Source: Mycobacterium barrassiae
Lineage (GTDB): Bacteria > Actinomycetota > Actinomycetes > Mycobacteriales > Mycobacteriaceae
Length of the DNA: 64,000 nt
Direction of reading: 5' to 3'
Assembly (NCBI RefSeq): GCF_025822765.1
Contig: NZ_JACKUK010000009.1
Location: 62,973-126,972 of the forward strand
This document shows, piece by piece, positions 1-64,000 of this stretch. The notes below the pieces were generated by a model, which was not told the DNA's origin, searched no databases, and was given only the letters and a program-made list of their open reading frames with translations. Position 1 is the first letter of the stretch, and each line of letters starts with the position of its first letter. Both the position numbers and the translations under genes were made by a program.

Positions 1-272
1 CGATGTACGACGAGGGGCGCCGCCAGCCGATTCCGTTGCCGCTCAAGACGTCCTACGCATGGGCGGAGACCGAGCACCACCGCGGCGTTCCGATGCGCGA
101 GGCGGGGTGGAGGTGGAAGACGGGTAAGTACCCCGGTGAGGACCAAGAGAAGGCCCACGTCCTCGTATGGGGTCACGGCTATCCGCTTGAGGACCTGGTC
201 GCCGCCGGTCTGCCGGACTACGCGACACGGCTGTGGTCGCCGATACTCTCGGCCGAGAGGGACCCCGACTGA
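1..272 (+). CDS. recC: RecC, exodeoxyribonuclease V gamma subunit (C-terminal end only)
   Basis: The last 90 or so residues of a protein whose start lies before the window. The stop (TGA, 270-272) overlaps the recB ATG at 272, so translation of the two is probably coupled. The tail contains a Trp-rich stretch ending in a conserved-looking LPDYATRLWSPIL segment, as at the end of actinobacterial RecC. RecC is the Chi-recognition and scaffold subunit of RecBCD. The identity rests mainly on its position directly before recB and recD, since too little of the protein is present for domain evidence. Confidence 0.85.
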   Translation, partial: MYDEGRRQPIPLPLKTSYAWAETEHHRGVPMREAGWRWKTGKYPGEDQEKAHVLVWGHGYPLEDLVAAGLPDYATRLWSPILSAERDPD

Positions 273-3200
273 TGGAGATGGCCCCCTTCGACCTGCTGGG
301 TCCGTTGCCGGCACCGCGGTCCACGACCGTGCTCGAGGCGAGTGCGGGGACGGGTAAGACGTTTGCGCTCGCGGGCCTGGTGACGCGCTACGTCGCCGAG
401 GGCGTGGCGACGCTCGATGAGATGCTGCTCATCACGTTCGGGCGAGCCGCAAGCCAGGAACTGCGGGAGCGGGTGCGCAGCCAGATCCTCGAGGCGCTGC
501 TGGCGTTCGACGACCCGTCGACCGTCGGCGACAACCAGATCCTCAAGCACCTGCTCGACGGCGATCCCGACGAGCTGGCCGAACGCAAGCTGCGGCTGCG
601 TGACGCGCTGGCCGGCTTCGACGCCGCGACAATCGCCACTACCCATCAGTTCTGCCAGCTGGTGCTGAAATCGCTTGGGGTGGCTGGCGATACCGATGCG
701 GGCGTGCAGCTGGTGGACAGCCTCGACGATGTGGTCGCCGAGATCGTCGATGACCTGTACCTCGCGCACTTCGGCCAGCAGAAAGACGACCCGGCGCTGA
801 CCCGCGAGCAGGCGCTCGAGCTCGCACGGGAGGTGGTCGCCAACCCGCACACCGAGTTGCGGCCGCTGGACCCGCTGCCGGGCTTCGAGCCCGCGGTACG
901 CGTCGACTTCGCGAAAGCCGTTTGCGCAGAGCTGGAGAAGCGCAAACGCAAGCTCGGCATCCTGCACTACGACGACCTGCTCTCGCGGCTTGCGAATGCG
1001 TTGGAGCCCGCGGATTCCCCGGCGCGGGCCCGCATGCAGCGGCGCTGGTCGATCGTCATGGTCGACGAGTTCCAGGACACGGACCCGGTGCAGTGGCAGG
1101 TGATCGACCGCGCGTTCTCCGGCCACTCCACGGTGATCCTGATCGGTGACCCGAAGCAGGCGATCTACGCGTTCCGAGGCGGCGACATCGTCACGTACTT
1201 GCATGCCGCCGAGAGTGCGGGCGAACGCCGGACCCTCGGCACCAACTGGCGCAGCGACGGTCCACTCGTCGACAGCCTTCAGGCGGTGATGCGCGACGCG
1301 CAGCTCGGCGACCCCAGGATCGTGGTGCGGGAGGTCGCGGCCAACCACAAGGAGCACCGACTCAAGGGGGCTCCGCACAACGACCCGTTCCGGCTGCGCG
1401 TCGTGTCCCGAGAGACGTTGCGCACCAGGCCCGATCGCACCATCAATATGGACCGGCTGCGGCCCCATATCAGCGCGGACCTGGCCTCCGACATCGCCGC
1501 GCTGCTGTCGAGCGGCGCGACGTTCTGCGACCAGCCGCTGCGGCCGGGTGACATCGCGGTCATCGTCGAAACCCACCGCGACGGGCGGGTGTGCTTCGAC
1601 GCGCTGGCCGCGGCGGGCATCCCCGCCGTGTACACCGGCGACTCCGACGTGTTCTCGTCGCAGGCGGCCGACGACTGGCTGTGCCTGCTGGAAGCCTTCG
1701 ACCAACCCCACCGCTCCGGACTGGTGCGCGCGGCGGCGACCACCATGTTTTTCGGTGAGACCGCGGAAACCCTTGCCGCCGAAGGCGAGACGTTGACCGA
1801 TCGGATCGCCGACATCCTGCGCGAGTGGGCCGACCATGCGCGTGACCGCGGCGTCGCCGCCGTCTTCGAGGCCGCGCAGCTGCGGGGCATGGGCACCCGG
1901 GTGCTGTCGTGGGTCGACGGCGAGCGCCACATGACCGATCTGGCGCACCTGACGCAGGTGCTGCACGACACCGCACACCACGAGCACTTCAGCCTGCCCA
2001 CCCTGCGCGACTGGCTTCGCACACAGCGCGAGGAGCGCAGCGGCGCCGTGGAGCGAAATCGCCGCCTGGACAGCGACGCCGCGGCCGTGCAGGTCATGAC
2101 GGTGTGGGTGAGCAAGGGCCTGCAGTACCCGGTCGTGTACCTGCCGTTCGCGTTCAACCGCAACATCCAGACCCGCGACGTGGTGCTGTTCCACGACGGC
2201 GACACCCGCTGCCTGCACATCGGCGGCGAGCAGAGCCCGGATTACTCGGCGGTCCAGCAGTCGGGCCGTCAGGAGGCGGCCAGCGACGATGTCCGGCTGA
2301 CCTACGTCGCGCTGACCCGGGCACAGTCCCAGGTGGTCGCCTGGTGGGCGCCCTCATGGGACGAACCCAACGGCGGACTGTCGCGACTGCTGCGCGGCCG
2401 CCAACCCGGCGACCCGGTGGTGCCCGACCGCTGCGACCCGCCGAAGATCGACGACGCCGACGCACTGACCGCGCTGCGAGCGTGGGAGACCGTCGGCGGG
2501 CCGGTCCTCGAGGAGTCCGTCCTCACCCCGCCCGTCGAGGTCGAATTGCCGCCCACACCAGAGGATCTCGATGTGCGGCACTTCCATCGGCGGATCGACA
2601 CGTCGTGGCGGCGGACGTCGTACTCCGGGCTGATCCGCGCGGCGGAATCGGTGGGGGTCACCAGCGAGCCGGAGGTGATCGAGCTCGACGACGAGGTCGG
2701 CGAGGTGCCGGTCCACGAGGCTTCTGATGTCGGGTCCGACGTGCCCTCGCCGATGGCCGATCTGCCGACCGGCGCGAAGTTCGGCACGCTGGTGCACGCT
2801 GTGCTCGAGACCGCCGATCCGTTGGTCGACGATCTCGCGGGCGAGCTGGAGTCGAAGATCCGCGAGCACTCGGTGTGGTGGCCCGTCGACGCCGCGCCCG
2901 AGGACCTGGCGGCGGCGATGGTGCCGATGCACGACACCCCGCTCGGCCCGTTGGCGCCCGGCATGACGCTGCGGCAGATCGGTCTGCGAGACCGGCTGCA
3001 GGAGATGGAGTTCGAGTTCCCGTTGGCGGGTGGCGACGTGCGGGCCGGTGCCCCGTCGATCACGCTGGCCGACGTCGGCCGGGTGCTGGCGGAGCACCTG
3101 CCCTCCGACGATCCCCTGGTCTCGTACGCCGATCGCTTGTCGAGTGGCGCCCTGGGTGCGCAGTCGCTGAAGGGGTACCTGACGGGGTCGTTGGATGTGG

Positions 3201-3568
3201 TGCTGCGGGTGGACGGTCGATACCTCGTCGTCGACTACAAGACGAACTGGCTCGGTGAGCCGGGGCGGGATTTGACGGCTGCGGACTACGCGCAGCCGAG
3301 GTTGGCCGAGGCGATGCTGCATTCGGACTATCCGCTGCAGGCGCTGCTGTATTGCGTTGTGCTGCATCGGTTCCTGCGGTGGCGGCAGCCCGGCTATTCG
3401 CCGGAGGCGCATCTCGGCGGGGTGCTGTATCTGTTCATGCGCGGTATGTGTGGTGCTCAGACGCCGGTGGTCGACGGGCATCCGGCAGGAGTGTTCAGTT
3501 GGCGTCCACCGGCAGCGCTGATCGTGGCGATGTCGGACCTGCTGGATGCGGGGGTGGCGGCGGCGTGA
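272..3568 (+). CDS. recB: RecB, exodeoxyribonuclease V beta subunit (helicase-nuclease)
   Basis: A 1098-residue UvrD-type 3'-5' helicase with a C-terminal nuclease, the catalytic subunit of RecBCD for processing double-strand ends. Walker A ASAGTGKT is at residues 23-30, the DEFQDTDP helicase motif near 263, GDPKQAIYAFRGGD near 292, and a late VSKGLQYPVVYLPF motif. The PD-(D/E)XK nuclease core is visible near 970-990 as LTGSLDVVLR followed by VDYKTN, so the nuclease looks intact. The ATG at 272 was chosen over an upstream in-frame start because it overlaps the recC stop and puts the ATP site at the usual distance. The 3' end overlaps recD by four bases (GTGA). Confidence 0.96.
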   Translation: MEMAPFDLLGPLPAPRSTTVLEASAGTGKTFALAGLVTRYVAEGVATLDEMLLITFGRAASQELRERVRSQILEALLAFDDPSTVGDNQILKHLLDGDPDELAERKLRLRDALAGFDAATIATTHQFCQLVLKSLGVAGDTDAGVQLVDSLDDVVAEIVDDLYLAHFGQQKDDPALTREQALELAREVVANPHTELRPLDPLPGFEPAVRVDFAKAVCAELEKRKRKLGILHYDDLLSRLANALEPADSPARARMQRRWSIVMVDEFQDTDPVQWQVIDRAFSGHSTVILIGDPKQAIYAFRGGDIVTYLHAAESAGERRTLGTNWRSDGPLVDSLQAVMRDAQLGDPRIVVREVAANHKEHRLKGAPHNDPFRLRVVSRETLRTRPDRTINMDRLRPHISADLASDIAALLSSGATFCDQPLRPGDIAVIVETHRDGRVCFDALAAAGIPAVYTGDSDVFSSQAADDWLCLLEAFDQPHRSGLVRAAATTMFFGETAETLAAEGETLTDRIADILREWADHARDRGVAAVFEAAQLRGMGTRVLSWVDGERHMTDLAHLTQVLHDTAHHEHFSLPTLRDWLRTQREERSGAVERNRRLDSDAAAVQVMTVWVSKGLQYPVVYLPFAFNRNIQTRDVVLFHDGDTRCLHIGGEQSPDYSAVQQSGRQEAASDDVRLTYVALTRAQSQVVAWWAPSWDEPNGGLSRLLRGRQPGDPVVPDRCDPPKIDDADALTALRAWETVGGPVLEESVLTPPVEVELPPTPEDLDVRHFHRRIDTSWRRTSYSGLIRAAESVGVTSEPEVIELDDEVGEVPVHEASDVGSDVPSPMADLPTGAKFGTLVHAVLETADPLVDDLAGELESKIREHSVWWPVDAAPEDLAAAMVPMHDTPLGPLAPGMTLRQIGLRDRLQEMEFEFPLAGGDVRAGAPSITLADVGRVLAEHLPSDDPLVSYADRLSSGALGAQSLKGYLTGSLDVVLRVDGRYLVVDYKTNWLGEPGRDLTAADYAQPRLAEAMLHSDYPLQALLYCVVLHRFLRWRQPGYSPEAHLGGVLYLFMRGMCGAQTPVVDGHPAGVFSWRPPAALIVAMSDLLDAGVAAA

Positions 3569-5232
3569 CCCTTCTCGAGGAGTTCGCGGACCTGTTCGAG
3601 CCGGCCGATGTGCACGTCGCGCGGCGACTCACCGCTTTGGCGCAGGAGACCGACGAGACCGTCCAATTGGCGATCGCGATCGTGGTGCGGGCGCTGCGCG
3701 GCGGCTCGGTGTGCGTGGACCTGCGCTCGATCGCCGATCAGCTCGAAATGCCTGACCTGCCATGGCCGCAGCCCGATGCGTGGCTGGCGGCGGTGCGGGC
3801 GAGCCCGCTCGTCACGGGCACGCCGGTGCTGCGGCTGTACGGCGATCTGCTGTACATGGACCGCTACTGGCTCGAAGAGCAGCAGGTGTGCGAGGACGTG
3901 CTGACGCTGCTGTCGTCGTCGCTGCCCGGCACGGTGCCGAGTCTGGAGCGGCTGTTCCCCAAGGGCTGGGAGGAGCAGCGGGCGGCGGCGGAAGTCGCTC
4001 TGACACAGTCGCTTACGGTGCTGACCGGCGGGCCGGGCACCGGTAAGACGACGACGGTCGCGCGGCTGTTGGCGCTGCTGGCCGAGCAGGCGTCGCTGTC
4101 GGGGCGACCGCCGCTGCGTATCGCGTTGGCGGCGCCGACGGGTAAGGCGGCGGCGCGGCTGCTGGAGGCGGTCCAGTTGGAGGTCGACAAGCTCGACGCC
4201 GTCGATCGCGATCGGCTGCCGGAGCTGAAGGCGTCGACGCTGCATCGGCTGTTGCGGTCGCGGCCGGACAACTCGTCGCGGTTCAGGCATCACCGGGAGA
4301 ACCGGCTGCCGCACGACGTCATCGTGGTCGACGAGACGTCGATGGTGTCGCTGACGCTGATGGCGCGACTGCTCGAAGCGCTGCGGCCCGACAGCCGGCT
4401 GCTGCTCGTCGGCGATCCGGACCAGCTGGCGTCGGTCGAGGCGGGGGCGGTGCTGGCGGACATGGTCGACGGCCTCGGCGCGGCGCGGATCGCCGAGCTG
4501 AAGACGTCACACCGGTTCGGCGTGTCGATCGGCAAACTGGCGTCGGCGATCCGGGTTGGCGACACCGACGAGGTCGTCGCCTTGCTGCGGGCGGGCGGGG
4601 AGCACATCGAGTGGCTCGAGACCGACGATCCGGCCGAGCCGTTACGCAAAGTGACTCTCCCCCATGCGTTGCGGCTGCGTGAGGCGGCGATCCTCGGCGA
4701 CGCGAAGGCCGCGCTGTCGACGCTGGACGAGCATCGGCTGCTGTGCGCACACCGCCGCGGGCCGTACGGGGTGCGGTTCTGGAACCACCAGGTCGAGCGA
4801 TGGCTGACCGACGCGACCGGCGAGCCGCTGTGGACGCAGTGGTACGCGGGCAGGCCGATCCTGGTGACAGCGAACGACTACGGGCTGGGCCTCTACAACG
4901 GCGACACGGGGGTGACGGTGCTGCGCGAGAACGGCCTGCGCGCGGTGGTGGCCGCCGGCGCCGAGCCGCTGGAGTTCGCGACCGGGCGGCTCTCCGAGGT
5001 CGACACCATGCATGCGATGACGATCCACAAGTCGCAGGGCAGCCAGGCCGACGAGGTGACCGTTTTGCTGCCACTCGAGGACTCGCGATTGTTGACCCGC
5101 GAGCTCTTCTACACCGCGGTGACGCGCGCCAAGGAGCGGATCCGCGTCATCGGGACCGAGGTGTCGGTGCGGGCGGCGGTACAGCGGCGGGCGGTCCGAG
5201 CGTCGGGCCTGGCGCAACGACTGCGCGCCTAG
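3565..5232 (+). CDS. recD: RecD, exodeoxyribonuclease V alpha subunit
   Basis: A 555-residue superfamily 1B 5'-3' helicase, third gene of the recCBD operon. It starts at a GTG overlapping the recB stop. A short N-terminal region precedes Walker A (TGGPGTGKTT, about residue 155). VVDETSMVS lies near 254, GDPDQLASVEAGAVL near 287, and the C-terminal motif TIHKSQGSQADEV near 485. The length is a little short of E. coli RecD (608) but usual for actinobacteria. In mycobacteria RecBCD works beside AdnAB in end resection. A strong palindrome starts six bases after the stop. Confidence 0.96.
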   Translation: MTLLEEFADLFEPADVHVARRLTALAQETDETVQLAIAIVVRALRGGSVCVDLRSIADQLEMPDLPWPQPDAWLAAVRASPLVTGTPVLRLYGDLLYMDRYWLEEQQVCEDVLTLLSSSLPGTVPSLERLFPKGWEEQRAAAEVALTQSLTVLTGGPGTGKTTTVARLLALLAEQASLSGRPPLRIALAAPTGKAAARLLEAVQLEVDKLDAVDRDRLPELKASTLHRLLRSRPDNSSRFRHHRENRLPHDVIVVDETSMVSLTLMARLLEALRPDSRLLLVGDPDQLASVEAGAVLADMVDGLGAARIAELKTSHRFGVSIGKLASAIRVGDTDEVVALLRAGGEHIEWLETDDPAEPLRKVTLPHALRLREAAILGDAKAALSTLDEHRLLCAHRRGPYGVRFWNHQVERWLTDATGEPLWTQWYAGRPILVTANDYGLGLYNGDTGVTVLRENGLRAVVAAGAEPLEFATGRLSEVDTMHAMTIHKSQGSQADEVTVLLPLEDSRLLTRELFYTAVTRAKERIRVIGTEVSVRAAVQRRAVRASGLAQRLRA

Positions 5233-5237
5233 TTTTT

Positions 5238-5294
5238 CTGCGATTTCGGCGTGTTTAGTCTCGCTGAGCGTGACCCAGCACGCCGAAATCGCAG
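5238..5294. repeat. Long perfect palindrome after recD; terminator or mobile palindromic element
   Basis: Two 16-base arms, CTGCGATTTCGGCGTG (5238-5253) and its exact reverse complement (5279-5294), flank a 25-base loop that contains GCTGAGCG. It begins six bases after the recD stop, so it probably ends the recCBD transcript. A related palindrome with the same TGCGATTT edge lies at 12127-12175, which suggests a dispersed family rather than a simple terminator. Confidence 0.8.
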
Positions 5295-5345
5295 GAAGTC
5301 GCACGGGCTCCACCCGCTGTTGCACAACGCAGGTACCGTGGGGCC

Positions 5346-5795
5346 GTGGCCGAGATCGCCCGCACCCGCACCATCGCGGCTGCCCCACAGGAAGTCTGGA
5401 ATGTGCTCGCGGACTTCGGCGCCCTCAGCACGTGGGTCGACCGCGCCGACCACTCGAGCATCCTCGTGCACGGCCCCGACGGCGGCCCCATCGGCACCAG
5501 CCGACGGGTACAGATGGGCCGCAACACGCTGGTCGAGACCATCGTCGAGTTCGACCCGCCGCACGCCCTCGCCTACGAGATCGATGGGTTACCGAAGCAA
5601 CTGGGTCGCGTCACCAACCGCTGGACCCTGCGACCACAGGGCGACGAGACGGCGGTCACATTGACCAGCACCGTCGAAATCGGTTCCGGCCCACTGCGAC
5701 AGCTCGCCGAACGCGGAGTATGCCGCGTGATGGCCCATGAGTCCGACGGCATGCTCGCCGGACTCGCCAAGCGATTGGAGAACTCCCGTGTCTGA
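5346..5795 (+). CDS. SRPBCC-family protein (polyketide cyclase/START-like fold)
   Basis: A 149-residue protein that begins VAEIARTRTIAAAPQEVWNVLADFG, the typical first strand and helix of the SRPBCC ligand-binding fold. It continues with a TLVETIVEFDPPHALAYEI segment and ends with a long C-terminal helix (HESDGMLAGLAKRLE). There is no signal peptide, so it should be cytosolic. The GTG start at 5346 gives the full fold. The stop overlaps the next gene (sulfatase) by eight bases, so the two are cotranscribed and may act on the same substrate. The ligand cannot be told from the sequence. Confidence 0.85.
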   Translation: MAEIARTRTIAAAPQEVWNVLADFGALSTWVDRADHSSILVHGPDGGPIGTSRRVQMGRNTLVETIVEFDPPHALAYEIDGLPKQLGRVTNRWTLRPQGDETAVTLTSTVEIGSGPLRQLAERGVCRVMAHESDGMLAGLAKRLENSRV

Positions 5796-7602
5796 GCGCC
5801 CCGACATCGTCATCATCATGACCGACGAGGAACGCGCGATCCCTCCCTATGAGTCGCCCGACGTGCTCGCCTGGCGCGGCCGCACGCTGACCGGCCGCAA
5901 ATGGTTCGACGAACATGGGGTCAGCTTCGGCCGCCACTACACCGGCTCGCTGGCCTGCGTGCCAAGCCGCCCAACGATTTTCACCGGGCAGTACCCCGAT
6001 CTGCACGGCGTCACGCAGACCGACGGCATCGGCAAGGTGTACAACGACTCCCGCATGCGGTGGCTGCGCCAGGGCGAGGTGCCCACTCTCGGCAACTGGT
6101 TCAGCGCCGCCGGATACGACACCCACTACGACGGCAAATGGCACATCTCGCACGCTGACCTCACCGACCCCGCGACCGGCGCCCCGCTGGCGACCAACGA
6201 CGACGACGGCATCATCGACCATGACGCGGTGCAGCGCTATCTCGACGCTGATCCGCTTGCCCCCTTCGGCTTTTCGGGCTGGGTGGGCCCCGAGCCGCAT
6301 GGCGCGCTGCTCGCCAACGCCGGCATCCGTCGCGACCCGCTGATCGCCGACCGTGTTGTCGCCTGGCTCAACGACCGCTACGCGCGGCGTCGCGCAGGCG
6401 ACCAGGAGGCATTGAAACCGTTCCTATTGGTCGCCAGCTTCGTCAACCCGCACGACATTGTGCTCTTCCCCGCGTGGGTACGCCGGAGCCCGGTAAAGCC
6501 GTCGCACCTCGACCCGCCTCACGTCCCCGCCGCGCCCACCGCCGACGAGGACCTGTCGACCAAGCCGGCCGCGCAGATCGCGTTCCGCGAGGCGTACTAC
6601 TCCGGCTACGGCGTCGCACCCGCGGTCGACCGCTCGTACAACGGCAGCGCCCAGCGCTACCGCGACCTCTATTACCGGCTGCACGCCGAGGTCGACTCGC
6701 CGATCGACCAGGTACGCCGCGCGGTCACCGAGGGCGGCTCGGACAACGCGGTGCTGGTGCGGACCTCCGATCACGGCGATCTGCTCGGCGCGCACGGCGG
6801 CCTGCACCAGAAGTGGTTCAACCTGTACGACGAGGCCACCCGGGTGCCGTTCGTCGTCGCGCGGATCGGTGCGGACGCCACACCGGCGCGCACCGTGACG
6901 GCGCCGACGTCGCACGTAGATCTGGTGCCGACGCTGCTTGGCGCCGCCGGCATTGACGTCGCAGAGGCGGCGGCGACGCTGCGGGAGTCGTTCTCCGAGG
7001 TGCACGACCTGCCCGGCCGAAACCTGATGCCGGTGGTCGACGGGGCGCCCGCCGACGAGACACGCGCGGTGTACCTGCTGACGCGCGACAACGTCCTCGA
7101 GGGCGACACCGGCGCGTCGGGTCTGGCGCGCCGATTGAAGCTGACGACGAATCCGCCTGCGCCGCTGCGCATTCAGGTGCCCGCACACGTCGCCTCCAAC
7201 TTCGAGGGACTGGTCATGCGGGTCGATGAGGCCGATGGCGGCGAGGGCCACCTGTGGAAGCTGGTGCGCACGTTCGACGACCCGGCGACGTGGACGGAAC
7301 CCGGGGTGCGGCACCTCGCGGCCAACGGGCTGGGCGGCGAGGCCTACCGCACGTCGCCGCTGGACGATCAGTGGGAGCTCTACGACCTGACCAGCGACCC
7401 GACCGAAGCCGTCAACCGGTGGACGGACCCGGCGCTCGACGACCTGCGCAGGCACCTGAGGATGCAGCTGAAACAGGTGCGCACCGACGCCGTCCCCGAG
7501 CGGAACAATCCGTGGCCATACGTGTCCCGTCGGCCGGCGACGGGGCCGTCGTTCGCGGCGCAACTGGTCGCCCGGGTGCGGAAACGCGCGCTGCGCAAAT
7601 AA
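5788..7602 (+). CDS. Type I sulfatase (formylglycine-dependent arylsulfatase family)
   Basis: A 604-residue alkaline-phosphatase-superfamily hydrolase. The N-terminal metal site is IVIIMTDEER. The catalytic Cys57 sits in CVPSRPTIFTG, a full C-x-P-S-R sulfatase signature, so it needs oxidation of Cys57 to formylglycine by a separate enzyme. HYDGKWH and SDHGDLLGAHGGLHQK supply further metal and sulfate ligands. No signal peptide is seen. It starts at a GTG inside the end of the SRPBCC gene. The family cleaves sulfate (or phosphonate) esters, but the substrate is not predictable here. A hairpin follows the stop. Confidence 0.92.
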   Translation: MSERPDIVIIMTDEERAIPPYESPDVLAWRGRTLTGRKWFDEHGVSFGRHYTGSLACVPSRPTIFTGQYPDLHGVTQTDGIGKVYNDSRMRWLRQGEVPTLGNWFSAAGYDTHYDGKWHISHADLTDPATGAPLATNDDDGIIDHDAVQRYLDADPLAPFGFSGWVGPEPHGALLANAGIRRDPLIADRVVAWLNDRYARRRAGDQEALKPFLLVASFVNPHDIVLFPAWVRRSPVKPSHLDPPHVPAAPTADEDLSTKPAAQIAFREAYYSGYGVAPAVDRSYNGSAQRYRDLYYRLHAEVDSPIDQVRRAVTEGGSDNAVLVRTSDHGDLLGAHGGLHQKWFNLYDEATRVPFVVARIGADATPARTVTAPTSHVDLVPTLLGAAGIDVAEAAATLRESFSEVHDLPGRNLMPVVDGAPADETRAVYLLTRDNVLEGDTGASGLARRLKLTTNPPAPLRIQVPAHVASNFEGLVMRVDEADGGEGHLWKLVRTFDDPATWTEPGVRHLAANGLGGEAYRTSPLDDQWELYDLTSDPTEAVNRWTDPALDDLRRHLRMQLKQVRTDAVPERNNPWPYVSRRPATGPSFAAQLVARVRKRALRK

Positions 7603-7607
7603 GTCGA

Positions 7608-7643
7608 CAACCATCGGCGCGCTCCGCAACGCGGCGACGGTTG
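7608..7643 (+). terminator. Hairpin terminator candidate after the sulfatase gene
   Basis: A 13-base imperfect stem (11 of 13 pairs, CAACCATCGGCGC with GCGGCGACGGTTG) closes a 10-base loop, starting six bases after the sulfatase stop. There is no U tract, as is common in mycobacteria. Confidence 0.55.
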
Positions 7644-7763
7644 GCTCGGTACAGTGCGATACGCACGACCTGTCGCTTCGACCGGAGCGATTCCCAAAGC
7701 ACCTGGCGCATCTGAATCTCTCGCACCGGGTCATCACACGCCGCCCAGGCACAAGGGATTGTC

Positions 7764-9393
7764 GTGAGTCGATTTACCGAGACCATGTACGGCAACGCTC
7801 AGTCGAGTCGGATGGGCATGGTCACCGGGGAGCCCGATGCGCCCGTCCGCCATACCTGGGCGCAGGTGCACGACCGGGCGCGTCGTGTGGCAGGCGGTCT
7901 CGCTGCAGCCGGCATCGGACCGGGTGACGCCGTCGCCGTCCTCGCAGGCGCACCAGTCGAGATAGCGCCGACAGCGCAAGGCATTTGGATGCGCGGCGCC
8001 AGCGCGACCATGGTGCACCAGCCCACACCCCGCACCGATCTGGTGCGCTGGGCCGAGGAGACCACCACCGTGATCGAGATGATTTCGGCGCGAGCCGTCG
8101 TCATCTCCGATCCGTTCATGGCCGCGGCACCGGTGCTGGCCGAACGCGGTATGACGGTGCTGACGATCGAGTCGCTGTTGGCGACCGCGCCCGTCGAGCC
8201 GCTCGACACCTTCGATCACGACGTCGCGCTAATGCAGCTGACCTCGGGGTCGACCGGCTCGCCCAAGGCAGTCCAGATCACGCACGCGAACATCGTCGCC
8301 AACGCCGAAGCCATGGTCGTCGGCTGCCATTTCCACGTCGACACCGACGTGATCGTGAGCTGGCTGCCCTGTTTCCACGACATGGGCATGACGGGCTACC
8401 TGACCGTGCCGATGTATATCGGAGCCGAACTGGTCAAGGTCACGCCGATGGACTTTCTGCGCGATACGTTGTTGTGGCCCAGGCTGATTGACAAGTACAA
8501 GGGCACGATGACGGCCGCACCGAACTTCGCCTACAACCTGTTGGCCAAACGGCTGCGCAGGCAGGCCAAGCCCGGAGACTTCGACCTGTCGACGCTGCGC
8601 TGGGCGTTGTCGGGCGCCGAGCAGGTCGATCCTCTCGACGTCGAGGACCTCTGCGATGCCGGCGCGCCGTTCGGATTGAAGCCCGAAGCGATCATCCCGG
8701 CGTACGGGATGGCCGAGACGACGGTGGCCGTGTCGTTCTCCGAGTGCGGCGGAGGCATGGTGGTCGACGAGGTCGACGCCGATCTGCTGTCGATCCTGCA
8801 CCGTACCGGCAACCCGGGGGCATACCCGGCGACTGGTGTCACTGGGCAAGCCCCTCGACGGGCTGGAGGTCCGCATCCTCGACGAGGACGGCAGCGAGAT
8901 GTCGGCGCGCGGCGTCGGCGTCATCGAAGTCCGCGGCGAGCCGGTGACCCGCGGCTACACCACGGTGGCCGGGTTCATCCCCGCGCAGGACGAACGCGGC
9001 TGGTACGACACCGGCGACCTCGGCTATCTCACCGAGACCGGCGACGTCGTCGTGTGTGGCCGGCTCAAAGACGTGATCATCATGGCCGGGCGCAACATCT
9101 ACCCCACCGACATCGAACGCGCTGCCGGCCGGGTCGACGGGGTGCGGCCGGGCTGCGCCGTCGCGGTGCGCCTCGACGCGGGACTGTCGCGCGAGACGTT
9201 CGCCGTCGCCGTCGAGTGCAAGGACTACGCGGACCCCACAGAGGTGCGCCGCGTCGAACGACAGGTTGCCCATGAGGTGTTTGCCGAGGTCGACGTGCGG
9301 CCGCGCAATGTCGTGGTGCTCGAGCCCGGGATGATCCCCAAGACCCCGTCGGGCAAGCTACGGCGGGCGTATGCGCTTTCGCTCGTGAACTGA
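7764..9393 (+). pseudogene. Fatty acyl-AMP/acyl-CoA ligase (FadD-type), single-base frameshift
   Basis: Together the two reading frames encode about 542 residues of an ANL-superfamily adenylating enzyme. The first frame (from GTG 7764) has the P-loop [16 protein letters not shown], the FAAL/FadD-like [14 protein letters not shown] and the A5 motif YGMAETT. The second frame has [30 protein letters not shown] and the catalytic-lysine motif [10 protein letters not shown]. The frames swap at a run of five Gs (8816-8820). Removing one G restores [22 protein letters not shown] across the junction. Everything else is intact, so this is either a very recent inactivation or a sequencing error. The enzyme would activate a fatty acid with ATP. 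Whether it is acyl-AMP or acyl-CoA forming is unclear. Confidence 0.85.
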
Positions 9394-9470
9394 CCCATGT
9401 TTAGGCACTGCGAATAGCAGGGCACTCCCCCGTGTGGTGTAGAACACAGCCGCCAGTGGACGGAGCCGCC

Positions 9471-11075
9471 ATGACCACGGAAAGCTCGGTCAAACCGACC
9501 GACGTCGACAAGGCACTTCTCGGAAGCGCGACGTATCGAAGCCTCGGCGAGCAGAAGCTCTCCCCGCAGGAGGAACGGTTCGAGAAAGGTCGACGCACGA
9601 TCGGCCTGTTCCTCGCTCCCCTGCTGACCATCGCCTTCCTGGTTCTTCCCCTCGACATCCCACGCGAGCAGCAGGTGCTCGGCGCGGTGTTGCTCGGTGT
9701 CATCGCACTGTGGATCAGCGAGGCGATCCCGATTCCCGTCGGCGGTCTGCTCGGGGTCGCCGTCGCCGTCTTCCTTGGCGTGGCTCCGGTCGACGACGTT
9801 CTCGGGCCGTTCGGCTCGTCGACGATCTTCACGTTCATCGGGGCGTTCATCCTCGCGCAGGCGATGCTCAAACACGGCCTCGCGCGGCGATCCGCGTTCC
9901 GCATCCTGTCGCTTCCCGGGGTCGGCCACTCGACCACCGGCGTGATCCTCGCGTTCGGCGCGATCACCTGCATGCTGTCGGCATTCGTGTCCAACACGGC
10001 GACCGTGGCGATGCTGCTGCCGACGGCGATCGGCATCCTCGGCGTCGTCGCCAAGCTGCTGCAGAAGCGGGGTGACGTCGAACCCGACTTCGATCCGCAG
10101 CGGCTGCGGGTGGGCTCGACGATCATGTTGATGCTGGCTTACGGCGCCAGCGTCGGTGGTCTGCTGACGCCAGTTGGCAGCCCGCCCAACCTGATTGGCC
10201 GCGGACTGATCGAGGAGGCCACCGGCGAGCGCATCAGCTTCGGCCAGTGGATGGTGATGGCGGTCCCCATCTGCCTGGTGATGTTCGCGCTGCTGGCGCT
10301 CATCCTGCTGCGGCTGAACAAGCCGGAGATCAAGCGCATCGACGGTGTCGCCCAATACGTCGCGGATGAGCGGGAGAAGTTGGGCTCACTGTCGCGCGCC
10401 GAGAAGAACACGCTCATCGCCTTCGGCATCACCGTGACGCTGTGGATTCTGCCCGGCATCGTCGCGCTGATCACCGGCACCGAGTCCAGCGCATACGAAT
10501 TCGTCAGCGATCGCCTCGACGAGGGTGTGGTCGCGGTGTTCGGCGCGGCGCTGCTGTTCCTCCTGCCGACCGAGTGGAAAGACCGAGAGTTCACCCTGCG
10601 CTGGAGCGACGCCGCCGAAATCGACTGGGGCACCATCATTCTCTTCGGTACCGGCATCATCTTCGGGTCGCTGATCTCGTCGACCGGTTTGGCCGAGACC
10701 ATTGGCACGTCCATCAACGACGCGCTGGGCCTGTCGAGCATCGTGCCGATCACGATCTTCGCGGTGATCCTGGCGATCATCGTGTCGGAGACGACGAGTA
10801 ACACCGCATCGGCCGCGGTGGTGGTACCGATCGTCATCCCGGTAGCGATGGCCGCGGGTGTCAACCCGTTCGTACCCGCGCTGGCGGCGACGTTCGCGGC
10901 GTCGTTCGGGTTCATGCTGCCGGTGTCGACGCCGCAGAACGCGATCGTCTACGGATCGGGCGTCGTGAAGATCACGACGATGATCCGATCGGGCATCACC
11001 TTCGACATCGCGGGCGCGATCCTGATCATCATCATGTTGCCGTTGATGGTGGGTCTGCTTGGATTGGGCGGATGA
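9471..11075 (+). CDS. DASS/SLC13-family anion (dicarboxylate or sulfate) transporter
   Basis: A 534-residue polytopic inner-membrane protein with about twelve hydrophobic segments. Both repeat halves carry the SNT signature of the divalent anion:Na+ symporter family: FVSNTATVAM in the first half and ETTSNTASAAVVVP in the second. The ATG at 9471 follows a purine-rich GGAG. The stop overlaps the ATG of a tartrate/D-malate dehydrogenase-type enzyme, so the substrate is probably a C4 dicarboxylate such as tartrate, malate or succinate rather than sulfate. That assignment is inferred from the neighbour, not from binding-site residues. Confidence 0.9.
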   Translation: MTTESSVKPTDVDKALLGSATYRSLGEQKLSPQEERFEKGRRTIGLFLAPLLTIAFLVLPLDIPREQQVLGAVLLGVIALWISEAIPIPVGGLLGVAVAVFLGVAPVDDVLGPFGSSTIFTFIGAFILAQAMLKHGLARRSAFRILSLPGVGHSTTGVILAFGAITCMLSAFVSNTATVAMLLPTAIGILGVVAKLLQKRGDVEPDFDPQRLRVGSTIMLMLAYGASVGGLLTPVGSPPNLIGRGLIEEATGERISFGQWMVMAVPICLVMFALLALILLRLNKPEIKRIDGVAQYVADEREKLGSLSRAEKNTLIAFGITVTLWILPGIVALITGTESSAYEFVSDRLDEGVVAVFGAALLFLLPTEWKDREFTLRWSDAAEIDWGTIILFGTGIIFGSLISSTGLAETIGTSINDALGLSSIVPITIFAVILAIIVSETTSNTASAAVVVPIVIPVAMAAGVNPFVPALAATFAASFGFMLPVSTPQNAIVYGSGVVKITTMIRSGITFDIAGAILIIIMLPLMVGLLGLGG

Positions 11076-12118
11076 CGTCTATCGCGGTGATCCCGGGCGA
11101 CGGGATAGGACCTGAGGTCATCACATCGGCACGTGCGGTGCTTGACGCCGTCGCTGCCAAGCACGGAATCGAGTTGTCCTACACCGACTTCGACTGGTCG
11201 TGCGAGCGGTACACCCGCGACGGGTCGATGATGCCCGCCGACGGTATCGAACAGCTGCGGGGCTTCGACGCGATCCTGCTGGGCGCAGTCGGCTGGCCCG
11301 GCGTGCCCGACCACGTCTCGCTGTGGGGACTGCTGATCCCGATCCGGCGCGCGTTCCGTCAGTACGTCAACCTGCGCCCGATCAAGGTGTTCGACGGCGT
11401 CGAGAGCCCGCTGCGGGCGCCGGGCACCGTCGACTTCGTGGTGGTGCGGGAGAACGTCGAGGGCGAGTACAGCGAGATCGGCGGGCGGCTCAACCGCGGC
11501 TTCCCCGACGAGATGGCCGTCCAGGAATCGGTTTTCACCCGCGTCGGCGTCAGCCGCATCGCGGACTATGCGTTCGAGTTGGCCCGGTCGCGACGCGGAT
11601 ACGTCACGTCGGCGACGAAGTCGAACGGCATCGTACACACGCTGCCGTTCTGGGATGAGGTGGTCGCGGAGCGGGCGACCCACTTCCCCGACGTGCGGAT
11701 GGACAGCGAGCACATCGACGCGCTGGCCGCCAAGTTCGTACTCCAGCCGCAGCGCTTCGACGTGGTGGTGGGGTCAAACCTGTTCGGCGACATCCTTTCT
11801 GACCTCGCCGCGGCGGTCGCGGGGTCGATCGGGATCGCGCCGTCAGGCAACCTGGACCCGACGAAGGAATACCCGTCGATGTTCGAGCCGGTACACGGTT
11901 CGGCGCCCGACATCGCGGGCCGCGGTATCGCCAATCCGATCGGTGCGGTGTGGTCGGCGGCGATGATGCTCGAACACCTGGGCCATCCAGCTGCTGCGCG
12001 TGAGGTACTGGCGGCGATGGAAGCGACGCTGGCCAAACCCGAAACGCGCACCGGCGATCTCGGCGGGACCGCCTCGACGGCCGAGGTGACGGACGCGCTC
12101 GTCGCGCAACTCCGCTAA
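11072..12118 (+). CDS. Tartrate/D-malate dehydrogenase-type decarboxylating oxidoreductase
   Basis: A 348-residue member of the isocitrate/isopropylmalate dehydrogenase family. It begins SIAVIPGDGIGPEV. The WGLLIPIRRAFRQYVNLRPIK segment is typical of tartrate dehydrogenase/decarboxylase and D-malate dehydrogenase (TtuC/DmlA group) rather than leucine-pathway LeuB. NLFGDILSDLAA provides the metal-binding aspartates, and EPVHGSAPDIAGRGIANP closes the NAD site. The ATG overlaps the stop of the DASS transporter (ATGA), so uptake and oxidation of a C4 hydroxy-dicarboxylate are likely coupled. Isopropylmalate dehydrogenase activity is less likely, as no leu genes are nearby. Confidence 0.88.
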   Translation: MTSIAVIPGDGIGPEVITSARAVLDAVAAKHGIELSYTDFDWSCERYTRDGSMMPADGIEQLRGFDAILLGAVGWPGVPDHVSLWGLLIPIRRAFRQYVNLRPIKVFDGVESPLRAPGTVDFVVVRENVEGEYSEIGGRLNRGFPDEMAVQESVFTRVGVSRIADYAFELARSRRGYVTSATKSNGIVHTLPFWDEVVAERATHFPDVRMDSEHIDALAAKFVLQPQRFDVVVGSNLFGDILSDLAAAVAGSIGIAPSGNLDPTKEYPSMFEPVHGSAPDIAGRGIANPIGAVWSAAMMLEHLGHPAAAREVLAAMEATLAKPETRTGDLGGTASTAEVTDALVAQLR

Positions 12119-12126
12119 ACCCCTGC

Positions 12127-12175
12127 GATTTGTGTGCGTTCGAGAGCGCTCACCGCTCCTGAACGCACACAAATC
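12127..12175. repeat. Second perfect palindrome, shared by two convergent gene ends
   Basis: Arms of 15 bases, GATTTGTGTGCGTTC (12127-12141) and its exact complement (12161-12175), flank a 19-base loop holding GAGCGCTCACCGCT. It sits between two convergent genes and contains the first stop-codon bases of the minus-strand gene, so it could end both transcripts. Its CTGCGATTT edge matches the palindrome at 5238. Confidence 0.8.
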
Positions 12176-12527
12176 ACCAGAGAACGGCGATCGCGGCGGC
12201 CGCGAAGGACAGCACGCCCACAGTGACGAACAGTGGACGGGCGACGGCCTCACCTGTCTTCTTCTGTCGGGCGCTGCCCATGCCGAGCAGCCCACCGATC
12301 ACGATGAGGATGACGAGCTTGACGCCGATCTTCGGGTAGTTCAGCTCGATCCCCGCCGGCCACGGCGCGGCGAGCGCCAATCCGGTGAGCAATGAGAGCA
12401 GCACGCCGTAGTCCATGATGCGGGTGAAGCGGAACCGTTTGGCGGCCGCTTCGGCGGCCCACGCCCCGAACGTGACGGCGAATCCGACGATGTGCAGCAG
12501 TACAACTACGTGACGTAGTAGTTCCAT
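12174..12527 (-). CDS. Small four-helix membrane protein of unknown function
   Basis: A 117-residue hydrophobic protein with four predicted transmembrane helices: around residues 5-25 (VVVLLHIVGFAVTFGAWAAEA), 38-56, 67-88 and 98-115. The ATG at 12527 gives MELLRHVVVLLH. An earlier in-frame start would add 11 polar residues. A Lys/Arg-rich loop (SARQKK) lies between helices three and four. Its end is buried in a palindrome shared with the convergent dehydrogenase gene. I do not recognise a characterised family. Actinobacteria hold many homologous-looking Fe-S-free four-helix proteins. Confidence 0.75.
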   Translation of the reverse strand: MELLRHVVVLLHIVGFAVTFGAWAAEAAAKRFRFTRIMDYGVLLSLLTGLALAAPWPAGIELNYPKIGVKLVILIVIGGLLGMGSARQKKTGEAVARPLFVTVGVLSFAAAAIAVLW

Positions 12528-12654
12528 GGGTCGAGGGTACGACAGAAAACGTCTGGGCAACCAGAGGCTGCCCCGACGTTGGCAAGATCCATCGCCAAGT
12601 TGTCACTGGATCAGCGGCGCACGCCGCTGTGAATTTGCTGGGAGCCCGTCGGGT

Positions 12655-13131
12655 TCAGGGCACCCAGGCGAGGATGTCGCGGATCCCGTCGTTGTAGACG
12701 ACGCTGTTCGGATCGACACCCACGACGTCGAAGTAGAGCTTGCCGCTCGACGTACCGTTCGGCGGCACCGCGTTGCCCTGAATCGCCGTCGGGATGAACA
12801 CGTTGGTGATCGCCTGGTACCCCTGGCCGTCCTCCGCGCGGGCATGGAAGCGCGGAAGCACCGGATTGGCCCAGTTTCCAAACGCATTCACCGTCAGCGT
12901 CGCTTCCCATAGCCGTCCGGCGACCGGGTAGGGAATCGCATCGGTGCTCGGCTGGAGATCGGTGGCCGTGTAGCCGATCAGCGGGCCGCCGGATGCGACG
13001 TCATTGATCGTCTGCTCCACGCCGAACTGTTGAATGCTGTCGGTGGCCGTCGCGATCCCAGCCGTCCCGAGCGCGAGGCCGGCGGCGACCGCGGTGGCGC
13101 CGGCCAGTTTTGCTAGTCCCTTGATGCTCAA
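12655..13131 (-). CDS. MPT63-like secreted immunoglobulin-fold protein (DUF1942)
   Basis: A 158-residue exported protein. The N-terminal signal peptide (GLAKLAGATAVAAGLALG) is predicted to be cut after GIATA near residue 28. The mature part follows the pattern of M. tuberculosis MPT63: ATDLQPSTDAIPYPVAGRLWEATLTVN, then GKLYFDVVG and the C-terminal GIRDILAWVP. MPT63 is a small beta-sandwich culture-filtrate antigen of unknown function. I chose the TTG at 13131 because GGGAGGG lies just upstream and the signal peptide then starts correctly. The upstream in-frame extension has no signal-like character. It is divergent from the F420-type oxidoreductase. Confidence 0.85.
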   Translation of the reverse strand: MSIKGLAKLAGATAVAAGLALGTAGIATATDSIQQFGVEQTINDVASGGPLIGYTATDLQPSTDAIPYPVAGRLWEATLTVNAFGNWANPVLPRFHARAEDGQGYQAITNVFIPTAIQGNAVPPNGTSSGKLYFDVVGVDPNSVVYNDGIRDILAWVP

Positions 13132-13250
13132 TGTAGTTCCCTCCCACGGCGAATTCGAATATTCAACAGTTACCGCATCAGCCCTGGTCAGAAAGCGAAA
13201 TGCTAAAAATCGCCACGAGTCCTTGCCCGCAATGCGCATAGGGTTGCCCT

Positions 13251-14267
13251 GTGTATGTCGACGCGATGACCACGCCGCAGCCGTTGCAGTCGATCGGGGA
13301 CCTCGCCCGTCGCACACAAGAGGCGGGGTTCGCCGGACTGCTGTTCACCGAGACCGGCCGCACCGCCTATCTCAACGTCGCCGTGGCGTCGCAAGCCGCA
13401 CCGGGTCTCGACCTGTCGACCGGTGTCGCCGTGGCGTTTCCGCGCAGCCCGTTCGTGACGGCGGCGTCGGCGTGGGAACTGCAGGAGGCGACGGGCGGCA
13501 GGTTCCGGCTCGGCCTCGGCACACAGGTGCGCACGCATGTGGTGCGGCGTTACAGCGCAGACTTCGAGCATCCCGGTCCACGGCTGCGCGACTACGTGCT
13601 CGCCGTCAAAGCGTGCTTCGCGGCGTTCCGCACCGGGAAGCTCGATCACCACGGCGAGTTCTACAACCTCGACTTCATCAGTCCGCAGTGGAGCGCGGGA
13701 CCGATCGACGCGCCGGACCCCAAGGTCGACATCGCGGCGGTGAACCCATGGATGCTGCGCATGGCGGGCGAAGTGGCCGACGGAGTGCATGTGCATCCGC
13801 TCGGCGAGCCGGGCTACATCTCGCGGCATGTGGTCCCGAAAGTGGCTGAGGGGGCGGCGAAATCGGGCCGCTCGGCGTCGGACATCGCGGTGATCGTGCC
13901 GGTGATGACGATCGTCGGCGACACTGACGAGGAACGCGATCGCGAACGCGAGCTCGTCCGGGCCAGCATGAGCTTCTACGGCAGCACACCCAACTACGCG
14001 TTCATCTGGGACGAGGCCGGGTTCGAGGGGACGACGGCGCGTATCCGCGAGAAGCAGAAGGCCGGCGACTTCAAGGGCATGGCGGCGCAGATCAGCGACG
14101 AGCACATCGCGACGTTCGCGACCGAGTCGACGTGGGACGGCCTGGCCGACGCGCTGGTCGCGAAGTACGACGGCATCGCGTCGCGCGTCGTGCTGTACAA
14201 CGCGCTGGCCGATCCCGAGCGCATCGAGCGCTACGGCGCGGTGGCGCGCAGCATTTCGACTGCTTGA
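13251..14267 (+). CDS. LLM-class F420-dependent oxidoreductase
   Basis: A 338-residue luciferase-like TIM-barrel enzyme that starts at a GTG. Typical pieces are DLARRTQEAGFAGLLFTETG, ELQEATGGRFRLGLGTQVRTHVVRRY (the family's GR-hRLGLG segment), and MLRMAGEVADGVHVHPLGEPGY near the barrel end. It belongs to the group of mycobacterial F420-binding LLM proteins that carry an H-x-x-P-L-G segment. It would use reduced F420 or F420 to oxidise or reduce an unknown small molecule in the cytosol. It is monocistronic as far as can be seen and divergent from the MPT63-like gene. Confidence 0.87.
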   Translation: MYVDAMTTPQPLQSIGDLARRTQEAGFAGLLFTETGRTAYLNVAVASQAAPGLDLSTGVAVAFPRSPFVTAASAWELQEATGGRFRLGLGTQVRTHVVRRYSADFEHPGPRLRDYVLAVKACFAAFRTGKLDHHGEFYNLDFISPQWSAGPIDAPDPKVDIAAVNPWMLRMAGEVADGVHVHPLGEPGYISRHVVPKVAEGAAKSGRSASDIAVIVPVMTIVGDTDEERDRERELVRASMSFYGSTPNYAFIWDEAGFEGTTARIREKQKAGDFKGMAAQISDEHIATFATESTWDGLADALVAKYDGIASRVVLYNALADPERIERYGAVARSISTA

Positions 14268-14344
14268 GCGCGCGGCAACAAGCTCGATAACAAGGTGGTC
14301 ACTGCCCCGCGCGGGAGCACGGATCGCCGCAACGGCGCTGCTAA

Positions 14345-15520
<1,176 letters not shown>

Positions 15521-15632
15521 TTACTACCGTTCGCAATTACTAGCCGGGCTTTGCGTCAAGCCGCTGGTAGTCGGCTATTCAGGCCGCGCACAGCCGCATC
15601 ATGAAAAGTTGCCGAATTCCGGACGCGGCCCA

Positions 15633-15685
15633 TTGACACCCGTGATAATTAGGCGTATGTCTAATACTGTTAGGCGCATGTCTAA
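15633..15685 (+). promoter_or_regulatory. Promoter with two tandem palindromic operators before the amine oxidase
   Basis: TTGACA at 15633-15638 is a strong -35. It is followed by two copies of the near-palindrome TTAGGCGYATGTCTAA at 15649-15664 and 15670-15685, centre to centre 21 bases (two helical turns). The likely -10 (TATGTC, 15656-15661, 17-base spacer) falls inside the first copy, so a bound regulator would block RNA polymerase. The shape suits a MarR or TetR protein. No such gene lies immediately beside it. Confidence 0.7.
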
Positions 15686-15778
15686 TAACTGAATTCATCT
15701 CGCGTCCGTCCGGGCACGAGCGAAAGTGCACTCGGCCGCCGCGCCTTCGGCCCTGCGCGAGGACAGCAGAGGTGTCTC

Positions 15779-17143
15779 ATGGTCGATGTCGATTACTGCG
15801 TAGTGGGTGCCGGATTCGCCGGGCTCACGGCGGCATTGCGGTTGAAGCAGGCGGGCCACTCGGTGGCACTGCTGGAGGCGCGGGACCGGGTCGGGGGCCG
15901 CACGTGGACCGAGACCCGCGACGACGGGGTGTGGATCGACCGCGGCGGCGCCTGGATCGGGCCGGGCCAGGACGCGATCTACGCGCTGATGAAAGAGTTC
16001 GGCATCCCGAGTTACAAGCAGCCCACCGAAGGCGACGCGATGATGTTCATCGACGGCAAGAAGTACCGCTACAAGGGCACGATTCCGTTCTCGATGAGCC
16101 CGTGGGCGGTGGCCAACATCGGGACGGTGTTCCTCGAGTTGACACAGATGTGCAAGCAGATCGACCCGGAGGCGCCGTGGGATGCGCCGAAGGCGAAGAA
16201 GTGGGATCAGACCACCTGGGCGGGATGGCTGGACCGCAACACCCTGTCAAAGCCGGCGCGTGAGTTGCTCGAGGCCTCCGTCGCCGGACTGTATACCTCT
16301 GCGGCATCAGAGATTTCGCTGCTGTTTGTGCTGTATCAGATGGCCGCGGCGGGCGGGCCGAGTTTTGTGCTCGGGGTGAAGGACGCCGCCGAAGATGAGC
16401 GAGTGGTCGGCGGGATGGGCGCGATTCACCGGGCGATCTCCGACGAACTCGGCGATGCGATCCATCTGTCGCAGCCGGTGCGCAGCATCGCGCAGGATGG
16501 CGACGGCGTGGAAGTGCGATCCGATGACATGGTGGTGCGGGCCCGGCGGGCGATCGTGGCGGTGCCGGTTTCCATTGCGAGCCAGATCAATTTCGAACCG
16601 ATGCTGCCGATGGATCGGTCGTTCCTGCACCAGCGGATGCCGTCGGGGGCGGTGTACAAGATCGCGTTGGTCTACGACGAGCCGTGGTGGCGTGCGGAGG
16701 GGTTGTCGGGCCAGTCGTTTGCGCCGGGGTCGATGGCCAATCTGACGATCGACGCCAGCACCGATAATCCATCGCCTGCCGTGCTGTGTGTCATCACCGA
16801 AGGGCCAGAGGCGCGAAAGATGACCACCCTCAGTGAGGAGGACCGCAAGCAAGGCGTGATCGATGCGGTGGCCGAGAGGTTTGGCGACAAGGCGCGGGCG
16901 CTGACGGACTACGTCGAGCAGAACTGGACCATCGAGCGGTATTCGGGCGGCGGGATGATCGCCCACACGCCGCCGGGTGTACTCACCGAGTTCGGACCGG
17001 CATTGCGGGAGCCGTGTGGCCGGATCCACTGGGCAGGAACAGAAAGCTCGGCGGTCATGTACGGCTTCATCGACGGCGCGGTCCGCTCGGGTGAGCGCGC
17101 CGCCGCCGAGGTGATGGAGCGCGAGGCGATGACGGTCGCCTGA
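15779..17143 (+). CDS. Flavin-containing monoamine oxidase family protein (AofH-like)
   Basis: A 454-residue FAD enzyme. The dinucleotide-binding motif VVGAGFAGLTAALRLKQAG is at residues 8-26, followed by LLEARDRVGGRTWTE. The late GRIHWAGTESSAVMYGFIDGAVRSGERAAAEV is the amine-oxidase C-terminal FAD motif. Its length and pattern match actinobacterial AofH-type putrescine or monoamine oxidases, which oxidise amines to aldehydes with release of ammonia and hydrogen peroxide. It is monocistronic and stands behind a promoter with a tandem operator, so it is probably inducible by its amine substrate. Confidence 0.88.
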   Translation: MVDVDYCVVGAGFAGLTAALRLKQAGHSVALLEARDRVGGRTWTETRDDGVWIDRGGAWIGPGQDAIYALMKEFGIPSYKQPTEGDAMMFIDGKKYRYKGTIPFSMSPWAVANIGTVFLELTQMCKQIDPEAPWDAPKAKKWDQTTWAGWLDRNTLSKPARELLEASVAGLYTSAASEISLLFVLYQMAAAGGPSFVLGVKDAAEDERVVGGMGAIHRAISDELGDAIHLSQPVRSIAQDGDGVEVRSDDMVVRARRAIVAVPVSIASQINFEPMLPMDRSFLHQRMPSGAVYKIALVYDEPWWRAEGLSGQSFAPGSMANLTIDASTDNPSPAVLCVITEGPEARKMTTLSEEDRKQGVIDAVAERFGDKARALTDYVEQNWTIERYSGGGMIAHTPPGVLTEFGPALREPCGRIHWAGTESSAVMYGFIDGAVRSGERAAAEVMEREAMTVA

Positions 17144-17158
17144 CCCGGACCGGCTACG

Positions 17159-17559
17159 TCAACCGAGTGCGGACGCAATACCCGTGTGCTCGAAATCGTC
17201 TCCCTTCCACAGCAACGGTTCGCGTGTGTCGAGTGCCAGCGCGTAGGAGAGACAATCGCCGGCGTTCAGGCCGGCGGGGTGGCCGCTGCCTTTGCCGAAG
17301 TCGACGTAGGCCTGACGAGCCAGACGAGCGTGGTGCTCGGTCACTGGGTCGATCACGAACTCGGCCTCTGCAAGTAGCTCGTCGAGGCTGCGGCTGACGA
17401 CGGGATCCCGGTGGCTGTCAAGAACAATCGAGCAGCGAGGTCGTCCTTCTCCAGCTTGGCGAGCCGCTCACGCACCGCCGTCGCCACCCCTTGGTCTTGG
17501 GATTCGCCGGTGATCGCAGCGATCCGCTTGACCGCCTCATCTTTGATGTTGAGTGCCGG
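17159..17559 (-). pseudogene. vapBC toxin-antitoxin remnant fused by an internal deletion
   Basis: Read on the minus strand, 17556 down to about 17420 encodes a VapB-like antitoxin ([43 protein letters not shown]). The sequence then switches frame and continues as the second half of a VapC PIN toxin ([59 protein letters not shown]). The antitoxin C-terminus and the toxin N-terminus, with the first catalytic Asp, are missing. The antitoxin start codon is also gone (CCG where ATG is expected). The toxin half keeps its GDCLSYA and DDF acidic motifs but should be inert. This is a deletion scar of a once-intact type II module. Confidence 0.8.
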
Positions 17560-17597
17560 TGAGGCGCTGTGGACGGACCGCGGTCTACGTTGGGGCG

Positions 17598-19967
17598 ATG
17601 GCCGCCGACCATCTGCCTGCCGAACGCGAGATCGTCCTCACCGACGAGTTCCGTCACGCGTTGGCGCTGCTGGGCGACGGCAAGCACATGTTCCTCACCG
17701 GTAAGGCCGGCACCGGTAAGTCGACGTTGATCCGCACCTTCATGGCGAACACCGACCGCAACGTGGTGGTCGTCGCGCCGACGGGCATCGCCGCCCTCAA
17801 CGTCAACGGCTACACCATTCACCGACTGTTCGGCTTCCGCACCACAACCACCGTCGACGACGTCAACGGTGGCGACTACCGGCCCGGCCGCTTCACCAAG
17901 ACTCTGTCTTCGCTGCAAACGTTGATCATCGACGAGGCGTCCATGGTCCGCGCCGACATGTTCGACATGATCGCCGGTGCGCTGGAGCGGTTCGGTCCCG
18001 CGCCCGGCTCGCCGTTCGGAGGCGTGCAGATCGTGTTGGTCGGCGACCTCTACCAGCTGCCACCGGTGATCCGCGACGGCGAAGCAGCTTACTTCTCAAC
18101 GGTCTACCCGACTCCGTACTTCTTCTCCGCCCGCAAGTTCAGCCGGGACGACTTTCCCACCGTGTCCCTGACAACGGTGTTCCGACAGCTCGGCGATGAC
18201 CGGATGACGGCCATCCTCAACGAGATTCGTGAAGGCGTGCTGCTCGGCCACGCTCAGGAGCAACTCAATGCCCGCGCGAATCGGGACTTTGTGCCTCCGG
18301 ACGACGAATTCTGGTTGACGCTGGCGCCGACCAATCGACTGGTGACAGCGCGCAACCGCCAGCAGCTGGAACGGCTCCCAGGCGACGAGCTGTTGCACAG
18401 GGCAAGGGAATCGGGCGACTTGTCCCTCTTCGACAAGCCGATCGAGGACGAACTCCGGTTCAAGGTCGGCGCCCAGGTGATGATGCTCAACAACGATCAG
18501 GGTGACCGGTGGGTCAACGGCTCGATCGGACGCGTCATCGGCGTGGATTACGACCGCTACGGCGCGGTCGTCGAAGTCGAATTCGCCGACGGGTCATGTG
18601 CCGACGTCGCCCCCTTTACGTGGGAGGCCACTCGACCGGTGGTCGAGGGTGGTTCGTTGCGGCACGAAGTGATCGGGACATTCACACAGCTGCCGTTCAA
18701 GCTGGCGTGGGCGATCACGATCCACAAGAGCCAGGGTCAGACACTGGACCGGCTGGTCGTGGACCTCTCCGGCGGCATGTTCTCGACGGGTCAGCTCTAC
18801 GTGGCGCTGAGCCGGTGCACCTCGCTGGCAGGTCTGGTATTGAAACGCCCTGTCCTGCCGAAGGATCTGAAGACGGACCGGCGCATCGCACGCTTTCTGC
18901 GCGACTCGGCCGGGGACGCCGGGTCGCGCCGATATTGCGCGATCGGCATGCTGACTGTCGGCGACGAGGGCCGGATGTCGCGCCCCCGGCCGGTCGAGTT
19001 GGCGGTCGCGTTCGATGACGGCACCGGACTGTCGACCTTGATCAACCCGCAGCGCGACCTCGCGGACGCACGGAATACATACGGGATCAGTGTGTCTGAC
19101 GTACTTCTGGCGCCGACGCTGCGCGAAGCGTGGGCAGTGATCGCACCGATGCTCGCCGGCTGCACACCGGTGGGCGTCGGAGTCGACGAATCGCTGGGGC
19201 TGATCGACTTCGAGCTCAAGCGACTGGGATACGTGACGGCGATGCCGCTCGGCGTCGAGCTCGGACGGGTGCCGGTGACGGGCCGTACGGCCTTGGAACG
19301 GGCACAGTCAGCCCTGAGGGCGCACACCTCGGTCGACGCCCAGGGTGGCTCGTCGGCGTTCGAGGAACCTGAACCGGCGGAAGCGGTTTCAGGCCTCCTG
19401 GTCAGCCGCGATCACTCCGTGAAAACACCGTCGGCCCATCACCTGCCGGCGCTGTCGGCGTTGCTTCGCATCAGCCGTGACGTCGGAGGGGTGCTACTGG
19501 GTGGGCTGTCCGCCAACGAGCTCGATGGACGTGACGAGACGACGTGGGATGCTGCGGCTCGACAGTCGGTCGCAGACCAACTCCGGGCGGCGGCGACGCG
19601 AACCCTGTTACCCGATGAGGTGGTGGCACGGCTGCACGACGCTTCGGTTCTGCTCGGGGTCGACGTGGCGACCGGGGTGGCAACGGTGGCGCGTCACGAC
19701 ATCGCCACGACGTTGGTGCCGGGTGCTCGGATTTGCTTCACAGGAACGGCTTTAGACGCGGCCGGACAAATCGTTGAACGTGACGAGATGGAGCGGTTGG
19801 CCGCATCAGCCGGTCTCACACCGGTGCGGTCAGTGACGAAGACACGCTGCGAGGTGTTGGTCACCGCAGAAGCAGGCACGCAGTCGGGGAAGGCCCGAAA
19901 GGCGCAGGAATACGGCAAAGCGGTGTTCACCGCCGAAGAGTTCTTCACCTGGCTGGCGGGCAGGTAA
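17598..19967 (+). CDS. PIF1-family helicase fused to an exonuclease-like region and a BRCT domain
   Basis: A 789-residue protein. Residues 1 to about 440 are a PIF1/RecD2-type SF1B helicase: Walker A GKAGTGKST at 35-43, VVAPTGIAALNVNG, LIIDEASMV, LVGDLYQLPPV, and the C-terminal TIHKSQGQTLDR and YVALSRCTSLAGL. Residues about 460-560 resemble a DnaQ-type 3'-5' exonuclease fold (VELAVAFDDGTGLSTLINPQ, then GVDESLGLIDFELKRLG), but the first D-x-E motif is not evident, so it may be inactive. Residues about 711-789 form a BRCT domain (ICFTGTALD, CEVLVTAE, KAVFTAEEFFTWL). The ATG at 17598 is preceded by TTGGGGCG. A role in genome maintenance is inferred from the domains. Confidence 0.88.
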   Translation: MAADHLPAEREIVLTDEFRHALALLGDGKHMFLTGKAGTGKSTLIRTFMANTDRNVVVVAPTGIAALNVNGYTIHRLFGFRTTTTVDDVNGGDYRPGRFTKTLSSLQTLIIDEASMVRADMFDMIAGALERFGPAPGSPFGGVQIVLVGDLYQLPPVIRDGEAAYFSTVYPTPYFFSARKFSRDDFPTVSLTTVFRQLGDDRMTAILNEIREGVLLGHAQEQLNARANRDFVPPDDEFWLTLAPTNRLVTARNRQQLERLPGDELLHRARESGDLSLFDKPIEDELRFKVGAQVMMLNNDQGDRWVNGSIGRVIGVDYDRYGAVVEVEFADGSCADVAPFTWEATRPVVEGGSLRHEVIGTFTQLPFKLAWAITIHKSQGQTLDRLVVDLSGGMFSTGQLYVALSRCTSLAGLVLKRPVLPKDLKTDRRIARFLRDSAGDAGSRRYCAIGMLTVGDEGRMSRPRPVELAVAFDDGTGLSTLINPQRDLADARNTYGISVSDVLLAPTLREAWAVIAPMLAGCTPVGVGVDESLGLIDFELKRLGYVTAMPLGVELGRVPVTGRTALERAQSALRAHTSVDAQGGSSAFEEPEPAEAVSGLLVSRDHSVKTPSAHHLPALSALLRISRDVGGVLLGGLSANELDGRDETTWDAAARQSVADQLRAAATRTLLPDEVVARLHDASVLLGVDVATGVATVARHDIATTLVPGARICFTGTALDAAGQIVERDEMERLAASAGLTPVRSVTKTRCEVLVTAEAGTQSGKARKAQEYGKAVFTAEEFFTWLAGR

Positions 19968-20011
19968 CCTATCCTGTTTCGATTGTTTCAATTGAGGCGT
20001 AGGCTTGAAGC

Positions 20012-20527
20012 ATGACCGCTGCTGTCGTCCCCCTTGCCAATCAGGTGGCCGCCCGTGCGCAGAAGGACTCGCGATTCGCTCGGGTGCTCGATGCGCTGCT
20101 CACGGCGCCGACGGCTCCGCAGGGCACCCTCGAGAAAACGGCGGCACGCAGGCTGAGCGACCAGCGCCGCGCCGCCCTGGTCGAGGACTTCGTCGCCGGG
20201 GCGATGCGGACGTCGGAGGTACAGAAGCTGTTGAAGCTGCGCACGCCGCAGGCGGTACATCGGCTGCGCAGCCGCGGCAAATTGATCGGCACTGCGGTCG
20301 GCAACCAGACATGGTTTCCTGCTTGGCAATTCGATGGTGGTCGACTGCGCGAAGACCTGCCGCGGATACTCGAGCTGCTGGGGCGTTTCACCGCCGACCC
20401 GCTCGCGGCGGACCGGATCATGCGGCTCAAACATGAGGAACTCGGCAACACGTCGATCGCCGAGGCCCTGCGCAAACCCAAGACCGCCGAGAGCGCGTGG
20501 CGGATGCTGAACTCGCTCGGTGCCTGA
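20012..20527 (+). CDS. HTH antitoxin of a RES-Xre type toxin-antitoxin pair
   Basis: A 171-residue protein placed just before a RES toxin and overlapping it by eight bases. A helix-turn-helix is visible in MRTSEVQKLLKLRTPQAVHRL, followed by a SRGKLIGTAVGNQTWFPAWQF segment. The C-terminal part (LELLGRFTADPLAADRIMRL) looks like the region that plugs the toxin in Xre/MbcA-like antitoxins. It probably binds the toxin, blocks its active site and represses the operon. The assignment rests on the partner and gene order more than on direct similarity. Confidence 0.75.
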   Translation: MTAAVVPLANQVAARAQKDSRFARVLDALLTAPTAPQGTLEKTAARRLSDQRRAALVEDFVAGAMRTSEVQKLLKLRTPQAVHRLRSRGKLIGTAVGNQTWFPAWQFDGGRLREDLPRILELLGRFTADPLAADRIMRLKHEELGNTSIAEALRKPKTAESAWRMLNSLGA

Positions 20528-21134
20528 GCTCCCCGCGGGCTACCTCGGCCCGTTCCCCGAAGACAGGCCCGTCGGCCTGCGGCGGCGGTCGATACCGGCC
20601 GGCACCGAGATGTGGCGGGCAGACGCGACGCCACCCTCGAAATGGGACTGGGCCGGATTTCCCGAACCGCGCTATCGCTTCGACCCGGCGTCGGGCGCGT
20701 TCCGTACCCGCTACGCCGGAGCGACGCTCGTCGGCGCGTTGCGAGAGCGGTACCGGTCGACGGGCCTCGTCATCCCCGCTGATCATCGAACGCATCATCT
20801 GGTGCGGCTGGTGGCGTCGTGCAATCTGCGGGTGCTCGACCTGCGTACCGAGAAGAACCTCGACGTGCTGCAGATCGACGATCAGATCAGCACCGGGCAG
20901 CACCCGGATATCTGGGCGACCTGTCATCGGCTGGCGGACGCCGTGAGGCGCTGGTGGGCCGATGTCGACGCGATCGTCTACCGGTCCCGCACGACGCCGG
21001 AGTCGTCGCTGAACTATGCGTTCTTCGGGGTCGACGGATTCACCGTCGAGAGTTGGCGTCTCGGTAGGCGCAGCGATGTACTGACGGAACTCGTCCTGCA
21101 CCAAGGTTTTACGGTCAACTGGGATCTCGGCTAG
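20520..21134 (+). CDS. RES-domain toxin (NAD+ phosphorylase/glycohydrolase family)
   Basis: A 204-residue protein starting at a GTG inside the antitoxin end. The RES fold is seen in YRFDPASGAFRTRYAGATLVGALRERY, which carries the Arg and Glu residues used by the family. The late segment AIVYRSRTTPESSLNYAFFG supplies the conserved Ser. Characterised members (mycobacterial MbcT) destroy NAD+ and arrest growth unless neutralised by the upstream HTH antitoxin. The gene ends flush against the convergent kinase gene, with no space between the stops. Both toxin and antitoxin look intact. Confidence 0.85.
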   Translation: MPELPAGYLGPFPEDRPVGLRRRSIPAGTEMWRADATPPSKWDWAGFPEPRYRFDPASGAFRTRYAGATLVGALRERYRSTGLVIPADHRTHHLVRLVASCNLRVLDLRTEKNLDVLQIDDQISTGQHPDIWATCHRLADAVRRWWADVDAIVYRSRTTPESSLNYAFFGVDGFTVESWRLGRRSDVLTELVLHQGFTVNWDLG

Positions 21135-23003
21135 TCACTCGGGGAGCAACTTGGTGCTGCCTGCGACTGGAAGCGTCGTACTAACCTTCTTCGCGAGGCA
21201 ATTTTCGCGGTCGAAGCCTTGCTCGACGCACCACCCGAGCACGTCGTAGAAGTCGTAGGACCAGAGGCCGACGACGGTTACCCAAAAGTTGCCGCTGTCG
21301 AAGGTCGACCAGTCCCCCGACCACAACAGCTTGACGTCCGGATACATGTTCCTCAGCCGTTGGTGCTCGGCCAAGATCGCTTGGTTGTCCCAGGTGATGC
21401 CTTTCGCCACCAAACCCACCTTCTTGGAACTGATTTGCGGTATCCACTTGTCGGCAAGCACAGCAGCGACATACGGTCGATCATCTCGCGCCATCGCTTG
21501 CAACCGCGCCAGGCTCTGCTGCTCCAAGTTAGGAGTGGGCGTCACGGTGACGGTGCGCGTCGGCGACGATGGCCGTGCAACAGTTGTTTTCGGATCAGGA
21601 TCCGTCGCACCCACTACGAACTCGATGCCGGACCGAGCCTCCTCTTCCGTGTAGCCCATCTGCCGTTGGCCAACCTGTACCCGGTAGAACTGCGAACCCG
21701 CGGGCACTTCACTCACCTTGAACGTCATCAAGCAACCGTCGTCGCTGGTTTTGCTCCCTTGGATCGATCCCTTCGCGAGCAATTTCCCAGCCTCGTCTTC
21801 GACGAGTATCGGCGTGTTAGGCCCAATGTCACCGAAATCCCCTGCCCCAGCGCACTTATAGTCTGCGGGTAGCCCCTTTGTCTTCAACGGGTCGCCAGCA
21901 AGCACGACCTGCCCAGTGATCGTGAACGGTTCGGTGGGGCGAGTTTCGTCGCCAGGTTGCAGCGCGAAGTAGCCGACTACAGCGATGGCCACCAACACGG
22001 CCGTAGCAGCCAGCGCAATACCCACCCGCTTGTGCCTGGCGTTGGCCGGCTTCGCTAATGGTTCAGTCATCAAAGGCATCTGGACCGGTGATGGGTAACC
22101 TGCTGGCACCGCAGGAGCCACCATCGTCTCGACGACGTTCGGGCTCAGTACCGTGGCAGCTTCGGGTTCTGCCCCCTGTTCGAGTGCACGGGCGAACTCC
22201 ATGCACGTCGCATACCGATCGTTCGGATTCTTGGACAAGGCGCGCGTGAGCGCCTCATCAAACCGGCGCAGGTCCGGGCGGGTAACGCCGATCCTCGGCG
22301 GCTCCGAGTTGAGATGCTTGCCGATAACCACCGCAGGATTTGAGTGCTGGAATAGGTGCTCGCCCGTCAGCAAGTGATACGCAGTCGCCGCCAACGAGTA
22401 TTGATCGGCTCTACCGTCGAGGTCGAGCCCCATCAGCTGCTCTGGCGACGCGTACGCGGCCGTGCCGACAGTCATGTTGGTAGCAGTTAAGGCCCCGCTG
22501 CCTGTGTCAGAGAGATCACGTGCAACGCCGAAGTCGGCCAACAACACTCGCCGATCAGCCTGGTTGAGGTCGGCGACCAACAAGTTGGCAGGTTTGATGT
22601 CGCGGTGCAGCAGATTCATGCCGTGTGCATAGTCGAGTGCTGACGCAGCCGCCCTGACGATGTCGAGCACCATTTCCGGCGGCATCCCGTCTGGATACTC
22701 CTCCAGCAGACGGCCAGCGTCGATGCCGTCCACGAAGTCCATCGAGATCCACAGCCGGCCCCTGTACTTACCGCGGTCGTGGATACCGACAATGTGCGGA
22801 TGCCAGAGCTTTGATGCAAGGTCGGCTTCCCGATTGAACCGCTCCATGTAATCGGGGTCCGACGAGATATCCGACCGCAATACCTTGATCGCGTCGTGCC
22901 TGGGTAAGCGAGGGTGCCGGGCGAGGTAGACCTCGCCCATTCCTCCAGCCCCAAGCTGCCGCTCTATCGTGTAGCCAGCAAACTTCGAACCGTTCGCTAA
23001 CAT
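21135..23003 (-). CDS. Membrane Ser/Thr protein kinase, PknF-like
   Basis: A 622-residue receptor-type kinase. The cytosolic domain (about 1-280) has the glycine loop [13 protein letters not shown] at 17-29, invariant Lys40, HRD at 133-135 with catalytic Asp135, DFG at 157-159 and the activation-loop Thr residues in [13 protein letters not shown]. It is closest in pattern to mycobacterial PknF. A proline-rich juxtamembrane stretch leads to one transmembrane helix (about 326-347) and an outside domain of about 275 residues with several cysteines and a Thr/Pro-rich linker. The outside part differs from that of M. tuberculosis PknF, so the signal sensed is probably different. The start ATG fits the kinase domain start exactly. 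Confidence 0.92.
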
Positions 23004-23122
23004 GTCGAGATGGTACCCAGAAAGGGTTCAGCAATAACCCCTGTTCGCGAGAGGGCCCATCGACTCCATCGAACGATGCAGCGTTCGTCTAGGCCAAATC
23101 TGTCACCTTGCAGGCGTGACGG

Positions 23123-23542
23123 TCACTCGTCCGAGTAGTCGAAACTCAGCCACCGCTGCGGCCGCATCCGGATGACGATCGACGTCTGCCCCAGGTTTTC
23201 ATCGGTGAACTGGTTGCCCGCCTCCTCGCCGAGGTAGCGGATCGCGACCTGGCGCACCTCGGCGTCCGTCGCGGGGCTGATGTCGGTGACGTCGCCCTCC
23301 GCGGTCACGTACCGATACGGCGGCGTCTCGTCCTGCGCGGTGATCGAGAACCGGCCGGCATCGCGAATCAGCCGATGCTTGAGGGTCCCCGACTCCGTCC
23401 ACAACAGCACCTCGCCTCCCGGCTCGTAGCCGTACCAGATGGGGACGCTGAACGGGGCGCGGTCCGGTCGCTCGACCGCGATCACGCCGACGTGGACGTC
23501 GGACAGGAACTTTTCGCGCTCTTCGGTGGTCATCTTGCCCAT
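23123..23542 (-). CDS. Pyridoxamine 5'-phosphate oxidase-fold (FMN/F420-binding split barrel) protein
   Basis: A 139-residue split-barrel protein: EREKFLSDVHVGVIAVERPDR, then APFSVPIWYGYEPGGEVLLW and KHRLIRDAGRFSITAQDE, the usual first three strands of this family. It binds FMN or F420 and is likely to be a small cytosolic oxidoreductase. I chose the ATG at 23542 (MGKMTTEE). Another in-frame ATG nine bases downstream is also possible. A longer upstream extension would overlap the neighbouring transglutaminase-like gene and lacks family similarity. Its substrate is unknown. Confidence 0.82.
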   Translation of the reverse strand: MGKMTTEEREKFLSDVHVGVIAVERPDRAPFSVPIWYGYEPGGEVLLWTESGTLKHRLIRDAGRFSITAQDETPPYRYVTAEGDVTDISPATDAEVRQVAIRYLGEEAGNQFTDENLGQTSIVIRMRPQRWLSFDYSDE

Positions 23543-23582
23543 GCAGGGCGCAACCGTGCCCCGACGGATCGCATTCCCCGCG

Positions 23583-24437
23583 TCAGTGCAGCGAGACAAG
23601 GTCGTGCACGGAGTCATGCGGCAGGTCGCCATCGACCACCGCTGTCACCTCCATGTTCTTCAGCGTGATCGCGCCCTTGTGATTGTCGAGAAATGCGGTA
23701 TCGGCGGCGTCGCGTCCGGTCGCGATCCGCACCATGGACTGCCGCGGCGCCAGACACGTCGCATCCACCACACGCCACACCCCGTCGACGTACGCCTCGG
23801 CGACCGCGTGGAAGTCCATCGGCTCACACCCCGGCGCGTAGACCGCGACCAGACGCGCGGGCACGTTCACCGCGCGCAGCAGCGCGACCACCAGGTGTGC
23901 GTAGTCGCGGCACACGCCCTCACCGGCGAGCACAGTGTCCGCCGCCCCGTCGATCGGATCGCTCGATCCCGGCACGTAACTCAGCCGGGTGCCCACCCAC
24001 GACGACACCTTCTCCAGCAGCGTCTCCGACTCGACGTACTGCTCGAATTCCGTTGCGGCGAAACCGAAGAACTTGTCAGCCTCGGCATAGCGGCTCGGGC
24101 GCAGATACGTGATCAAATCGATGTCGCGCACCGGCGCAGGCTCGGCCTGCCCTAGAACCGTCGCCGCATAGGACGCAGTGACAGTGCCCTCGGGCGCCGC
24201 GAAGCGATGAATCCGTGTGCCGTGCTCGCCGATGATCTCGTCCGGGGTGATGCGCTTGCCGTTGCAGGTGAACGTGAGCGACTCCGTCACCTGCGCGCCC
24301 GGGTGATCGGCGACGGCGATCTGAAACTCGAGCGTGGTCGGCGACGTGACCTCCACCTCGAGCTCCGCGCCGACGTCTCGCTTCAGCCCTGTGGTCGGCA
24401 TGTCATCCACCGTCTTCGATCGTCGCCAAAGAGCCAT
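23583..24437 (-). CDS. Transglutaminase-like cysteine peptidase-fold protein
   Basis: A 284-residue protein with an N-terminal beta-rich region (residues 25-95) followed by a transglutaminase-like core. The catalytic triad is visible: Cys in GEGVCRDYAHL near 174, His in MDFHAVAEAYV near 209 and Asp in WRVVDATC near 224. Such proteins act as cytosolic proteases or amide-bond modifying enzymes and often sit in unlinked gene neighbourhoods. There is no signal peptide. It precedes the PPOX-fold gene on the same strand, so the two may be cotranscribed. The substrate is unknown. Confidence 0.88.
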   Translation of the reverse strand: MALWRRSKTVDDMPTTGLKRDVGAELEVEVTSPTTLEFQIAVADHPGAQVTESLTFTCNGKRITPDEIIGEHGTRIHRFAAPEGTVTASYAATVLGQAEPAPVRDIDLITYLRPSRYAEADKFFGFAATEFEQYVESETLLEKVSSWVGTRLSYVPGSSDPIDGAADTVLAGEGVCRDYAHLVVALLRAVNVPARLVAVYAPGCEPMDFHAVAEAYVDGVWRVVDATCLAPRQSMVRIATGRDAADTAFLDNHKGAITLKNMEVTAVVDGDLPHDSVHDLVSLH

Positions 24438-24551
24438 CGCACACCGCTTCCGTAGATAGTCAGAATGATCACCGACGGCAGTCTGCTGAACCGTGCACGC
24501 GTATCGGAGTCAACCCTAGCGGTGTCAATGAGATTCGGCAGGTCGGCGCGA

Positions 24552-24755
24552 TCACCCGACACCGCGACCGGTCTGCTGCTGCAACTCGTCGATGATCTCC
24601 GACGCCTGCGCCTTGGTCAGGTCGTCCGGCACCTCTCGGCCGGCCTCCTGCGCAAGGGTGTTGAGGTAACTGCGCTGTGGTCCGGTCATCGGCTCGTCGC
24701 CGGTCACCCAGTCGTCACGGTCCTTCTCGGCATTCTCGGCAGGTGCGTTGCTCAT
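24552..24755 (-). CDS. DUF3072 small acidic protein
   Basis: A 67-residue hydrophilic protein. The pattern PMTGPQRSYLNTLAQEAGR followed by DDLTKAQASEIIDELQQ matches DUF3072, a short helical domain common in actinobacteria that resembles SAP-type helical pairs. It ends in TGRGVG. The gene stands alone between the transglutaminase-like gene and cbtA. No function is known. Confidence 0.8.
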   Translation of the reverse strand: MSNAPAENAEKDRDDWVTGDEPMTGPQRSYLNTLAQEAGREVPDDLTKAQASEIIDELQQQTGRGVG

Positions 24756-24798
24756 GCCGCCGGGATAACCGTCGCACGCACGTTCGAAACATTGGTTG

Positions 24799-25602
24799 CT
24801 ACACGAAGCTGGCGGACTCCTTCTCGACGCGCCGCCACGCCGCCATAAGCACCGCGGTGACGACGCCGATCATCAGCCACATCAACGCCTGGTTCAGCGT
24901 CGTGTAGACCCGGAAGTCAGCCAGCACCTCTGCGGGGAAGCCGTCGAGCAGCAGTCCGTCGGGCCCGGCGATCGGCGCGGGGACCTCGTAGAAGCTCGGC
25001 AGCACGGTCGCCACGCCCAGCATCACCGCGGCATAACCGCCGGCCGCAAACGCCGACGCCCGCCAGGCACCCCACTGCCGTGCCAACGCCAGCCCGGCCG
25101 CCACCGCGATGCAGGCCGCCACAACGGAGAGCGCCGTCATCGTCAGGAACGTCGAACTGCGCACCCCCGTAGTCTCATCCAGTCCGACCGTCGGTGGGTT
25201 CGCCGGATACTTCAGCGAAGGCACGAAGGCGATCGCCACAAACATGCCCGCCGACAGCAGTAGCGCCAGTCCGGTGGGATCGGGCGCAAACCCCCGTCGT
25301 TCCAACGCCGTTCGCATCACGGTGTGGGCCACCGCGAACAGCACACCCATCACGATGCCGAACACAACGATGCCGACCGCGGCGCCGACGTTCTCTTGCA
25401 CCGCCCGGGCGAACAACTCATGCCCATGCCCGTGCTCGCCGGTCAACTCCGACTCAACAAGTTCGCGCTGCCCCTCGTAGTCCACGGCGATGCCGATCAA
25501 CGGCTCGATCATCACTCGACTGAACGCGAACGCCGCCAGGCTGGCGACCGCTCCGGGCACCAGATAGCGGACGGCGGAGGGTATTTCCCCACTTAGTGGC
25601 AT
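24799..25602 (-). CDS. cbtA: CbtA, cobalt transport membrane subunit
   Basis: A 267-residue inner-membrane protein with about six helices. The first helix is followed by a His/Glu-rich loop (GEHGHGHELFARAVQENVG), a likely metal-collecting segment. Typical CbtA features include VVFGIVMGVLFAVAH and FVPSLKYPANPP. CbtA works with the small protein CbtB in cobalt uptake. Here the pair is the last part of a cobalt-type nitrile hydratase operon, so its task is probably to supply cobalt to that enzyme rather than for cobalamin. Its ATG overlaps the end of cbtB. Confidence 0.9.
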   Translation of the reverse strand: MPLSGEIPSAVRYLVPGAVASLAAFAFSRVMIEPLIGIAVDYEGQRELVESELTGEHGHGHELFARAVQENVGAAVGIVVFGIVMGVLFAVAHTVMRTALERRGFAPDPTGLALLLSAGMFVAIAFVPSLKYPANPPTVGLDETTGVRSSTFLTMTALSVVAACIAVAAGLALARQWGAWRASAFAAGGYAAVMLGVATVLPSFYEVPAPIAGPDGLLLDGFPAEVLADFRVYTTLNQALMWLMIGVVTAVLMAAWRRVEKESASFV

Positions 25603-25814
25603 GGGAACCCCAGCAGGTGACGGGCGTCGTGCAGGAACTCGTGGACGTGGGTGTCGTTGCCGAACACCGACACCGCGCCCTGGTCGTAGCCGACGAAGTA
25701 GTAGGCGATCAGCGCGAGCATCGTGATCGCGGTCAGCCGGGCCGCGATCGCGAGTGCTGGTGCGGCGGTTCGAACGTTGATGCGCGGGGCCGCAGCGGCT
25801 TTGGCGTTGCTCAT
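25593..25814 (-). CDS. cbtB: CbtB, small cobalt transport subunit
   Basis: A 73-residue protein with one transmembrane helix (about 24-42, ARLTAITMLALIAYYFVGY). Its C-terminal tail is rich in histidine (THVHEFLHDARHLLGFPCH), the CbtB hallmark thought to capture metal outside the membrane. The ATG at 25814 lies nine bases after the accessory-protein stop and its own stop runs ten bases into cbtA. No cobalamin riboswitch fits in this gap, so control must come from the nitrile hydratase promoter upstream. Confidence 0.88.
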   Translation of the reverse strand: MSNAKAAAAPRINVRTAAPALAIAARLTAITMLALIAYYFVGYDQGAVSVFGNDTHVHEFLHDARHLLGFPCH

Positions 25815-25822
25815 GGGACTCC

Positions 25823-26140
25823 TCAGTGGTCGTGGTCGTGTGCGACAGGCAGAGCGTGGTCGTTGGCGTCGGTCAGCACAGGCGCCGTCAACAGTTCGTG
25901 GCGGTCGACGAGCTTCTCCAGCGTCGCGACCCAGTGGTCGTAGTACTCCCAGTCTCCGCGTTCGGATTCGGGCGTGTTCTCCCACTCGCCGATCGTCTCA
26001 ATGAGCGTCTGCTGGAACTCACTCCACTGGTAGTGCCGGAACTCCGACAGCGCGAGCGCCAACCCGAACGCCCGACGCTGCCATTCGTGGTCGAACTGCG
26101 GCGCCGCCTGGTCGGTGGTGCAGGTTGCATGCAGCTTCAT
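25823..26140 (-). CDS. Nitrile hydratase accessory (activator) protein
   Basis: A 105-residue protein resembling the P14K/NhlE-type helper of cobalt nitrile hydratases: PQFDHEWQRRAFGLALALSE, then FQQTLIETIGEWE and YYDHWVATLEKLV. These are similar to the N-terminal half of the beta subunit. In characterised systems it forms a complex with the alpha subunit, carries cobalt and swaps in during assembly. The C-terminus ends in a His/Asp cluster (AHDHDH), a plausible metal-handling tail. It overlaps the alpha gene by four bases. Confidence 0.88.
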   Translation of the reverse strand: MKLHATCTTDQAAPQFDHEWQRRAFGLALALSEFRHYQWSEFQQTLIETIGEWENTPESERGDWEYYDHWVATLEKLVDRHELLTAPVLTDANDHALPVAHDHDH

Positions 26141-26757
26141 GACGCCTGCCCCGCCAGCGCCACCCCGATCATCGACTCGGTGGTCACCAGATCCATCAGC
26201 ATCTCGTCGGTGAAATCCTCAGTCCCTGCGGGTCGTTCGGGGATGACGAACCACCGCGAGTGGCCGCTGGAGTCCCACACCTTGATCTCGGTGTCGGCGG
26301 GCAGCTCCAGGCCGACCTCGGCGAGCACCTTGCGCGGTTCGCGGGCGGCCCGGGCACGGAACGTCGGATCCTTGTACCAATACGGCGGCAGGCCCAGCAC
26401 CGGCCACGGGAAGCAGGAGCACAGCGTGCAGATCACCAGGTTGTGCACCCCAGGCGTGTTGGCGACAGCCTGCAGGTGCTCACCCTCGGCGCCGGCCATC
26501 CCTTCGGGGAAGTCCAGTTCGGCGATGGCGGCGGGCGTGTCGACGACGATCTTCTCCGCGAATTCCGGGTCGGTCCAGGCCCTTACGACGATCTTCTTCC
26601 CGTTCAGCGGGGTCATCTCGGTCTCGAAGTAGGCGAGCACCTTGTCCACGGTCTGCGGGGTGATGACGCCCTTCTCGATCAGCAGCGACTCCAGCGCAGC
26701 GGCCTTCTTGGCGCTGGCTTCCTCGCGGTCGGGCGGGTAGGCGAACTGTGCTGTCAT
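26137..26757 (-). CDS. nthA: Nitrile hydratase alpha subunit, cobalt type
   Basis: A 206-residue subunit carrying the metal site CTLCSC at residues 110-115. The Thr in second position marks the cobalt class (iron enzymes have Ser). Cys113 and Cys115 would be oxidised to sulfinic and sulfenic acids. Other family features are MTPLNGKKIVVRAWTDPEF and PPYWYKDPTFRARAAREPR. The enzyme hydrates nitriles to amides in the cytosol. It sits in a beta-alpha-accessory-cbtB-cbtA order with four-base overlaps on both sides. An amidase, the usual next step, is not present in the window. Confidence 0.95.
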   Translation of the reverse strand: MTAQFAYPPDREEASAKKAAALESLLIEKGVITPQTVDKVLAYFETEMTPLNGKKIVVRAWTDPEFAEKIVVDTPAAIAELDFPEGMAGAEGEHLQAVANTPGVHNLVICTLCSCFPWPVLGLPPYWYKDPTFRARAAREPRKVLAEVGLELPADTEIKVWDSSGHSRWFVIPERPAGTEDFTDEMLMDLVTTESMIGVALAGQAS

Positions 26758-27488
26758 TCCTTCTCCTCATTGGGTTCCAGGTAGGCCTCGAAAAGCTCGG
26801 CGTACAGGCTCAGCGGTCCGTCTTCGGCACGGGGGCCCCAGATCTCGGCGGGGTCGAACGCGACGATGTAGATCGGCATCGGGTCGCCGATGCCGTCGCC
26901 GGTGCGGCAGAAGTAGGCGTAGTCACCTTCGAAGACGCGTTCCACCGTGCCGGTGCGCCCACGCAGGTATCCGGGCAAGCGGCTGTGCGCGTCGGCCGGG
27001 ACGTTGGTGATGCGCACCGTCGCGCCGACGGCGAACTTCGGGTGAGCGACGTCGCGACGGGGGCTGTCACCCAGTTTCAGGTAGGAGATCACCTGGTCGT
27101 CGACCGCCGGCTCGCCGGAACCCTCAGGCGCCGACGGTGTTTCGGCGATGCGCTCGGCAAGCTCCTCCTCCGTCACGTAGCCCTTGTCGATGAAGAACTG
27201 GGTGATGCCGCCCAGCCACTTCTCGTAGTAGCGGAACTTGAAGTAGTCGAAGGGGTTCATCGCCTCGGCGCCGGTGCGCAGGTCGGCCCACGTCCACTCG
27301 TCCTTGAAGGTGGTCGGCACCTCGTCGATGGGATAAGCCGGCAGCGCCGAGCCGAGGTGGTTCGACAGCCCCATCATCGCGACGTGGATGCCGAAGATGC
27401 GCTTCTCCCACTCTTCGACGAAGACACGCTTTTCGAACGTGAACTCGGGCAGACCTTCCAGGCCGCCGAGATAGTGCTGGAGTTTCAT
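26754..27488 (-). CDS. nthB: Nitrile hydratase beta subunit
   Basis: A 244-residue subunit. The N-terminus MKLQHYLGGLEGL is the standard beta-subunit start. FEKRVFVEEWEKRIFGIHVAMMGL, MNPFDYFKFRYYEKWLGGI and the SH3-like C-terminal half (VGATVRITNVPA, RTGTVERVFEGDYAYF, MPIYIVAFDPAEIWG) follow. The beta subunit closes the active site around the cobalt of the alpha subunit. The ATG at 27488 overlaps the stop of the DUF1097 gene, and the end overlaps the alpha gene, so the operon is translated as a chain. Confidence 0.95.
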   Translation of the reverse strand: MKLQHYLGGLEGLPEFTFEKRVFVEEWEKRIFGIHVAMMGLSNHLGSALPAYPIDEVPTTFKDEWTWADLRTGAEAMNPFDYFKFRYYEKWLGGITQFFIDKGYVTEEELAERIAETPSAPEGSGEPAVDDQVISYLKLGDSPRRDVAHPKFAVGATVRITNVPADAHSRLPGYLRGRTGTVERVFEGDYAYFCRTGDGIGDPMPIYIVAFDPAEIWGPRAEDGPLSLYAELFEAYLEPNEEKE

Positions 27489-28009
27489 CAGGCGGGGCTT
27501 CCTTCTGTTGACGGGGCGGTTTCGGGCTTCTTCGTCATGACGTTGGCGAGGTACTCCGAGAGCAATCCGAAGGACGCCCCGAGGACGCACGCAACGGCGG
27601 CGACCAGGCCCGGGTGGGAGACGGTCGTGACGGTGATGGTGTTGCCGGTGCCCGCGACCGTCGACACGGTCGAGGCGAAGCCGACGACGACGGCCGGGGT
27701 GGTAGCCAGCAGCGGTACCCAGGACGCCTGCACCATCACAGCGCTGCCGACACCGACGGCGATGGCGGTGACCAGCAGGCTGCCTCCCATCAGGTGAGCG
27801 GCGTAGAGGCTGGCCGACGCGATCACGACGCCGACCAGGTTCGACGACAGCGATCGCACCCATCCGGTGACGCCGCCGCCGACGAAGAAGAACGATGCCC
27901 ACGTGAGGAACACCACCCAGATGGGTACCGTGATGACTTCGGCGGTGAGCGCGACCGCCAGTCCACCGAGGACGCCTATGCTCAGCGTCAGAGCTGTTCG
28001 TGAATCCAT
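27488..28009 (-). CDS. DUF1097 inner-membrane protein, first gene of the nitrile hydratase operon
   Basis: A 173-residue protein with about five hydrophobic helices and small glycine-rich turns (FFFVGGGVTGWV, GAGNTI-like turns), matching DUF1097. Relatives such as E. coli YcdZ are of unknown function. Being first in this operon and overlapping the beta subunit gene by ATGA, it is a candidate permease for nitriles, amides or ammonium. That is inference. A divergent GlxA/AraC regulator faces it across 173 bases. Confidence 0.83.
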   Translation of the reverse strand: MDSRTALTLSIGVLGGLAVALTAEVITVPIWVVFLTWASFFFVGGGVTGWVRSLSSNLVGVVIASASLYAAHLMGGSLLVTAIAVGVGSAVMVQASWVPLLATTPAVVVGFASTVSTVAGTGNTITVTTVSHPGLVAAVACVLGASFGLLSEYLANVMTKKPETAPSTEGSPA

Positions 28010-28182
28010 GAAATGAGGTTCAGGGCAGTAGGTTTCGCCGAAGTTACACTCAAATTTCTCTGCCCCGCAGGACCGGACACGAATCGCGCAAATCCGGACC
28101 TTGGCTCGCCCGCAACGTGGACGTAACAGTCGCGAGCTATCTTGACTCCACTTCAGACGGGGGCACGAAAGGACAGCAGCTG

Positions 28183-29223
28183 ATGTCCGACGGGAGCCGA
28201 CCCCAACGGCAGCGCAGGACCATCGTGTTCGCGCTCTACGACAAGGTCACGCTGCAGGACGTCGCCGCGCCGCTGGAGATCTTCGCCCGCGCCAACGACT
28301 TCGGCGCGCGATACGAGGTGATCCTCGCGTCGGTGGAGGGAAAGCCGGTCAACACAACATCATTCGTCACCCTCAACGTCGACACCTCGCTCGATGAGGT
28401 GCCCGACCGGATCGACACATTGATCGTGCCGGGCGGAGTGCCCGCCGATTTCACCTTCACTCCCGGCGAGCACGACATCCCCGAGGAGCAGACGCCCGAC
28501 GTCGTCGCCTCGGCGTTGGAGATGGTGCGCGAACTGGCGCCGCGGGCACGACGGGTGGCGTCGGTGTGCACGGGCGCGTTCGTGCTCGCCAAGCTGGGAC
28601 TGCTCGACGGGCGCCGGGCCACCACGCACTGGGCGCACTGCCAGGAGTTGGCGCGGGCCTACCCCGAGATCTCGGTGGACCCGGACTCGTTGTTCGTGCA
28701 GGACGGACCGTTCATCACCGGGGCGGGGATCAGCGCCGGGATCGACCTGGGTCTGGCTCTGGTGGAGAGCGACTATGGGCCGGACGTGGCACGGCGGGTC
28801 GCGCGGTGGATGGTGGTGTTCCTGCAGCGGCCGGGCGGGCAGGCCCAGTTCAGTGTGTGGACCGAGGCGGCATCGCCGGTGTCGACGGGGCTGCGAGAGA
28901 TCCTGGACGCCGTCGTCGCCGAACCCGCTGCGGACCATTCGCTCGCGGCGATGGCCGATCGCGCGGCTGTCAGCGAGCGGCATCTGGTGCGGATGTTCCA
29001 CGACCAGGTCGGGACGACGCCCGCCCGGTTCGTCGAACGGGCGCGCGTCGAGGCCGCCAAGGTGCTGCTGGCGACGGGCGATCACAGTCAGGAAGCGGTG
29101 GCGCGACGGGCGGGGTTCGGATCAGCGGACACGATGCGGCGCACGTTCCGCCGCGCGCTGGGCGTCTCCCCTAGCTCGTATCGCAGGCGGTTCCGGACGA
29201 CGGGCGTGGGAGCGCCGGCGTAG
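28183..29223 (+). CDS. GlxA-type regulator: DJ-1/PfpI domain plus AraC helix-turn-helix
   Basis: A 346-residue regulator. The N-terminal DJ-1/PfpI-like amidotransferase fold spans residues 12-190, with VCTGAFVLAKLGLLDGRRATTHW holding the conserved Cys elbow. The C-terminal AraC/XylS DNA-binding domain (about 240-335) has two HTHs (LAAMADRAAVSERHLVRMF and AVARRAGFGSADTMRRTFR) and ends with GVSPSSYRRRF. I prefer the ATG at 28183, which has AAAGGA upstream, over a GTG 66 bases earlier. It is divergent from the nitrile hydratase operon and is its likely activator, with a nitrile or amide as effector. A TATCTT -10 candidate lies at 28138-28143. Confidence 0.88.
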   Translation: MSDGSRPQRQRRTIVFALYDKVTLQDVAAPLEIFARANDFGARYEVILASVEGKPVNTTSFVTLNVDTSLDEVPDRIDTLIVPGGVPADFTFTPGEHDIPEEQTPDVVASALEMVRELAPRARRVASVCTGAFVLAKLGLLDGRRATTHWAHCQELARAYPEISVDPDSLFVQDGPFITGAGISAGIDLGLALVESDYGPDVARRVARWMVVFLQRPGGQAQFSVWTEAASPVSTGLREILDAVVAEPAADHSLAAMADRAAVSERHLVRMFHDQVGTTPARFVERARVEAAKVLLATGDHSQEAVARRAGFGSADTMRRTFRRALGVSPSSYRRRFRTTGVGAPA

Positions 29224-29262
29224 TTCGAGCGAGCATGTCGGACCGCCGATCTAGCGTCGGCC

Positions 29263-29912
29263 GTGATGAGGTCGAATGCGATGTTGGCGGTGGGTGCGTG
29301 CTCGTGCTCGGCCTGTGGACGCGCCGGGGTGGTGCTTCTCGATTGTCGGACCGAGGCGTTGTGTCTGGAGTGCGCGGGTCTCGGTCATCTCGAGTTCTTG
29401 CCGCCCGGCGATCCTGCGTTCACGCGGAGGGCGAGAATCGCCAGTCGTCAGTCGGTGGTTGTCATGGGCTGGGTCCGGCGCTTCAGAGGCCCTGAGCGGC
29501 TGGGCATTCTGGTGAACCGGCCGCGATCGAACGCGCGGCCAAGGACTATCTCTCCGTAGGCGATCAACGCCCGAAAACGTCTCGGCGGGTCGAGGACCGG
29601 AAATTCAGGCTGAGATTCGTCGATGCGATCCGTGAGCAGTTTCCGGGATGCTCCGCTGACCGGGCTGACGCGATCGCGCTGCACGAGGCGGTGCGGACAA
29701 GCGGCGAGCTTGGGCAGCGCTACACGCAGCGGTCGTCGGATCCGGAAGCGGTGCGCCTCGCCGTGGCCGCGTCCGTCCGTCATCTCAATACCGAGTACGA
29801 CGCTCTGCTGGCAGCCGGTGCCGATCGCGAGTCGGCTCACGCCCGAGTACGGGATCGCATCGAGGACATCATGAATGCATGGCGCGACGGTGTCGCACTG
29901 CTCGACGATTGA
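29263..29912 (+). pseudogene. DUF2293 protein, single-base frameshift
   Basis: The first frame encodes a Cys-rich start (CSCSACGRAGVVLLDC, EALCLECAGLGHLEFLPPGD, FTRRARIASRQSVVV) and runs to RLGILV. The second frame continues EPAAIERAAKDYLSVGDQRP and the DUF2293 core (FPGCSADRADAIALHEAV, SSDPEAVRLAVAASVRHLNTEYDALL, VRDRIEDIMNAWR). The switch is at about 29512-29516, where GTGAACC would read in frame as GTGGAACC, that is one G lost. No other lesion is seen, so a sequencing error is possible. The four cysteines near the start could bind a zinc ion. Function is unknown. Confidence 0.78.
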
Positions 29913-30032
29913 CCCGCCATCGCTATCCGCTTTCTGCAGCGAAAGTACGAGTAACCCTCTGTATTTCGTGGATAACGATGGCTGCACCGGGCGCACAGCT
30001 GGGAAACTAAGCCCAGGAGCAGGCGCGCCGAT

Positions 30033-30578
30033 TCAGCCCTGCACCGTCGGCCAGAAGAGGTCGAACAACCGCGCCTCCCACCCCGCCGCGACACGCCCCG
30101 TACGGGCCCGCTCGGCGATGTGCGCCCCGACGATCGCGTCGATGAGCGTCGCGCCGTCGACGTCGGCGCGGAACGACCCATCCGCTTTCGCCGCGTCGAT
30201 CACCGACTCCAGATCGGCCCGCTGACGACCGAGGATGCGGCGGAAGATCTTGCTGAACTCGGGGTCGTCGTCGGTCAGCATGGCCGCCAGGCCGCCGAAG
30301 CCGATGCCCACTTCGATGGTCTTGACGGCTTCCTGGATGAGCCACCGCAGCCGATCGGGCGCCTTGGCGTCGGCGGCGAGGGGCTCGGGAGTGGCCACGC
30401 GCGACAGCGCCGCGGACAGCATGTCGCGGCGATCGCTGTGGCGGCGATAGATCGTGGTTTTCGCGATGCCCGAGCGCGCCGCCGCCGCCTCGACCGTCAC
30501 CGACCTGGGGCCCTTTGTCCGTAGCAGCGCCAACGTGGCATCGGCGATGCCTTCATCGACGTCCGGACGCTGCGCCAT
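30033..30578 (-). CDS. TetR-family transcriptional repressor
   Basis: A 181-residue regulator with the N-terminal HTH: IADATLALLRTKGPRSVTVEAAAARSGIAKTTIYRRH, ending in the classic YRR(H) motif at about residues 45-48. The C-terminal ligand domain (AVKTIEVGIGFGGLAAML onward) resembles TetR_C-type regulators with wide ligand pockets. It is divergent from a small membrane-protein gene. The 95 bases between them hold stacked palindromes, so it most likely represses both itself and that neighbour. Confidence 0.88.
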   Translation of the reverse strand: MAQRPDVDEGIADATLALLRTKGPRSVTVEAAAARSGIAKTTIYRRHSDRRDMLSAALSRVATPEPLAADAKAPDRLRWLIQEAVKTIEVGIGFGGLAAMLTDDDPEFSKIFRRILGRQRADLESVIDAAKADGSFRADVDGATLIDAIVGAHIAERARTGRVAAGWEARLFDLFWPTVQG

Positions 30579-30617
30579 CGTTCCTCCTCCGTCGCCGGGG
30601 AATACCGACGGCGGAAA

Positions 30618-30661
30618 AAAACGCTACACTAGACGTATCGCTACGATACGCGTAGCGTTTT
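30618..30661. promoter_or_regulatory. Operator region of nested palindromes between tetR gene and its neighbour
   Basis: AAAACGCTAC (30618-30627) and its exact complement GTAGCGTTTT (30652-30661) flank an inner palindrome CGTATCG-CTA-CGATACG (30634-30650). CGCTACG (30639-30645) also pairs with CGTAGCG (30651-30657). A TACACT -10 candidate lies at 30625-30630, inside the operator. The arrangement offers at least two overlapping TetR dimer sites. Confidence 0.75.
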
Positions 30662-30673
30662 GATAGTTGATGG

Positions 30674-31063
30674 ATGGAGCTGATCGACGTGTTGAAGGCA
30701 GTGCGCAACGTATCCACGACGTACGTGGCGTATGTGTGTCTATTGCTGACGTTCGTCGCGCTTGGGACGTTCGTCTACGCATTGGCCGCCGAAAGCGCGG
30801 TGGCGGGAATCGTCGGCGCCGCCCTGATCGTGTTGATGACCGCAGCGGTCGTGGGCTTCCGCATCGGAGCCCGCACGCGAGCGGCGTCCAACGACAGCGG
30901 CATCGACATCCCCGGTGAGAACATCTGGGCGCGGCCGCTACGACGTGAGCAGATCAGCAGGTACATGCAGAACTACCGCGCGGTGCGCGACAACCATGAG
31001 CAAATCCTTCAGGCGGTCGCTGTACCAGCGCCAGCGAATCTGGAGGATCGACGGGCCGCCTGA
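30674..31063 (+). CDS. Small membrane protein, likely target of the divergent TetR regulator
   Basis: A 129-residue protein with two transmembrane helices: about residues 17-38 (TYVAYVCLLLTFVALGTFVYALA) and 42-64 (AVAGIVGAALIVLMTAAVVGFRI). A cytosolic polar tail of about 65 residues contains REQISRYMQNYRAVRDNHEQIL. No known domain was recognised. Its promoter overlaps the stacked palindromes beside the tetR gene. It ends seven bases before the convergent serine hydrolase gene. Confidence 0.75.
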   Translation: MELIDVLKAVRNVSTTYVAYVCLLLTFVALGTFVYALAAESAVAGIVGAALIVLMTAAVVGFRIGARTRAASNDSGIDIPGENIWARPLRREQISRYMQNYRAVRDNHEQILQAVAVPAPANLEDRRAA

Positions 31064-31070
31064 TGATGCG

Positions 31071-32222
31071 TCAGGCGACGGCGGCGCCGAGCTCGGCGTA
31101 GACCGCGGCCTCGAAGCCAAGGATTGTCTCGACCATCTTGCCATCGAAGAACGGCAACAGCTGCGTCCCGATCACGGCGCCGACCCCCGCTTTGCGGTCG
31201 ATCCAGAAGAAGGTGTTGAACAGACCCGACCAGTCGCCCGAGCCGGCGCTGCGCATGCCCGGCAGATCGATCGAGTAGACGTGGAACCCGAGGCCCCAGC
31301 CTTGGGGCACGGGAAGTAGCTCGACCGGATTCGCCAACTCGGAATCCGTCGGTTCCATCTTCGGCGGCAGCGGCACGCCGTTGAGGTGGTCCTGCAGCGC
31401 GAGGTCGACGGTCGCCTCGTTGAGGATGCGGGTGCCGTCGAGCTCGCCGCCGTTGACCCACGCGCGCACGAAACGCCCGTAGTCGGCGATCGTCCCGTAG
31501 GACCCGTGGCCGGCCGCGTCCCACTCCTGGACGGCGTCCAGGTCGACGGTGGTCGGCGCCAGGCTGCCATCCGGTTGCCGGGAGAGGACCGGGAGCGATC
31601 GCGCACGCTGCTCGTCGGTCGGGGTGAACGTCGAGTCCGTCATGTCGAGCGGGCCCCAGACGTGCTCGGCGAGGTAGGCGCCCAGCGTCTGGCCGCTGAC
31701 GGCCTCGACGACCTGGCCGAGCCAGTCTGTGCTCATGCCGTACTCCCAGGCCGTGCCGGGATCGTGGACCAGCGGCGCGCTGATGCTCTGCTTGCGGCCC
31801 GTAAGTACATGCGGCCACCCGTGTTCGGTGCAGTACGTGTACAGCTTTTCGTTGAGGAAGTGGTAGCCGCAGCCGGCCGTGTGGTTCATCAGCTGGCGGA
31901 CGGTCGCCTGGGTCTTGGGGGCACGCAGGACAGGCTTGCCACCGTCGAAGCCGTCGAGCACCTGGAGCTCGCCGAACTCGGGGACCAGAGACGCCACCGG
32001 CGCGTCGAGGTCGATGCGGCCCTGCTCGACGAGCTGCAGCGCCGCGGTGGTCGCGACGGCCTTGGTCATCGACGCGTTGCGGAACATGGAGTCGGGCCGG
32101 GCATCCCCGGCTGCGCCCTCGTAAAGGACGCCGTCGCGGCTGACGATCGTGGCGGCGATGCCGTGCAAGGACCCGTCGGCGGTCACGCCGTTCAGTAGGT
32201 CGTCGATTCGCTCAAATCCCAT
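31071..32222 (-). CDS. Beta-lactamase-fold serine hydrolase (esterase/class C-like)
   Basis: A 383-residue member of the beta-lactamase-related esterase family. The nucleophile motif S-x-x-K is SMTK at about residues 51-54. The usual Tyr motif appears as YGM (WEYGMSTDWLGQVVEAVSG), and a GSGDWSG segment stands where the third motif is expected. There is no signal peptide, so cytosolic esterase or lactonase activity is more likely than antibiotic resistance. It is followed on the same strand, upstream, by a cytochrome P450, about 40 bases away, so the two may be one transcription unit. Confidence 0.87.
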   Translation of the reverse strand: MGFERIDDLLNGVTADGSLHGIAATIVSRDGVLYEGAAGDARPDSMFRNASMTKAVATTAALQLVEQGRIDLDAPVASLVPEFGELQVLDGFDGGKPVLRAPKTQATVRQLMNHTAGCGYHFLNEKLYTYCTEHGWPHVLTGRKQSISAPLVHDPGTAWEYGMSTDWLGQVVEAVSGQTLGAYLAEHVWGPLDMTDSTFTPTDEQRARSLPVLSRQPDGSLAPTTVDLDAVQEWDAAGHGSYGTIADYGRFVRAWVNGGELDGTRILNEATVDLALQDHLNGVPLPPKMEPTDSELANPVELLPVPQGWGLGFHVYSIDLPGMRSAGSGDWSGLFNTFFWIDRKAGVGAVIGTQLLPFFDGKMVETILGFEAAVYAELGAAVA

Positions 32223-32264
32223 GTCACACTCCTCTGCTCACCGGGATCATCGCATGTGTCGTGG

Positions 32265-33647
32265 TCACGCCGACGCGCTTCGGACGCGACGCCTCACCTG
32301 AGCGCGGATGGGTTCCGCGGCGACCATCGTGAAGGGCAGCGCCACCGGGAAATCGTCGCCAAGGGAGCGGATCTCGATGCGGCGGACGATGGTGGCCAGC
32401 GCGAGGGTGGCCTCGAGCATCGCGAAGTGATCGCCGATGCAGGTGCGCGGGCCCGCGCTGAACGGAATGTATTGCCAGCGGTCGAGTTTGACGGCATTTT
32501 GCGGAGCGAACCGATCCGGGTCGAACCGCACGGGGTCGTCCCACAACTCGGGGTCGCGGTGAATGGCGTACACCCCCACTGTGCACACCGTGCCGGCCTT
32601 CACCAGATATCCGTCGACCTCGATGTCGCGAGTGATCAACCGGGGAATCGAGGGAGCCGGCGGGCACAGGCGCAGCGCCTCGTGCAACACCTGGACCGTG
32701 TAGGGCAGGCGGGGAACGTCGTCGGGGGTGAGTTCGCCGTCGCCGGTGGCGTCCGTCTCGGCGCGCACCCTGGCCTGCATGTCGGGGTTGCGGCCGAGCG
32801 CCCACAGCGCATAGGTCAGGGTCGTCGCGGTGGTGTCGTGCCCAGCCGACATAAACACGACGAGTTCGTCGCGGATCTCGTTGTCGGTCAGGGGGCGGCC
32901 GGTGGCCTGGTCGGTGGCGGCGAGCATCGCCCGCACCAGGGGTGCGTCGCGGTCGGGGTCGTCGCGGCAGGCCTGCAATACCTCGATGGCGAGGCTGTGC
33001 ACGGTGGCGGCCGCGGCGCGCGCTCGCCGCCGCGCAGGGGTGGGCAGCCAGCGGGGCGGTCTGAAGGGACTGGTCACCCGCGAGGTGACATAGCTCAGGG
33101 CGGTCCTTAACGGTTCGGCGATGGCCTCGGCGCGCTCGTCGAGATCAATCCCGAGCACCGAACGGCCCAGTGCCCGCATGGTGAGCCTGCGGCTTTCTGC
33201 GTCGAGGTCGACGACGGCTTCGTCGGCCCAGCCGGCGGCGACGCCATCGGCGGCCTGAGCCATGTCACCCCCGAAGGCGCGAACGTTCTGCTTGGTGAAG
33301 ACGGGCTGCAAAGTACGCCGGCGGGGCAGCCACGCCTCGTGCGTGAACGTGAAAAGGCTCGGGCCGAACAGGTAGCGCACCTCGTCGTGGGCGGATGTCC
33401 GCTCGGCGGCGCTGCCGGTCTCACCGAGAATGTCGCGGGCCGCCTGAGGTGACGCCGTGACCACCGCCTCCGGGAACAACCATTTCGGGCCGGTCTTCAG
33501 GCGGGTCACATAGCCGCCGGCGTCGCGCAGCGTCTCCTGACCAGTGTGAAATGTCTTGACAGCGTTGACCTGCTGACGCAACGACAGCGGATTCCTCGGC
33601 ACGAGCGGCAGCCCGGCGAGGTCGGCGGACGGAGTTGTGCGGACCAC
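32265..33647 (-). CDS. Cytochrome P450 monooxygenase
   Basis: A 460-residue P450. The oxygen-binding I helix AGHDTTATT is near 268-276, the K-helix E-x-x-R is in LHEALRLCPPAP, and the heme ligand Cys is in FSAGPRTCIGDHFAM near residue 403. It starts LAGLPLVPRNPL without a membrane anchor, so it is soluble like other bacterial P450s. I prefer the GTG at 33647, which has AGAGGAG five bases upstream, to an ATG nine codons earlier. It resembles fatty-acid-type P450s in motif spacing. The redox partner genes are not in the window and the substrate is unknown. Confidence 0.93.
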   Translation of the reverse strand: MVRTTPSADLAGLPLVPRNPLSLRQQVNAVKTFHTGQETLRDAGGYVTRLKTGPKWLFPEAVVTASPQAARDILGETGSAAERTSAHDEVRYLFGPSLFTFTHEAWLPRRRTLQPVFTKQNVRAFGGDMAQAADGVAAGWADEAVVDLDAESRRLTMRALGRSVLGIDLDERAEAIAEPLRTALSYVTSRVTSPFRPPRWLPTPARRRARAAAATVHSLAIEVLQACRDDPDRDAPLVRAMLAATDQATGRPLTDNEIRDELVVFMSAGHDTTATTLTYALWALGRNPDMQARVRAETDATGDGELTPDDVPRLPYTVQVLHEALRLCPPAPSIPRLITRDIEVDGYLVKAGTVCTVGVYAIHRDPELWDDPVRFDPDRFAPQNAVKLDRWQYIPFSAGPRTCIGDHFAMLEATLALATIVRRIEIRSLGDDFPVALPFTMVAAEPIRAQVRRRVRSASA

Positions 33648-33719
33648 GGCGTCTCCTCTGTCAGACGTCAGCATCCGCCATGGGGCCAGCGATTGTCAGT
33701 GACTTTCGGTAATTCGCAA

Positions 33720-34295
33720 CTAGCGAGGCAACAAGCGACGGCGCTCGGTGATTCGAGCACGTGCGTCCGATGGCAAACAGTGGCCGAGGTTGAGCGGCGG
33801 ATCAAGGTGTGCGAGCACCTCCTTCTCGACATCACCGAGCGCATCACGGTCGTCGAACGGCGCGATGCTGACCATCAAATGATCTGCGATCCAAGCGGAT
33901 ACACGAATGTTGCTCCGACGGTCCAGTCGCCCCTTACCCGCTGGCACAAGGGCAAGCCGGTCGAGCAACAGGGTCGAGATGGTGAGACGGAACGTCGACG
34001 ACCGTGCGTTTCCGCGGATGTGCTGTCCACCAACTCTCTTGGCGAGGGTGGAGGACGATCCAGCTCCAGAGCGCTTCCTCGTGGCTCCCGTCTGGCCGGC
34101 GTAAAGCAAGCTCGACAGAGGCGCCCCGATCTCCTCGCCGAGCACCGCGCACGCTTCGTCGTCTCCCCACCAGGCGTACATGCCCGGCCTCGCCGTCGCC
34201 TCACGATGCTGAGGGAACTCCGCCGGAGGAATGGCATGACTTCGGTCGGTCAGCTGACGAACGACCTCTTGCGCCGCAGGCGACAAACTCGTCAC
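33720..34295 (-). CDS. GIY-YIG-like nuclease-fold protein
   Basis: A 191-residue protein. PGMYAWWGDDEA and SSLLYAGQTGATRKR stand where the two strands of a GIY-YIG domain belong, in the variant form GMY and YAG. They are followed by LAKRVGGQHIRGNARSSTFR with the usual Arg/His positions. A late Glu (VEKEVLAHLDPPLN) is in the right place for the metal ligand. I chose the GTG at 34295 because AGGAGG lies six bases upstream. It is divergent from an AAA+ ATPase gene 90 bases away. Base composition is less GC-biased than in its neighbours. Whether it cuts DNA is not known. Confidence 0.75.
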   Translation of the reverse strand: MTSLSPAAQEVVRQLTDRSHAIPPAEFPQHREATARPGMYAWWGDDEACAVLGEEIGAPLSSLLYAGQTGATRKRSGAGSSSTLAKRVGGQHIRGNARSSTFRLTISTLLLDRLALVPAGKGRLDRRSNIRVSAWIADHLMVSIAPFDDRDALGDVEKEVLAHLDPPLNLGHCLPSDARARITERRRLLPR

Positions 34296-34384
34296 ATCCA
34301 CCCTCCTACCAGAAAAGAAGTTGACCGCGCACCAATGCCCTGGGACTCTGTCCTGTTTGCCTTTACCCGACGACCTCAAACGCG

Positions 34385-35773
34385 ATGACTCTGACCCACG
34401 ACGAACTGACCGATGCCACCGCCGGATCCACCGGCGGCGATGATGCGCGCACCCGACCCATCACGGACGTCACCGCGTGGCTCGACGGCCTCGAGCCAGG
34501 TGTCCGTCCCGCGCTGCGTGCGCTCGGCGAGTTATTGGCGGGGGTCGTCGAGCGCGACACTGCGGAAAGCGCAGACAAGTTCACCGCCCGCTGCCTGAGC
34601 GTGCCGGATGTTGGACACCTCATCGATGAGGGACGGCAGCTGAATCCGGTGTCTCGGTTGACCATGCCGCTGGCGTTGGCGGAATGGATCGATGCCCACG
34701 CTGACGTCTGCGAGATCGGTCCCGGCGAGTACACGTCCCCGCCGAAGTGGACGCAGACCGAGATCGGCGACCGGCAGTACCGTCATCCCCTTTGTCTGCG
34801 TGCGTATTTCCCCGCCGGGACGCTGCTCGGCGACACCGGATGCGTCATCCACATCGAGGCTCGCGAAACCGTGATGTACACGGCCGAGGTGAGTGCGTAC
34901 GTCACGCCCGACCATCAGGCCTCCGCCCGGGCGGTGCTCGACCGACTCGTCGAGCGCGCCAACGAGTTGAACCCCTATCGGGGCCGCGCGGTGCGGGCAA
35001 GCCTCGCACACGGACTGAAGTTCACCGTCATCGATCTGCCGTCGGCCGCAACTCGCGGGAACATCATCGTTCCCGACGAAGTGTGGGGCGAGATCGATCT
35101 CGGCATCGTCGCTGTGCGCGATCGCCACCACGTCCTCAACGCGCACGGTCTCGGCGCGCGGCGAGGTGTCCTGCTGTGCGGTCCTCCGGGCACGGGCAAG
35201 TCGGCGGTGAGTTCGGTGATCGCTCGCGAGGTCCTCGGGGAATTCACCGTCATCTACGTCGAGGCCAAGGCCGGAGCCGAATTGCTCACTGCCGTCGTGG
35301 AGGAGGCGCAGCGCCTCGGCGGTCCGGTACTCATCGTGCTGGAGGACGTCGACCTCTGGTGCGGGCAGCGCGAAGCCGGCGGTTCCGGCTTGTCGGAGCT
35401 GTTGTACGCGATGGACATCAAGGCCGACGCCCGCATCCTGACACTGGCGTCCACCAACGACGCAGAGGCCTTGGACAAGGCGGCGATCCGAACGGGGCGG
35501 TTCGACTCCATCGTCGAGGTCGGCTATCCCAATCACGTTGACGCAGCGCGGATTCTCGCGGCGCTGATCCGCGATATCGACGGCGGTCAGGGCGTCGACA
35601 CGGCGGCTGTCGCGGCTGCGCTGCCCGAGCGGACCGGTGGCAGCGACATCCGTGAGATCGTTCGCCGTGCCGTGCTGGCGAGCGACGACGGAACCATCAG
35701 CACGGCAACGCTGCTGGCGGAGGTGGGCAGCGGACGGTACAAGGCCGAGGTCCCCGCAGGGATGTATCTCTGA
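34385..35773 (+). CDS. AAA+ ATPase with an N-terminal substrate-type domain
   Basis: A 462-residue protein. An N-terminal region of about 230 residues, which I do not recognise, precedes a single AAA+ module: Walker A GPPGTGKSAVSS at about 266-277, Walker B VLIVLEDVDLWCG, sensor ILTLASTNDAEALDKAAIRTGRFD with an arginine finger, and a C-terminal lid. The module resembles FtsH/Cdc48/Bcs1-type unfoldases. There is no protease domain or membrane segment. It stands opposite a GIY-YIG-like gene, and a functional link between the two is possible but unproven. Confidence 0.87.
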   Translation: MTLTHDELTDATAGSTGGDDARTRPITDVTAWLDGLEPGVRPALRALGELLAGVVERDTAESADKFTARCLSVPDVGHLIDEGRQLNPVSRLTMPLALAEWIDAHADVCEIGPGEYTSPPKWTQTEIGDRQYRHPLCLRAYFPAGTLLGDTGCVIHIEARETVMYTAEVSAYVTPDHQASARAVLDRLVERANELNPYRGRAVRASLAHGLKFTVIDLPSAATRGNIIVPDEVWGEIDLGIVAVRDRHHVLNAHGLGARRGVLLCGPPGTGKSAVSSVIAREVLGEFTVIYVEAKAGAELLTAVVEEAQRLGGPVLIVLEDVDLWCGQREAGGSGLSELLYAMDIKADARILTLASTNDAEALDKAAIRTGRFDSIVEVGYPNHVDAARILAALIRDIDGGQGVDTAAVAAALPERTGGSDIREIVRRAVLASDDGTISTATLLAEVGSGRYKAEVPAGMYL

Positions 35774-35790
35774 CGACTATGCGCCTCGGA

Positions 35791-36120
35791 TCAGAACGAG
35801 GCCGCGTTCTCCTGATGGAAGTGCCGCCACAGCCGGGCCCCGCCGGACAGCGCGACCAGCACCCCCACCCCGCCGATCACGATGCCGGTGAACAGCGAGA
35901 TGAACATCGGGTCGATCGACTCGCCTATCGTGCCGGCTCCGAACGAGCCGCCCACCAGGAAGCCCAGCAGCGGCGCCAGCACGGCGACCGCCGTTCCCAG
36001 CAGCGCCCGCCACATCCCCGGCGGGGTGGGCTCCAGGACGACCGGGCGGCCGGCGCCCAGGCCGTCGAGATCCTCATCGCCGGTTGCGGTGGCGGCCGGA
36101 TCGGGTGCTGCGCTAGTCAT
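35791..36120 (-). CDS. Two-helix membrane protein, last gene of the norB operon
   Basis: A 109-residue protein with an acidic, Pro-rich N-terminus and two transmembrane helices (about 37-58, WRALLGTAVAVLAPLLGFLVG, and 72-92, PMFISLFTGIVIGGVGVLVAL). It overlaps the end of the slipin gene by eight bases, so it belongs to the same transcript. No family recognised. It may assist assembly of the nitric oxide reductase or the slipin complex. Confidence 0.75.
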   Translation of the reverse strand: MTSAAPDPAATATGDEDLDGLGAGRPVVLEPTPPGMWRALLGTAVAVLAPLLGFLVGGSFGAGTIGESIDPMFISLFTGIVIGGVGVLVALSGGARLWRHFHQENAASF

Positions 36121-36940
36121 CGGATCTCACCCTCCTGATGTGTGGGACGGCGTCGCCACCACCGCCCGCGTCGTCTGACGAGTTGACGCGTCCGCCCTCG
36201 AGGAACGGGCGCACGATGTCCATCGGGATCGGGAACACGACGGTCGAGTTCTGGTCGGCGCCGAGTTCGAGCAGGGTCTGCAGATAGCGCAGCTGCAGCG
36301 ACGCCGGGCTCTCGCTGAGTGTCATTGCCGCATCCCGTAATTCCGCTGACGCCTGCAACTCGCCGTGCGCGCTGATCACCTTGGCGCGTCGCTCCCGCTC
36401 CGCCTCGGCCTCGCGGGCCATCGCCCGTTGCATCATCTCGGGAATCTCGACGTCCTTGATCTCGACGACCTCGACCTTGATCCCCCACGGTTCGGTCTGG
36501 CTCGCGATGGACGCGGCCAGGTCCTCGTTGAGATCGGCGCGGTGGGCCAGCAGCGTGTCGAGGTCGGCGCGTCCTACGACCGAACGCAGGGTGGTCTGGG
36601 CGATCTGGGAGGTGGCCACCGCGAAGTTCTCCACCGCCATCACGGATTTGGTGGGGTCGGTCACCCGGAACAGCACGACGGCGTTGACGCGTGCGGTGAC
36701 GTTGTCGCGGGTGATGACCTCCTGTGGCGGGATGGTCAGCGTCACGGTGCGCAGGTCGACCCGTACGAGCTTGTCGATGCCGGGCAGCACGACGACGACT
36801 CCCGGTCCCAGCGGCCCGCGCAACCGGCCCAGCCGGAAAGCCACCCCGCGTTCGTACTCCTTGACGATGCGCAGCGACGCGATCACCACAGCGGCGAGCA
36901 GCGCGGTCAGAACAACGACGGCCACAGTCCATGGACCCAT
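36113..36940 (-). CDS. Slipin (SPFH/band 7 membrane scaffold protein)
   Basis: A 275-residue stomatin-like protein. One N-terminal membrane helix (about 4-24) is followed by RIVKEYERGVAFRLGRLRGPLGPG, the slipin signature, then LRTVTLTIPPQEVITRDNVT, LRSVVGRADLDTLLAHR and MQRAMAREAEAERERRAKVISA with its coiled-coil helix. Such proteins form ring-like membrane scaffolds. No NfeD partner follows, unlike many bacterial slipin operons. Instead it is third in the norB operon and overlaps both neighbours, so a role in NO reductase stability or membrane stress is inferred. Confidence 0.9.
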   Translation of the reverse strand: MGPWTVAVVVLTALLAAVVIASLRIVKEYERGVAFRLGRLRGPLGPGVVVVLPGIDKLVRVDLRTVTLTIPPQEVITRDNVTARVNAVVLFRVTDPTKSVMAVENFAVATSQIAQTTLRSVVGRADLDTLLAHRADLNEDLAASIASQTEPWGIKVEVVEIKDVEIPEMMQRAMAREAEAERERRAKVISAHGELQASAELRDAAMTLSESPASLQLRYLQTLLELGADQNSTVVFPIPMDIVRPFLEGGRVNSSDDAGGGGDAVPHIRRVRSDD

Positions 36941-37557
36941 CAGCGTGCCTCCCGCCGGTCGGATGCATACGAGCTACGGCGGCGGATCTCAGCCTCGGCC
37001 AACCGCTTTCGCTCCTCGATATTGTCGTCGAGCGACTGGAACACCACTCCGGGCGGCACGGCCGGGGTGCGGCGCAGGTGCGACCACAACGGCAGCGACA
37101 CCACAGCGACCGCGACTGCACACCCCAGCAGAAGCAGCGTCTCGGTCACGGTGTCGGCAGCCAGCGCCATGGCCAGCGGCCAGATGACCGCGATGGCGCT
37201 GACGGCGCAGGCGATCCCGCGGTGGAAACGCGCCGCCTCCGACGCGGGCCAGCTGTCGATTGCGCGGCTGACTTCGCGTCCATCGTGGGAGGTGGTACAG
37301 GTGTGCTTGACCGGGCAGGCGTTGCACACCGTCGGGCTGCCCCGGTAGCGCATGACCCGGTTGTCGGGATCAAATGACTTGGGCCACAACCACTGATCCT
37401 GCGGACACAGCCATGCGTCGTGGTCCTCGTGGTAGACGAACCCGCCGGTCCGGTGCTGTTCCACCTTGGCTGCGGCGCGCCGGGCGAACCTGTCGATGCC
37501 GTACGCGATCATGACGAGCACGGCGGAGTAGCCGATCGTCAGCCAGGTCTCGATCAT
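36940..37557 (-). CDS. Membrane protein with a CxxC-x5-C motif, second gene of the norB operon
   Basis: A 205-residue protein with an N-terminal transmembrane helix and two more near residues 113-130 and 138-157. The cytosolic or periplasmic loop between them holds FVYHEDHDAWLCPQDQWLWP and CNACPVKHTCTTS, four cysteines spaced as for a zinc or Fe-S site. It overlaps norB by four bases and shares one base with the slipin start. It is probably an accessory for quinol-type NO reductase, perhaps in electron entry or metal insertion. The family is unnamed to me. Confidence 0.78.
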   Translation of the reverse strand: MIETWLTIGYSAVLVMIAYGIDRFARRAAAKVEQHRTGGFVYHEDHDAWLCPQDQWLWPKSFDPDNRVMRYRGSPTVCNACPVKHTCTTSHDGREVSRAIDSWPASEAARFHRGIACAVSAIAVIWPLAMALAADTVTETLLLLGCAVAVAVVSLPLWSHLRRTPAVPPGVVFQSLDDNIEERKRLAEAEIRRRSSYASDRREAR

Positions 37558-39956
37558 GGGCTGTCCCCGGCGTCGCGGTCGTCGGGCAGACGGCGGTCCG
37601 AGGCGTAGCGCGACGTCCCGCCGCCCGTCGCCGCCAGGCCCGTGCGGTCCTCTTCGGCCTCGGCGTGTTCCTCGACGAACAGTGTTTCAGCGGGCAGCGT
37701 GTGCGTCGTCGCCTTGATGCCGTATCGCACACCGAGCCAAGCGATCCAGAGGAACGGCAGCACCCCGCCGAGGATGAACAGGAAGTCACCGGGCATGCGC
37801 AGCCACTCGAGCACGACGTTGCCGCGCTGGGTGATGTAGCCGAGCGTGCGCGCTTCGTAGTAGCCGTCGTTGACGGAGTGCCACAACTGCAGGACGCCGA
37901 GCGGCAGCAGGGTGGCGAACACCATCCACGCCAGGCCGATGTTGAGCGACCAGAAGGACAGCTTGGCCAGTTTGTCCGGCCATCTCTTCGCCGGGATGAT
38001 GTAACGCAGCGCGAACAGCGCCAGACCGACGGCGAGCATCCCGTAGACGCCCATCATCGCGCCGTGTGCGTGGTTGGCGGTCAGCGCCGTGCCGATCTGG
38101 TAGTAGGACACGATCGGCAGGTTGATCAGGAAGCCGAAGATGCCCGCGCCCACGAAGTTCCAGAAGCCCACGGCGACAAGGAACATCACCGCCCAGCGGT
38201 GCGGGAACGGCGCGCTGCTGCGCGACTGCTGCCGCGAGCCCAGTTGCAGGAACGTCCACGCCTCGACGGTGAGGAAGGTCAACGGGATGACCTCCATCGC
38301 GGAGAAGAACGCGCCGAGGGCCATGTGTTCCACGGGTGTGCCGGAGAAATACAGGTGGTGCATCGTGCCGATCACGCCGCCCACCGAGTAGAGGATGATG
38401 TCGAGGAAGATGAGCTGGATGGCGATCCGGCGGCGCACCACACCGAGCATCACGAAGATGTAGGCGACCATCACCGTCGTGAACAGCTCGAGGAAGTCCT
38501 CCACCCACAGGTGCACCACCCAGAAGCGCCAGAACTCGGCGACGGTCAGATGGGTCTGGGTGCCGGCAAGCATGCCGACGGCGTAGAACGCGGGGATGGC
38601 CAGGCCGGCGTAGAAGAACAGCCACGGCATGTTCAGCTTGCTCTCGGTCTTCAACCGTGACCGGATCGCCCGGTAGATGATCGCCATCCACAGGAACAGC
38701 CCGATGACGAGCAGGATCTGCCAGAACCTCGGCAGGTCGAGGTATTCCCACTGCTGGTCGAAGAAGATGGAGCCCTTGGCCCAGTCGACACCGAAGGTGC
38801 TCAGCGCCGTGCCCGTCAGGGTGCCGGCGACGACGATGAACAACGCGCCGAGCAGGCCGTAGGTCAGCCACGATTGTCGACGGGGTTCGCGGCCGGAGAT
38901 GATCGGCGCGAGGAAGATGCCGGCGGCCAGGAAGGACGCCGCGGTCCAGAGCAGCGACAGCTGCACGTGCCAGGTCCGCGCCAGGTTGAACGGTAGGACC
39001 TGGGCGAGGTCGAAGCCGAAGAAGTTGCTCAGCTCGGCGCGGTAGTGCTCGATGGCGCCGCCCAGCACCGCCTGAGCAAGGAAGAGTACGGCGACGACGA
39101 GGAAGAACCACGCGGTGGCCTTCTGCGACGGTGTGATCTCGACCTCGCCCGGTTGGCGGAAGGCCAGCGACGGCGTTTCGGTTGCGTGCCAACCGATCTT
39201 GCGGCTCCACCGACCGTAGAGGGCGAACAACGCGCCGAGCCCGGCCAGCAGGGCGATCAGCGACATCGCCGACCAGACCAGGATGTCGGCGGTCGGGGTG
39301 TTGTTCACGCGCTGTTCGGGTGGCCAGTTGTTGGTGTAGGAGTAGGAGTGGCCCGCGCGCTCGGCTGCCGCGGCCCAGGCCGTCCAGCTGAAAAACGCGG
39401 TGAGGTCGGTGATTTCCTGCGGATCGGTGATGAGTTGCGGGATCAGCCCGTACTTGGTCGAGTCGGTGCCGAAGACGCCGGCGTAGTAGTCGCGGATCCT
39501 GTTGAACGCGGCCACCTGCTCGGCGGTGAACTGCAACGTGGCGGTTTCCTCGTCGAAGCGGTTGGTCCGCATCATCTCGACGAGGTCGGCCGTCGGGTCC
39601 GGCGATCCGGAGTCGCGCAGCTGCTGGCCGACGTCGTCGGCGGACAGGCGCAGGTACTCCGCGGTGTAGTCCGGGCCGAGGTAACCGCCATGGCCCATCA
39701 CCGAGCCGTACTGCTGCAGACCTCGGCGCAGAAAGATCTGCTGGCCCGCGGTGACCTGCTGCTCGGTGAACAGTGTCTGGCCGTCCGGGCCGACCACCCG
39801 CTGCGGAAGCGGCATCGAATCCGCGTAGGTTCTGGCAGCCAGGATCCCCATGATCAGGAAGCCGAAGACCATGACCAGGGCAACACCCTGGACCCACCCT
39901 TTCGAGATCGCCAGCTCAGCACGCGTCGGAGCCGGCAAAAAGGACTGTTCAGTCAT
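37554..39956 (-). CDS. norB: NorB, quinol-dependent nitric oxide reductase (qNOR)
   Basis: An 800-residue heme-copper oxidase relative that reduces two NO to N2O with electrons from menaquinol. The fused N-terminal extension (about 1-220) replaces the NorC cytochrome. Fourteen membrane helices follow. Histidine ligands are seen in ARTWHVQLSLLWTA, VVHLWVEDFLELFTTVMVA, GTMHHLYFSG and ANHAHGAMMGVYG. The H-x-W-V-E site is typical of the iron-type binuclear centre. The ATG at 39956 is preceded by GGGGGG. An upstream in-frame extension lacks similarity. It heads a four-gene operon with overlapping ends and probably protects against NO. Confidence 0.95.
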   Translation of the reverse strand: MTEQSFLPAPTRAELAISKGWVQGVALVMVFGFLIMGILAARTYADSMPLPQRVVGPDGQTLFTEQQVTAGQQIFLRRGLQQYGSVMGHGGYLGPDYTAEYLRLSADDVGQQLRDSGSPDPTADLVEMMRTNRFDEETATLQFTAEQVAAFNRIRDYYAGVFGTDSTKYGLIPQLITDPQEITDLTAFFSWTAWAAAAERAGHSYSYTNNWPPEQRVNNTPTADILVWSAMSLIALLAGLGALFALYGRWSRKIGWHATETPSLAFRQPGEVEITPSQKATAWFFLVVAVLFLAQAVLGGAIEHYRAELSNFFGFDLAQVLPFNLARTWHVQLSLLWTAASFLAAGIFLAPIISGREPRRQSWLTYGLLGALFIVVAGTLTGTALSTFGVDWAKGSIFFDQQWEYLDLPRFWQILLVIGLFLWMAIIYRAIRSRLKTESKLNMPWLFFYAGLAIPAFYAVGMLAGTQTHLTVAEFWRFWVVHLWVEDFLELFTTVMVAYIFVMLGVVRRRIAIQLIFLDIILYSVGGVIGTMHHLYFSGTPVEHMALGAFFSAMEVIPLTFLTVEAWTFLQLGSRQQSRSSAPFPHRWAVMFLVAVGFWNFVGAGIFGFLINLPIVSYYQIGTALTANHAHGAMMGVYGMLAVGLALFALRYIIPAKRWPDKLAKLSFWSLNIGLAWMVFATLLPLGVLQLWHSVNDGYYEARTLGYITQRGNVVLEWLRMPGDFLFILGGVLPFLWIAWLGVRYGIKATTHTLPAETLFVEEHAEAEEDRTGLAATGGGTSRYASDRRLPDDRDAGDSP

Positions 39957-40133
39957 TGCACCCCCCAGTCGAACTGAAACTACGTTCGGAGCGTCTTGAT
40001 CAACGTAACGAACCTCAGGGCGGAAGTGGTGGAGGTTCTGAAAGTTCACCCCGGCGTACCGCGCTAAATGAAAGCTCGCCAAAGTCTGGGTGACCCGTCT
40101 GGTACAGGCCCGGGGCGTAGGGCGAACGCCGGG

Positions 40134-40320
40134 GTGATCGGTCTGTCGACGTATGCGACCAACATCCTCACACTGCTGGTCGTCGCGACCGGGACCGACT
40201 ACATGGTCTTCGTGCTCGGCGTAGGACCTACGGGACAAGATCGCCAACTTCGACGACTTCTTCCGGCCGCTGCGCAACTATTTCTATTGGGACCCAAACT
40301 GTTACACCATTCCTCCACGG
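40134..40320 (+). pseudogene. MmpL transporter remnant (two fragments)
   Basis: 40134-40220 encodes VIGLSTYATNILTLLVVATG then TDYMVFVLG, a perfect match in style to the third and fourth helices of MmpL lipid transporters. From 40234, in another frame, [20 protein letters not shown] follows, which belongs to the second outside domain several hundred residues later in MmpL. The piece between is deleted, and the rest of the roughly 950-residue gene is gone. The remnant abuts a broken ligase gene. Confidence 0.75.
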
Positions 40321-40337
40321 CGTTGCACAGCCGGCGG

Positions 40338-41102
40338 TGCGGCGCCGCGTTGCGACGGATGGTGGACGACGGTTGGTTCGGCGGCCACGAGGACACCATC
40401 GGTATGGAGGTGGAGTTCGATCTGGTCGACCCGTTGGGCCGACGATCCGGTGGAGTTGTTCGACGAGACCGTTCGGGACTTTCCTCCGCTGTTTCCGACA
40501 ATGGAGGCCGAGGATCCCGACACCGCCCTCGAGGCGGGTTATATTCCGGGTCTGCGCGAAACGGCACCGTGTGGCGCTGGAACCGTCCGGTCTACGACGT
40601 GCAGGCCGGGCGCCCGCAGCTGCGCATCGAGAACCGGGTACTGCCCAGCGGGCCGACGCCCGTCGACATGATCGCCAACGCGGCCTACTACTACGGGCTG
40701 GTCCGCGCGCTTGCCGACACCGACCCCGCGCCTTGGGAGCAGGTGCCGTTCGCGGTGGCCGAGCGCGACCTGCACCGCGCGGCGCGTGACGGGCTGGAAG
40801 CTCAATTATCTTGGCGCGGAGTCGATCACCCGAGCGACCGGCTTACCCTCGAGGTGCTGCTGCCGGCCGCCGCAGCCGGGCTGGACGCCTGGGGTGTGGA
40901 TCCCGACGACCGCGACCGCTACCTCGGTGTCATCGAAGCCCGGGTCCCGAGCGGCCGCACCGGCGCGGCCTGGCAGATCGACGTGGTGCGCCATCTGCAG
41001 GAGCGCGGGCGCGAGCGCGTCGCGGCGCTGCATGAGATGACCCGGCAGTATGTCGAGCACGCCCACACAGGCGCCCCGGTACACGAATGGCCTGTGTCAT
41101 GA
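40338..41102 (+). pseudogene. Glutamate-cysteine ligase family (GCS2) remnant
   Basis: Three pieces in changing frames match a carboxylate-amine ligase of the glutamate-cysteine ligase type. 40338-40443 gives [20 protein letters not shown] and [12 protein letters not shown]. About 40440-40560, in a second frame, gives [20 protein letters not shown] and [13 protein letters not shown]. From 40553, back in the first frame, [39 protein letters not shown] and the C-terminus WQIDVVRHLQERGRER follow. A central block of about 130 residues and the start are missing, so the enzyme is dead. Intact family members condense an amino acid with glutamate using ATP. The last 16 bases overlap the esterase gene start. 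Confidence 0.75.
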
Positions 41103-42394
41103 CCGGCAGCAGCACCTTTTCGTATGGTGACCGGATGAAGAAGGCGCGAATCGTCCACATCGCCCGGCAGGTCGGGGCCCTGGCTGTCGCGGCGGTGACC
41201 GCCGCTTCGACACTCAACGGCTACCGACCGCTGGCACGTAAGGGCTACCCGTCGATCTTTTCGTTCGGCTTCGGTCTGGTGGTGAGCGAGTTCCCGCTGC
41301 AGACGCTCGCCAGCCAGCTGGGCGGGCTGGCGTTGACCGCGCGTCGGCTGAGGCGTCCGGTGGCCATCGTCGCCTGGGTGGTGGCCGGCATCTCGGCGAT
41401 TGGTCTGCTGAACTTCAACCGCGCGGGTCATCAGGCCGGTGCCCCGCTACGTGAAGCGTTGGACAGCGGCCTGGGCACCGATCGACGCACAGACTCGACC
41501 GGCCTGTGGCGCCGACCCGCCGGCGCCGGTACCGCCAAGAGCCCGGGCGCTCTGCGGATGATGCGGATCTACCGCGACTACACCCACGACGCCGACATCA
41601 GCTACGGCGACTACGGCAGCGCCAATCATCTCGATATCTGGCGGCGTCCCGATCTCGACCCGGCCGGGAAAGCGCCGGTACTCTTCCAGATCCCCGGCGG
41701 CGCCTGGATCACAGGCAACAAGCGCGGCCAGGCGCACCCGTTGATGAGCCACCTCGCCGAGCTCGGCTGGGTCTGCGTGGCGGTCAATTACCGGCACAGC
41801 CCGCGCAATACGTGGCCCGACCACATCGTCGACGTCAAGCGCGCGCTGGCGTGGGTCAAGACGCACATCGCTGAATACGGCGGCGACCCCGACTTCATCG
41901 CGATCACCGGCGGGTCGGCCGGCGGGCATCTGTCGTCGCTGGCCGCGCTGACGCCCAACGATCCGCGGTTCCAGCCGGGCTTCGAGGACGTCAACACCCG
42001 GGTGCAGGCCGCGGTCCCGTTCTACGGCGTCTACGACTTCACCCGCTTCGAGGACGCAATGCATCCGTCGATGCCGGAACTGCTCGAGCAGATGGTGATC
42101 AAGCAACCGCAGCAGACGAACGTGCAGACGTATGCCGACGCGTCGCCGGTGAACTATGCACGCGCCGACGCTCCGCCGTTCTTCGTCCTGCACGGAACCA
42201 ACGACTCACTGGTACCCGTCGAACAGGCCAGGGCGTTCGTGGCGAAGCTACGCGACGTCAGCACCCAGCCGGTCGTGTACGCCGAATTGCCGTTCGCCCA
42301 ACACGCTTTCGACATGTTCGGCTCGGCGCGTGCCACGCACGCTGCAGTCGCGGTGGAACAGTTCCTCGCCGAGATCTATTCGGCGCGAACGTAG
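41087..42394 (+). CDS. Alpha/beta hydrolase esterase (hormone-sensitive lipase type, LipC/LipQ-like)
   Basis: A 435-residue protein with three N-terminal hydrophobic helices (about 30-110), then an esterase domain. The oxyanion motif appears as FQIPGGAWITGN. The nucleophile is in ITGGSAGGHLSSLAAL (G-x-S-x-G), and the late Asp and His lie in HGTNDSLVPVEQA and PFAQHAFDMFG. The pattern matches membrane-linked mycobacterial Lip esterases. ATG codons at 41087, 41099 and 41135 are all possible starts. The last has a purine-rich GTGACCGG just ahead. The first overlaps the broken ligase gene. Confidence 0.88.
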   Translation: MACVMTGSSTFSYGDRMKKARIVHIARQVGALAVAAVTAASTLNGYRPLARKGYPSIFSFGFGLVVSEFPLQTLASQLGGLALTARRLRRPVAIVAWVVAGISAIGLLNFNRAGHQAGAPLREALDSGLGTDRRTDSTGLWRRPAGAGTAKSPGALRMMRIYRDYTHDADISYGDYGSANHLDIWRRPDLDPAGKAPVLFQIPGGAWITGNKRGQAHPLMSHLAELGWVCVAVNYRHSPRNTWPDHIVDVKRALAWVKTHIAEYGGDPDFIAITGGSAGGHLSSLAALTPNDPRFQPGFEDVNTRVQAAVPFYGVYDFTRFEDAMHPSMPELLEQMVIKQPQQTNVQTYADASPVNYARADAPPFFVLHGTNDSLVPVEQARAFVAKLRDVSTQPVVYAELPFAQHAFDMFGSARATHAAVAVEQFLAEIYSART

Positions 42395-42414
42395 CCGTCG
42401 CTCCCGGCGTCCGC

Positions 42415-43188
42415 TTACAGCACCTTGGACAGAAACTCCTGCAGCCGAGGATGTTTGGGGTGGTCGAAGAGTTCCGCTGGCGGGGCATCCTCGACGATCT
42501 TGCCGCCGTCCATGAACAGCACGCGTGAGGCAACTTCCCGCGCGAAGCCCATTTCGTGGGTGACGACGACCATCGTCATACCGCCCGCCGCGAGTGCACG
42601 CAGGACTTCGAGCACGTCGCCGACCATCTCGGGGTCCAGCGCGCTGGTGGCCTCGTCAAACAACATGATCGACGGGTTCATCGCCAACGCTCGGGCGATC
42701 GCGACGCGCTGCTTCTGACCGCCCGACAACGTCGAAGGCTTCACGTGCGCCTTCTCTTTGAGCCCCACCTGATCCAGGAGTTCGAGCGCCTTCTTCTCCG
42801 CGGCCGCCTTGTCCATCTTCTTCGTCAGCAGCGGCGCCATGGTGACGTTGTCGATCACCGTCATGTGCGGGAAGAGGTTGAAGTGTTGGAACACCATGCC
42901 AATGTGCTGGCGGACCTTGTCGAGGTCGACCTTCTTGTCGGTCAGGTCGTATTCGTCGACAACGACCTTGCCGTCGGTGATGTCCTCCAGTTTGTTCAGG
43001 CAACGCAGGAACGTCGACTTGCCCGATCCCGAAGGGCCGATGACGCAGACCACCTCGCCCTTGCTGATCGTCGTGTCGATGCCGGTGAGAACTTCCAAGT
43101 CGCCGAAGGACTTCTTGAGTCCCTCGATGCGGATCTTCACGGTGCCTTCGGGTTCGGCGGCCGCGGCCTCCGGGACGAGTTGCGTCAT
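42415..43188 (-). CDS. Polar amino-acid ABC transporter ATPase (GlnQ type)
   Basis: A 257-residue ABC ATPase. Walker [10 protein letters not shown] is near residues 50-58, the Q-loop [11 protein letters not shown] follows, the signature [15 protein letters not shown] is near 153, Walker B is [13 protein letters not shown], and the switch His is in [10 protein letters not shown]. It overlaps the fused binding protein-permease gene by four bases. Together they form a polar amino-acid importer (glutamine, glutamate or a related amino acid). It ends 21 bases from the convergent esterase gene. Confidence 0.93.
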
Positions 43189-44648
43189 TTGTTGATCCTT
43201 TTCTCGAGTCGATCCGAGAGTTTGGTCAGCGCCATGATGACGATGAAGTAGATGATGCCGATGATCAGCCACATCTGGAACGACTGGAAGTTGCGGGCGA
43301 TGATGATCCGGCCCGTCTGGGTCAGTTCGGCGATGCCAATGACCGACAGGATCGAGGTGTCCTTCAAGGTGATGACGAACTGGTTGATATAGGACGGGAT
43401 CATCGTTCGGACCGCTTGCGGCAGAATGACTTTGCGCATCGTCGGCAGATATCCGACGCCGAGGCTGCGGGACGCCTCCATCTGACCTTTGTCGACGGAC
43501 AGGATCCCACCGCGCACGATCTCGGTCATATACGCACCCGCGTTCAGCGAAAGCGTGATGATGCCCGCGGTGAACGCCGACATCTCGAAGCCCAGCGCGG
43601 CAGGGATGCCGAAGTAGATGAAGAACGCCTGCACGAGAAGCGGTGTGCCGCGGAAGATGTCGACGAAGGTGGTGCCGATCGCGCGCAGCCAGATCGCCCG
43701 GGACACCCGCATCAGCCCGAAGATCACGCCGAGCACCAACGCGCACGCGATCGAGATGATCGTCAGGATGACGGTCATCTTCAGGCCTTCCATCAGCAAC
43801 GGGAAGGTGCTCTTCAGCAGGCCGAAGAACGAGTTGTCGGTGGTTGCGGCGTCCTCGCCAAGGTAGGTGTCGAGCACTTCCTGGTAGCGGCCCGACTCCT
43901 TGAGGTTCTTCAGGCCGGCGTTGAACTTGGACAGGAGTTCGGCGTTGCGGCCCTTGTTGACGGCGAACCCGTAGCTGGCCCCCTTCTCCTTCGGCGTCAC
44001 AGTTTTCAGGCCGTTGCCCTGGGTGATGCCGTAGGCGAGGACGGGGTAGTCGTCGAAGACGGCGACGGAGTTTCCGGTTTTCACCTCGTCATACATTGAT
44101 GACGAGTCGGCGAAGTAGACCGTCTCGAAGCCGTACTTGTCCTTGATCGACTCGGCGAACGCGGCGCCTTCGGTGCCGTTCTTCACGGCCACCCGTTCGC
44201 CCGCAAGGTCTTCGTAGCCCTTGATGTCGTCGTTGGTCGCCAACACCGCCATCTGGACGCCGGACTCGAAATACGGGTCGGAGAAGTCGAACACCTTCTT
44301 GCGTTCGTCGGTGATCGACATGCCCGCGATGACGCCGTCAACCTGGTTGGCTTGCACCGCTTGCAGTGCCGCGTCGAAGCCCAACGGTTTGATGTCGACT
44401 TCGAAGCCCTGGTCCTTGGCGATCTCGCGGATGAGGTCCATGTCGATGCCGACGAAATTGCCCTGCTCGTCCTGGAATTCGAACGGGGCGAACGTCGTAT
44501 CGGTGGCGATGACGTAGGTCTCGTCGTCTTGCGCGTGCGCGTTTGACGGGTTCAGCAGCCCGATGCCGAGCAATGTAATGAGGATCGCCGCAAACAGGAC
44601 CGCCCATCGATGCGGGCCCCCTCTGTCTCTCACACACTCGACTCGCAT
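43185..44648 (-). CDS. Fused amino-acid binding protein and ABC permease
   Basis: A 487-residue protein. A signal or anchor helix (about 14-36) is followed by a type II solute-binding domain at 40-260 ([53 protein letters not shown]). The permease domain is at 275-485 ([39 protein letters not shown], and the EAA loop [20 protein letters not shown]). Fusion of the two ensures one binding protein per permease. The ATG at 44648 has GGGAGGTC upstream and gives a proper signal. The ligand is probably glutamine or glutamate, judged from family only. Confidence 0.92.
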
Positions 44649-44759
44649 CGTTGACCTCCCAGCGTCGGCTGTTCCCGACGCTAATGTTCCGTCGCTTTTC
44701 GCGCTGCGGATCCGGAGGGATTGTTTCCGACGCAAGCGAAAGTGAGGCATGCTCGACGC

Positions 44760-45536
44760 ATGAAGAAACGGCACCTCGCGATCGCGGTTGCGGTGGTCTT
44801 AGCCGCGACGGCGTGCGACAGCTCCTCCGAGCCGGCAGCAACCTCCGAGGCGACGACGACGACAGCAGCCGCGACCTCGGCTGCGGCCACCACGACGTCG
44901 GACGCGCCGACGACCACGGCGGCCGCATCGTCCGCGTGCACCAGGCTCGAGGGAACGGTTGGCGAGGCGGGCCTCTGCACGGTCCACACCGAGACGCCCA
45001 ACTACACGATCGACATGAGCTTCCCGGTCGACTATCCCGACCAAGAGGCGGTGGGTCAGGTCCTGAGCAGTCGACGCGACGAGTTCATCGCGCTGGTCGA
45101 GGAGCCGCCGGTGCGCGACGTACCCAAGGCGCTCGACATCAAGTCGCAGACGTTCCGGTCGGGCACCCCGACCTCGGGCACCGAGAGCCTGGTGTTCGAG
45201 ATCTACAGCAGCTTCGGCGGCGCCCACCCGGTGACGAGCTACGAAGCCCTCAGTTTCGATCTCGGCAAGAAGGCGCCGATCACGTTGGACACGTTGTTCA
45301 AGCCGGGGTCCGACTTCGTCGCCGCGCTCGATCCCCTGGTGCAGGCCGAGCTGACGAAGCAGTTGCCGGGCGCGTCCGTCGGTGACAACCCAGTGGGTGC
45401 CGACATGTACCGGAACTTCGCCCTCACCGATGACGCGGTGATCTTCTTCATCAGCCAGGGCCAATGGACGATCTCGGCGGCCGGAGCGCAGAAGGTGTCG
45501 ATACCGCGCTCCGAACTCGAATCCATCCTGGCCTGA
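44760..45536 (+). CDS. Lipoprotein with a DUF3298/RsiV-like (MPT64-type) domain
   Basis: A 258-residue predicted lipoprotein. The signal MKKRHLAIAVAVVLAATAC ends at a lipobox whose Cys19 would be acylated, though the -3 residue is Ala rather than Leu. A Ser/Thr/Ala linker (about 20-70) leads to a DUF3298-type domain: GLCTVHTETPNYTIDMSFPV, FEIYSSFGGAHPVTSYEALS and FALTDDAVIFFISQGQW. The domain also occurs in mycobacterial antigen MPT64 and in RsiV. It should stand on the outer face of the membrane. It is divergent from the ABC importer across 111 bases. Confidence 0.82.
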   Translation: MKKRHLAIAVAVVLAATACDSSSEPAATSEATTTTAAATSAAATTTSDAPTTTAAASSACTRLEGTVGEAGLCTVHTETPNYTIDMSFPVDYPDQEAVGQVLSSRRDEFIALVEEPPVRDVPKALDIKSQTFRSGTPTSGTESLVFEIYSSFGGAHPVTSYEALSFDLGKKAPITLDTLFKPGSDFVAALDPLVQAELTKQLPGASVGDNPVGADMYRNFALTDDAVIFFISQGQWTISAAGAQKVSIPRSELESILA

Positions 45537-45609
45537 CCTGGGTCGATTACTGCCAAAAGACTCAATCCGCCTCGCAGCACGACGACAATGGCGGGTCGGA
45601 GGTCTCGCC

Positions 45610-46362
45610 ATGTACCCCAATCAGGTGACTGCTGGTTTCGCCATTGTGGGCGTCGTGGTGTTGGCCTGCGTCAGCTCGGCGGGGATGGACGTGATTGCCG
45701 GTGCGTCGCCACCTGTCGTGATCGGTGAGCAGGATTCCCCGACGATCACCGTCGAGCCCGCGCCCTCCGCACCATCATCGGACTTCTCCTCCGGCGACAC
45801 GGGAGCGTCGTCGTCCACGGATTTGGGTTCAGGCACACCGAGCGTCGACTCAACTGTCGGTGGCCCGGTCGCCGACTTGCCCGCTGGTGCGCCGCCGATC
45901 GATCCTGAGGCGGCACCCGTCCAGGGAGGCGGACCGCCCATTCCTGACACCCTTCCGCCTGGCGAGGGTCCGCCTGGACCACCCGGTGGTCCGGCGTCGA
46001 CCGCCCCGCCGGGGACCCCGCCCGATCCGGAGGCCGGTGATGGCGGTAAACCACCTGATTGCCACCGGTTCTGGTGCCCGCACCCGCCCGTGCCACCCGT
46101 GCCGCCCGACCCGCCGGGATGGCCGTGGCCTGATCCGTTCTGGCCGAGCACATCCGATACGTGGGAGCCCGGTACGACGGTGGCCTTGCCGTCGCCGTGC
46201 GTACTCCCGCCACCCCCGAATGCACCGTCGTCACAACCGATTCAGTACGGCGGCCAGACGGTTGCGCCTGTCTTCGACGGGGGTTTGCAACAGTGGGGAT
46301 TCTGGTATCTCGGCAATTGGGTGCCGATGTTCGGACCCGATTGTCCGAAGCCGGCACCATGA
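45610..46362 (+). CDS. Pro/Gly-rich exported protein of unknown function
   Basis: A 250-residue protein. The N-terminal hydrophobic helix (about 7-25, [19 protein letters not shown]) is followed by a long Ser/Thr/Pro/Gly disordered stretch (40-180). The C-terminal 70 residues are compact: [10 protein letters not shown], then PDPFWPS, and a last block [35 protein letters not shown] with three or four Trp and paired Cys. It looks like a secreted or membrane-tethered wall protein of mycobacteria. An unrelated start codon for prfC lies 80 bases downstream. No domain recognised. Confidence 0.72.
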
Positions 46363-46441
46363 CCTAACCGACCTGGTCAAGCCGCGACCGCCGCGCTCGA
46401 TTACGGATTTGTGGTCAGCAGCCAATACCATCGCGGTCGCG

Positions 46442-48067
46442 ATGACTGACAATGCCCTGGCCGCTGCGCCGACGACCGAACCGTCTCCACCCGGCCGGAT
46501 AGCCGCGGAGGCGGGCCGGCGACGGACGTTCGCCGTGATCAGCCATCCCGACGCGGGCAAGTCGACGCTGACCGAGGCGCTGGCGCTGCATGCCCGCGCG
46601 ATCACCGAGGCCGGCGCGGTCCACGGCAAGGCTGGCCGGCGGTCGACGGTGTCGGACTGGATGGAGATGGAGAAGGCCAGAGGCATCTCGATCACGTCGA
46701 CGGCGTTGCAGTTCCCCTACCGCGACTGCGTCATCAACCTGCTCGACACCCCGGGCCACGCCGACTTTTCCGAGGACACCTACCGGGTTCTGACGGCGGT
46801 GGACTGCGCGGTGATGCTGATCGACGCGGCGAAAGGTCTTGAGCCGCAAACACTGAAGCTGTTCCAGGTGTGTAAGCACCGCGGGATCCCGATCATCACG
46901 GTGATCAACAAGTGGGACCGGCCCGGGCGTCATGCCCTGGAGCTGATGGACGAGATCCAGTCGCGGATCGGGTTGCGGCCCACTCCACTGACGTGGCCGG
47001 TGGGCATCGCCGGGGACTTCAAGGGAGTCTTAGATCGCCGTTCCGGTTGGTTTATTCGGTTTACCCGCACGGCGGGTGGGGCGACGGCGGCGCCGGAGGA
47101 GCACATCGCGGCTTCTGATGCTTCCGAGGCTGCGGGTGTTGACTGGGAGACCGCGGTCGAGGAGTCGGAGCTGCTGTCGGCGGACGGGTCCGATTACGAG
47201 CGTTCGACGTTCTTGAGTGGCGAAACGACGCCGACGCTGTTCACGTCGGCGGCGTTGAACTTCGGAGTGAATCAGCTGCTCGACGTTTTGGTCGACCTGG
47301 CGCCGTCGCCGAGCGGGGCGGCGGATGTCGACGGGGCATTGCGCGCGGTCGAATCGCCTTTCAGCGCTTTCGTTTTCAAGGTGCAGGCTGGAATGGATTC
47401 CGCGCACCGCGACCGGATTGCGTATGCGCGGGTGGTGTCGGGCACGTTCGAGCGCGGGGATGTCCTGACCCATGCGGCGACGGGTAAGCCGTTCGTGACG
47501 AAGTACGCGCAGTCGGTTTTCGGGCAGCAGCGGGCGACGTTGGACACGGCGTGGCCGGGTGACGTGCTCGGGTTGGCGAACGCGGCGGCGTTGCGGCCGG
47601 GTGACACGTTGTATATGGATGTGCCGGTGCAGTATCCGCCGATTCCGAGCTTCTCCCCCGAGCATTTCGCGGTGGCGCGCGGTATGGATCCGAGCAAGCA
47701 CAAGCAGTTCCGGCGTGGGATCGAGCAGCTAGAGCAGGAAGGCGTGGTGCAGGTGCTGCGCTCGGACCGGCGCGGGGAGCAGGCGCCGGTGCTGGCCGCG
47801 GTGGGACCGATGCAGTTCGAGGTGGCCACGCATAGGATGGCGACCGAAATCGGGGCGCCAATCTCGTTGGAGCCGTTGCCGTATCAGGTCGCGCGCGTCG
47901 TCGACCCCGCCGACGTCGAGTTCATGAACAAGCAGGTGTCCTCGGAGGTGCTGACGCGCACCGACGGCGTGCTGCTGGTGCTGTTCTCCACGCCGTGGAG
48001 ACTGGAGGGCTTCCAACGCGACAACCCCGACATCAAGCTGGGGTCGCTGGTGGCTGCAGAGGGTTAG
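46442..48067 (+). CDS. prfC: Peptide chain release factor 3 (RF3)
   Basis: A 541-residue translational GTPase that removes RF1/RF2 from the ribosome after termination. G1 [15 protein letters not shown] is near residues 34-48, G2 [17 protein letters not shown] follows, G3 is [14 protein letters not shown] and G4 is INKWDRPGR. The RF3-specific part includes [11 protein letters not shown]-type and [21 protein letters not shown] segments. The full length matches E. coli RF3 (529). The ATG at 46442 was picked because the 239-residue upstream extension overlaps the Pro-rich gene and is low-complexity. Most mycobacterial genomes of the tuberculosis group lack prfC, so its presence fits an environmental species. 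Confidence 0.93.
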
Positions 48068-48201
48068 ACAGCAGCTCAAGCAATTTCGGAGCTACATGAT
48101 GGGGCGCAACGTATCTGACACTCTGCGGCGGTCGGTAATCCCGACGTGCAAACGCCGCAGCGCTCTGGTCGCCCGCCTGTGCGCGACACCGAAACGACAA
48201 C

Positions 48202-48224
48202 GCCCCGACCGTCTGTCGCGGGGC
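48202..48224. terminator. Hairpin between convergent prfC and vapC
   Basis: GCCCCG (48202-48207) pairs with CGGGGC (48219-48224) around an 11-base loop. It lies between the stops of prfC and the minus-strand vapC, so it can end both transcripts. No U tract. Confidence 0.55.
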
Positions 48225-48232
48225 TGTGGGCG

Positions 48233-48643
48233 TCAGACGCGAATTATCGCGAGACCCGCGACGCCCGCGAGGGCATCGAAGTCATCGTCCTGCGTGACGA
48301 CAGGCAGTTGCCTGGAAGCTGCGATGGCAGCAATCCACAGGTCATTGACGCGGACCCGTCGACCCGCCTCGGCGAGGTGGACACGAAGGAGCGCACACAG
48401 TTGAGCCGTGTCTTCGTCGATCGGCAGCACGGCCATATCGGCGACGGCGTCCAACGTGCGGAGCCGGCGCGCCCGGATCTCGGAGGTCCGAGCCGCGAGC
48501 ACGCCTGCGTTCAGTTCGGCGAGGGTCACCACCGTCGTCGCTACTTCTTCTGGAATCAGCGAGGTCTCGAGTTGGCGTCCGCTCTCGTCCGCGATGAAGA
48601 CCGAGGTGTCGAGGATGCCGGCTGCGGGCGGGTCCGCCGTCAC
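48233..48643 (-). CDS. VapC-type PIN-domain toxin (ribonuclease)
   Basis: A 136-residue PIN protein. Acidic active-site residues are in place: Asp12 in GILDTSVFIADE, Glu in VTLAELNAGVLAAR near 43, Asp in VNDLWIAAIAA near 100, and the last Asp pair in VTQDDDFDAL. The fold is complete, so it should be an active Mg-dependent RNase, probably cutting tRNA or rRNA. Its start overlaps the antitoxin stop by four bases. It is kept silent by the upstream Phd/YefM-type protein. Confidence 0.9.
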   Translation of the reverse strand: MTADPPAAGILDTSVFIADESGRQLETSLIPEEVATTVVTLAELNAGVLAARTSEIRARRLRTLDAVADMAVLPIDEDTAQLCALLRVHLAEAGRRVRVNDLWIAAIAASRQLPVVTQDDDFDALAGVAGLAIIRV

Positions 48644-48897
48644 AAATCGTCGAGTTCGTCGGTGGTTTCTCCGACAAGCTGCGTGAGGTCGTCACGCAAA
48701 CCGGGGTCCGCCTGGCTGGTCTGAAGGCGCTGGATCACTTCCGCCTTCGATACCCATCGCCGCCGCTTCGGCTGTATGGCGGTGATCGTCGCGACGGCTC
48801 GCCCGTTGACCGTGACCGTCACCTCCTCGCCGGCTTGCACCCGACGAAGCACGCCTGCCGTGTCGTTTCGAAGTTCGCGCGATGCCACCGTCGCCAT
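48640..48897 (-). CDS. Phd/YefM-type antitoxin for the VapC toxin
   Basis: An 85-residue protein beginning MATVASRELRNDTAGVLRRV then QAGEEVTVTVNGRAVATI, the Phd/YefM N-terminal DNA-binding pattern. The acidic C-terminus (LTQLVGETTDELDDL) should bind the toxin. I chose the ATG at 48897. An earlier in-frame start would read through the operator repeats. It overlaps vapC by four bases and lies directly behind two perfect tandem repeats, its probable own operator. Confidence 0.88.
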   Translation of the reverse strand: MATVASRELRNDTAGVLRRVQAGEEVTVTVNGRAVATITAIQPKRRRWVSKAEVIQRLQTSQADPGLRDDLTQLVGETTDELDDL

Positions 48898-48904
48898 GCT
48901 ACGA

Positions 48905-48926
48905 CTGTAGCACTTCTGTAGCACTT
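48905..48926 (-). promoter_or_regulatory. Tandem 11-base operator repeats before the vapBC pair
   Basis: CTGTAGCACTT occurs twice without a gap (48905-48915 and 48916-48926), ending eight bases upstream of the antitoxin ATG. The 11-base period puts both copies on the same face of the helix, as expected for cooperative binding by the antitoxin and conditional repression. Confidence 0.75.
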
Positions 48927-48945
48927 CAGGCATCTGCATACGTGA

Positions 48946-49671
48946 TCACCCAACTGCTTCGCGGTCGTAGAGGCCGTCAAGCAATGACGACACGTTCTTC
49001 GACTGCCATCCCCGGTCGTCAGGGGTGCGGTGACCCGACGAATTCAGCACGCGCGCGGCCGCCGCGCGAGTCACGCCGCAGCTCTCCACCAGCCAGCGCA
49101 CAAAGTCTACGACGGCTCGGCGACGGTCGGCCCACGGCAATCCGGGTGAGGGAAGCTTTGGCGGCCAATCATTGTCGTGTGGGGCTGCCGACGTGGCGTT
49201 CGCCGCCTGCTCGACAACTTTTTCGAGGCTTTCCACCCCGGCAGCGGCCAGTGCCGCACGGTCGAGCGCGTCGACGGCCTGTACCTCACACCGCAGCGCG
49301 TGGTCGATTTCGTTAATGCCGCCGGTGTCCGGGACCGGCCACAGGTCGTGACCCACCAACAAGTCAAGACCGTGCCGTTGCAGCACCAGGGCGAGCCTGC
49401 GGTAGTGCTGCTCGCGACCCAGATCCGATAGCGCATTGGGCATCCATACTGGCCGTCGAACGGAGACCGCGCGGGCCACCGCTGCGACAACCGCTTCAAC
49501 CTCGGTCAGGTCGTCGTAAGAGGCGGGCGCGCCCGAGTCGAACGCGAACATTGCGACGATGCTTGCGGAGCGCATCGCCGCGCGCGCCGTCAATTGTTCA
49601 CAGCTGCGGATGGTTTGGTCGTTTCCGAGCACGACGACCTCAGGCACGGTCGGGTTGTGAGGTCGAACCAT
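48946..49671 (-). CDS. Unknown protein with a recombinase-like C-terminal segment
   Basis: A 241-residue protein starting at an ATG with AAGGAG seven bases upstream. The N-terminal half (VPEVVVLGNDQTIRSCEQL, ASIVAMFAFDSGAP) has short hydrophobic strands. The C-terminus (VTRAAAARVLNSSGHRT, GWQSKNVSSLLDGLYDREAV) resembles the helical piece of large serine recombinases that follows the catalytic domain (A-x-x-LN-x-x-G-x-x-T... W-x-x-x-x-V-x-x-LL). There is no catalytic Ser domain, so it is not an active recombinase. Moderate GC and its setting beside a decayed patch suggest transfer. Confidence 0.65.
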   Translation of the reverse strand: MVRPHNPTVPEVVVLGNDQTIRSCEQLTARAAMRSASIVAMFAFDSGAPASYDDLTEVEAVVAAVARAVSVRRPVWMPNALSDLGREQHYRRLALVLQRHGLDLLVGHDLWPVPDTGGINEIDHALRCEVQAVDALDRAALAAAGVESLEKVVEQAANATSAAPHDNDWPPKLPSPGLPWADRRRAVVDFVRWLVESCGVTRAAAARVLNSSGHRTPDDRGWQSKNVSSLLDGLYDREAVG

Positions 49672-49884
49672 GGCGAGCTCCTTGCGCACGAGATACCGGA
49701 GCGGGTGCAAGCTACGGCATCGGTGAAGTTGATTCGACGGTATCGAGAGCTACTGACAACTCTGTTCGACGGCGCTCTGGTTGCCCGCCATTGCGCGACA
49801 GCGGAGCGACAACGGCTGGCGCGCAGTCCTGGTGCCGGTCAGCGGCTCTGTGATCGCCGTTTTGTGTCGGATGTGCGTCCGATC

Positions 49885-50192
49885 ATGGCGCACATGGGGG
49901 ATGACTGGTTTGCGAATCTGACGGGCTTCCGTGAGGACGGCTACGACTCGACGCGGAAGCGGCTCTTCGTCGATGGTGATGAGTTGATCTCGACCGTCAA
50001 TGACAGCCGTTTCGGCGTTGGCAAGCTCGAAGTGCCGACGTTGGACAACTGCGCAACCGAGTGCAGATGCCGACCAACAAGCGCAGCACGGTGCAGTGTG
50101 TTGTCGGCGAACCGCGAACGATGCACGCCGATCCGGGTCACGGCCAAGTGCACCCGTCGTCACAAGCGATCGCGGAGCGATTCAGTGGCTGA
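49885..50192 (+). pseudogene. Truncated, frameshifted fragment of an unnamed conserved protein
   Basis: MGDDWFANLTGFREDGYDST, RKRLFVDGDELISTVNDSRF and GVGKLEVPTL are followed, after a one-base frame change near 50045, by QLRNRVQMPTNKRSTVQCVV and GEPRTMHADPGHGQ, then a stop. The pattern matches the N-terminal half of a conserved bacterial protein of about 250 residues that I have no name for. The second half is lost. Restoring one G (TTGGGACAA) would give LGQLRNRV in frame. Confidence 0.55.
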
Positions 50193-50208
50193 AAGCACGC
50201 GGTGGCGG

Positions 50209-50512
50209 CACGATGCAGTACTCCACGCGTGGTGGGTGGAGCCGGGACTCCCTCTGGCGGGGGAATATCCGAGCTCGCCGGAACCCGGAAGCGCGGTGCA
50301 GAAGATAGGACTTCTTGTCGATGCGGGAATCGACTCGATCGTCGATCTGACTACGCCCGCAGACAGACTCGATTCGTACCTAGCGCCTCTGCAGGCGGCC
50401 AGCAGGAGAGCAGGTCGCGAGATCGCGCACCACAGCTGTCTCCCCATGCCCGGGCTCCATGGTGGGTGTCGTCCACCGCATCGACGAGACGCTCGGCCCC
50501 GGCCCTTGAGGC
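50209..50512 (+). pseudogene. Truncated dual-specificity phosphatase-like fragment
   Basis: HAWWVEPGLPLAGEYPSSPE, IGLLVDAGIDSIVDLTTPAD and YLAPLQAASRRAGREIAHHS form the N-terminal part of a small tyrosine/dual-specificity phosphatase. After a frame change near 50458, MVGVVHRIDETLGPGP continues the fold for one helix. The catalytic H-C-x(5)-R loop that should come next is missing, so the product cannot act as a phosphatase. Confidence 0.6.
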
Positions 50513-50672
50513 ATTGAAAGCCAAGAAATGTGCGCGAGGAGTGGTCTCTAGATACCACTCGTCAAAATCACGTGAGCCCATCGTCGGAGTATCCGCATCC
50601 GAGTCACCGATGCACACCGGCGACAGGATGATTGCCGCCGGCCTGAGAAGACAACGCGCCGTCCCGTGCCAC

Positions 50673-52949
50673 TCACCGCATCGACTCCGATGTATCAACC
50701 GACACGGCACGGATAACGTCCAACCACGTCACGACGACCGGCGCCCCGCTTGGGGTCCCACGCGTCAGGAGCCTGACATTGATCGACGCGGACCACGCGG
50801 GCAGTTCTTCGACGAACTCGACGTCTGCCACAAAATAGATATCACCGCGCGGATTGGGGTAACCAGTCGCCATCAAGTCGGCCGCAGTCGATGGGCGCCA
50901 ACGTAGTACCTTCCCAGCGCCGGCCACCTGTAAGAGATTGTTCCGGCGCTCGTACAGCAGAAGTAGCTTCGCACCGAGCTCTCGCCCTCCGATCTCAACG
51001 GCGCCAGTTCGATCGCCAGCACGAATGTTGTACTGCCTCAAGCGTTCTATCCATTCACGATGAGCGGGATCTCGGACAAATCCGAGAAGCACATCCGTGT
51101 CCGCGGGAGGTTCGTCCAGGAAGTCCGTGATCAGTAATGAACTGGGCGTGGGCTCACCAGGTCGATGCACGGTCGCGGTCCAGAAACGATGCCGTTCATC
51201 GCGCGTGACCTGATTGGCGACATGTGTTAGCACATCGTTCAGGAATTGGTCTAGGGCCCGCGAAGACGATGGCAGGCCATCACTGCTCGGCCTCAGCGGA
51301 AAGGCGCCCAATCCAGGCAATAGCTCTTTGAAGCCGGGATGTCGTCGAATGTTCATGATTTCTGATCCCGGGTACAACACGTACGCTCCGGCCGTCCGCG
51401 AGATCGCGTCTCGATAGGCGTGCATCTTGAGCAAGTCGTCCCGCTTCGCATTGCCAGACGTGATCGACCCGTCGTAGGGCTCGTCCGATTCAGGTGCTGA
51501 TTTCATCTGTGCGACGAGATTTTCGACACGGTATTTCGCATCGAAGTGCAGCCAAACTTCCAGCTCCTGAGCGGAGACCTGCGAGGGCGTGCTGCCTTCC
51601 GGTTGTATGCGCACCGAGCAGTCGGGGCGCATCGCCCGGCTCCACGATCCCCGTCGATCATCATTTGCCGCAAAGGTTCGATTGAAGAACACTTCGATGC
51701 TCAGTGGCCGTCCTGCTCGTCGAATCGACCACGACAATTTCGACTTCTCGCCTGACTGCATTGTTATGCAGGTGCCGTCGCTTGCGACAGCGAAGGCACG
51801 CGCCGTTCGGTCCTCCCCGCACACGCGCCCTAGCGAATCCACGACCGCAAGGAAGCACCAAAACTCGTAGAGTGTTGCGATGTTGCGTTGCGAGGCCGCG
51901 AAAACATCGGTCATGTCCACGCGATTAAACCTCAGGGTGGGGGCCGATTCAGTCATCGCAAACGTCCGAAATAGTTCGCGATATCCGGCGCGTTTGAGCA
52001 ACACCTGATCCGAAGTTGGCATTCTCCGTAGTGCACTTACCTCTTGGAAGATGGGGTGCGCCAGGTATTCGTCCAGTTGAGCCCCGACGTCAGCAGCGAT
52101 TTGCAGACCGCGACGCTGCGGCCCGGGTTCGATCTTCACGGAGGACGAGCTCAGCCTGTCGAACAGCTCTAACGCGACGACTCGCCATCGCTGCAATGCG
52201 AATTTGACGAATTGGTTCGCCGAGTTGTCGAGGCTGGCTTCGGCACGATCACGGATGAGCGCAGCAGGAAGCGATTTAAGCGCGGCAGGACCACCTGCCC
52301 ACGGCACCCGCCGACCGGGCACGCACACTGCTCGGCGGAAGGCGGACCCCGCGGGGAAAGGCGATCCAATCGGACGAACCTCTGTCTCAGAAACCCATGT
52401 GCGGTATGGCTGCGAGGTCACATGCGCAATCGCGGCCTCGAAGGCCGGATCCTGCAGGTACGCAGCAACCATCGCGAAGCGAAGGTATAGCAGTTCGGAG
52501 GGCATCTCACTTGGCGCAAGATCAATCAAGCTTGGCGCGAACCCCTGCAGCACTGCCTCGGCAGCGAACGCCGAGATGTCAGTGAGCATTTGGCGGTACT
52601 CGGTCTCGTGCTCAAGTTTGACGGCGAGTACCTCTACCTCGGTCGTCGCACTTTGGCGCGTGGTACGGTCAACGACCTGAATCCGGAGACGTCCAACGGA
52701 TTGACCAGGCCGTAACCGCCCCCGCTTGCAACTCGCATCATCTGGATCGAACAACTCGCGCGGCTCAACATCCACATCCGTTGCACCGGTGAATATTTCG
52801 TAATGGTAGATCCACGCTTCGCGCAGCGCGGCATCACTCGTAGCGTAAAACGTGCTGTCCTGCCGACCGGGAAGATTAGCGATCAACAACTGACCGACAT
52901 CCTGGCCTTCGTCATCTCGAAGCGGCAACCGCATGGGTCCCTGGGGCAT
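50673..52949 (-). CDS. mcrC: DUF2357 McrC-like nuclease subunit of a type IV restriction system
   Basis: A 758-residue protein starting two bases after the mcrB stop. It has an N-terminal beta region, a central helical region (NSANQFVKFALQRWRVVALE) and a PD-(D/E)XK nuclease core with ELEVWLHFDAKYRVENL near residue 470 and KMHAYRDAISRTAGAYVLYPG after it. It matches the DUF2357 class of large McrC proteins. A further C-terminal domain of about 150 residues (EPPADTDVLLGFV, AVEIGGRELGAKLLLLYERR) may recognise DNA. The partner supplies the NTPase motor. Codon use is less GC-biased than in the core genes around it, a sign of transfer. Confidence 0.87.
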   Translation of the reverse strand: MPQGPMRLPLRDDEGQDVGQLLIANLPGRQDSTFYATSDAALREAWIYHYEIFTGATDVDVEPRELFDPDDASCKRGRLRPGQSVGRLRIQVVDRTTRQSATTEVEVLAVKLEHETEYRQMLTDISAFAAEAVLQGFAPSLIDLAPSEMPSELLYLRFAMVAAYLQDPAFEAAIAHVTSQPYRTWVSETEVRPIGSPFPAGSAFRRAVCVPGRRVPWAGGPAALKSLPAALIRDRAEASLDNSANQFVKFALQRWRVVALELFDRLSSSSVKIEPGPQRRGLQIAADVGAQLDEYLAHPIFQEVSALRRMPTSDQVLLKRAGYRELFRTFAMTESAPTLRFNRVDMTDVFAASQRNIATLYEFWCFLAVVDSLGRVCGEDRTARAFAVASDGTCITMQSGEKSKLSWSIRRAGRPLSIEVFFNRTFAANDDRRGSWSRAMRPDCSVRIQPEGSTPSQVSAQELEVWLHFDAKYRVENLVAQMKSAPESDEPYDGSITSGNAKRDDLLKMHAYRDAISRTAGAYVLYPGSEIMNIRRHPGFKELLPGLGAFPLRPSSDGLPSSSRALDQFLNDVLTHVANQVTRDERHRFWTATVHRPGEPTPSSLLITDFLDEPPADTDVLLGFVRDPAHREWIERLRQYNIRAGDRTGAVEIGGRELGAKLLLLYERRNNLLQVAGAGKVLRWRPSTAADLMATGYPNPRGDIYFVADVEFVEELPAWSASINVRLLTRGTPSGAPVVVTWLDVIRAVSVDTSESMR

Positions 52950-52951
52950 GG

Positions 52952-55105
52952 CTATTCAGCGAAACTGACGAATTGATTCGCACGCACGGACTCGATCATG
53001 CGGACAATCTTGTGATGTGTAACGGGCAGCCGCGGCACCGTACCGGGTCCCTCGGCTAGCGCCTTCAGCTCGTTGAGCACCGGCTCAATCCTCCGCCGCG
53101 AGCCGTGAATCTTCGGCAGAACTTTCTGCATCATGGCGAGGTCGAGCGCGGTATGACCATCGGTGTCACCCGTCGCTGCGAAGAAGGAACAAAACCGGAC
53201 GATCTCGTAGAGCGTTCGGTGTCCGAACTCTTGATTTGCCCGCGCCAAAATCGCATGCGCATCTCGAAGCGTCGATACGATTTCATCGCGGGCCGGGTGA
53301 GGATGTTCTCCTTGCCAGTCATCGCGCTCCGCAAGCGATGCGAAGGCGCGCACTCGCCGGTCCTCCCCCGCGCGCACAGCGCTTGGCCGCTGGAGCTCCG
53401 CGTCGAGTTCGTCCGCAGTCACCCGAAATTCGAAGGTGAAGGCCCTGTCGAGAACTTTTGGCGAGAACATATAGGTCGTCTCATCCACATTTACTGTGCC
53501 GACCACGAAAAGGTTTCGCGGCAACGGGAGCCTTTGCGCCTCTACGTCACGCAGAACCCACTGGCGAGCATGTTCTTCGAAGACTAGATCCGGCAAGACC
53601 GGACGTCGTGATTCAACCCCGGAAAGAAAGTCCGAGAAGTACCGCTCGACGTGCGCCAAGTTCATTTCGTCCAGGATCAGCAAGTAGGGGTGCCCTGGAT
53701 CGTTCGCCGCGCGAAGAACAAACTCGAACGCTTCCGGGACATACCACACCGGCGCCCCGGAAGCCGATCTACGGAGCGCATCCTCGTACCCGAAAATCGA
53801 TTCCGGCCCTGTCCAGTCAGGCCGCACGGGCACGACGACGTGGCGATGACGCCCATGTTCATCGGTGCCGAACCACTCGCCGAGTCTCATCGCGAGCTGA
53901 GTCTTACCCGAGCCCGCCAGCCCCGTCAGGATCGCGAACGGTTTTGCAAGAAGACTGCTCAAGAACGATCGAACGAGGTTGGAGCCCTCTGGAAAGCGGA
54001 GTCCTGAGGCATTCACCGCGTCGGCAAAGTCACGATAAAGTTCAGCCGGCGTTGGAACCTCCGACGATGTTGGACCTGAACTTGCAGCGGATGGGACGGA
54101 AGGAAGGTGCGCCGCGAGCTCGGGAAAGCGCTGAGCCAGTTCTCTCACGAACGCGTCCTGGAGGCGAACAAGATAGACCTGCTGGACGGATCCGGTGACT
54201 GTGAACGGCGAACCCTGTTTGATCCGCGCGCCCTCGTCGATGGCACCAAGTGCAACCGGTTCGTTCAGCTCCTCATATTGCGTCTCGACTAGCCGTCCCG
54301 CTTCCTCCCAGGCTTGGTCGCCGAGCGGATTCGGCGCCGGCTTCGCTGCTGCACTTACATGGCTCGCGGCTCGCAACGAGCCATTGCTGTAATGCAGAAC
54401 AACGTCACCCTCGCGAACCGCATCCATAGTGTCCCAGTGGTATTGAGGACGGCCCGCCTTACTGCGCATCGGTGCCCAAAGGAAACCGCCATCGCGCTCC
54501 TTCGTGTATGTGGCGCCTTGGTTGACCCACCAGACCGAGACCTGCGGCTCAAGGAAAGTGGCTCCTTCGTCCGTTAGGTCACCGTTCCTATCGATGAGCC
54601 CGCTCGCGATGAGGAGTTCTCGGTAGCGGGCACCCTGCGATTCGAAGGTCCGGTCTGCTTGCCACTGATCGGTGTTTGCATGTTCAGCCAGCGCGCGCCC
54701 CAGCTCGTAACTAGAGAACCCGGTGGGCAGATCACGCGCAACCTCAAGAGCCATCCGGACGTCCTCCGCCAGCGGAGCCGTGCCCGTTAATAGCCGGTCA
54801 CGAAGCACTCTCGCCTGCATTTCATTGACCACCCACGGATTTGAACAGTCGATATTCTGCGCGTAGGTGTGTCCCGTTTCAGTGAGCTCCCACCGCCCGT
54901 CGTTCTCCATCGCGAGACCGAGCAACGCCGCGAACCGAAGAAAATCACTTGCCCGCCGCTCCGGATTCTTGTGGAGACCGTCAGACTTGAAGTGTTGCTC
55001 CGGGTCGTCTCCGAGCAGTTGCTCCACCGTGGCCGGGCCAAGTTCACGAAGGCGGGCAAGCAGCAGGTTGCCGTAGCTGAACTTGAGGGTCGGGATCGAC
55101 TGCAC
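52952..55105 (-). CDS. mcrB: McrB-like GTPase/AAA+ motor with an EVE domain
   Basis: A 717-residue protein. An N-terminal winged-helix-like region (1-190) precedes an EVE/PUA-like reader domain (about 193-310; VWWVNQGATYTKERDGGFLW, WDTMDAVREGDVVLHYSNGS). EVE domains bind modified cytosine. The C-terminal AAA+ domain has Walker A LTGLAGSGKTQLAMRL near 393, Walker B LLILDEMNLAHVERYFSDFL and the McrB-typical VGTVNVDETTYMFSPKVLDR. It drives translocation for the McrC nuclease and should restrict modified foreign DNA. It starts at a GTG. No strong ribosome site is visible. Confidence 0.88.
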   Translation of the reverse strand: MQSIPTLKFSYGNLLLARLRELGPATVEQLLGDDPEQHFKSDGLHKNPERRASDFLRFAALLGLAMENDGRWELTETGHTYAQNIDCSNPWVVNEMQARVLRDRLLTGTAPLAEDVRMALEVARDLPTGFSSYELGRALAEHANTDQWQADRTFESQGARYRELLIASGLIDRNGDLTDEGATFLEPQVSVWWVNQGATYTKERDGGFLWAPMRSKAGRPQYHWDTMDAVREGDVVLHYSNGSLRAASHVSAAAKPAPNPLGDQAWEEAGRLVETQYEELNEPVALGAIDEGARIKQGSPFTVTGSVQQVYLVRLQDAFVRELAQRFPELAAHLPSVPSAASSGPTSSEVPTPAELYRDFADAVNASGLRFPEGSNLVRSFLSSLLAKPFAILTGLAGSGKTQLAMRLGEWFGTDEHGRHRHVVVPVRPDWTGPESIFGYEDALRRSASGAPVWYVPEAFEFVLRAANDPGHPYLLILDEMNLAHVERYFSDFLSGVESRRPVLPDLVFEEHARQWVLRDVEAQRLPLPRNLFVVGTVNVDETTYMFSPKVLDRAFTFEFRVTADELDAELQRPSAVRAGEDRRVRAFASLAERDDWQGEHPHPARDEIVSTLRDAHAILARANQEFGHRTLYEIVRFCSFFAATGDTDGHTALDLAMMQKVLPKIHGSRRRIEPVLNELKALAEGPGTVPRLPVTHHKIVRMIESVRANQFVSFAE

Positions 55106-55332
55106 GCTGTCAGGCTAGTTCGGTACGCCGGCGGCTCGCAGCGAACCAGACTGCATCGCGTCAAGCCACGCCGCGCCTACCCATCGACACATGAACCCGT
55201 AAGCCTCAGAATTCACACCAGCCTCAGGCCAACGCGACACACCACAATCCCTCAACCGCAATGCGATTCCACTGACGTCGCCAAACGCCGGCCTCACGAA
55301 ATTCCCCACCGACACGACCCGTCGCCACACCG

Positions 55333-55395
55333 GACATGTCGTCCCCGTGCCCTATGTTGAGGCCTCCGGACGAACTCAACTAGATAGAGGAACGG
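55333..55395 (+). promoter_or_regulatory. jetA promoter/leader, twin of the jetB leader
   Basis: GACATGTC (55333-55340) begins exactly 20 bases before a -10 like TATGTT (55353-55358), then GAGGC-TCCG, and a GAGGAAC ribosome site. The same blocks in the same order and spacing precede jetB (59642). The palindrome lies over the -35 position, so it may replace the -35 by an activator or bind a repressor. Confidence 0.7.
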
Positions 55396-56826
55396 GTGGA
55401 CGACAACGCGGCAGCCGCTGACCTGCTCGAGCTCAACCGCGACCTGCAGGGCTCCCGCGCCATCCGCCTGCTCGCCGCCACCAACCTCAGCCTCTACGCG
55501 ACCCTCATGGAGCGCCACCTCTCCGACGGTGCCGTCCCCGAGACCGAACTCGTCATCCACCTCGAACGCGACCTCGCCGACCTCGACGACCCCCAGTCCG
55601 GCCTCGCCCTCATCAAATCCTGGGCCGCCCAGGGCTGGCTGCACCGCATCGTCGACGAACGCCACGGCACCAACGTCTGCTATCTCACCCAGGACGCCCG
55701 CCGGGCACTCGATTTCCTACGAGGTATGCGCCGCCAGGACACCATCGCCACCGGCGGCTCCATCACCGGCATCGCCGCCCGCCTCAAGCAAGTCGCCCTA
55801 CGCGTCGACCACGACCCCGCCCGCATCCGCAAGCACATCGAAGCCGAAATCGCCGTCCTCCACGAGGAACTCGACCAACTCGACGCCGGCCAACGCCCCC
55901 AACCCGACGTCACCGACTGCTACGACGAAGCCCGCGCCATCGCCCTGCAAATGGAACGTCTCATCACCGACATCGGCCAATACGGCACCATGATCGAGCA
56001 GGCCACCGCGGCGCTGGACGAGCCCATCGACTCCAACACCGAGTACCGCGACCGCCAGCGCCAGATGTACTCCGACTACCAGGCCGCCTGGGACTCCCAG
56101 GGCCGCGACTCCCACCGCGCCTTCCTGCGCATGATCAACGACCCCGACCAGCGCGCCGAGTTCGAAGCCGACGTCGCCGCCGTCGCCGAAGCCCTGCCCG
56201 ACCTCGACCCCGCCCTGCGCAAGGTCATGGCCGGCTTCTTCGAACTCGTCGGCCACCAGATCGATGAAGTCGAACGCATCCAGCAGCGCTGCGCCCAACG
56301 CGTCAAGCGTTTCACCGCCTTCGGCACCATGGAGCAGAGCCGGGGCATCGCCCGCCAACTCAACGAGGCCATCGGCGCTGCCCGCGCCCTGCTCAAATCC
56401 TCCTTCACCGACTCCCGCCTCGACATCGACGTCCCGCTGGCCCGCCATGCCATCAGTTCCGTTGGCGCACTGAGCTTCAAGATCGGCGACCTGTCCAACC
56501 CCAAACCCGCCAAACCCGCCGACGGCGAGGTCGACCTGTCCAGCTTCGCCGCCCTCACCACCCAGGTCGACGCCCCCGCCATGTCCGACATGCTCAACCG
56601 CGCCCTGCGCGACGGCCCCGTCGACCTCCCCGACGCCGTCGCCATGCTCGACACCGCCTACCTCGGCCACGTCATCGTGCTGTGGTCCTGGGCCCTCACC
56701 CAGCCCGACCCCAAGCCCAAAGACTCGGTCACCGTCCGCTTCAAATCCCTCGACGGCCGCGACCGCCAAATCGCCGTCCCCCGCCTGACTTTCACCGAGC
56801 CCGTCACCACCGGAGTCGCCTCCTAA
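55396..56826 (+). CDS. jetA: JetA/MksF-like kleisin subunit (DUF3375) of a Wadjet/Mks SMC complex
   Basis: A 476-residue DUF3375 protein. A winged-helix N-terminus (LLELNRDLQGSRAIRLLAAT, YATLMERHLSDG) precedes GWLHRIVDERHGTNVCYLTQDARRAL, a long helical middle (about 150-290) and a C-terminal domain (RRLTF-like end). It is the kleisin-type subunit that bridges the SMC heads of JetC. It starts at a GTG. It is separated from jetB and jetC by three genes, one of them on the opposite strand, so it must have its own promoter. Codon use is very C-rich at third positions. Confidence 0.9.
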   Translation: MDDNAAAADLLELNRDLQGSRAIRLLAATNLSLYATLMERHLSDGAVPETELVIHLERDLADLDDPQSGLALIKSWAAQGWLHRIVDERHGTNVCYLTQDARRALDFLRGMRRQDTIATGGSITGIAARLKQVALRVDHDPARIRKHIEAEIAVLHEELDQLDAGQRPQPDVTDCYDEARAIALQMERLITDIGQYGTMIEQATAALDEPIDSNTEYRDRQRQMYSDYQAAWDSQGRDSHRAFLRMINDPDQRAEFEADVAAVAEALPDLDPALRKVMAGFFELVGHQIDEVERIQQRCAQRVKRFTAFGTMEQSRGIARQLNEAIGAARALLKSSFTDSRLDIDVPLARHAISSVGALSFKIGDLSNPKPAKPADGEVDLSSFAALTTQVDAPAMSDMLNRALRDGPVDLPDAVAMLDTAYLGHVIVLWSWALTQPDPKPKDSVTVRFKSLDGRDRQIAVPRLTFTEPVTTGVAS

Positions 56827-56836
56827 CCAGGAGTGC

Positions 56837-57871
56837 TCAGTCCACCCGGTGGGCTCTGCGGAAGCGCTCGAGGTAGGCAGGCCAGTCCCAGGTGGACAGG
56901 AACTCGGTGGTCGCCGAATTCCCGTTCTCGTACAGCGCTTCGGTGTCCTCGCGGGTGATGTCGAAGTCGAGCACACCGACATCGGTCGAATCCACCTGAA
57001 TGGCACGCACCTTCACCCAGGGCAGGCTGAGGTGAGCCTGGTCGTGCCCGACCAGCATGGTGGTGATCAGGCTTTCCAACAATGACGGTGCACCCCAGCG
57101 CAGTCGGCCCAGCCCGGGAATCAGTTGTTCGACGTTGGGCGCCGGCAGGTAGGGAACCACCGTCACACCGAACGTGGGCCAGCGGGGCTCCTTGCCGTCG
57201 GGGCGGTCGAAGGAGTCGATCGGGAAGTTCGACAGCACACCGCCGTCGACCAAGGTGCACGGTTGTCCCGCAGCGTTATTCAGCGTCACCGGAGGATACA
57301 GAAACGGAATCGCCATCGAGGCCCGCACCGCGTCGGCGACAGATTGCTCGTCCGGATCCCGCCCATAGACCCGGCGGTAGTCCCACGGCAGCCGCACCAG
57401 TTGGCCGGTCGTCAGGTCGGCCACCGTGACCACCAGGCGGTACCGGCGCTCCGGCAGCAGGTGATCGTCGTCGATGGCCAAATCGCCAAAGGTGCTGACG
57501 CCCAGGTTTTTCAGCTCACCGCGTACCCACTCGTGTGCGAAATCACCGCGGTAGATACCGGTCTCGCGCAACAGCCCCCATGCCGTACCCAACAGCGGGA
57601 TCCGCTCGATCGGCCCGCTGTCGGCGAACTTCCGGTACGGCACACTCAACGCGAGCTCCCGCAACTGCTCGCTGCTCAGTGGATCGCGCTGCGACGCGGC
57701 GGCCACCACCGCTCCCACCAGCGACCCCGCCGACGTGCCGGACACCCGCTCGACCTCATACCCCGCGTCCACGAGCGCGCCGACAGCTCCCACCAACCCG
57801 ATGCCCTTCACCCCGCCGCCGGACAACACCAGATCCGCACGTCGAGGGCCCGAAGGGCGCATCGCAGCCAT
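56837..57871 (-). CDS. Patatin-like phospholipase
   Basis: A 344-residue lipid acyl hydrolase. The oxyanion motif SGGGVKGIGLVGAVGALVDAG is near residue 18, the nucleophile elbow GTSAGSLVGAVVAAA near 44, and the catalytic Asp in LVDGGVLSNFPIDSF near 215. The Ser-Asp dyad is complete. I chose the ATG at 57871 (MAAMRPSG). Starts 21 codons earlier or three codons later are possible. It lies convergent with jetA, its stop ten bases from jetA's. Patatins also appear as effectors in defence systems, but here housekeeping use is equally likely. Confidence 0.88.
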   Translation of the reverse strand: MAAMRPSGPRRADLVLSGGGVKGIGLVGAVGALVDAGYEVERVSGTSAGSLVGAVVAAASQRDPLSSEQLRELALSVPYRKFADSGPIERIPLLGTAWGLLRETGIYRGDFAHEWVRGELKNLGVSTFGDLAIDDDHLLPERRYRLVVTVADLTTGQLVRLPWDYRRVYGRDPDEQSVADAVRASMAIPFLYPPVTLNNAAGQPCTLVDGGVLSNFPIDSFDRPDGKEPRWPTFGVTVVPYLPAPNVEQLIPGLGRLRWGAPSLLESLITTMLVGHDQAHLSLPWVKVRAIQVDSTDVGVLDFDITREDTEALYENGNSATTEFLSTWDWPAYLERFRRAHRVD

Positions 57872-57998
57872 GGGCCCAGCCTGGCACGGGATGCTGAGAA
57901 TCTCGTTGCCGCCGCGAAACGCAACGCGCACCAACCTGGGACGGACAAGCCGAGCGCCTGCTGGCCATCGTGATCAGCGCTGGGGCAGACTCGGGCCT

Positions 57999-58979
57999 GT
58001 GGCGGAGTTGATCATCGCGCGCAACCCGGATGAGGATTCCCGGCTGCCTTATCTGCTGCGGCTTCCACAGCCCGGCGGCGACCTGCTGTTTCGGACGTCG
58101 GGGACGTGGCCGCGGGTCAAGGCGCTGTACTGCCACCCGGTGAGTCTCGACGAGTGGCCCGCCGATGCGGCGATCGTCGAACGCGCCGAACTGCGGTCGT
58201 GTCAGCGCCGCGGTGGGGCCATCGATGTGATTCTGCAGCGGGCCAGAGAGAACCGCTCCCAACTGGTGTTCACCACCGCACGGGGTCGCGACGTTGTCTT
58301 CTGGCAGGCACCGCGCACCCGCAAGCAGGCGCGTCCGAACGTGCGTACCCCGACCGCACGCGCCCAGGGCATCGACGTGCTGCACATCCTGGTCGATTCA
58401 CATGAGCGGTACGCCTACCAATTCCGGACCCAACAGGCCAGCACCGCTCAGCGGGCGCTGCCGTGCGGCGACTACGGTCTCGAGGTCGACGGGCAGTTGG
58501 TCGCCAGCGTGGAACGCAAATCCTTGGCCGATCTAGTGTCCAGCCTGACCAACGGCAAGCTGCGCTATCAGGTCGCCGACCTGGCCGCGTTGCCGCGCGC
58601 AGCCGTAGTTGTGGAGGACCGTTACTCAGGCGTGTTCAAGCTCGACTATGTGCGTCCCGCCGTGGTCGCCGACGGGCTGGCGGAACTGCAGATCCGCTGG
58701 CCCAACGTGGCGATCGTGTTCTGCGAGACCCGTCAGCTCGCCGAGGAATGGACCTACCGGTTCCTTGCCGCCGCGCATACCTGGGCGAGCACTGAAAGTG
58801 CTGCCCTGCAACGCATTTCGCTGGCAAAAGTCGACATCGCTCAGGCGGCCGCCGCGCCCGGACCGAGCACCGCGGAGGTCCGCGCCTGGGCGCGCACCGC
58901 CGGGCTCCCGGTACCCGACCGCGGCAAGCTTCGACCCGATATCTGGCGGGCGTGGCACGACGCCAACAACCCGCGCTGA
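57999..58979 (+). CDS. ERCC4-type nuclease with an Lsr2-like C-terminal domain
   Basis: A 326-residue protein. Residues about 1-115 are an unrecognised N-terminal domain. An ERCC4/XPF-like nuclease domain spans about 125-240: HILVDSHERYAYQF, QRALPCGDYGL, and VASVERKSLADLVSSLTNGK, which keeps the V-E-R-K catalytic core, then AVVVEDRYSGVFKLDY. The last 40 residues (STAEVRAWARTAGLPVPDRG, KLRPDIWRAWHDA) match the AT-rich DNA-binding end of Lsr2. The protein could therefore cut foreign AT-rich DNA. It starts at a GTG and lies between jetA and jetB. Confidence 0.85.
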   Translation: MAELIIARNPDEDSRLPYLLRLPQPGGDLLFRTSGTWPRVKALYCHPVSLDEWPADAAIVERAELRSCQRRGGAIDVILQRARENRSQLVFTTARGRDVVFWQAPRTRKQARPNVRTPTARAQGIDVLHILVDSHERYAYQFRTQQASTAQRALPCGDYGLEVDGQLVASVERKSLADLVSSLTNGKLRYQVADLAALPRAAVVVEDRYSGVFKLDYVRPAVVADGLAELQIRWPNVAIVFCETRQLAEEWTYRFLAAAHTWASTESAALQRISLAKVDIAQAAAAPGPSTAEVRAWARTAGLPVPDRGKLRPDIWRAWHDANNPR

Positions 58980-59032
58980 CCGCACCAAAGACACGTCAAA
59001 GACCACCCGTCGAGCGCGGTAGGCTCACGATC

Positions 59033-59437
59033 GTGGAGCCCGACGGCCTTGAATCCCGCGTCGAAGCGCTGGAAACACATGTGCGCGATCTTGACGGGCG
59101 GGTCCGGGCCAGCGAACACGGCGCCGCCGCAGCCCGAGTCCTTGCCGGAGCGGCCGATCGCGACGTCACACAATTCCATGGCGAGCTTCGCGACTTCCGC
59201 CAAGCAACAGTGGCGAGCTTCAACGCCATGCGCGACGACATGACAGATTTGCGCACCGAGATGCGCGCCGGTTTCACGCGCGTCGACCAACACCTGGATC
59301 TCGTCGACCGACACCTCGATCAAGTTGACAACGGCTTCACGGAGGTTCGTGGCAAGCTCGACGCCGCTGCTGCAGGCCAACAACAAATCGTGGACATTCT
59401 CCAGAGACTCATCGACGATCAGCAACGAGACCACTGA
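59033..59437 (+). CDS. Coiled-coil protein of unknown function
   Basis: A 134-residue hydrophilic protein with heptad repeats almost throughout: LESRVEALETHVRDLDGRV, MTDLRTEMRAGFTRVDQHL, LVDRHLDQVDNGFTEVRGKL. No membrane segment or catalytic motif. It starts at a GTG 54 bases after the ERCC4 gene, probably in the same transcript. Similar short coiled-coil proteins are common in mycobacteria. A link with the SMC complex downstream is possible only from position. Confidence 0.72.
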   Translation: MEPDGLESRVEALETHVRDLDGRVRASEHGAAAARVLAGAADRDVTQFHGELRDFRQATVASFNAMRDDMTDLRTEMRAGFTRVDQHLDLVDRHLDQVDNGFTEVRGKLDAAAAGQQQIVDILQRLIDDQQRDH

Positions 59438-59624
59438 GAGCCATCACCCGCGGCGGCAGCGCAACCCCCTCGTTTTGTGCGCCGGAAGCAGCTCAAGGGG
59501 ACGTGCGCGCCGAACAACATCCGCCTCATATTTCACAGCAGTACCGCCCACCGCAATGCTTTGCGTGCGCACCTATTCCGCCGACGTCGGCAAATGGTGG
59601 ACCGTCGAACTTTCATCCCGACAC

Positions 59625-59640
59625 GGCCCCTTCCGGGGCC
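59625..59640 (+). terminator. Perfect short hairpin before the jetB promoter
   Basis: GGCCCC-TTCC-GGGGCC, a six-pair GC-only stem with a four-base loop, ends two bases before the GACATGTC element. It may isolate jetB-jetC from read-through of the upstream coiled-coil gene. Confidence 0.5.
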
Positions 59641-59641
59641 A

Positions 59642-59702
59642 GACATGTCGGGCCGGTGACCTAAGTTGAGGCGTCCGACCAACTGCAGAGCGAGGAACGC
59701 AC
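59642..59702 (+). promoter_or_regulatory. jetB promoter/leader, twin of the jetA leader
   Basis: GACATGTC (59642-59649), 20 bases to TAAGTT (59662-59667), GAGGCGTCCG, then GAGGAAC before the GTG. The order and spacing repeat the jetA leader at 55333-55395 although the genes downstream are not related in sequence. Confidence 0.7.
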
Positions 59703-60401
59703 GTGACCACCGTTGAAGACGCCGACTTCACCGCGTTTTCCGAACTCCCCCAGGTTGACCAACAGACCGCCCGCCCACCCGGCGTCCGCCGGCCCCGCTT
59801 CGACGGCGACGTCTCCGAACTCCCCGACCGCGCCTGCTGGGCCCTGCAGCACCTGCTCACCCGCCGCTACCTCAGCGCTGAAGCCGACGCCGACGTCTAC
59901 AGCTGGGTCGTCGAGTACCGCAAAGAACTCGCCGTCCGACTCTCCGAACTCGATCTGATCCTGCGCATCGTCGACGGCACCGACATCGCCTTCATCGAAC
60001 AGGCCCGCTACGAATCCGCCAGGGGCATCAAGCTTTTACGCCGCGAACCGCTCGGCACCTACGACTCCATCCTTGCCCTGCACCTGGCCCAGATGATGCG
60101 CGCCGCCGGCGGGCAGACCGTCCTCATCAGCCGCGAGGAGATGCACAACCTGTTCTCCGGCGTCCTCAACGACACCGACCGCGACGCCGTCACCTTCGCC
60201 GCCCGCATCGACGGCGCCATCGCGCGGCTCACCGGCCTGGAGATCCTGCGCAAGAGCCGCGACGACGAGGACAGCTACACCATCTCCCCCGTCATCACCG
60301 CCATCATGACTGCCTCGGTCATCACCGAACTGCAGCAGCAGTTCGAACAGCTCCTCAACGGCGGCGCTCCCGCAGAAGACGAGACCGACCTTGACGACTG
60401 A
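59703..60401 (+). CDS. jetB: JetB/MksE-like subunit (DUF4194) of the Wadjet/Mks complex
   Basis: A 232-residue DUF4194 protein: [60 protein letters not shown] and a winged-helix part with [20 protein letters not shown]. It is the small kleisin-binding subunit. It starts at a GTG and overlaps jetC by eleven bases, so the two products are made together. An acidic tail ([10 protein letters not shown]) ends the protein. Confidence 0.9.
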
Positions 60402-63400
60402 ACAGTTCCACCTGTCCCGCCTGCAGGTCATCAACTGGGGCGTCTTCGACGGCTACCACTCCATCCCGTTCAGCGCGGGCGGCGCCCTGATCGCCGGCGC
60501 CTCCGGCAGCGGTAAATCCTCACTGCTGGACGCGATTTCGCTCGGTTTCCTGCCGTTCAACCGCCGCAACTTCAACGCCTCCGGCGACAACACGGCCGCC
60601 GGCTCCAGCGCCGGCCGCCGCACCGTCGACAAGTACGTCCGCGGCGCCTGGGGCCAACGCAGCGACGGCGGCACCAGCCGCGTCATGTACCTGCGCGGCG
60701 AGGGCACCGCCTGGTCGGCCGTCGCCGTCACCTACACCAGCGACACCGGCCGCACCGTCACCGGCCTGGTGCTCAAGTGGCTGACCGGCGAATCCCGCAA
60801 CGACTCGTCCAGCCGCTTCGTCCTCGGCGACGGCGACCTCGACATCGAGGACGTCTGCAACCGCTGGGCCGCCGGCCGCTTCGACACGAAAGTCTTCACC
60901 GACGACTGGCGCTTCACGACCAAGGTCGAATCGCAGTATCTCGCGCAGCTGTACGCCACCATCGGCATCCGCGCCTCCGACGCCGCACAGCAGCTGCTCG
61001 GCAAGGCCAAGTCGCTGAAAAGCGTTGGCGGACTGGAACAGTTCGTCCGCGAGTTCATGCTCGACGAACCCGACAGCCTCGCCCGGCTGCCCGAGGCGCT
61101 CAAGCAGATCGACCCGCTCGTCGAGGCCCGCGAACTGCTGGCCGTGGCCCAGAAGAAACGCAAGATCCTCGGCGACATCGAGGCCATCCAGCAGCGCTAC
61201 ACTTCCGAGTCCTCCGACCTCGGCATCATCGACCTCGTCGACGCGCCGATGGTGCGCGCGTTCACCGACCACGTCCGCCTCGCCCAGTGCCCGACGCAGA
61301 TCGAGACGCTCGACAGCACCATCGCGCAGCTGGAGAACGAGTACGAGGACGTCACCCGCAGCCTGAATCTCGCCAAGGCCGAAGCGGATTCGCTCAACGC
61401 TCAGATCAGCGGATCCAGCGCCAACATCGCTCCGCTGCAGTCGCAGGTGACCGCCGCCGAGACCGAAGCCGAACAGGTCGAGCGCCGCCGCGCCGCCTAC
61501 GACGACATGCTCGCCGCCCAGGACATCGACTCCCCCCACACCGCCGACGAGTTCTGGAACCTGCGCGAGGAACTGCTCGCCGAGGCCACCGAACTGCTCG
61601 CCAAGGTGGAGCGCAACCGCGAGGCGTCCACCGACGCCGAGTACGCGCAGAAGGCCGCCCGCATCGCCCGCGACGACGCCGCCAAGGAACTCAAGCGCGT
61701 CGAGCACGTCGGCTCCGCGCTGCCGGAGTTCGCCATCGCGATGCGCGACCACATCAGCGCGGCCATCAAGGTCGCCCCCTCCGAGCTGCCCTACATCGCC
61801 GAGCTGCTCGACCTCAAACCCGACCAGACCCGCTGGCGCACCGCCGTCGAAAAGGTCTTGAGAGGCGCGGGCCTGCGGCTGCTGGTACCCGACCAGCACT
61901 GGGAGAAGGTGCTGCGGTTCGTCAACGACACCGACATGCGCGGCCGGCTGCAGCTGCATCACGTGCGGACCAAGATGCTCGGCGCCGACCCCGTCGACCC
62001 TGAGCCGAACACGTTGGCGGGCAAGCTGTTCGCCGTCGACCCCAGGCACCCGTGTGCGGCCGAGGCTGTCGACGTCATCACCCACGCCGGCGACCACGTC
62101 TGCGTCGACACCCCCGACGTGTTCGCCCGCTACCGCCGCGCCGTCACCGACACCGGCCTGTACAAGGACTCCGACCGGCTTGCGATCAAGGACGACCGGC
62201 GGGCGGTCAAGCAGTCCGAGTACCTGTACCAGGGCGACGTCAGCGCCAAGATCAACGCGCTGACACTGGAGCTGGCCGCGGCCGAGGAGACCTACCAGAA
62301 GGCCCGCCGCGTCGCCGACGACATCGCCGCCCAGCGCCAGCAGTGGCGCGACCGCGCCGCGGCGTGCAAGGCGATCTGCGAGCAGTTCCCGCAGTGGAGT
62401 CAGATCGACACCGAGACCGCCGACGGCCACGCCGAGCGGCTGCGCGAACAGTACGAGCTGCTGCTCGCCGACAACCCCGACCTCGACGCGCTGAATGCCC
62501 GCGCCGACGAATGCTGGTCGCAGATCCAGAAATTCATGACCCGCCGCGGCGCCATCCAGACGCGCCGCGACACCCTCGACGAGCGTCGCACCCGACTGCT
62601 GGACCTGCAGGAGCGGCTGTCGCCGGCGTTCGTGTCCGAGCCGCTGACCGAACTGCTGCACCGCTACTCCGCCGCGCTGCCGATGTCGTTGGAGCTGCTC
62701 GACCCCGAGCCGTACCGCGATGCGCTGTTCACCGCGATCAAGAAGGAGCGTGAGCAGCTGCGGGAGAGCCGGCGCCGCTCCTACGACGAGCTGGCGCGCA
62801 TCCTCAACACGTTCGACACGTCGTTCCCCGACGCGATCCCCAACGACAGCGAGGACTTCGACGAGCGGGTGCACGACTACGTCGCGCTGTGCAAGCACAT
62901 CGACGAGCGTGAGCTGCCCGAAGCCTACGAGCGGATGATGCGGCTGGTCACCGAGCAGGCGCCCGACGCGATCCTCACGCTGCACCGCGTCGCCGAGCAG
63001 GAGGCGCGGCGCATCGCCGAGCAGATCGACCGGGTCAACAACGGCCTGGGCGCGGTGGAGTTCAACCGCGGCACCCGGCTGACGCTGCGCGCGACGCCGC
63101 GGAACCTGGCGGCGGTCGACGAGCTGACCGAGATCGTGCGGTCGATCTCGCGGCGCATCGCCGAGGTGGGGCTGGGCGACAAGCAGGCGATTCTCGACCA
63201 GTACGCCGACATCCTGCGGCTGCGCAACCGGCTGGCGTCCACCGCGCCGGAGGACAAGGCGTGGACGCGCGACGCGCTCGATGTGCGCAACCGGTTCATG
63301 TTCGACTGCGCGGAGTGGGACGTCGCCACCGACGAGCTGATCCGCACGCACAGCAATGCCGGCGACAACTCCGGCGGCGAGCAGGAGAAGCTGATGGCGT

Positions 63401-63753
63401 TCTGCCTCGCCGGTGCGCTGAGCTTCAACCTGGCCAGTCCCGACAGCGACGACAACACCCCGGTGTTCGCGCAGCTGATGCTCGACGAGGCGTTCTCCAA
63501 GTCCGACCCGCAGTTCGCGCAGCAGGCGCTGTCGGCGTTCCGCAAGTTCGGCTTCCAGTTGGTGATCGTGGCGACGGTGCAGAACGCGACGACCATCCAG
63601 CCCTACATCGACAGCGTGGTGATGGTGTCGAAGACGGAGGCGACGGGTCGCAATGCCCGCCCGGTGGCGACGGTGGCGACGCGGACCATCTCGGAGTTCA
63701 CCTCGCTGCGGCAGGAGATGCGCAAGAGCGCGAAGGTGCCGGTCAGTGTGTGA
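60391..63753 (+). CDS. jetC: JetC/MksB-like SMC ATPase of the Wadjet/Mks complex
   Basis: A 1120-residue SMC-type protein. Walker [10 protein letters not shown] is at residues 36-44, and two long coiled coils (about 270-450 and 625-860) flank a hinge-like middle ([20 protein letters not shown]). The ABC signature [12 protein letters not shown] near 990 and Walker [15 protein letters not shown] near 1030 lie in the C-terminal head. The start is a TTG inside the jetB end. No ATG occurs before the ATP site. This is the motor that extrudes DNA loops. In Wadjet, small circular DNA is then cut by JetD, which is not seen here. Confidence 0.92.
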
Positions 63754-63803
63754 GAGCAGCAACGACTACGAAATCCGTCGAGCCTGAGCCCCGGTTATTG
63801 ACG

Positions 63804-63821
63804 ACGGCGTAGCAACGCCGT
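63804..63821 (+). terminator. Hairpin terminator candidate after jetC
   Basis: ACGGCG (63804-63809) pairs with CGCCGT (63816-63821) around TAGCAA, about 50 bases after the jetC stop. It suggests that the transcript ends here and does not continue into a jetD gene. Confidence 0.5.
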
Positions 63822-63913
63822 TAGTGCGGCTGACCAAAATTGAAGCAGGAAGCCATATCTGGCAGTTCCCTGAGAAGTGCAGACTCGCTGCGGTTTTCGT
63901 ACTAGTGTCAACC

Positions 63914-64000
63914 ATGGTTGAGCTTCCAGCCCGCCGGCAGCGCCTGATGGCGCCGCGTACTGGGGTCTCACCTCGGGGACGCTGCCCGGCGATATCTGCG
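63914..64000 (+). CDS. Possible start of a gene cut by the window edge
   Basis: An open frame begins at ATG 63914 (MVELPARRQRLMAPRTG) and runs off the end. TACTAG about ten bases upstream could be a -10, which would give a leaderless message. No ribosome site is seen and 29 residues are too few for a family call. Confidence 0.25.
   Translation, partial: MVELPARRQRLMAPRTGVSPRGRCPAISA

Follow-up and report, generated by a model that had tools for sequence, protein, structure and literature searches.

Results

A split Wadjet-type locus without JetD

The locus at the end of the window (the whole 64,000-nucleotide stretch of Mycobacterium barrassiae DNA analyzed here) probably encodes a nuclease-less SMC complex, the operon of which was split by duplication and complementary loss and carries PafBC-type promoters on both halves. 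The features relevant to this reading, numbered from the first letter of the window, are the following:

55266..55395, plus strand: jetA leader, promoter block, first copy (motif family; alignment to the jetB leader)
55337-55358, plus strand: PafBC-type motif TGTCG-N11-TATGTT in the jetA leader
55396-56826, plus strand: jetA, mksF-like kleisin (DUF3375; ORF and family match, E 3.7e-103)
56837-57871, minus strand: patatin-like phospholipase, cargo (ORF and family match; longest ORF reaches 57934)
57999-58979, plus strand: ERCC4-Lsr2 nuclease-like gene, mobile cargo (ORF and family match)
59033-59437, plus strand: coiled-coil protein gene, cargo (ORF and family match)
59575..59702, plus strand: jetB leader, second copy of the jetA leader (alignment to the jetA leader)
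59646-59667, plus strand: PafBC-type motif TGTCG-N11-TAAGTT, in the jetB leader
59699..59705, plus strand: GCACGTG at the fusion of the jetA-type leader/start to jetB (same 7 nt at both jetA ends in the compact locus L008)
59703-60401, plus strand: jetB, mksE-like KITE subunit (DUF4194; ORF and family match, E 7.4e-37)
60391-63753, plus strand: jetC, mksB-like SMC ATPase (Pfam AAA_29 and SbcC_Walker_B)

The gene order given in the initial annotation (jetA, a patatin gene on the opposite strand, ERCC4-Lsr2, a coiled-coil gene and jetB-jetC) was borne out by the open reading frames and family matches. The start codons of the three intervening genes are chosen ones that yield products shorter than the longest ORFs. 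The locus contains the JetA (DUF3375), JetB (DUF4194) and JetC (SMC-like ATPase) subunits typical of Wadjet type I, for which the best PADLOC models are JetA1, JetB1 and JetC1. The ATPase motifs of JetC are present (LMLDEAF was read, along with the Pfam AAA_29 and SbcC_Walker_B matches), and the solved structures nearest to it by sequence are those of Wadjet JetC; a sequence-based search matched neither JetA nor JetB to any solved structure. The compact jetABCD order is not found here, and jetA and jetB lie 2,876 nt apart by coordinates. A McrBC-like pair adjoins the locus. Downstream of jetC, where a hairpin and non-coding sequence had been described, there is no long non-coding stretch because the ORF starting at 63824 encodes a STAS-domain protein and a P450 gene comes after it; support for hairpins there is weak, with two terminator-like ones in the 1.1 kb scanned against a shuffle mean of 0.7.

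The JetD nuclease (DUF3322-DUF2220) that is co-encoded in Wadjet type I was found in neither the locus nor the genome. Specifically, PF09983 and PF11795, which detected their target in the positive control C. glutamicum, gave 0 matches in the genome, an assembly of 5.9 Mb in 49 contigs that is 99.98% complete, and an HMM built from 13 mycobacterial JetD sequences had no match in the 23 kb past the window end. The contig itself, NZ_JACKUK010000009.1 (310,873 bp), extends beyond the window. The earlier claim that no JetD gene follows jetC is upheld by both searches, which came back empty genome-wide and in the 23 kb beyond position 64000 alike.

With respect to the genus as a whole, this JetC type (at least 55% identity) is present in 69 of 148 genomes, and 65 of the 148 have no jetC match. 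The JetD HMM found nothing in the examined stretches of 80 relatives, 75 of which span more than 5 kb past jetC. Among 42 further loci, JetD is missing from all 14 rows with JetC of at least 55% identity (stretches examined of at least 1.5 kb; two rows are one locus, G044) and present in all 23 with JetC below 30%. A JetC at 34% is accompanied by JetD as well, as is the 49% type, which two identical rows represent; two loci with JetC at 33-35% lack it, 12-kb stretches included. On a tree of 51 JetC rows the JetD label changes 3 times, versus 17.2 when shuffled. JetD in trans shows no association with the JetC type (11 of 69 genomes that have it versus 12 of 79 others), and no flanking family (ORFs of at least 150 aa) that could be a conserved fourth gene occurs in more than 14 of 80 loci. 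JetB has been described as contacting JetD through an IFDR motif (in the consulted part of PMC10586767); RFDGD of JetB, compared by eye, is retained both with and without JetD. Taken together, these sequence comparisons indicate that JetD absence is clade-wide in this JetC branch and that the branch is chromosomal, nuclease-free and MksBEF-like. The proposal of an MksBEF set without nuclease thus holds for composition, as three subunits occur without MksG/JetD; the chromosome-organizing role attached to it is one that we infer.

Predicted PafBC-type promoters

The leader of jetA carries what looks like a PafBC-type (DNA-damage) promoter, as predicted from its motif. The PafBC consensus is given as tTGTCRgtg-8 nt-TannnT (in the consulted part of PMC5656591), and the jetA and jetB promoters of the window contain TGTCR and TAnnnT at exact consensus spacing with the gtg missing, a match to the upper-case part only. 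Among 77 jetA leaders from this branch, 51 contain TGTC-N12-TAnnnT (0.06 in shuffles; random-window background, 0.56 of 80 windows) and 26 lack it. Of 19 armed (JetD-bearing) mycobacterial Wadjet loci, 14 have the motif at -29/-30 of jetA, one has it at -50 and 4 lack it; 0.13 would be expected from the background in the full set of 39 loci analyzed, and 11 of the 15 motif-bearing armed loci share one JetA type. In other genera, 16 of the 20 loci do not have it, and the four with no JetD match comprise three without the motif (L259-L261) and one with it (L276).

PafBC itself is present in the genome as an adjacent WYL pair, one member having HTH_PafC, and the whole genome contains 7 perfect motifs versus 0 for the reversed pattern, one of them 42 nt before uvrA. 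A further WYL gene is situated on the same contig as the jet locus. Our literature search found no publication connecting PafBC with Wadjet. In the M. smegmatis delta-pafBC proteome table, which covers 38% of the proteome, the consulted part of the source lists no Mks, Ept or Muk protein and no MSMEG_0370, and it includes MSMEG_5002, likened by its authors to a chromosome partition protein (PMC5656591).

A real promoter that is read by another WYL regulator or by plain SigA, with PafBC-sensed damage not being the signal, is a possible but rather unlikely alternative. It would suit the absence of the consensus gtg from the window promoters and the additional WYL gene on this contig, and SiwR is described as also reading a -26 site (in the consulted part of PMC10693628). 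The exact TGTC-N12-TAnnnT spacing argues against it, as does the full TGTCRGTG, which 8 of the 19 armed mycobacterial loci and 4 of the 77 loci of the unarmed branch contain.

Leader copies and gene fossils in split loci

The split looks like the outcome of operon duplication followed by complementary loss, judging from leader copies and gene remnants. Split loci make up 8 of the 88 loci with all three jet genes and, with L006, number nine, this locus included. A motif-bearing copy of the jetA leader precedes jetB in 9/9 split loci and jetC in 3/3, these copies having been selected by the motif itself. Local alignment of the jetA and jetB leaders scores 69, versus no more than 31 for any of 500 shuffles. 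The jetB leaders average 72% among themselves versus 57% to jetA leaders of other species; jetA leaders average 56% and form no group of their own, and the two leaders of the sister genome G035 are 72% alike. In the M. barrassiae genome, a far-upstream leader pattern retrieved only the jetA copy, the jetB copy deviating from the pattern.

Remnants of the missing genes are also found. G035 has a 46-nt jetB stub behind jetA, with one mismatch, and the first codons of jetA stand before jetB in both G035 and G136. Codons resembling those of jetA likewise precede jetC in L006, where no jetA lies within the 23 kb examined, and fragments occur in G116 (jetA and jetC) and L005 (jetC). Two complete copies of this jet type were seen in none of the 148 genus genomes. 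The compact loci G134, L007, L081, L008 and L034 nest inside the split group and L017 falls outside it, and therefore several resolutions or transfers would be needed.

That an island simply inserted into a compact operon, with no duplication, is improbable. The cargo is plastic and mobile and the McrBC-like pair is adjacent, but insertion alone leaves jetB's copy of the jetA leader unaccounted for and gives neither the jetB stub behind jetA nor the jetA codons before jetB. The idea of a chance insertion is sustained insofar as most copies of the three intervening genes are unlinked to jetC, and contradicted, in its simple form, by the marks of duplication and complementary loss.

Selection on the jet genes

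Between this genome and G035, both split, dN/dS is 0.10 for jetA, 0.13 for jetB and 0.05 for jetC; across six pairwise comparisons, jetA and jetC range over 0.05-0.27 and jetB over 0.13-0.40. By this measure all three genes are under purifying selection. These low values, together with the fact that most of the 69 genomes have open jet frames, make it improbable that the locus is a decaying Wadjet remnant heading for loss after JetD went, a reading that would accommodate the broken or remnant jet genes in the relatives G027, G040, G016, G024 and G105 and the 65 genomes with no jetC match.

ERCC4-Lsr2 and the other cargo genes

Patatin homologues occur in 101 of 148 genus genomes (E 1e-60 or better), and matches to the coiled-coil gene in 28 of 148, many of them partial. 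The divergent patatin-ERCC4 pair is also found in G062, a genome with no jetC match. ERCC4-Lsr2 sits between jetA and jetB, and GD...ERKSLAD, read by eye, is presumably its ERCC4 catalytic motif. It lies within 10 kb of jetC in 4 of the 13 genomes with both (G000 and G008, with remnants in G035 and G136), a proximity that exceeds random placement; L005 has it 3 kb past jetC, and in G030 it is ~6 kb from the jetC of an armed Wadjet. That ERCC4-Lsr2 took over from JetD as effector nuclease of the complex is nonetheless highly improbable: remnants included, it is carried by 13 of the 69 genomes that have this JetC type versus 21 of the 79 that lack it, it is found on 23 plasmid records, it is down to its last 58 codons, a C-terminal piece, beside the intact jetABC of G035, and the jet genes have no conserved neighbor among ORFs of at least 150 aa across 80 loci.

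The initial annotation's suggestion of another nuclease in JetD's place was rejected for ERCC4-Lsr2 on these co-occurrence, decay and plasmid results, the 4-of-13 proximity being counter-evidence, and by sequence comparison this protein is unlikely to be the nuclease of the complex. The further possibility it had raised, that the three genes are unlinked to jet genes in all relatives, is borne out in part, by most copies, which are unlinked to jetC, and by the G062 pair.

Discussion

Our preferred reading is of a three-subunit Wadjet/Mks SMC complex, comprising the kleisin JetA, the KITE subunit JetB and the ATPase JetC, from a JetD-less mycobacterial branch. Such a complex would still extrude DNA loops, and may handle the chromosome in an MksBEF-like manner and leave plasmids uncut. 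A P-jetABC unit would have been duplicated, or a second unit would have arrived alongside, after which the copies lost complementary genes, one retaining jetA and the other its leader with jetB-jetC, with cargo in between. Because each survivor retains a leader copy, both halves would be under the same kind of promoter. In its -26/-10 layout the promoter fits the PafBC DNA-damage pattern, from which we infer that levels of the complex would rise once single-stranded DNA activates PafBC.

A broader proposal, which we regard as evenly balanced, is that the mycobacterial Jet/Mks class, armed and unarmed, is wired to the PafBC ssDNA alarm, with a mostly leaderless promoter in armed loci, and that the unarmed branch is a damage-induced chromosomal loop extruder. 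If so, DNA damage would raise the anti-plasmid immunity of armed mycobacterial Wadjet, and the unarmed operon would be divisible without loss of co-regulation, each piece having a promoter copy. The split locus would represent an operon that came apart when duplicated copies lost complementary genes, each piece retaining a promoter of the same type. Moreover, Wadjet-type complexes occur both with and without nuclease in a single genus, a natural collection in which to ask how a loop extruder that cuts plasmids turns into a chromosome factor.

In terms of known systems, the locus shares homologous kleisin, KITE and SMC subunits with Wadjet type I (JetABCD / EptABCD / MksBEFG), as well as a predicted promoter type common to most mycobacterial Wadjet loci tested, but differs in being without JetD, in its split operon and in its second leader. 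Pseudomonas aeruginosa MksBEF is likewise a three-subunit complex without nuclease. Within mycobacteria, MSMEG_0370 of M. smegmatis is described as a second MukB-like protein besides EptC (in the consulted part of PMC6135046); a second mycobacterial MukB-like protein is thus already on record, and it is by this description that we liken it to jetC.

The jet locus and the absence of JetD

The split, JetD-less jet locus of the window is a real finding. Its jet genes, which encode members of the Wadjet/MksBEF family, and the genes between them lie in the order in which the initial annotation had placed them:

55337-55358, promoter motif before jetA
55396-56826 (+), jetA (kleisin)
56837-57871 (-), patatin gene
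57999-58979 (+), ERCC4-Lsr2 gene
59033-59437 (+), coiled-coil gene
59646-59667, promoter motif before jetB
59703-60401 (+), jetB (KITE)
60391-63753 (+), jetC (SMC ATPase)

Walker A, signature and Walker B motifs are readable in jetC, and a STAS-domain gene and then a P450 gene lie 3′ of it. With respect to the Wadjet nuclease, a genome-wide search with two JetD families gave no match in the window's own genome (G000) and did give matches in a control genome, and an HMM trained on 13 chosen JetD sequences found no JetD in the window or in the stretches from its relatives.

The absence of JetD is a property of the clade. None was found in the stretches around the jet loci of the best 80 of 167 relatives (nearly all mycobacteria by name), the stretch scanned extending more than 5 kb past jetC in 75 of the 80; at locus L080 the contig ends within jetC. 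A JetC match is present in 83 of 148 genus genomes and reaches at least 55% identity in 69 (55 at 80–100%, nine at 59–60%, four at 55–56%, and the broken G027); the remainder are G078, at 49% with JetD, 11 genomes with only a type at about 25–29%, and two with remnants. When 42 loci were checked, JetD was absent beside JetC in all 14 with JetC at ≥55% identity (two rows being the same locus) and in two with JetC at 33–35%, 12-kb stretches included, and was present beside JetC in 26 further loci. On a JetC tree of 51 rows the JetD label takes 3 changes, as against 17.2 when shuffled, with long branches that leave the deep order unsure. Because of this uncertainty, and because the JetD-bearing 49% type adjoins a JetD-less row, more than one loss of JetD, or a regain, is possible. 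JetD is present in 23 of the 148 genomes, and elsewhere in the genome it is no commoner with the unarmed (JetD-less) JetC type (11/69) than in the others (12/79). The initial annotation's first reading, a nuclease-free set, thus holds as to composition and is clade-wide. Since jet genes are broken or remnant in some relatives (G027, G040, G016, G024 and G105), the complex seems dispensable in places.

Neighbouring genes

The alternative reading, that another nuclease has taken the place of JetD, is unsupported: ERCC4-Lsr2 matches, remnants counted, occur in 34 of 148 genus genomes (13/69 with the unarmed JetC type versus 21/79 others), and no flanking family is widespread, the widest among ORFs of at least 150 aa within 5 kb of 80 jet loci reaching only 14. 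ERCC4-Lsr2 does lie less than 10 kb from jetC in 4 of the 13 genomes having both (G000, G008, and remnants in G035 and G136) and less than 40 kb away in 6 (adding G132 and G130). Such proximity is more frequent than expected by chance in a genome of 6 Mb, and either a functional link or a common hotspot of insertion might be responsible. In the sister genome G035, where JetC is 98% identical and the locus is also split, the gene is reduced to its last 58 codons. It is found on 23 plasmid records from mycobacteria, Rhodococcus, Streptomyces and Pseudonocardia, recurs as a plasmid gene in the first two (L242 and L243 among these records), and has different neighbours in the two plasmid records inspected; phage matches are limited to two weak haloviral records. 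Relatives of JetC are found on 17 plasmid records, all below 60% identity.

Patatin homologues are present in 101 of 148 genus genomes (E of 1e-60 or better), one of them 0.5 kb past jetC in G009, and G062, which has no jetC match, carries a divergent patatin–ERCC4 pair. Matches to the coiled-coil gene were found in 28 of the 148 genomes, and a relative of it (G010:C99:193265-193633) lies less than 1 kb from the JetD of an armed, that is JetD-bearing, Wadjet. At 12 loci a gene read by eye as exodeoxyribonuclease III lies 3′ of jetC (for example, L050 13318-14088). Two other elements of the window are as follows:

50673-55105 (-), McrBC-like pair: a DUF2357-PDDEXK_7 protein and an ATPase (PADLOC PDC-M26A match, weak McrB)
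40068-41102 (+), gene piece, apparently internally truncated, with no Pfam match

The pair had no tblastn match in the jet loci of 80 relatives. The gene piece has a counterpart in L005, a 523-aa open frame directly 3′ of jetC, and matches DNA 5′ of jetA in G134.

Origin of the split

Of 92 loci surveyed by script, all three jet genes were read in 88; those left out were L006 (no jetA in 23 kb), L080 (contig end), and G130 and G074 (compact, minus strand). A gap of more than 200 nt was found in 8 of the 88, and L006 adds a jetB–jetC gap; compact loci have gaps between −31 and +117 nt. We propose that a second P-jetABC unit formerly stood at the locus, and that the two copies then shed complementary parts, on the grounds of leader copies (promoter blocks before jet genes), fragments of jetA, jetB and jetC, and a fusion at GCACGTG.

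In terms of leaders, those of jetA and jetB in the window are homologous (103 nt at 71%): their local alignment scores 69, whereas the highest score was 31 among 500 shuffles and 30 among 990 random windows. A motif-bearing leader precedes 9/9 split jetB and 3/3 split jetC genes, these leaders having been chosen by motif and every gene having yielded one. Between species, jetB leaders average 72% identity to one another and 57% to jetA leaders; the jetA leaders form no tight group (56%), and the jetA/jetB pair of G035 is 72% alike. As for fragments, G035 retains a 46-nt start of a second jetB, with one mismatch, immediately 3′ of jetA, and the start region of jetA 5′ of its working jetB. G136 keeps a longer piece of the jetA start, L006 has jetA-like start codons 5′ of jetC, L005 has a 69-nt jetC fragment, and in G116 (L127/L128) fragments of a second jetA (352 nt) and a second jetC (345 nt) flank the working genes. 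The compact locus L008 carries the 7-mer GCACGTG twice, where jetA starts and where it meets jetB, and a deletion between the two copies would yield the window's fusion GGAACGCACGTGACC.

The second unit may have come from tandem duplication or from arrival of a related copy, and the evidence fits both. Five loci within the split group (G134, L007, L081, L008 and L034) are compact, and L017, which lies outside that group, is split; this points to resolution or transfer more than once. Values of dN/dS of 0.05–0.13 for jetA, jetB and jetC (window versus G035) indicate purifying selection maintained after the split. This proposed duplication-and-loss origin is a new part of the finding.

A putative DNA-damage-type promoter

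Also new is the shared promoter, which by its sequence appears to be of the DNA-damage type. TGTC-N12-TAnnnT occurs in 51 of 77 jetA leaders of the clade, against 0.06 expected from shuffles and 0.56 per 80 in random windows; of the 26 leaders lacking it, some, as read here, are one base off and others have an apparent gene immediately 5′. The spacing is that of the published P1 consensus, tTGTCRgtg-8 nt-TannnT (PMC5656591), and PafB is described as reading a −26 motif and adapting SigA (PMC11804915). The form TGTCR-N11-TAnnnT is found four times in the window (0.59 expected), two of these being the jetA and jetB leaders. G000 encodes PafC and an adjacent WYL protein, and contains 7 perfect motifs for PafBC, the WYL-type DNA-damage regulator, against 0 reversed; one precedes uvrA. 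A further PafBC-type motif (49737-49758, -) lies just 5′ of a 254-aa ORF (48946-49710, -) that has no Pfam match. No jet protein is named in the delta-pafBC proteome table of PMC5656591, a result that is neutral to negative for PafBC control. A literature search with most subscription papers outside its scope found no PafBC–Wadjet link, the one paper mentioning both leaving them unconnected in its passages on them.

The promoter was also sought with other JetC types, 42 loci being read and 39 analysable (three yielded no jetC), with 0.13 motif loci per 39 expected from each locus's own background. TGTCR-N11-TAnnnT lies near jetA in 15 of 19 JetD-bearing mycobacterial loci, although these fall by best JetA query into only four types (motif in 11/14, 2/2, 1/1 and 1/2), so that the rows are not independent. 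In 14 of the 15 it sits at −29 or −30, and 8 of the 19 have the TGTCRGTG form. Other genera have it in 4/20 (L271, L274, L276 and L278). In a comparison of three of these four types, the JetC proteins of the first two are 46–48% identical mutually and the third is 27–29% identical to both, and the window JetC is 23–26% identical to each. A motif at −29 or −30 places the −10 box between about −12 and −7 of jetA, and the messages would then be leaderless, provided that the starts are right. Armed jetA genes with the motif match the PafBC type at the sequence level.

Comparison with known systems

A nuclease-free MksBEF of P. aeruginosa has already been proposed as a JetABCD derivative (PMC10586767), and mksFEBG is described as a four-gene operon of conserved structure (PMC10123090). 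M. smegmatis is described as having two MukB-like proteins, EptC and MSMEG_0370 (PMC6135046).
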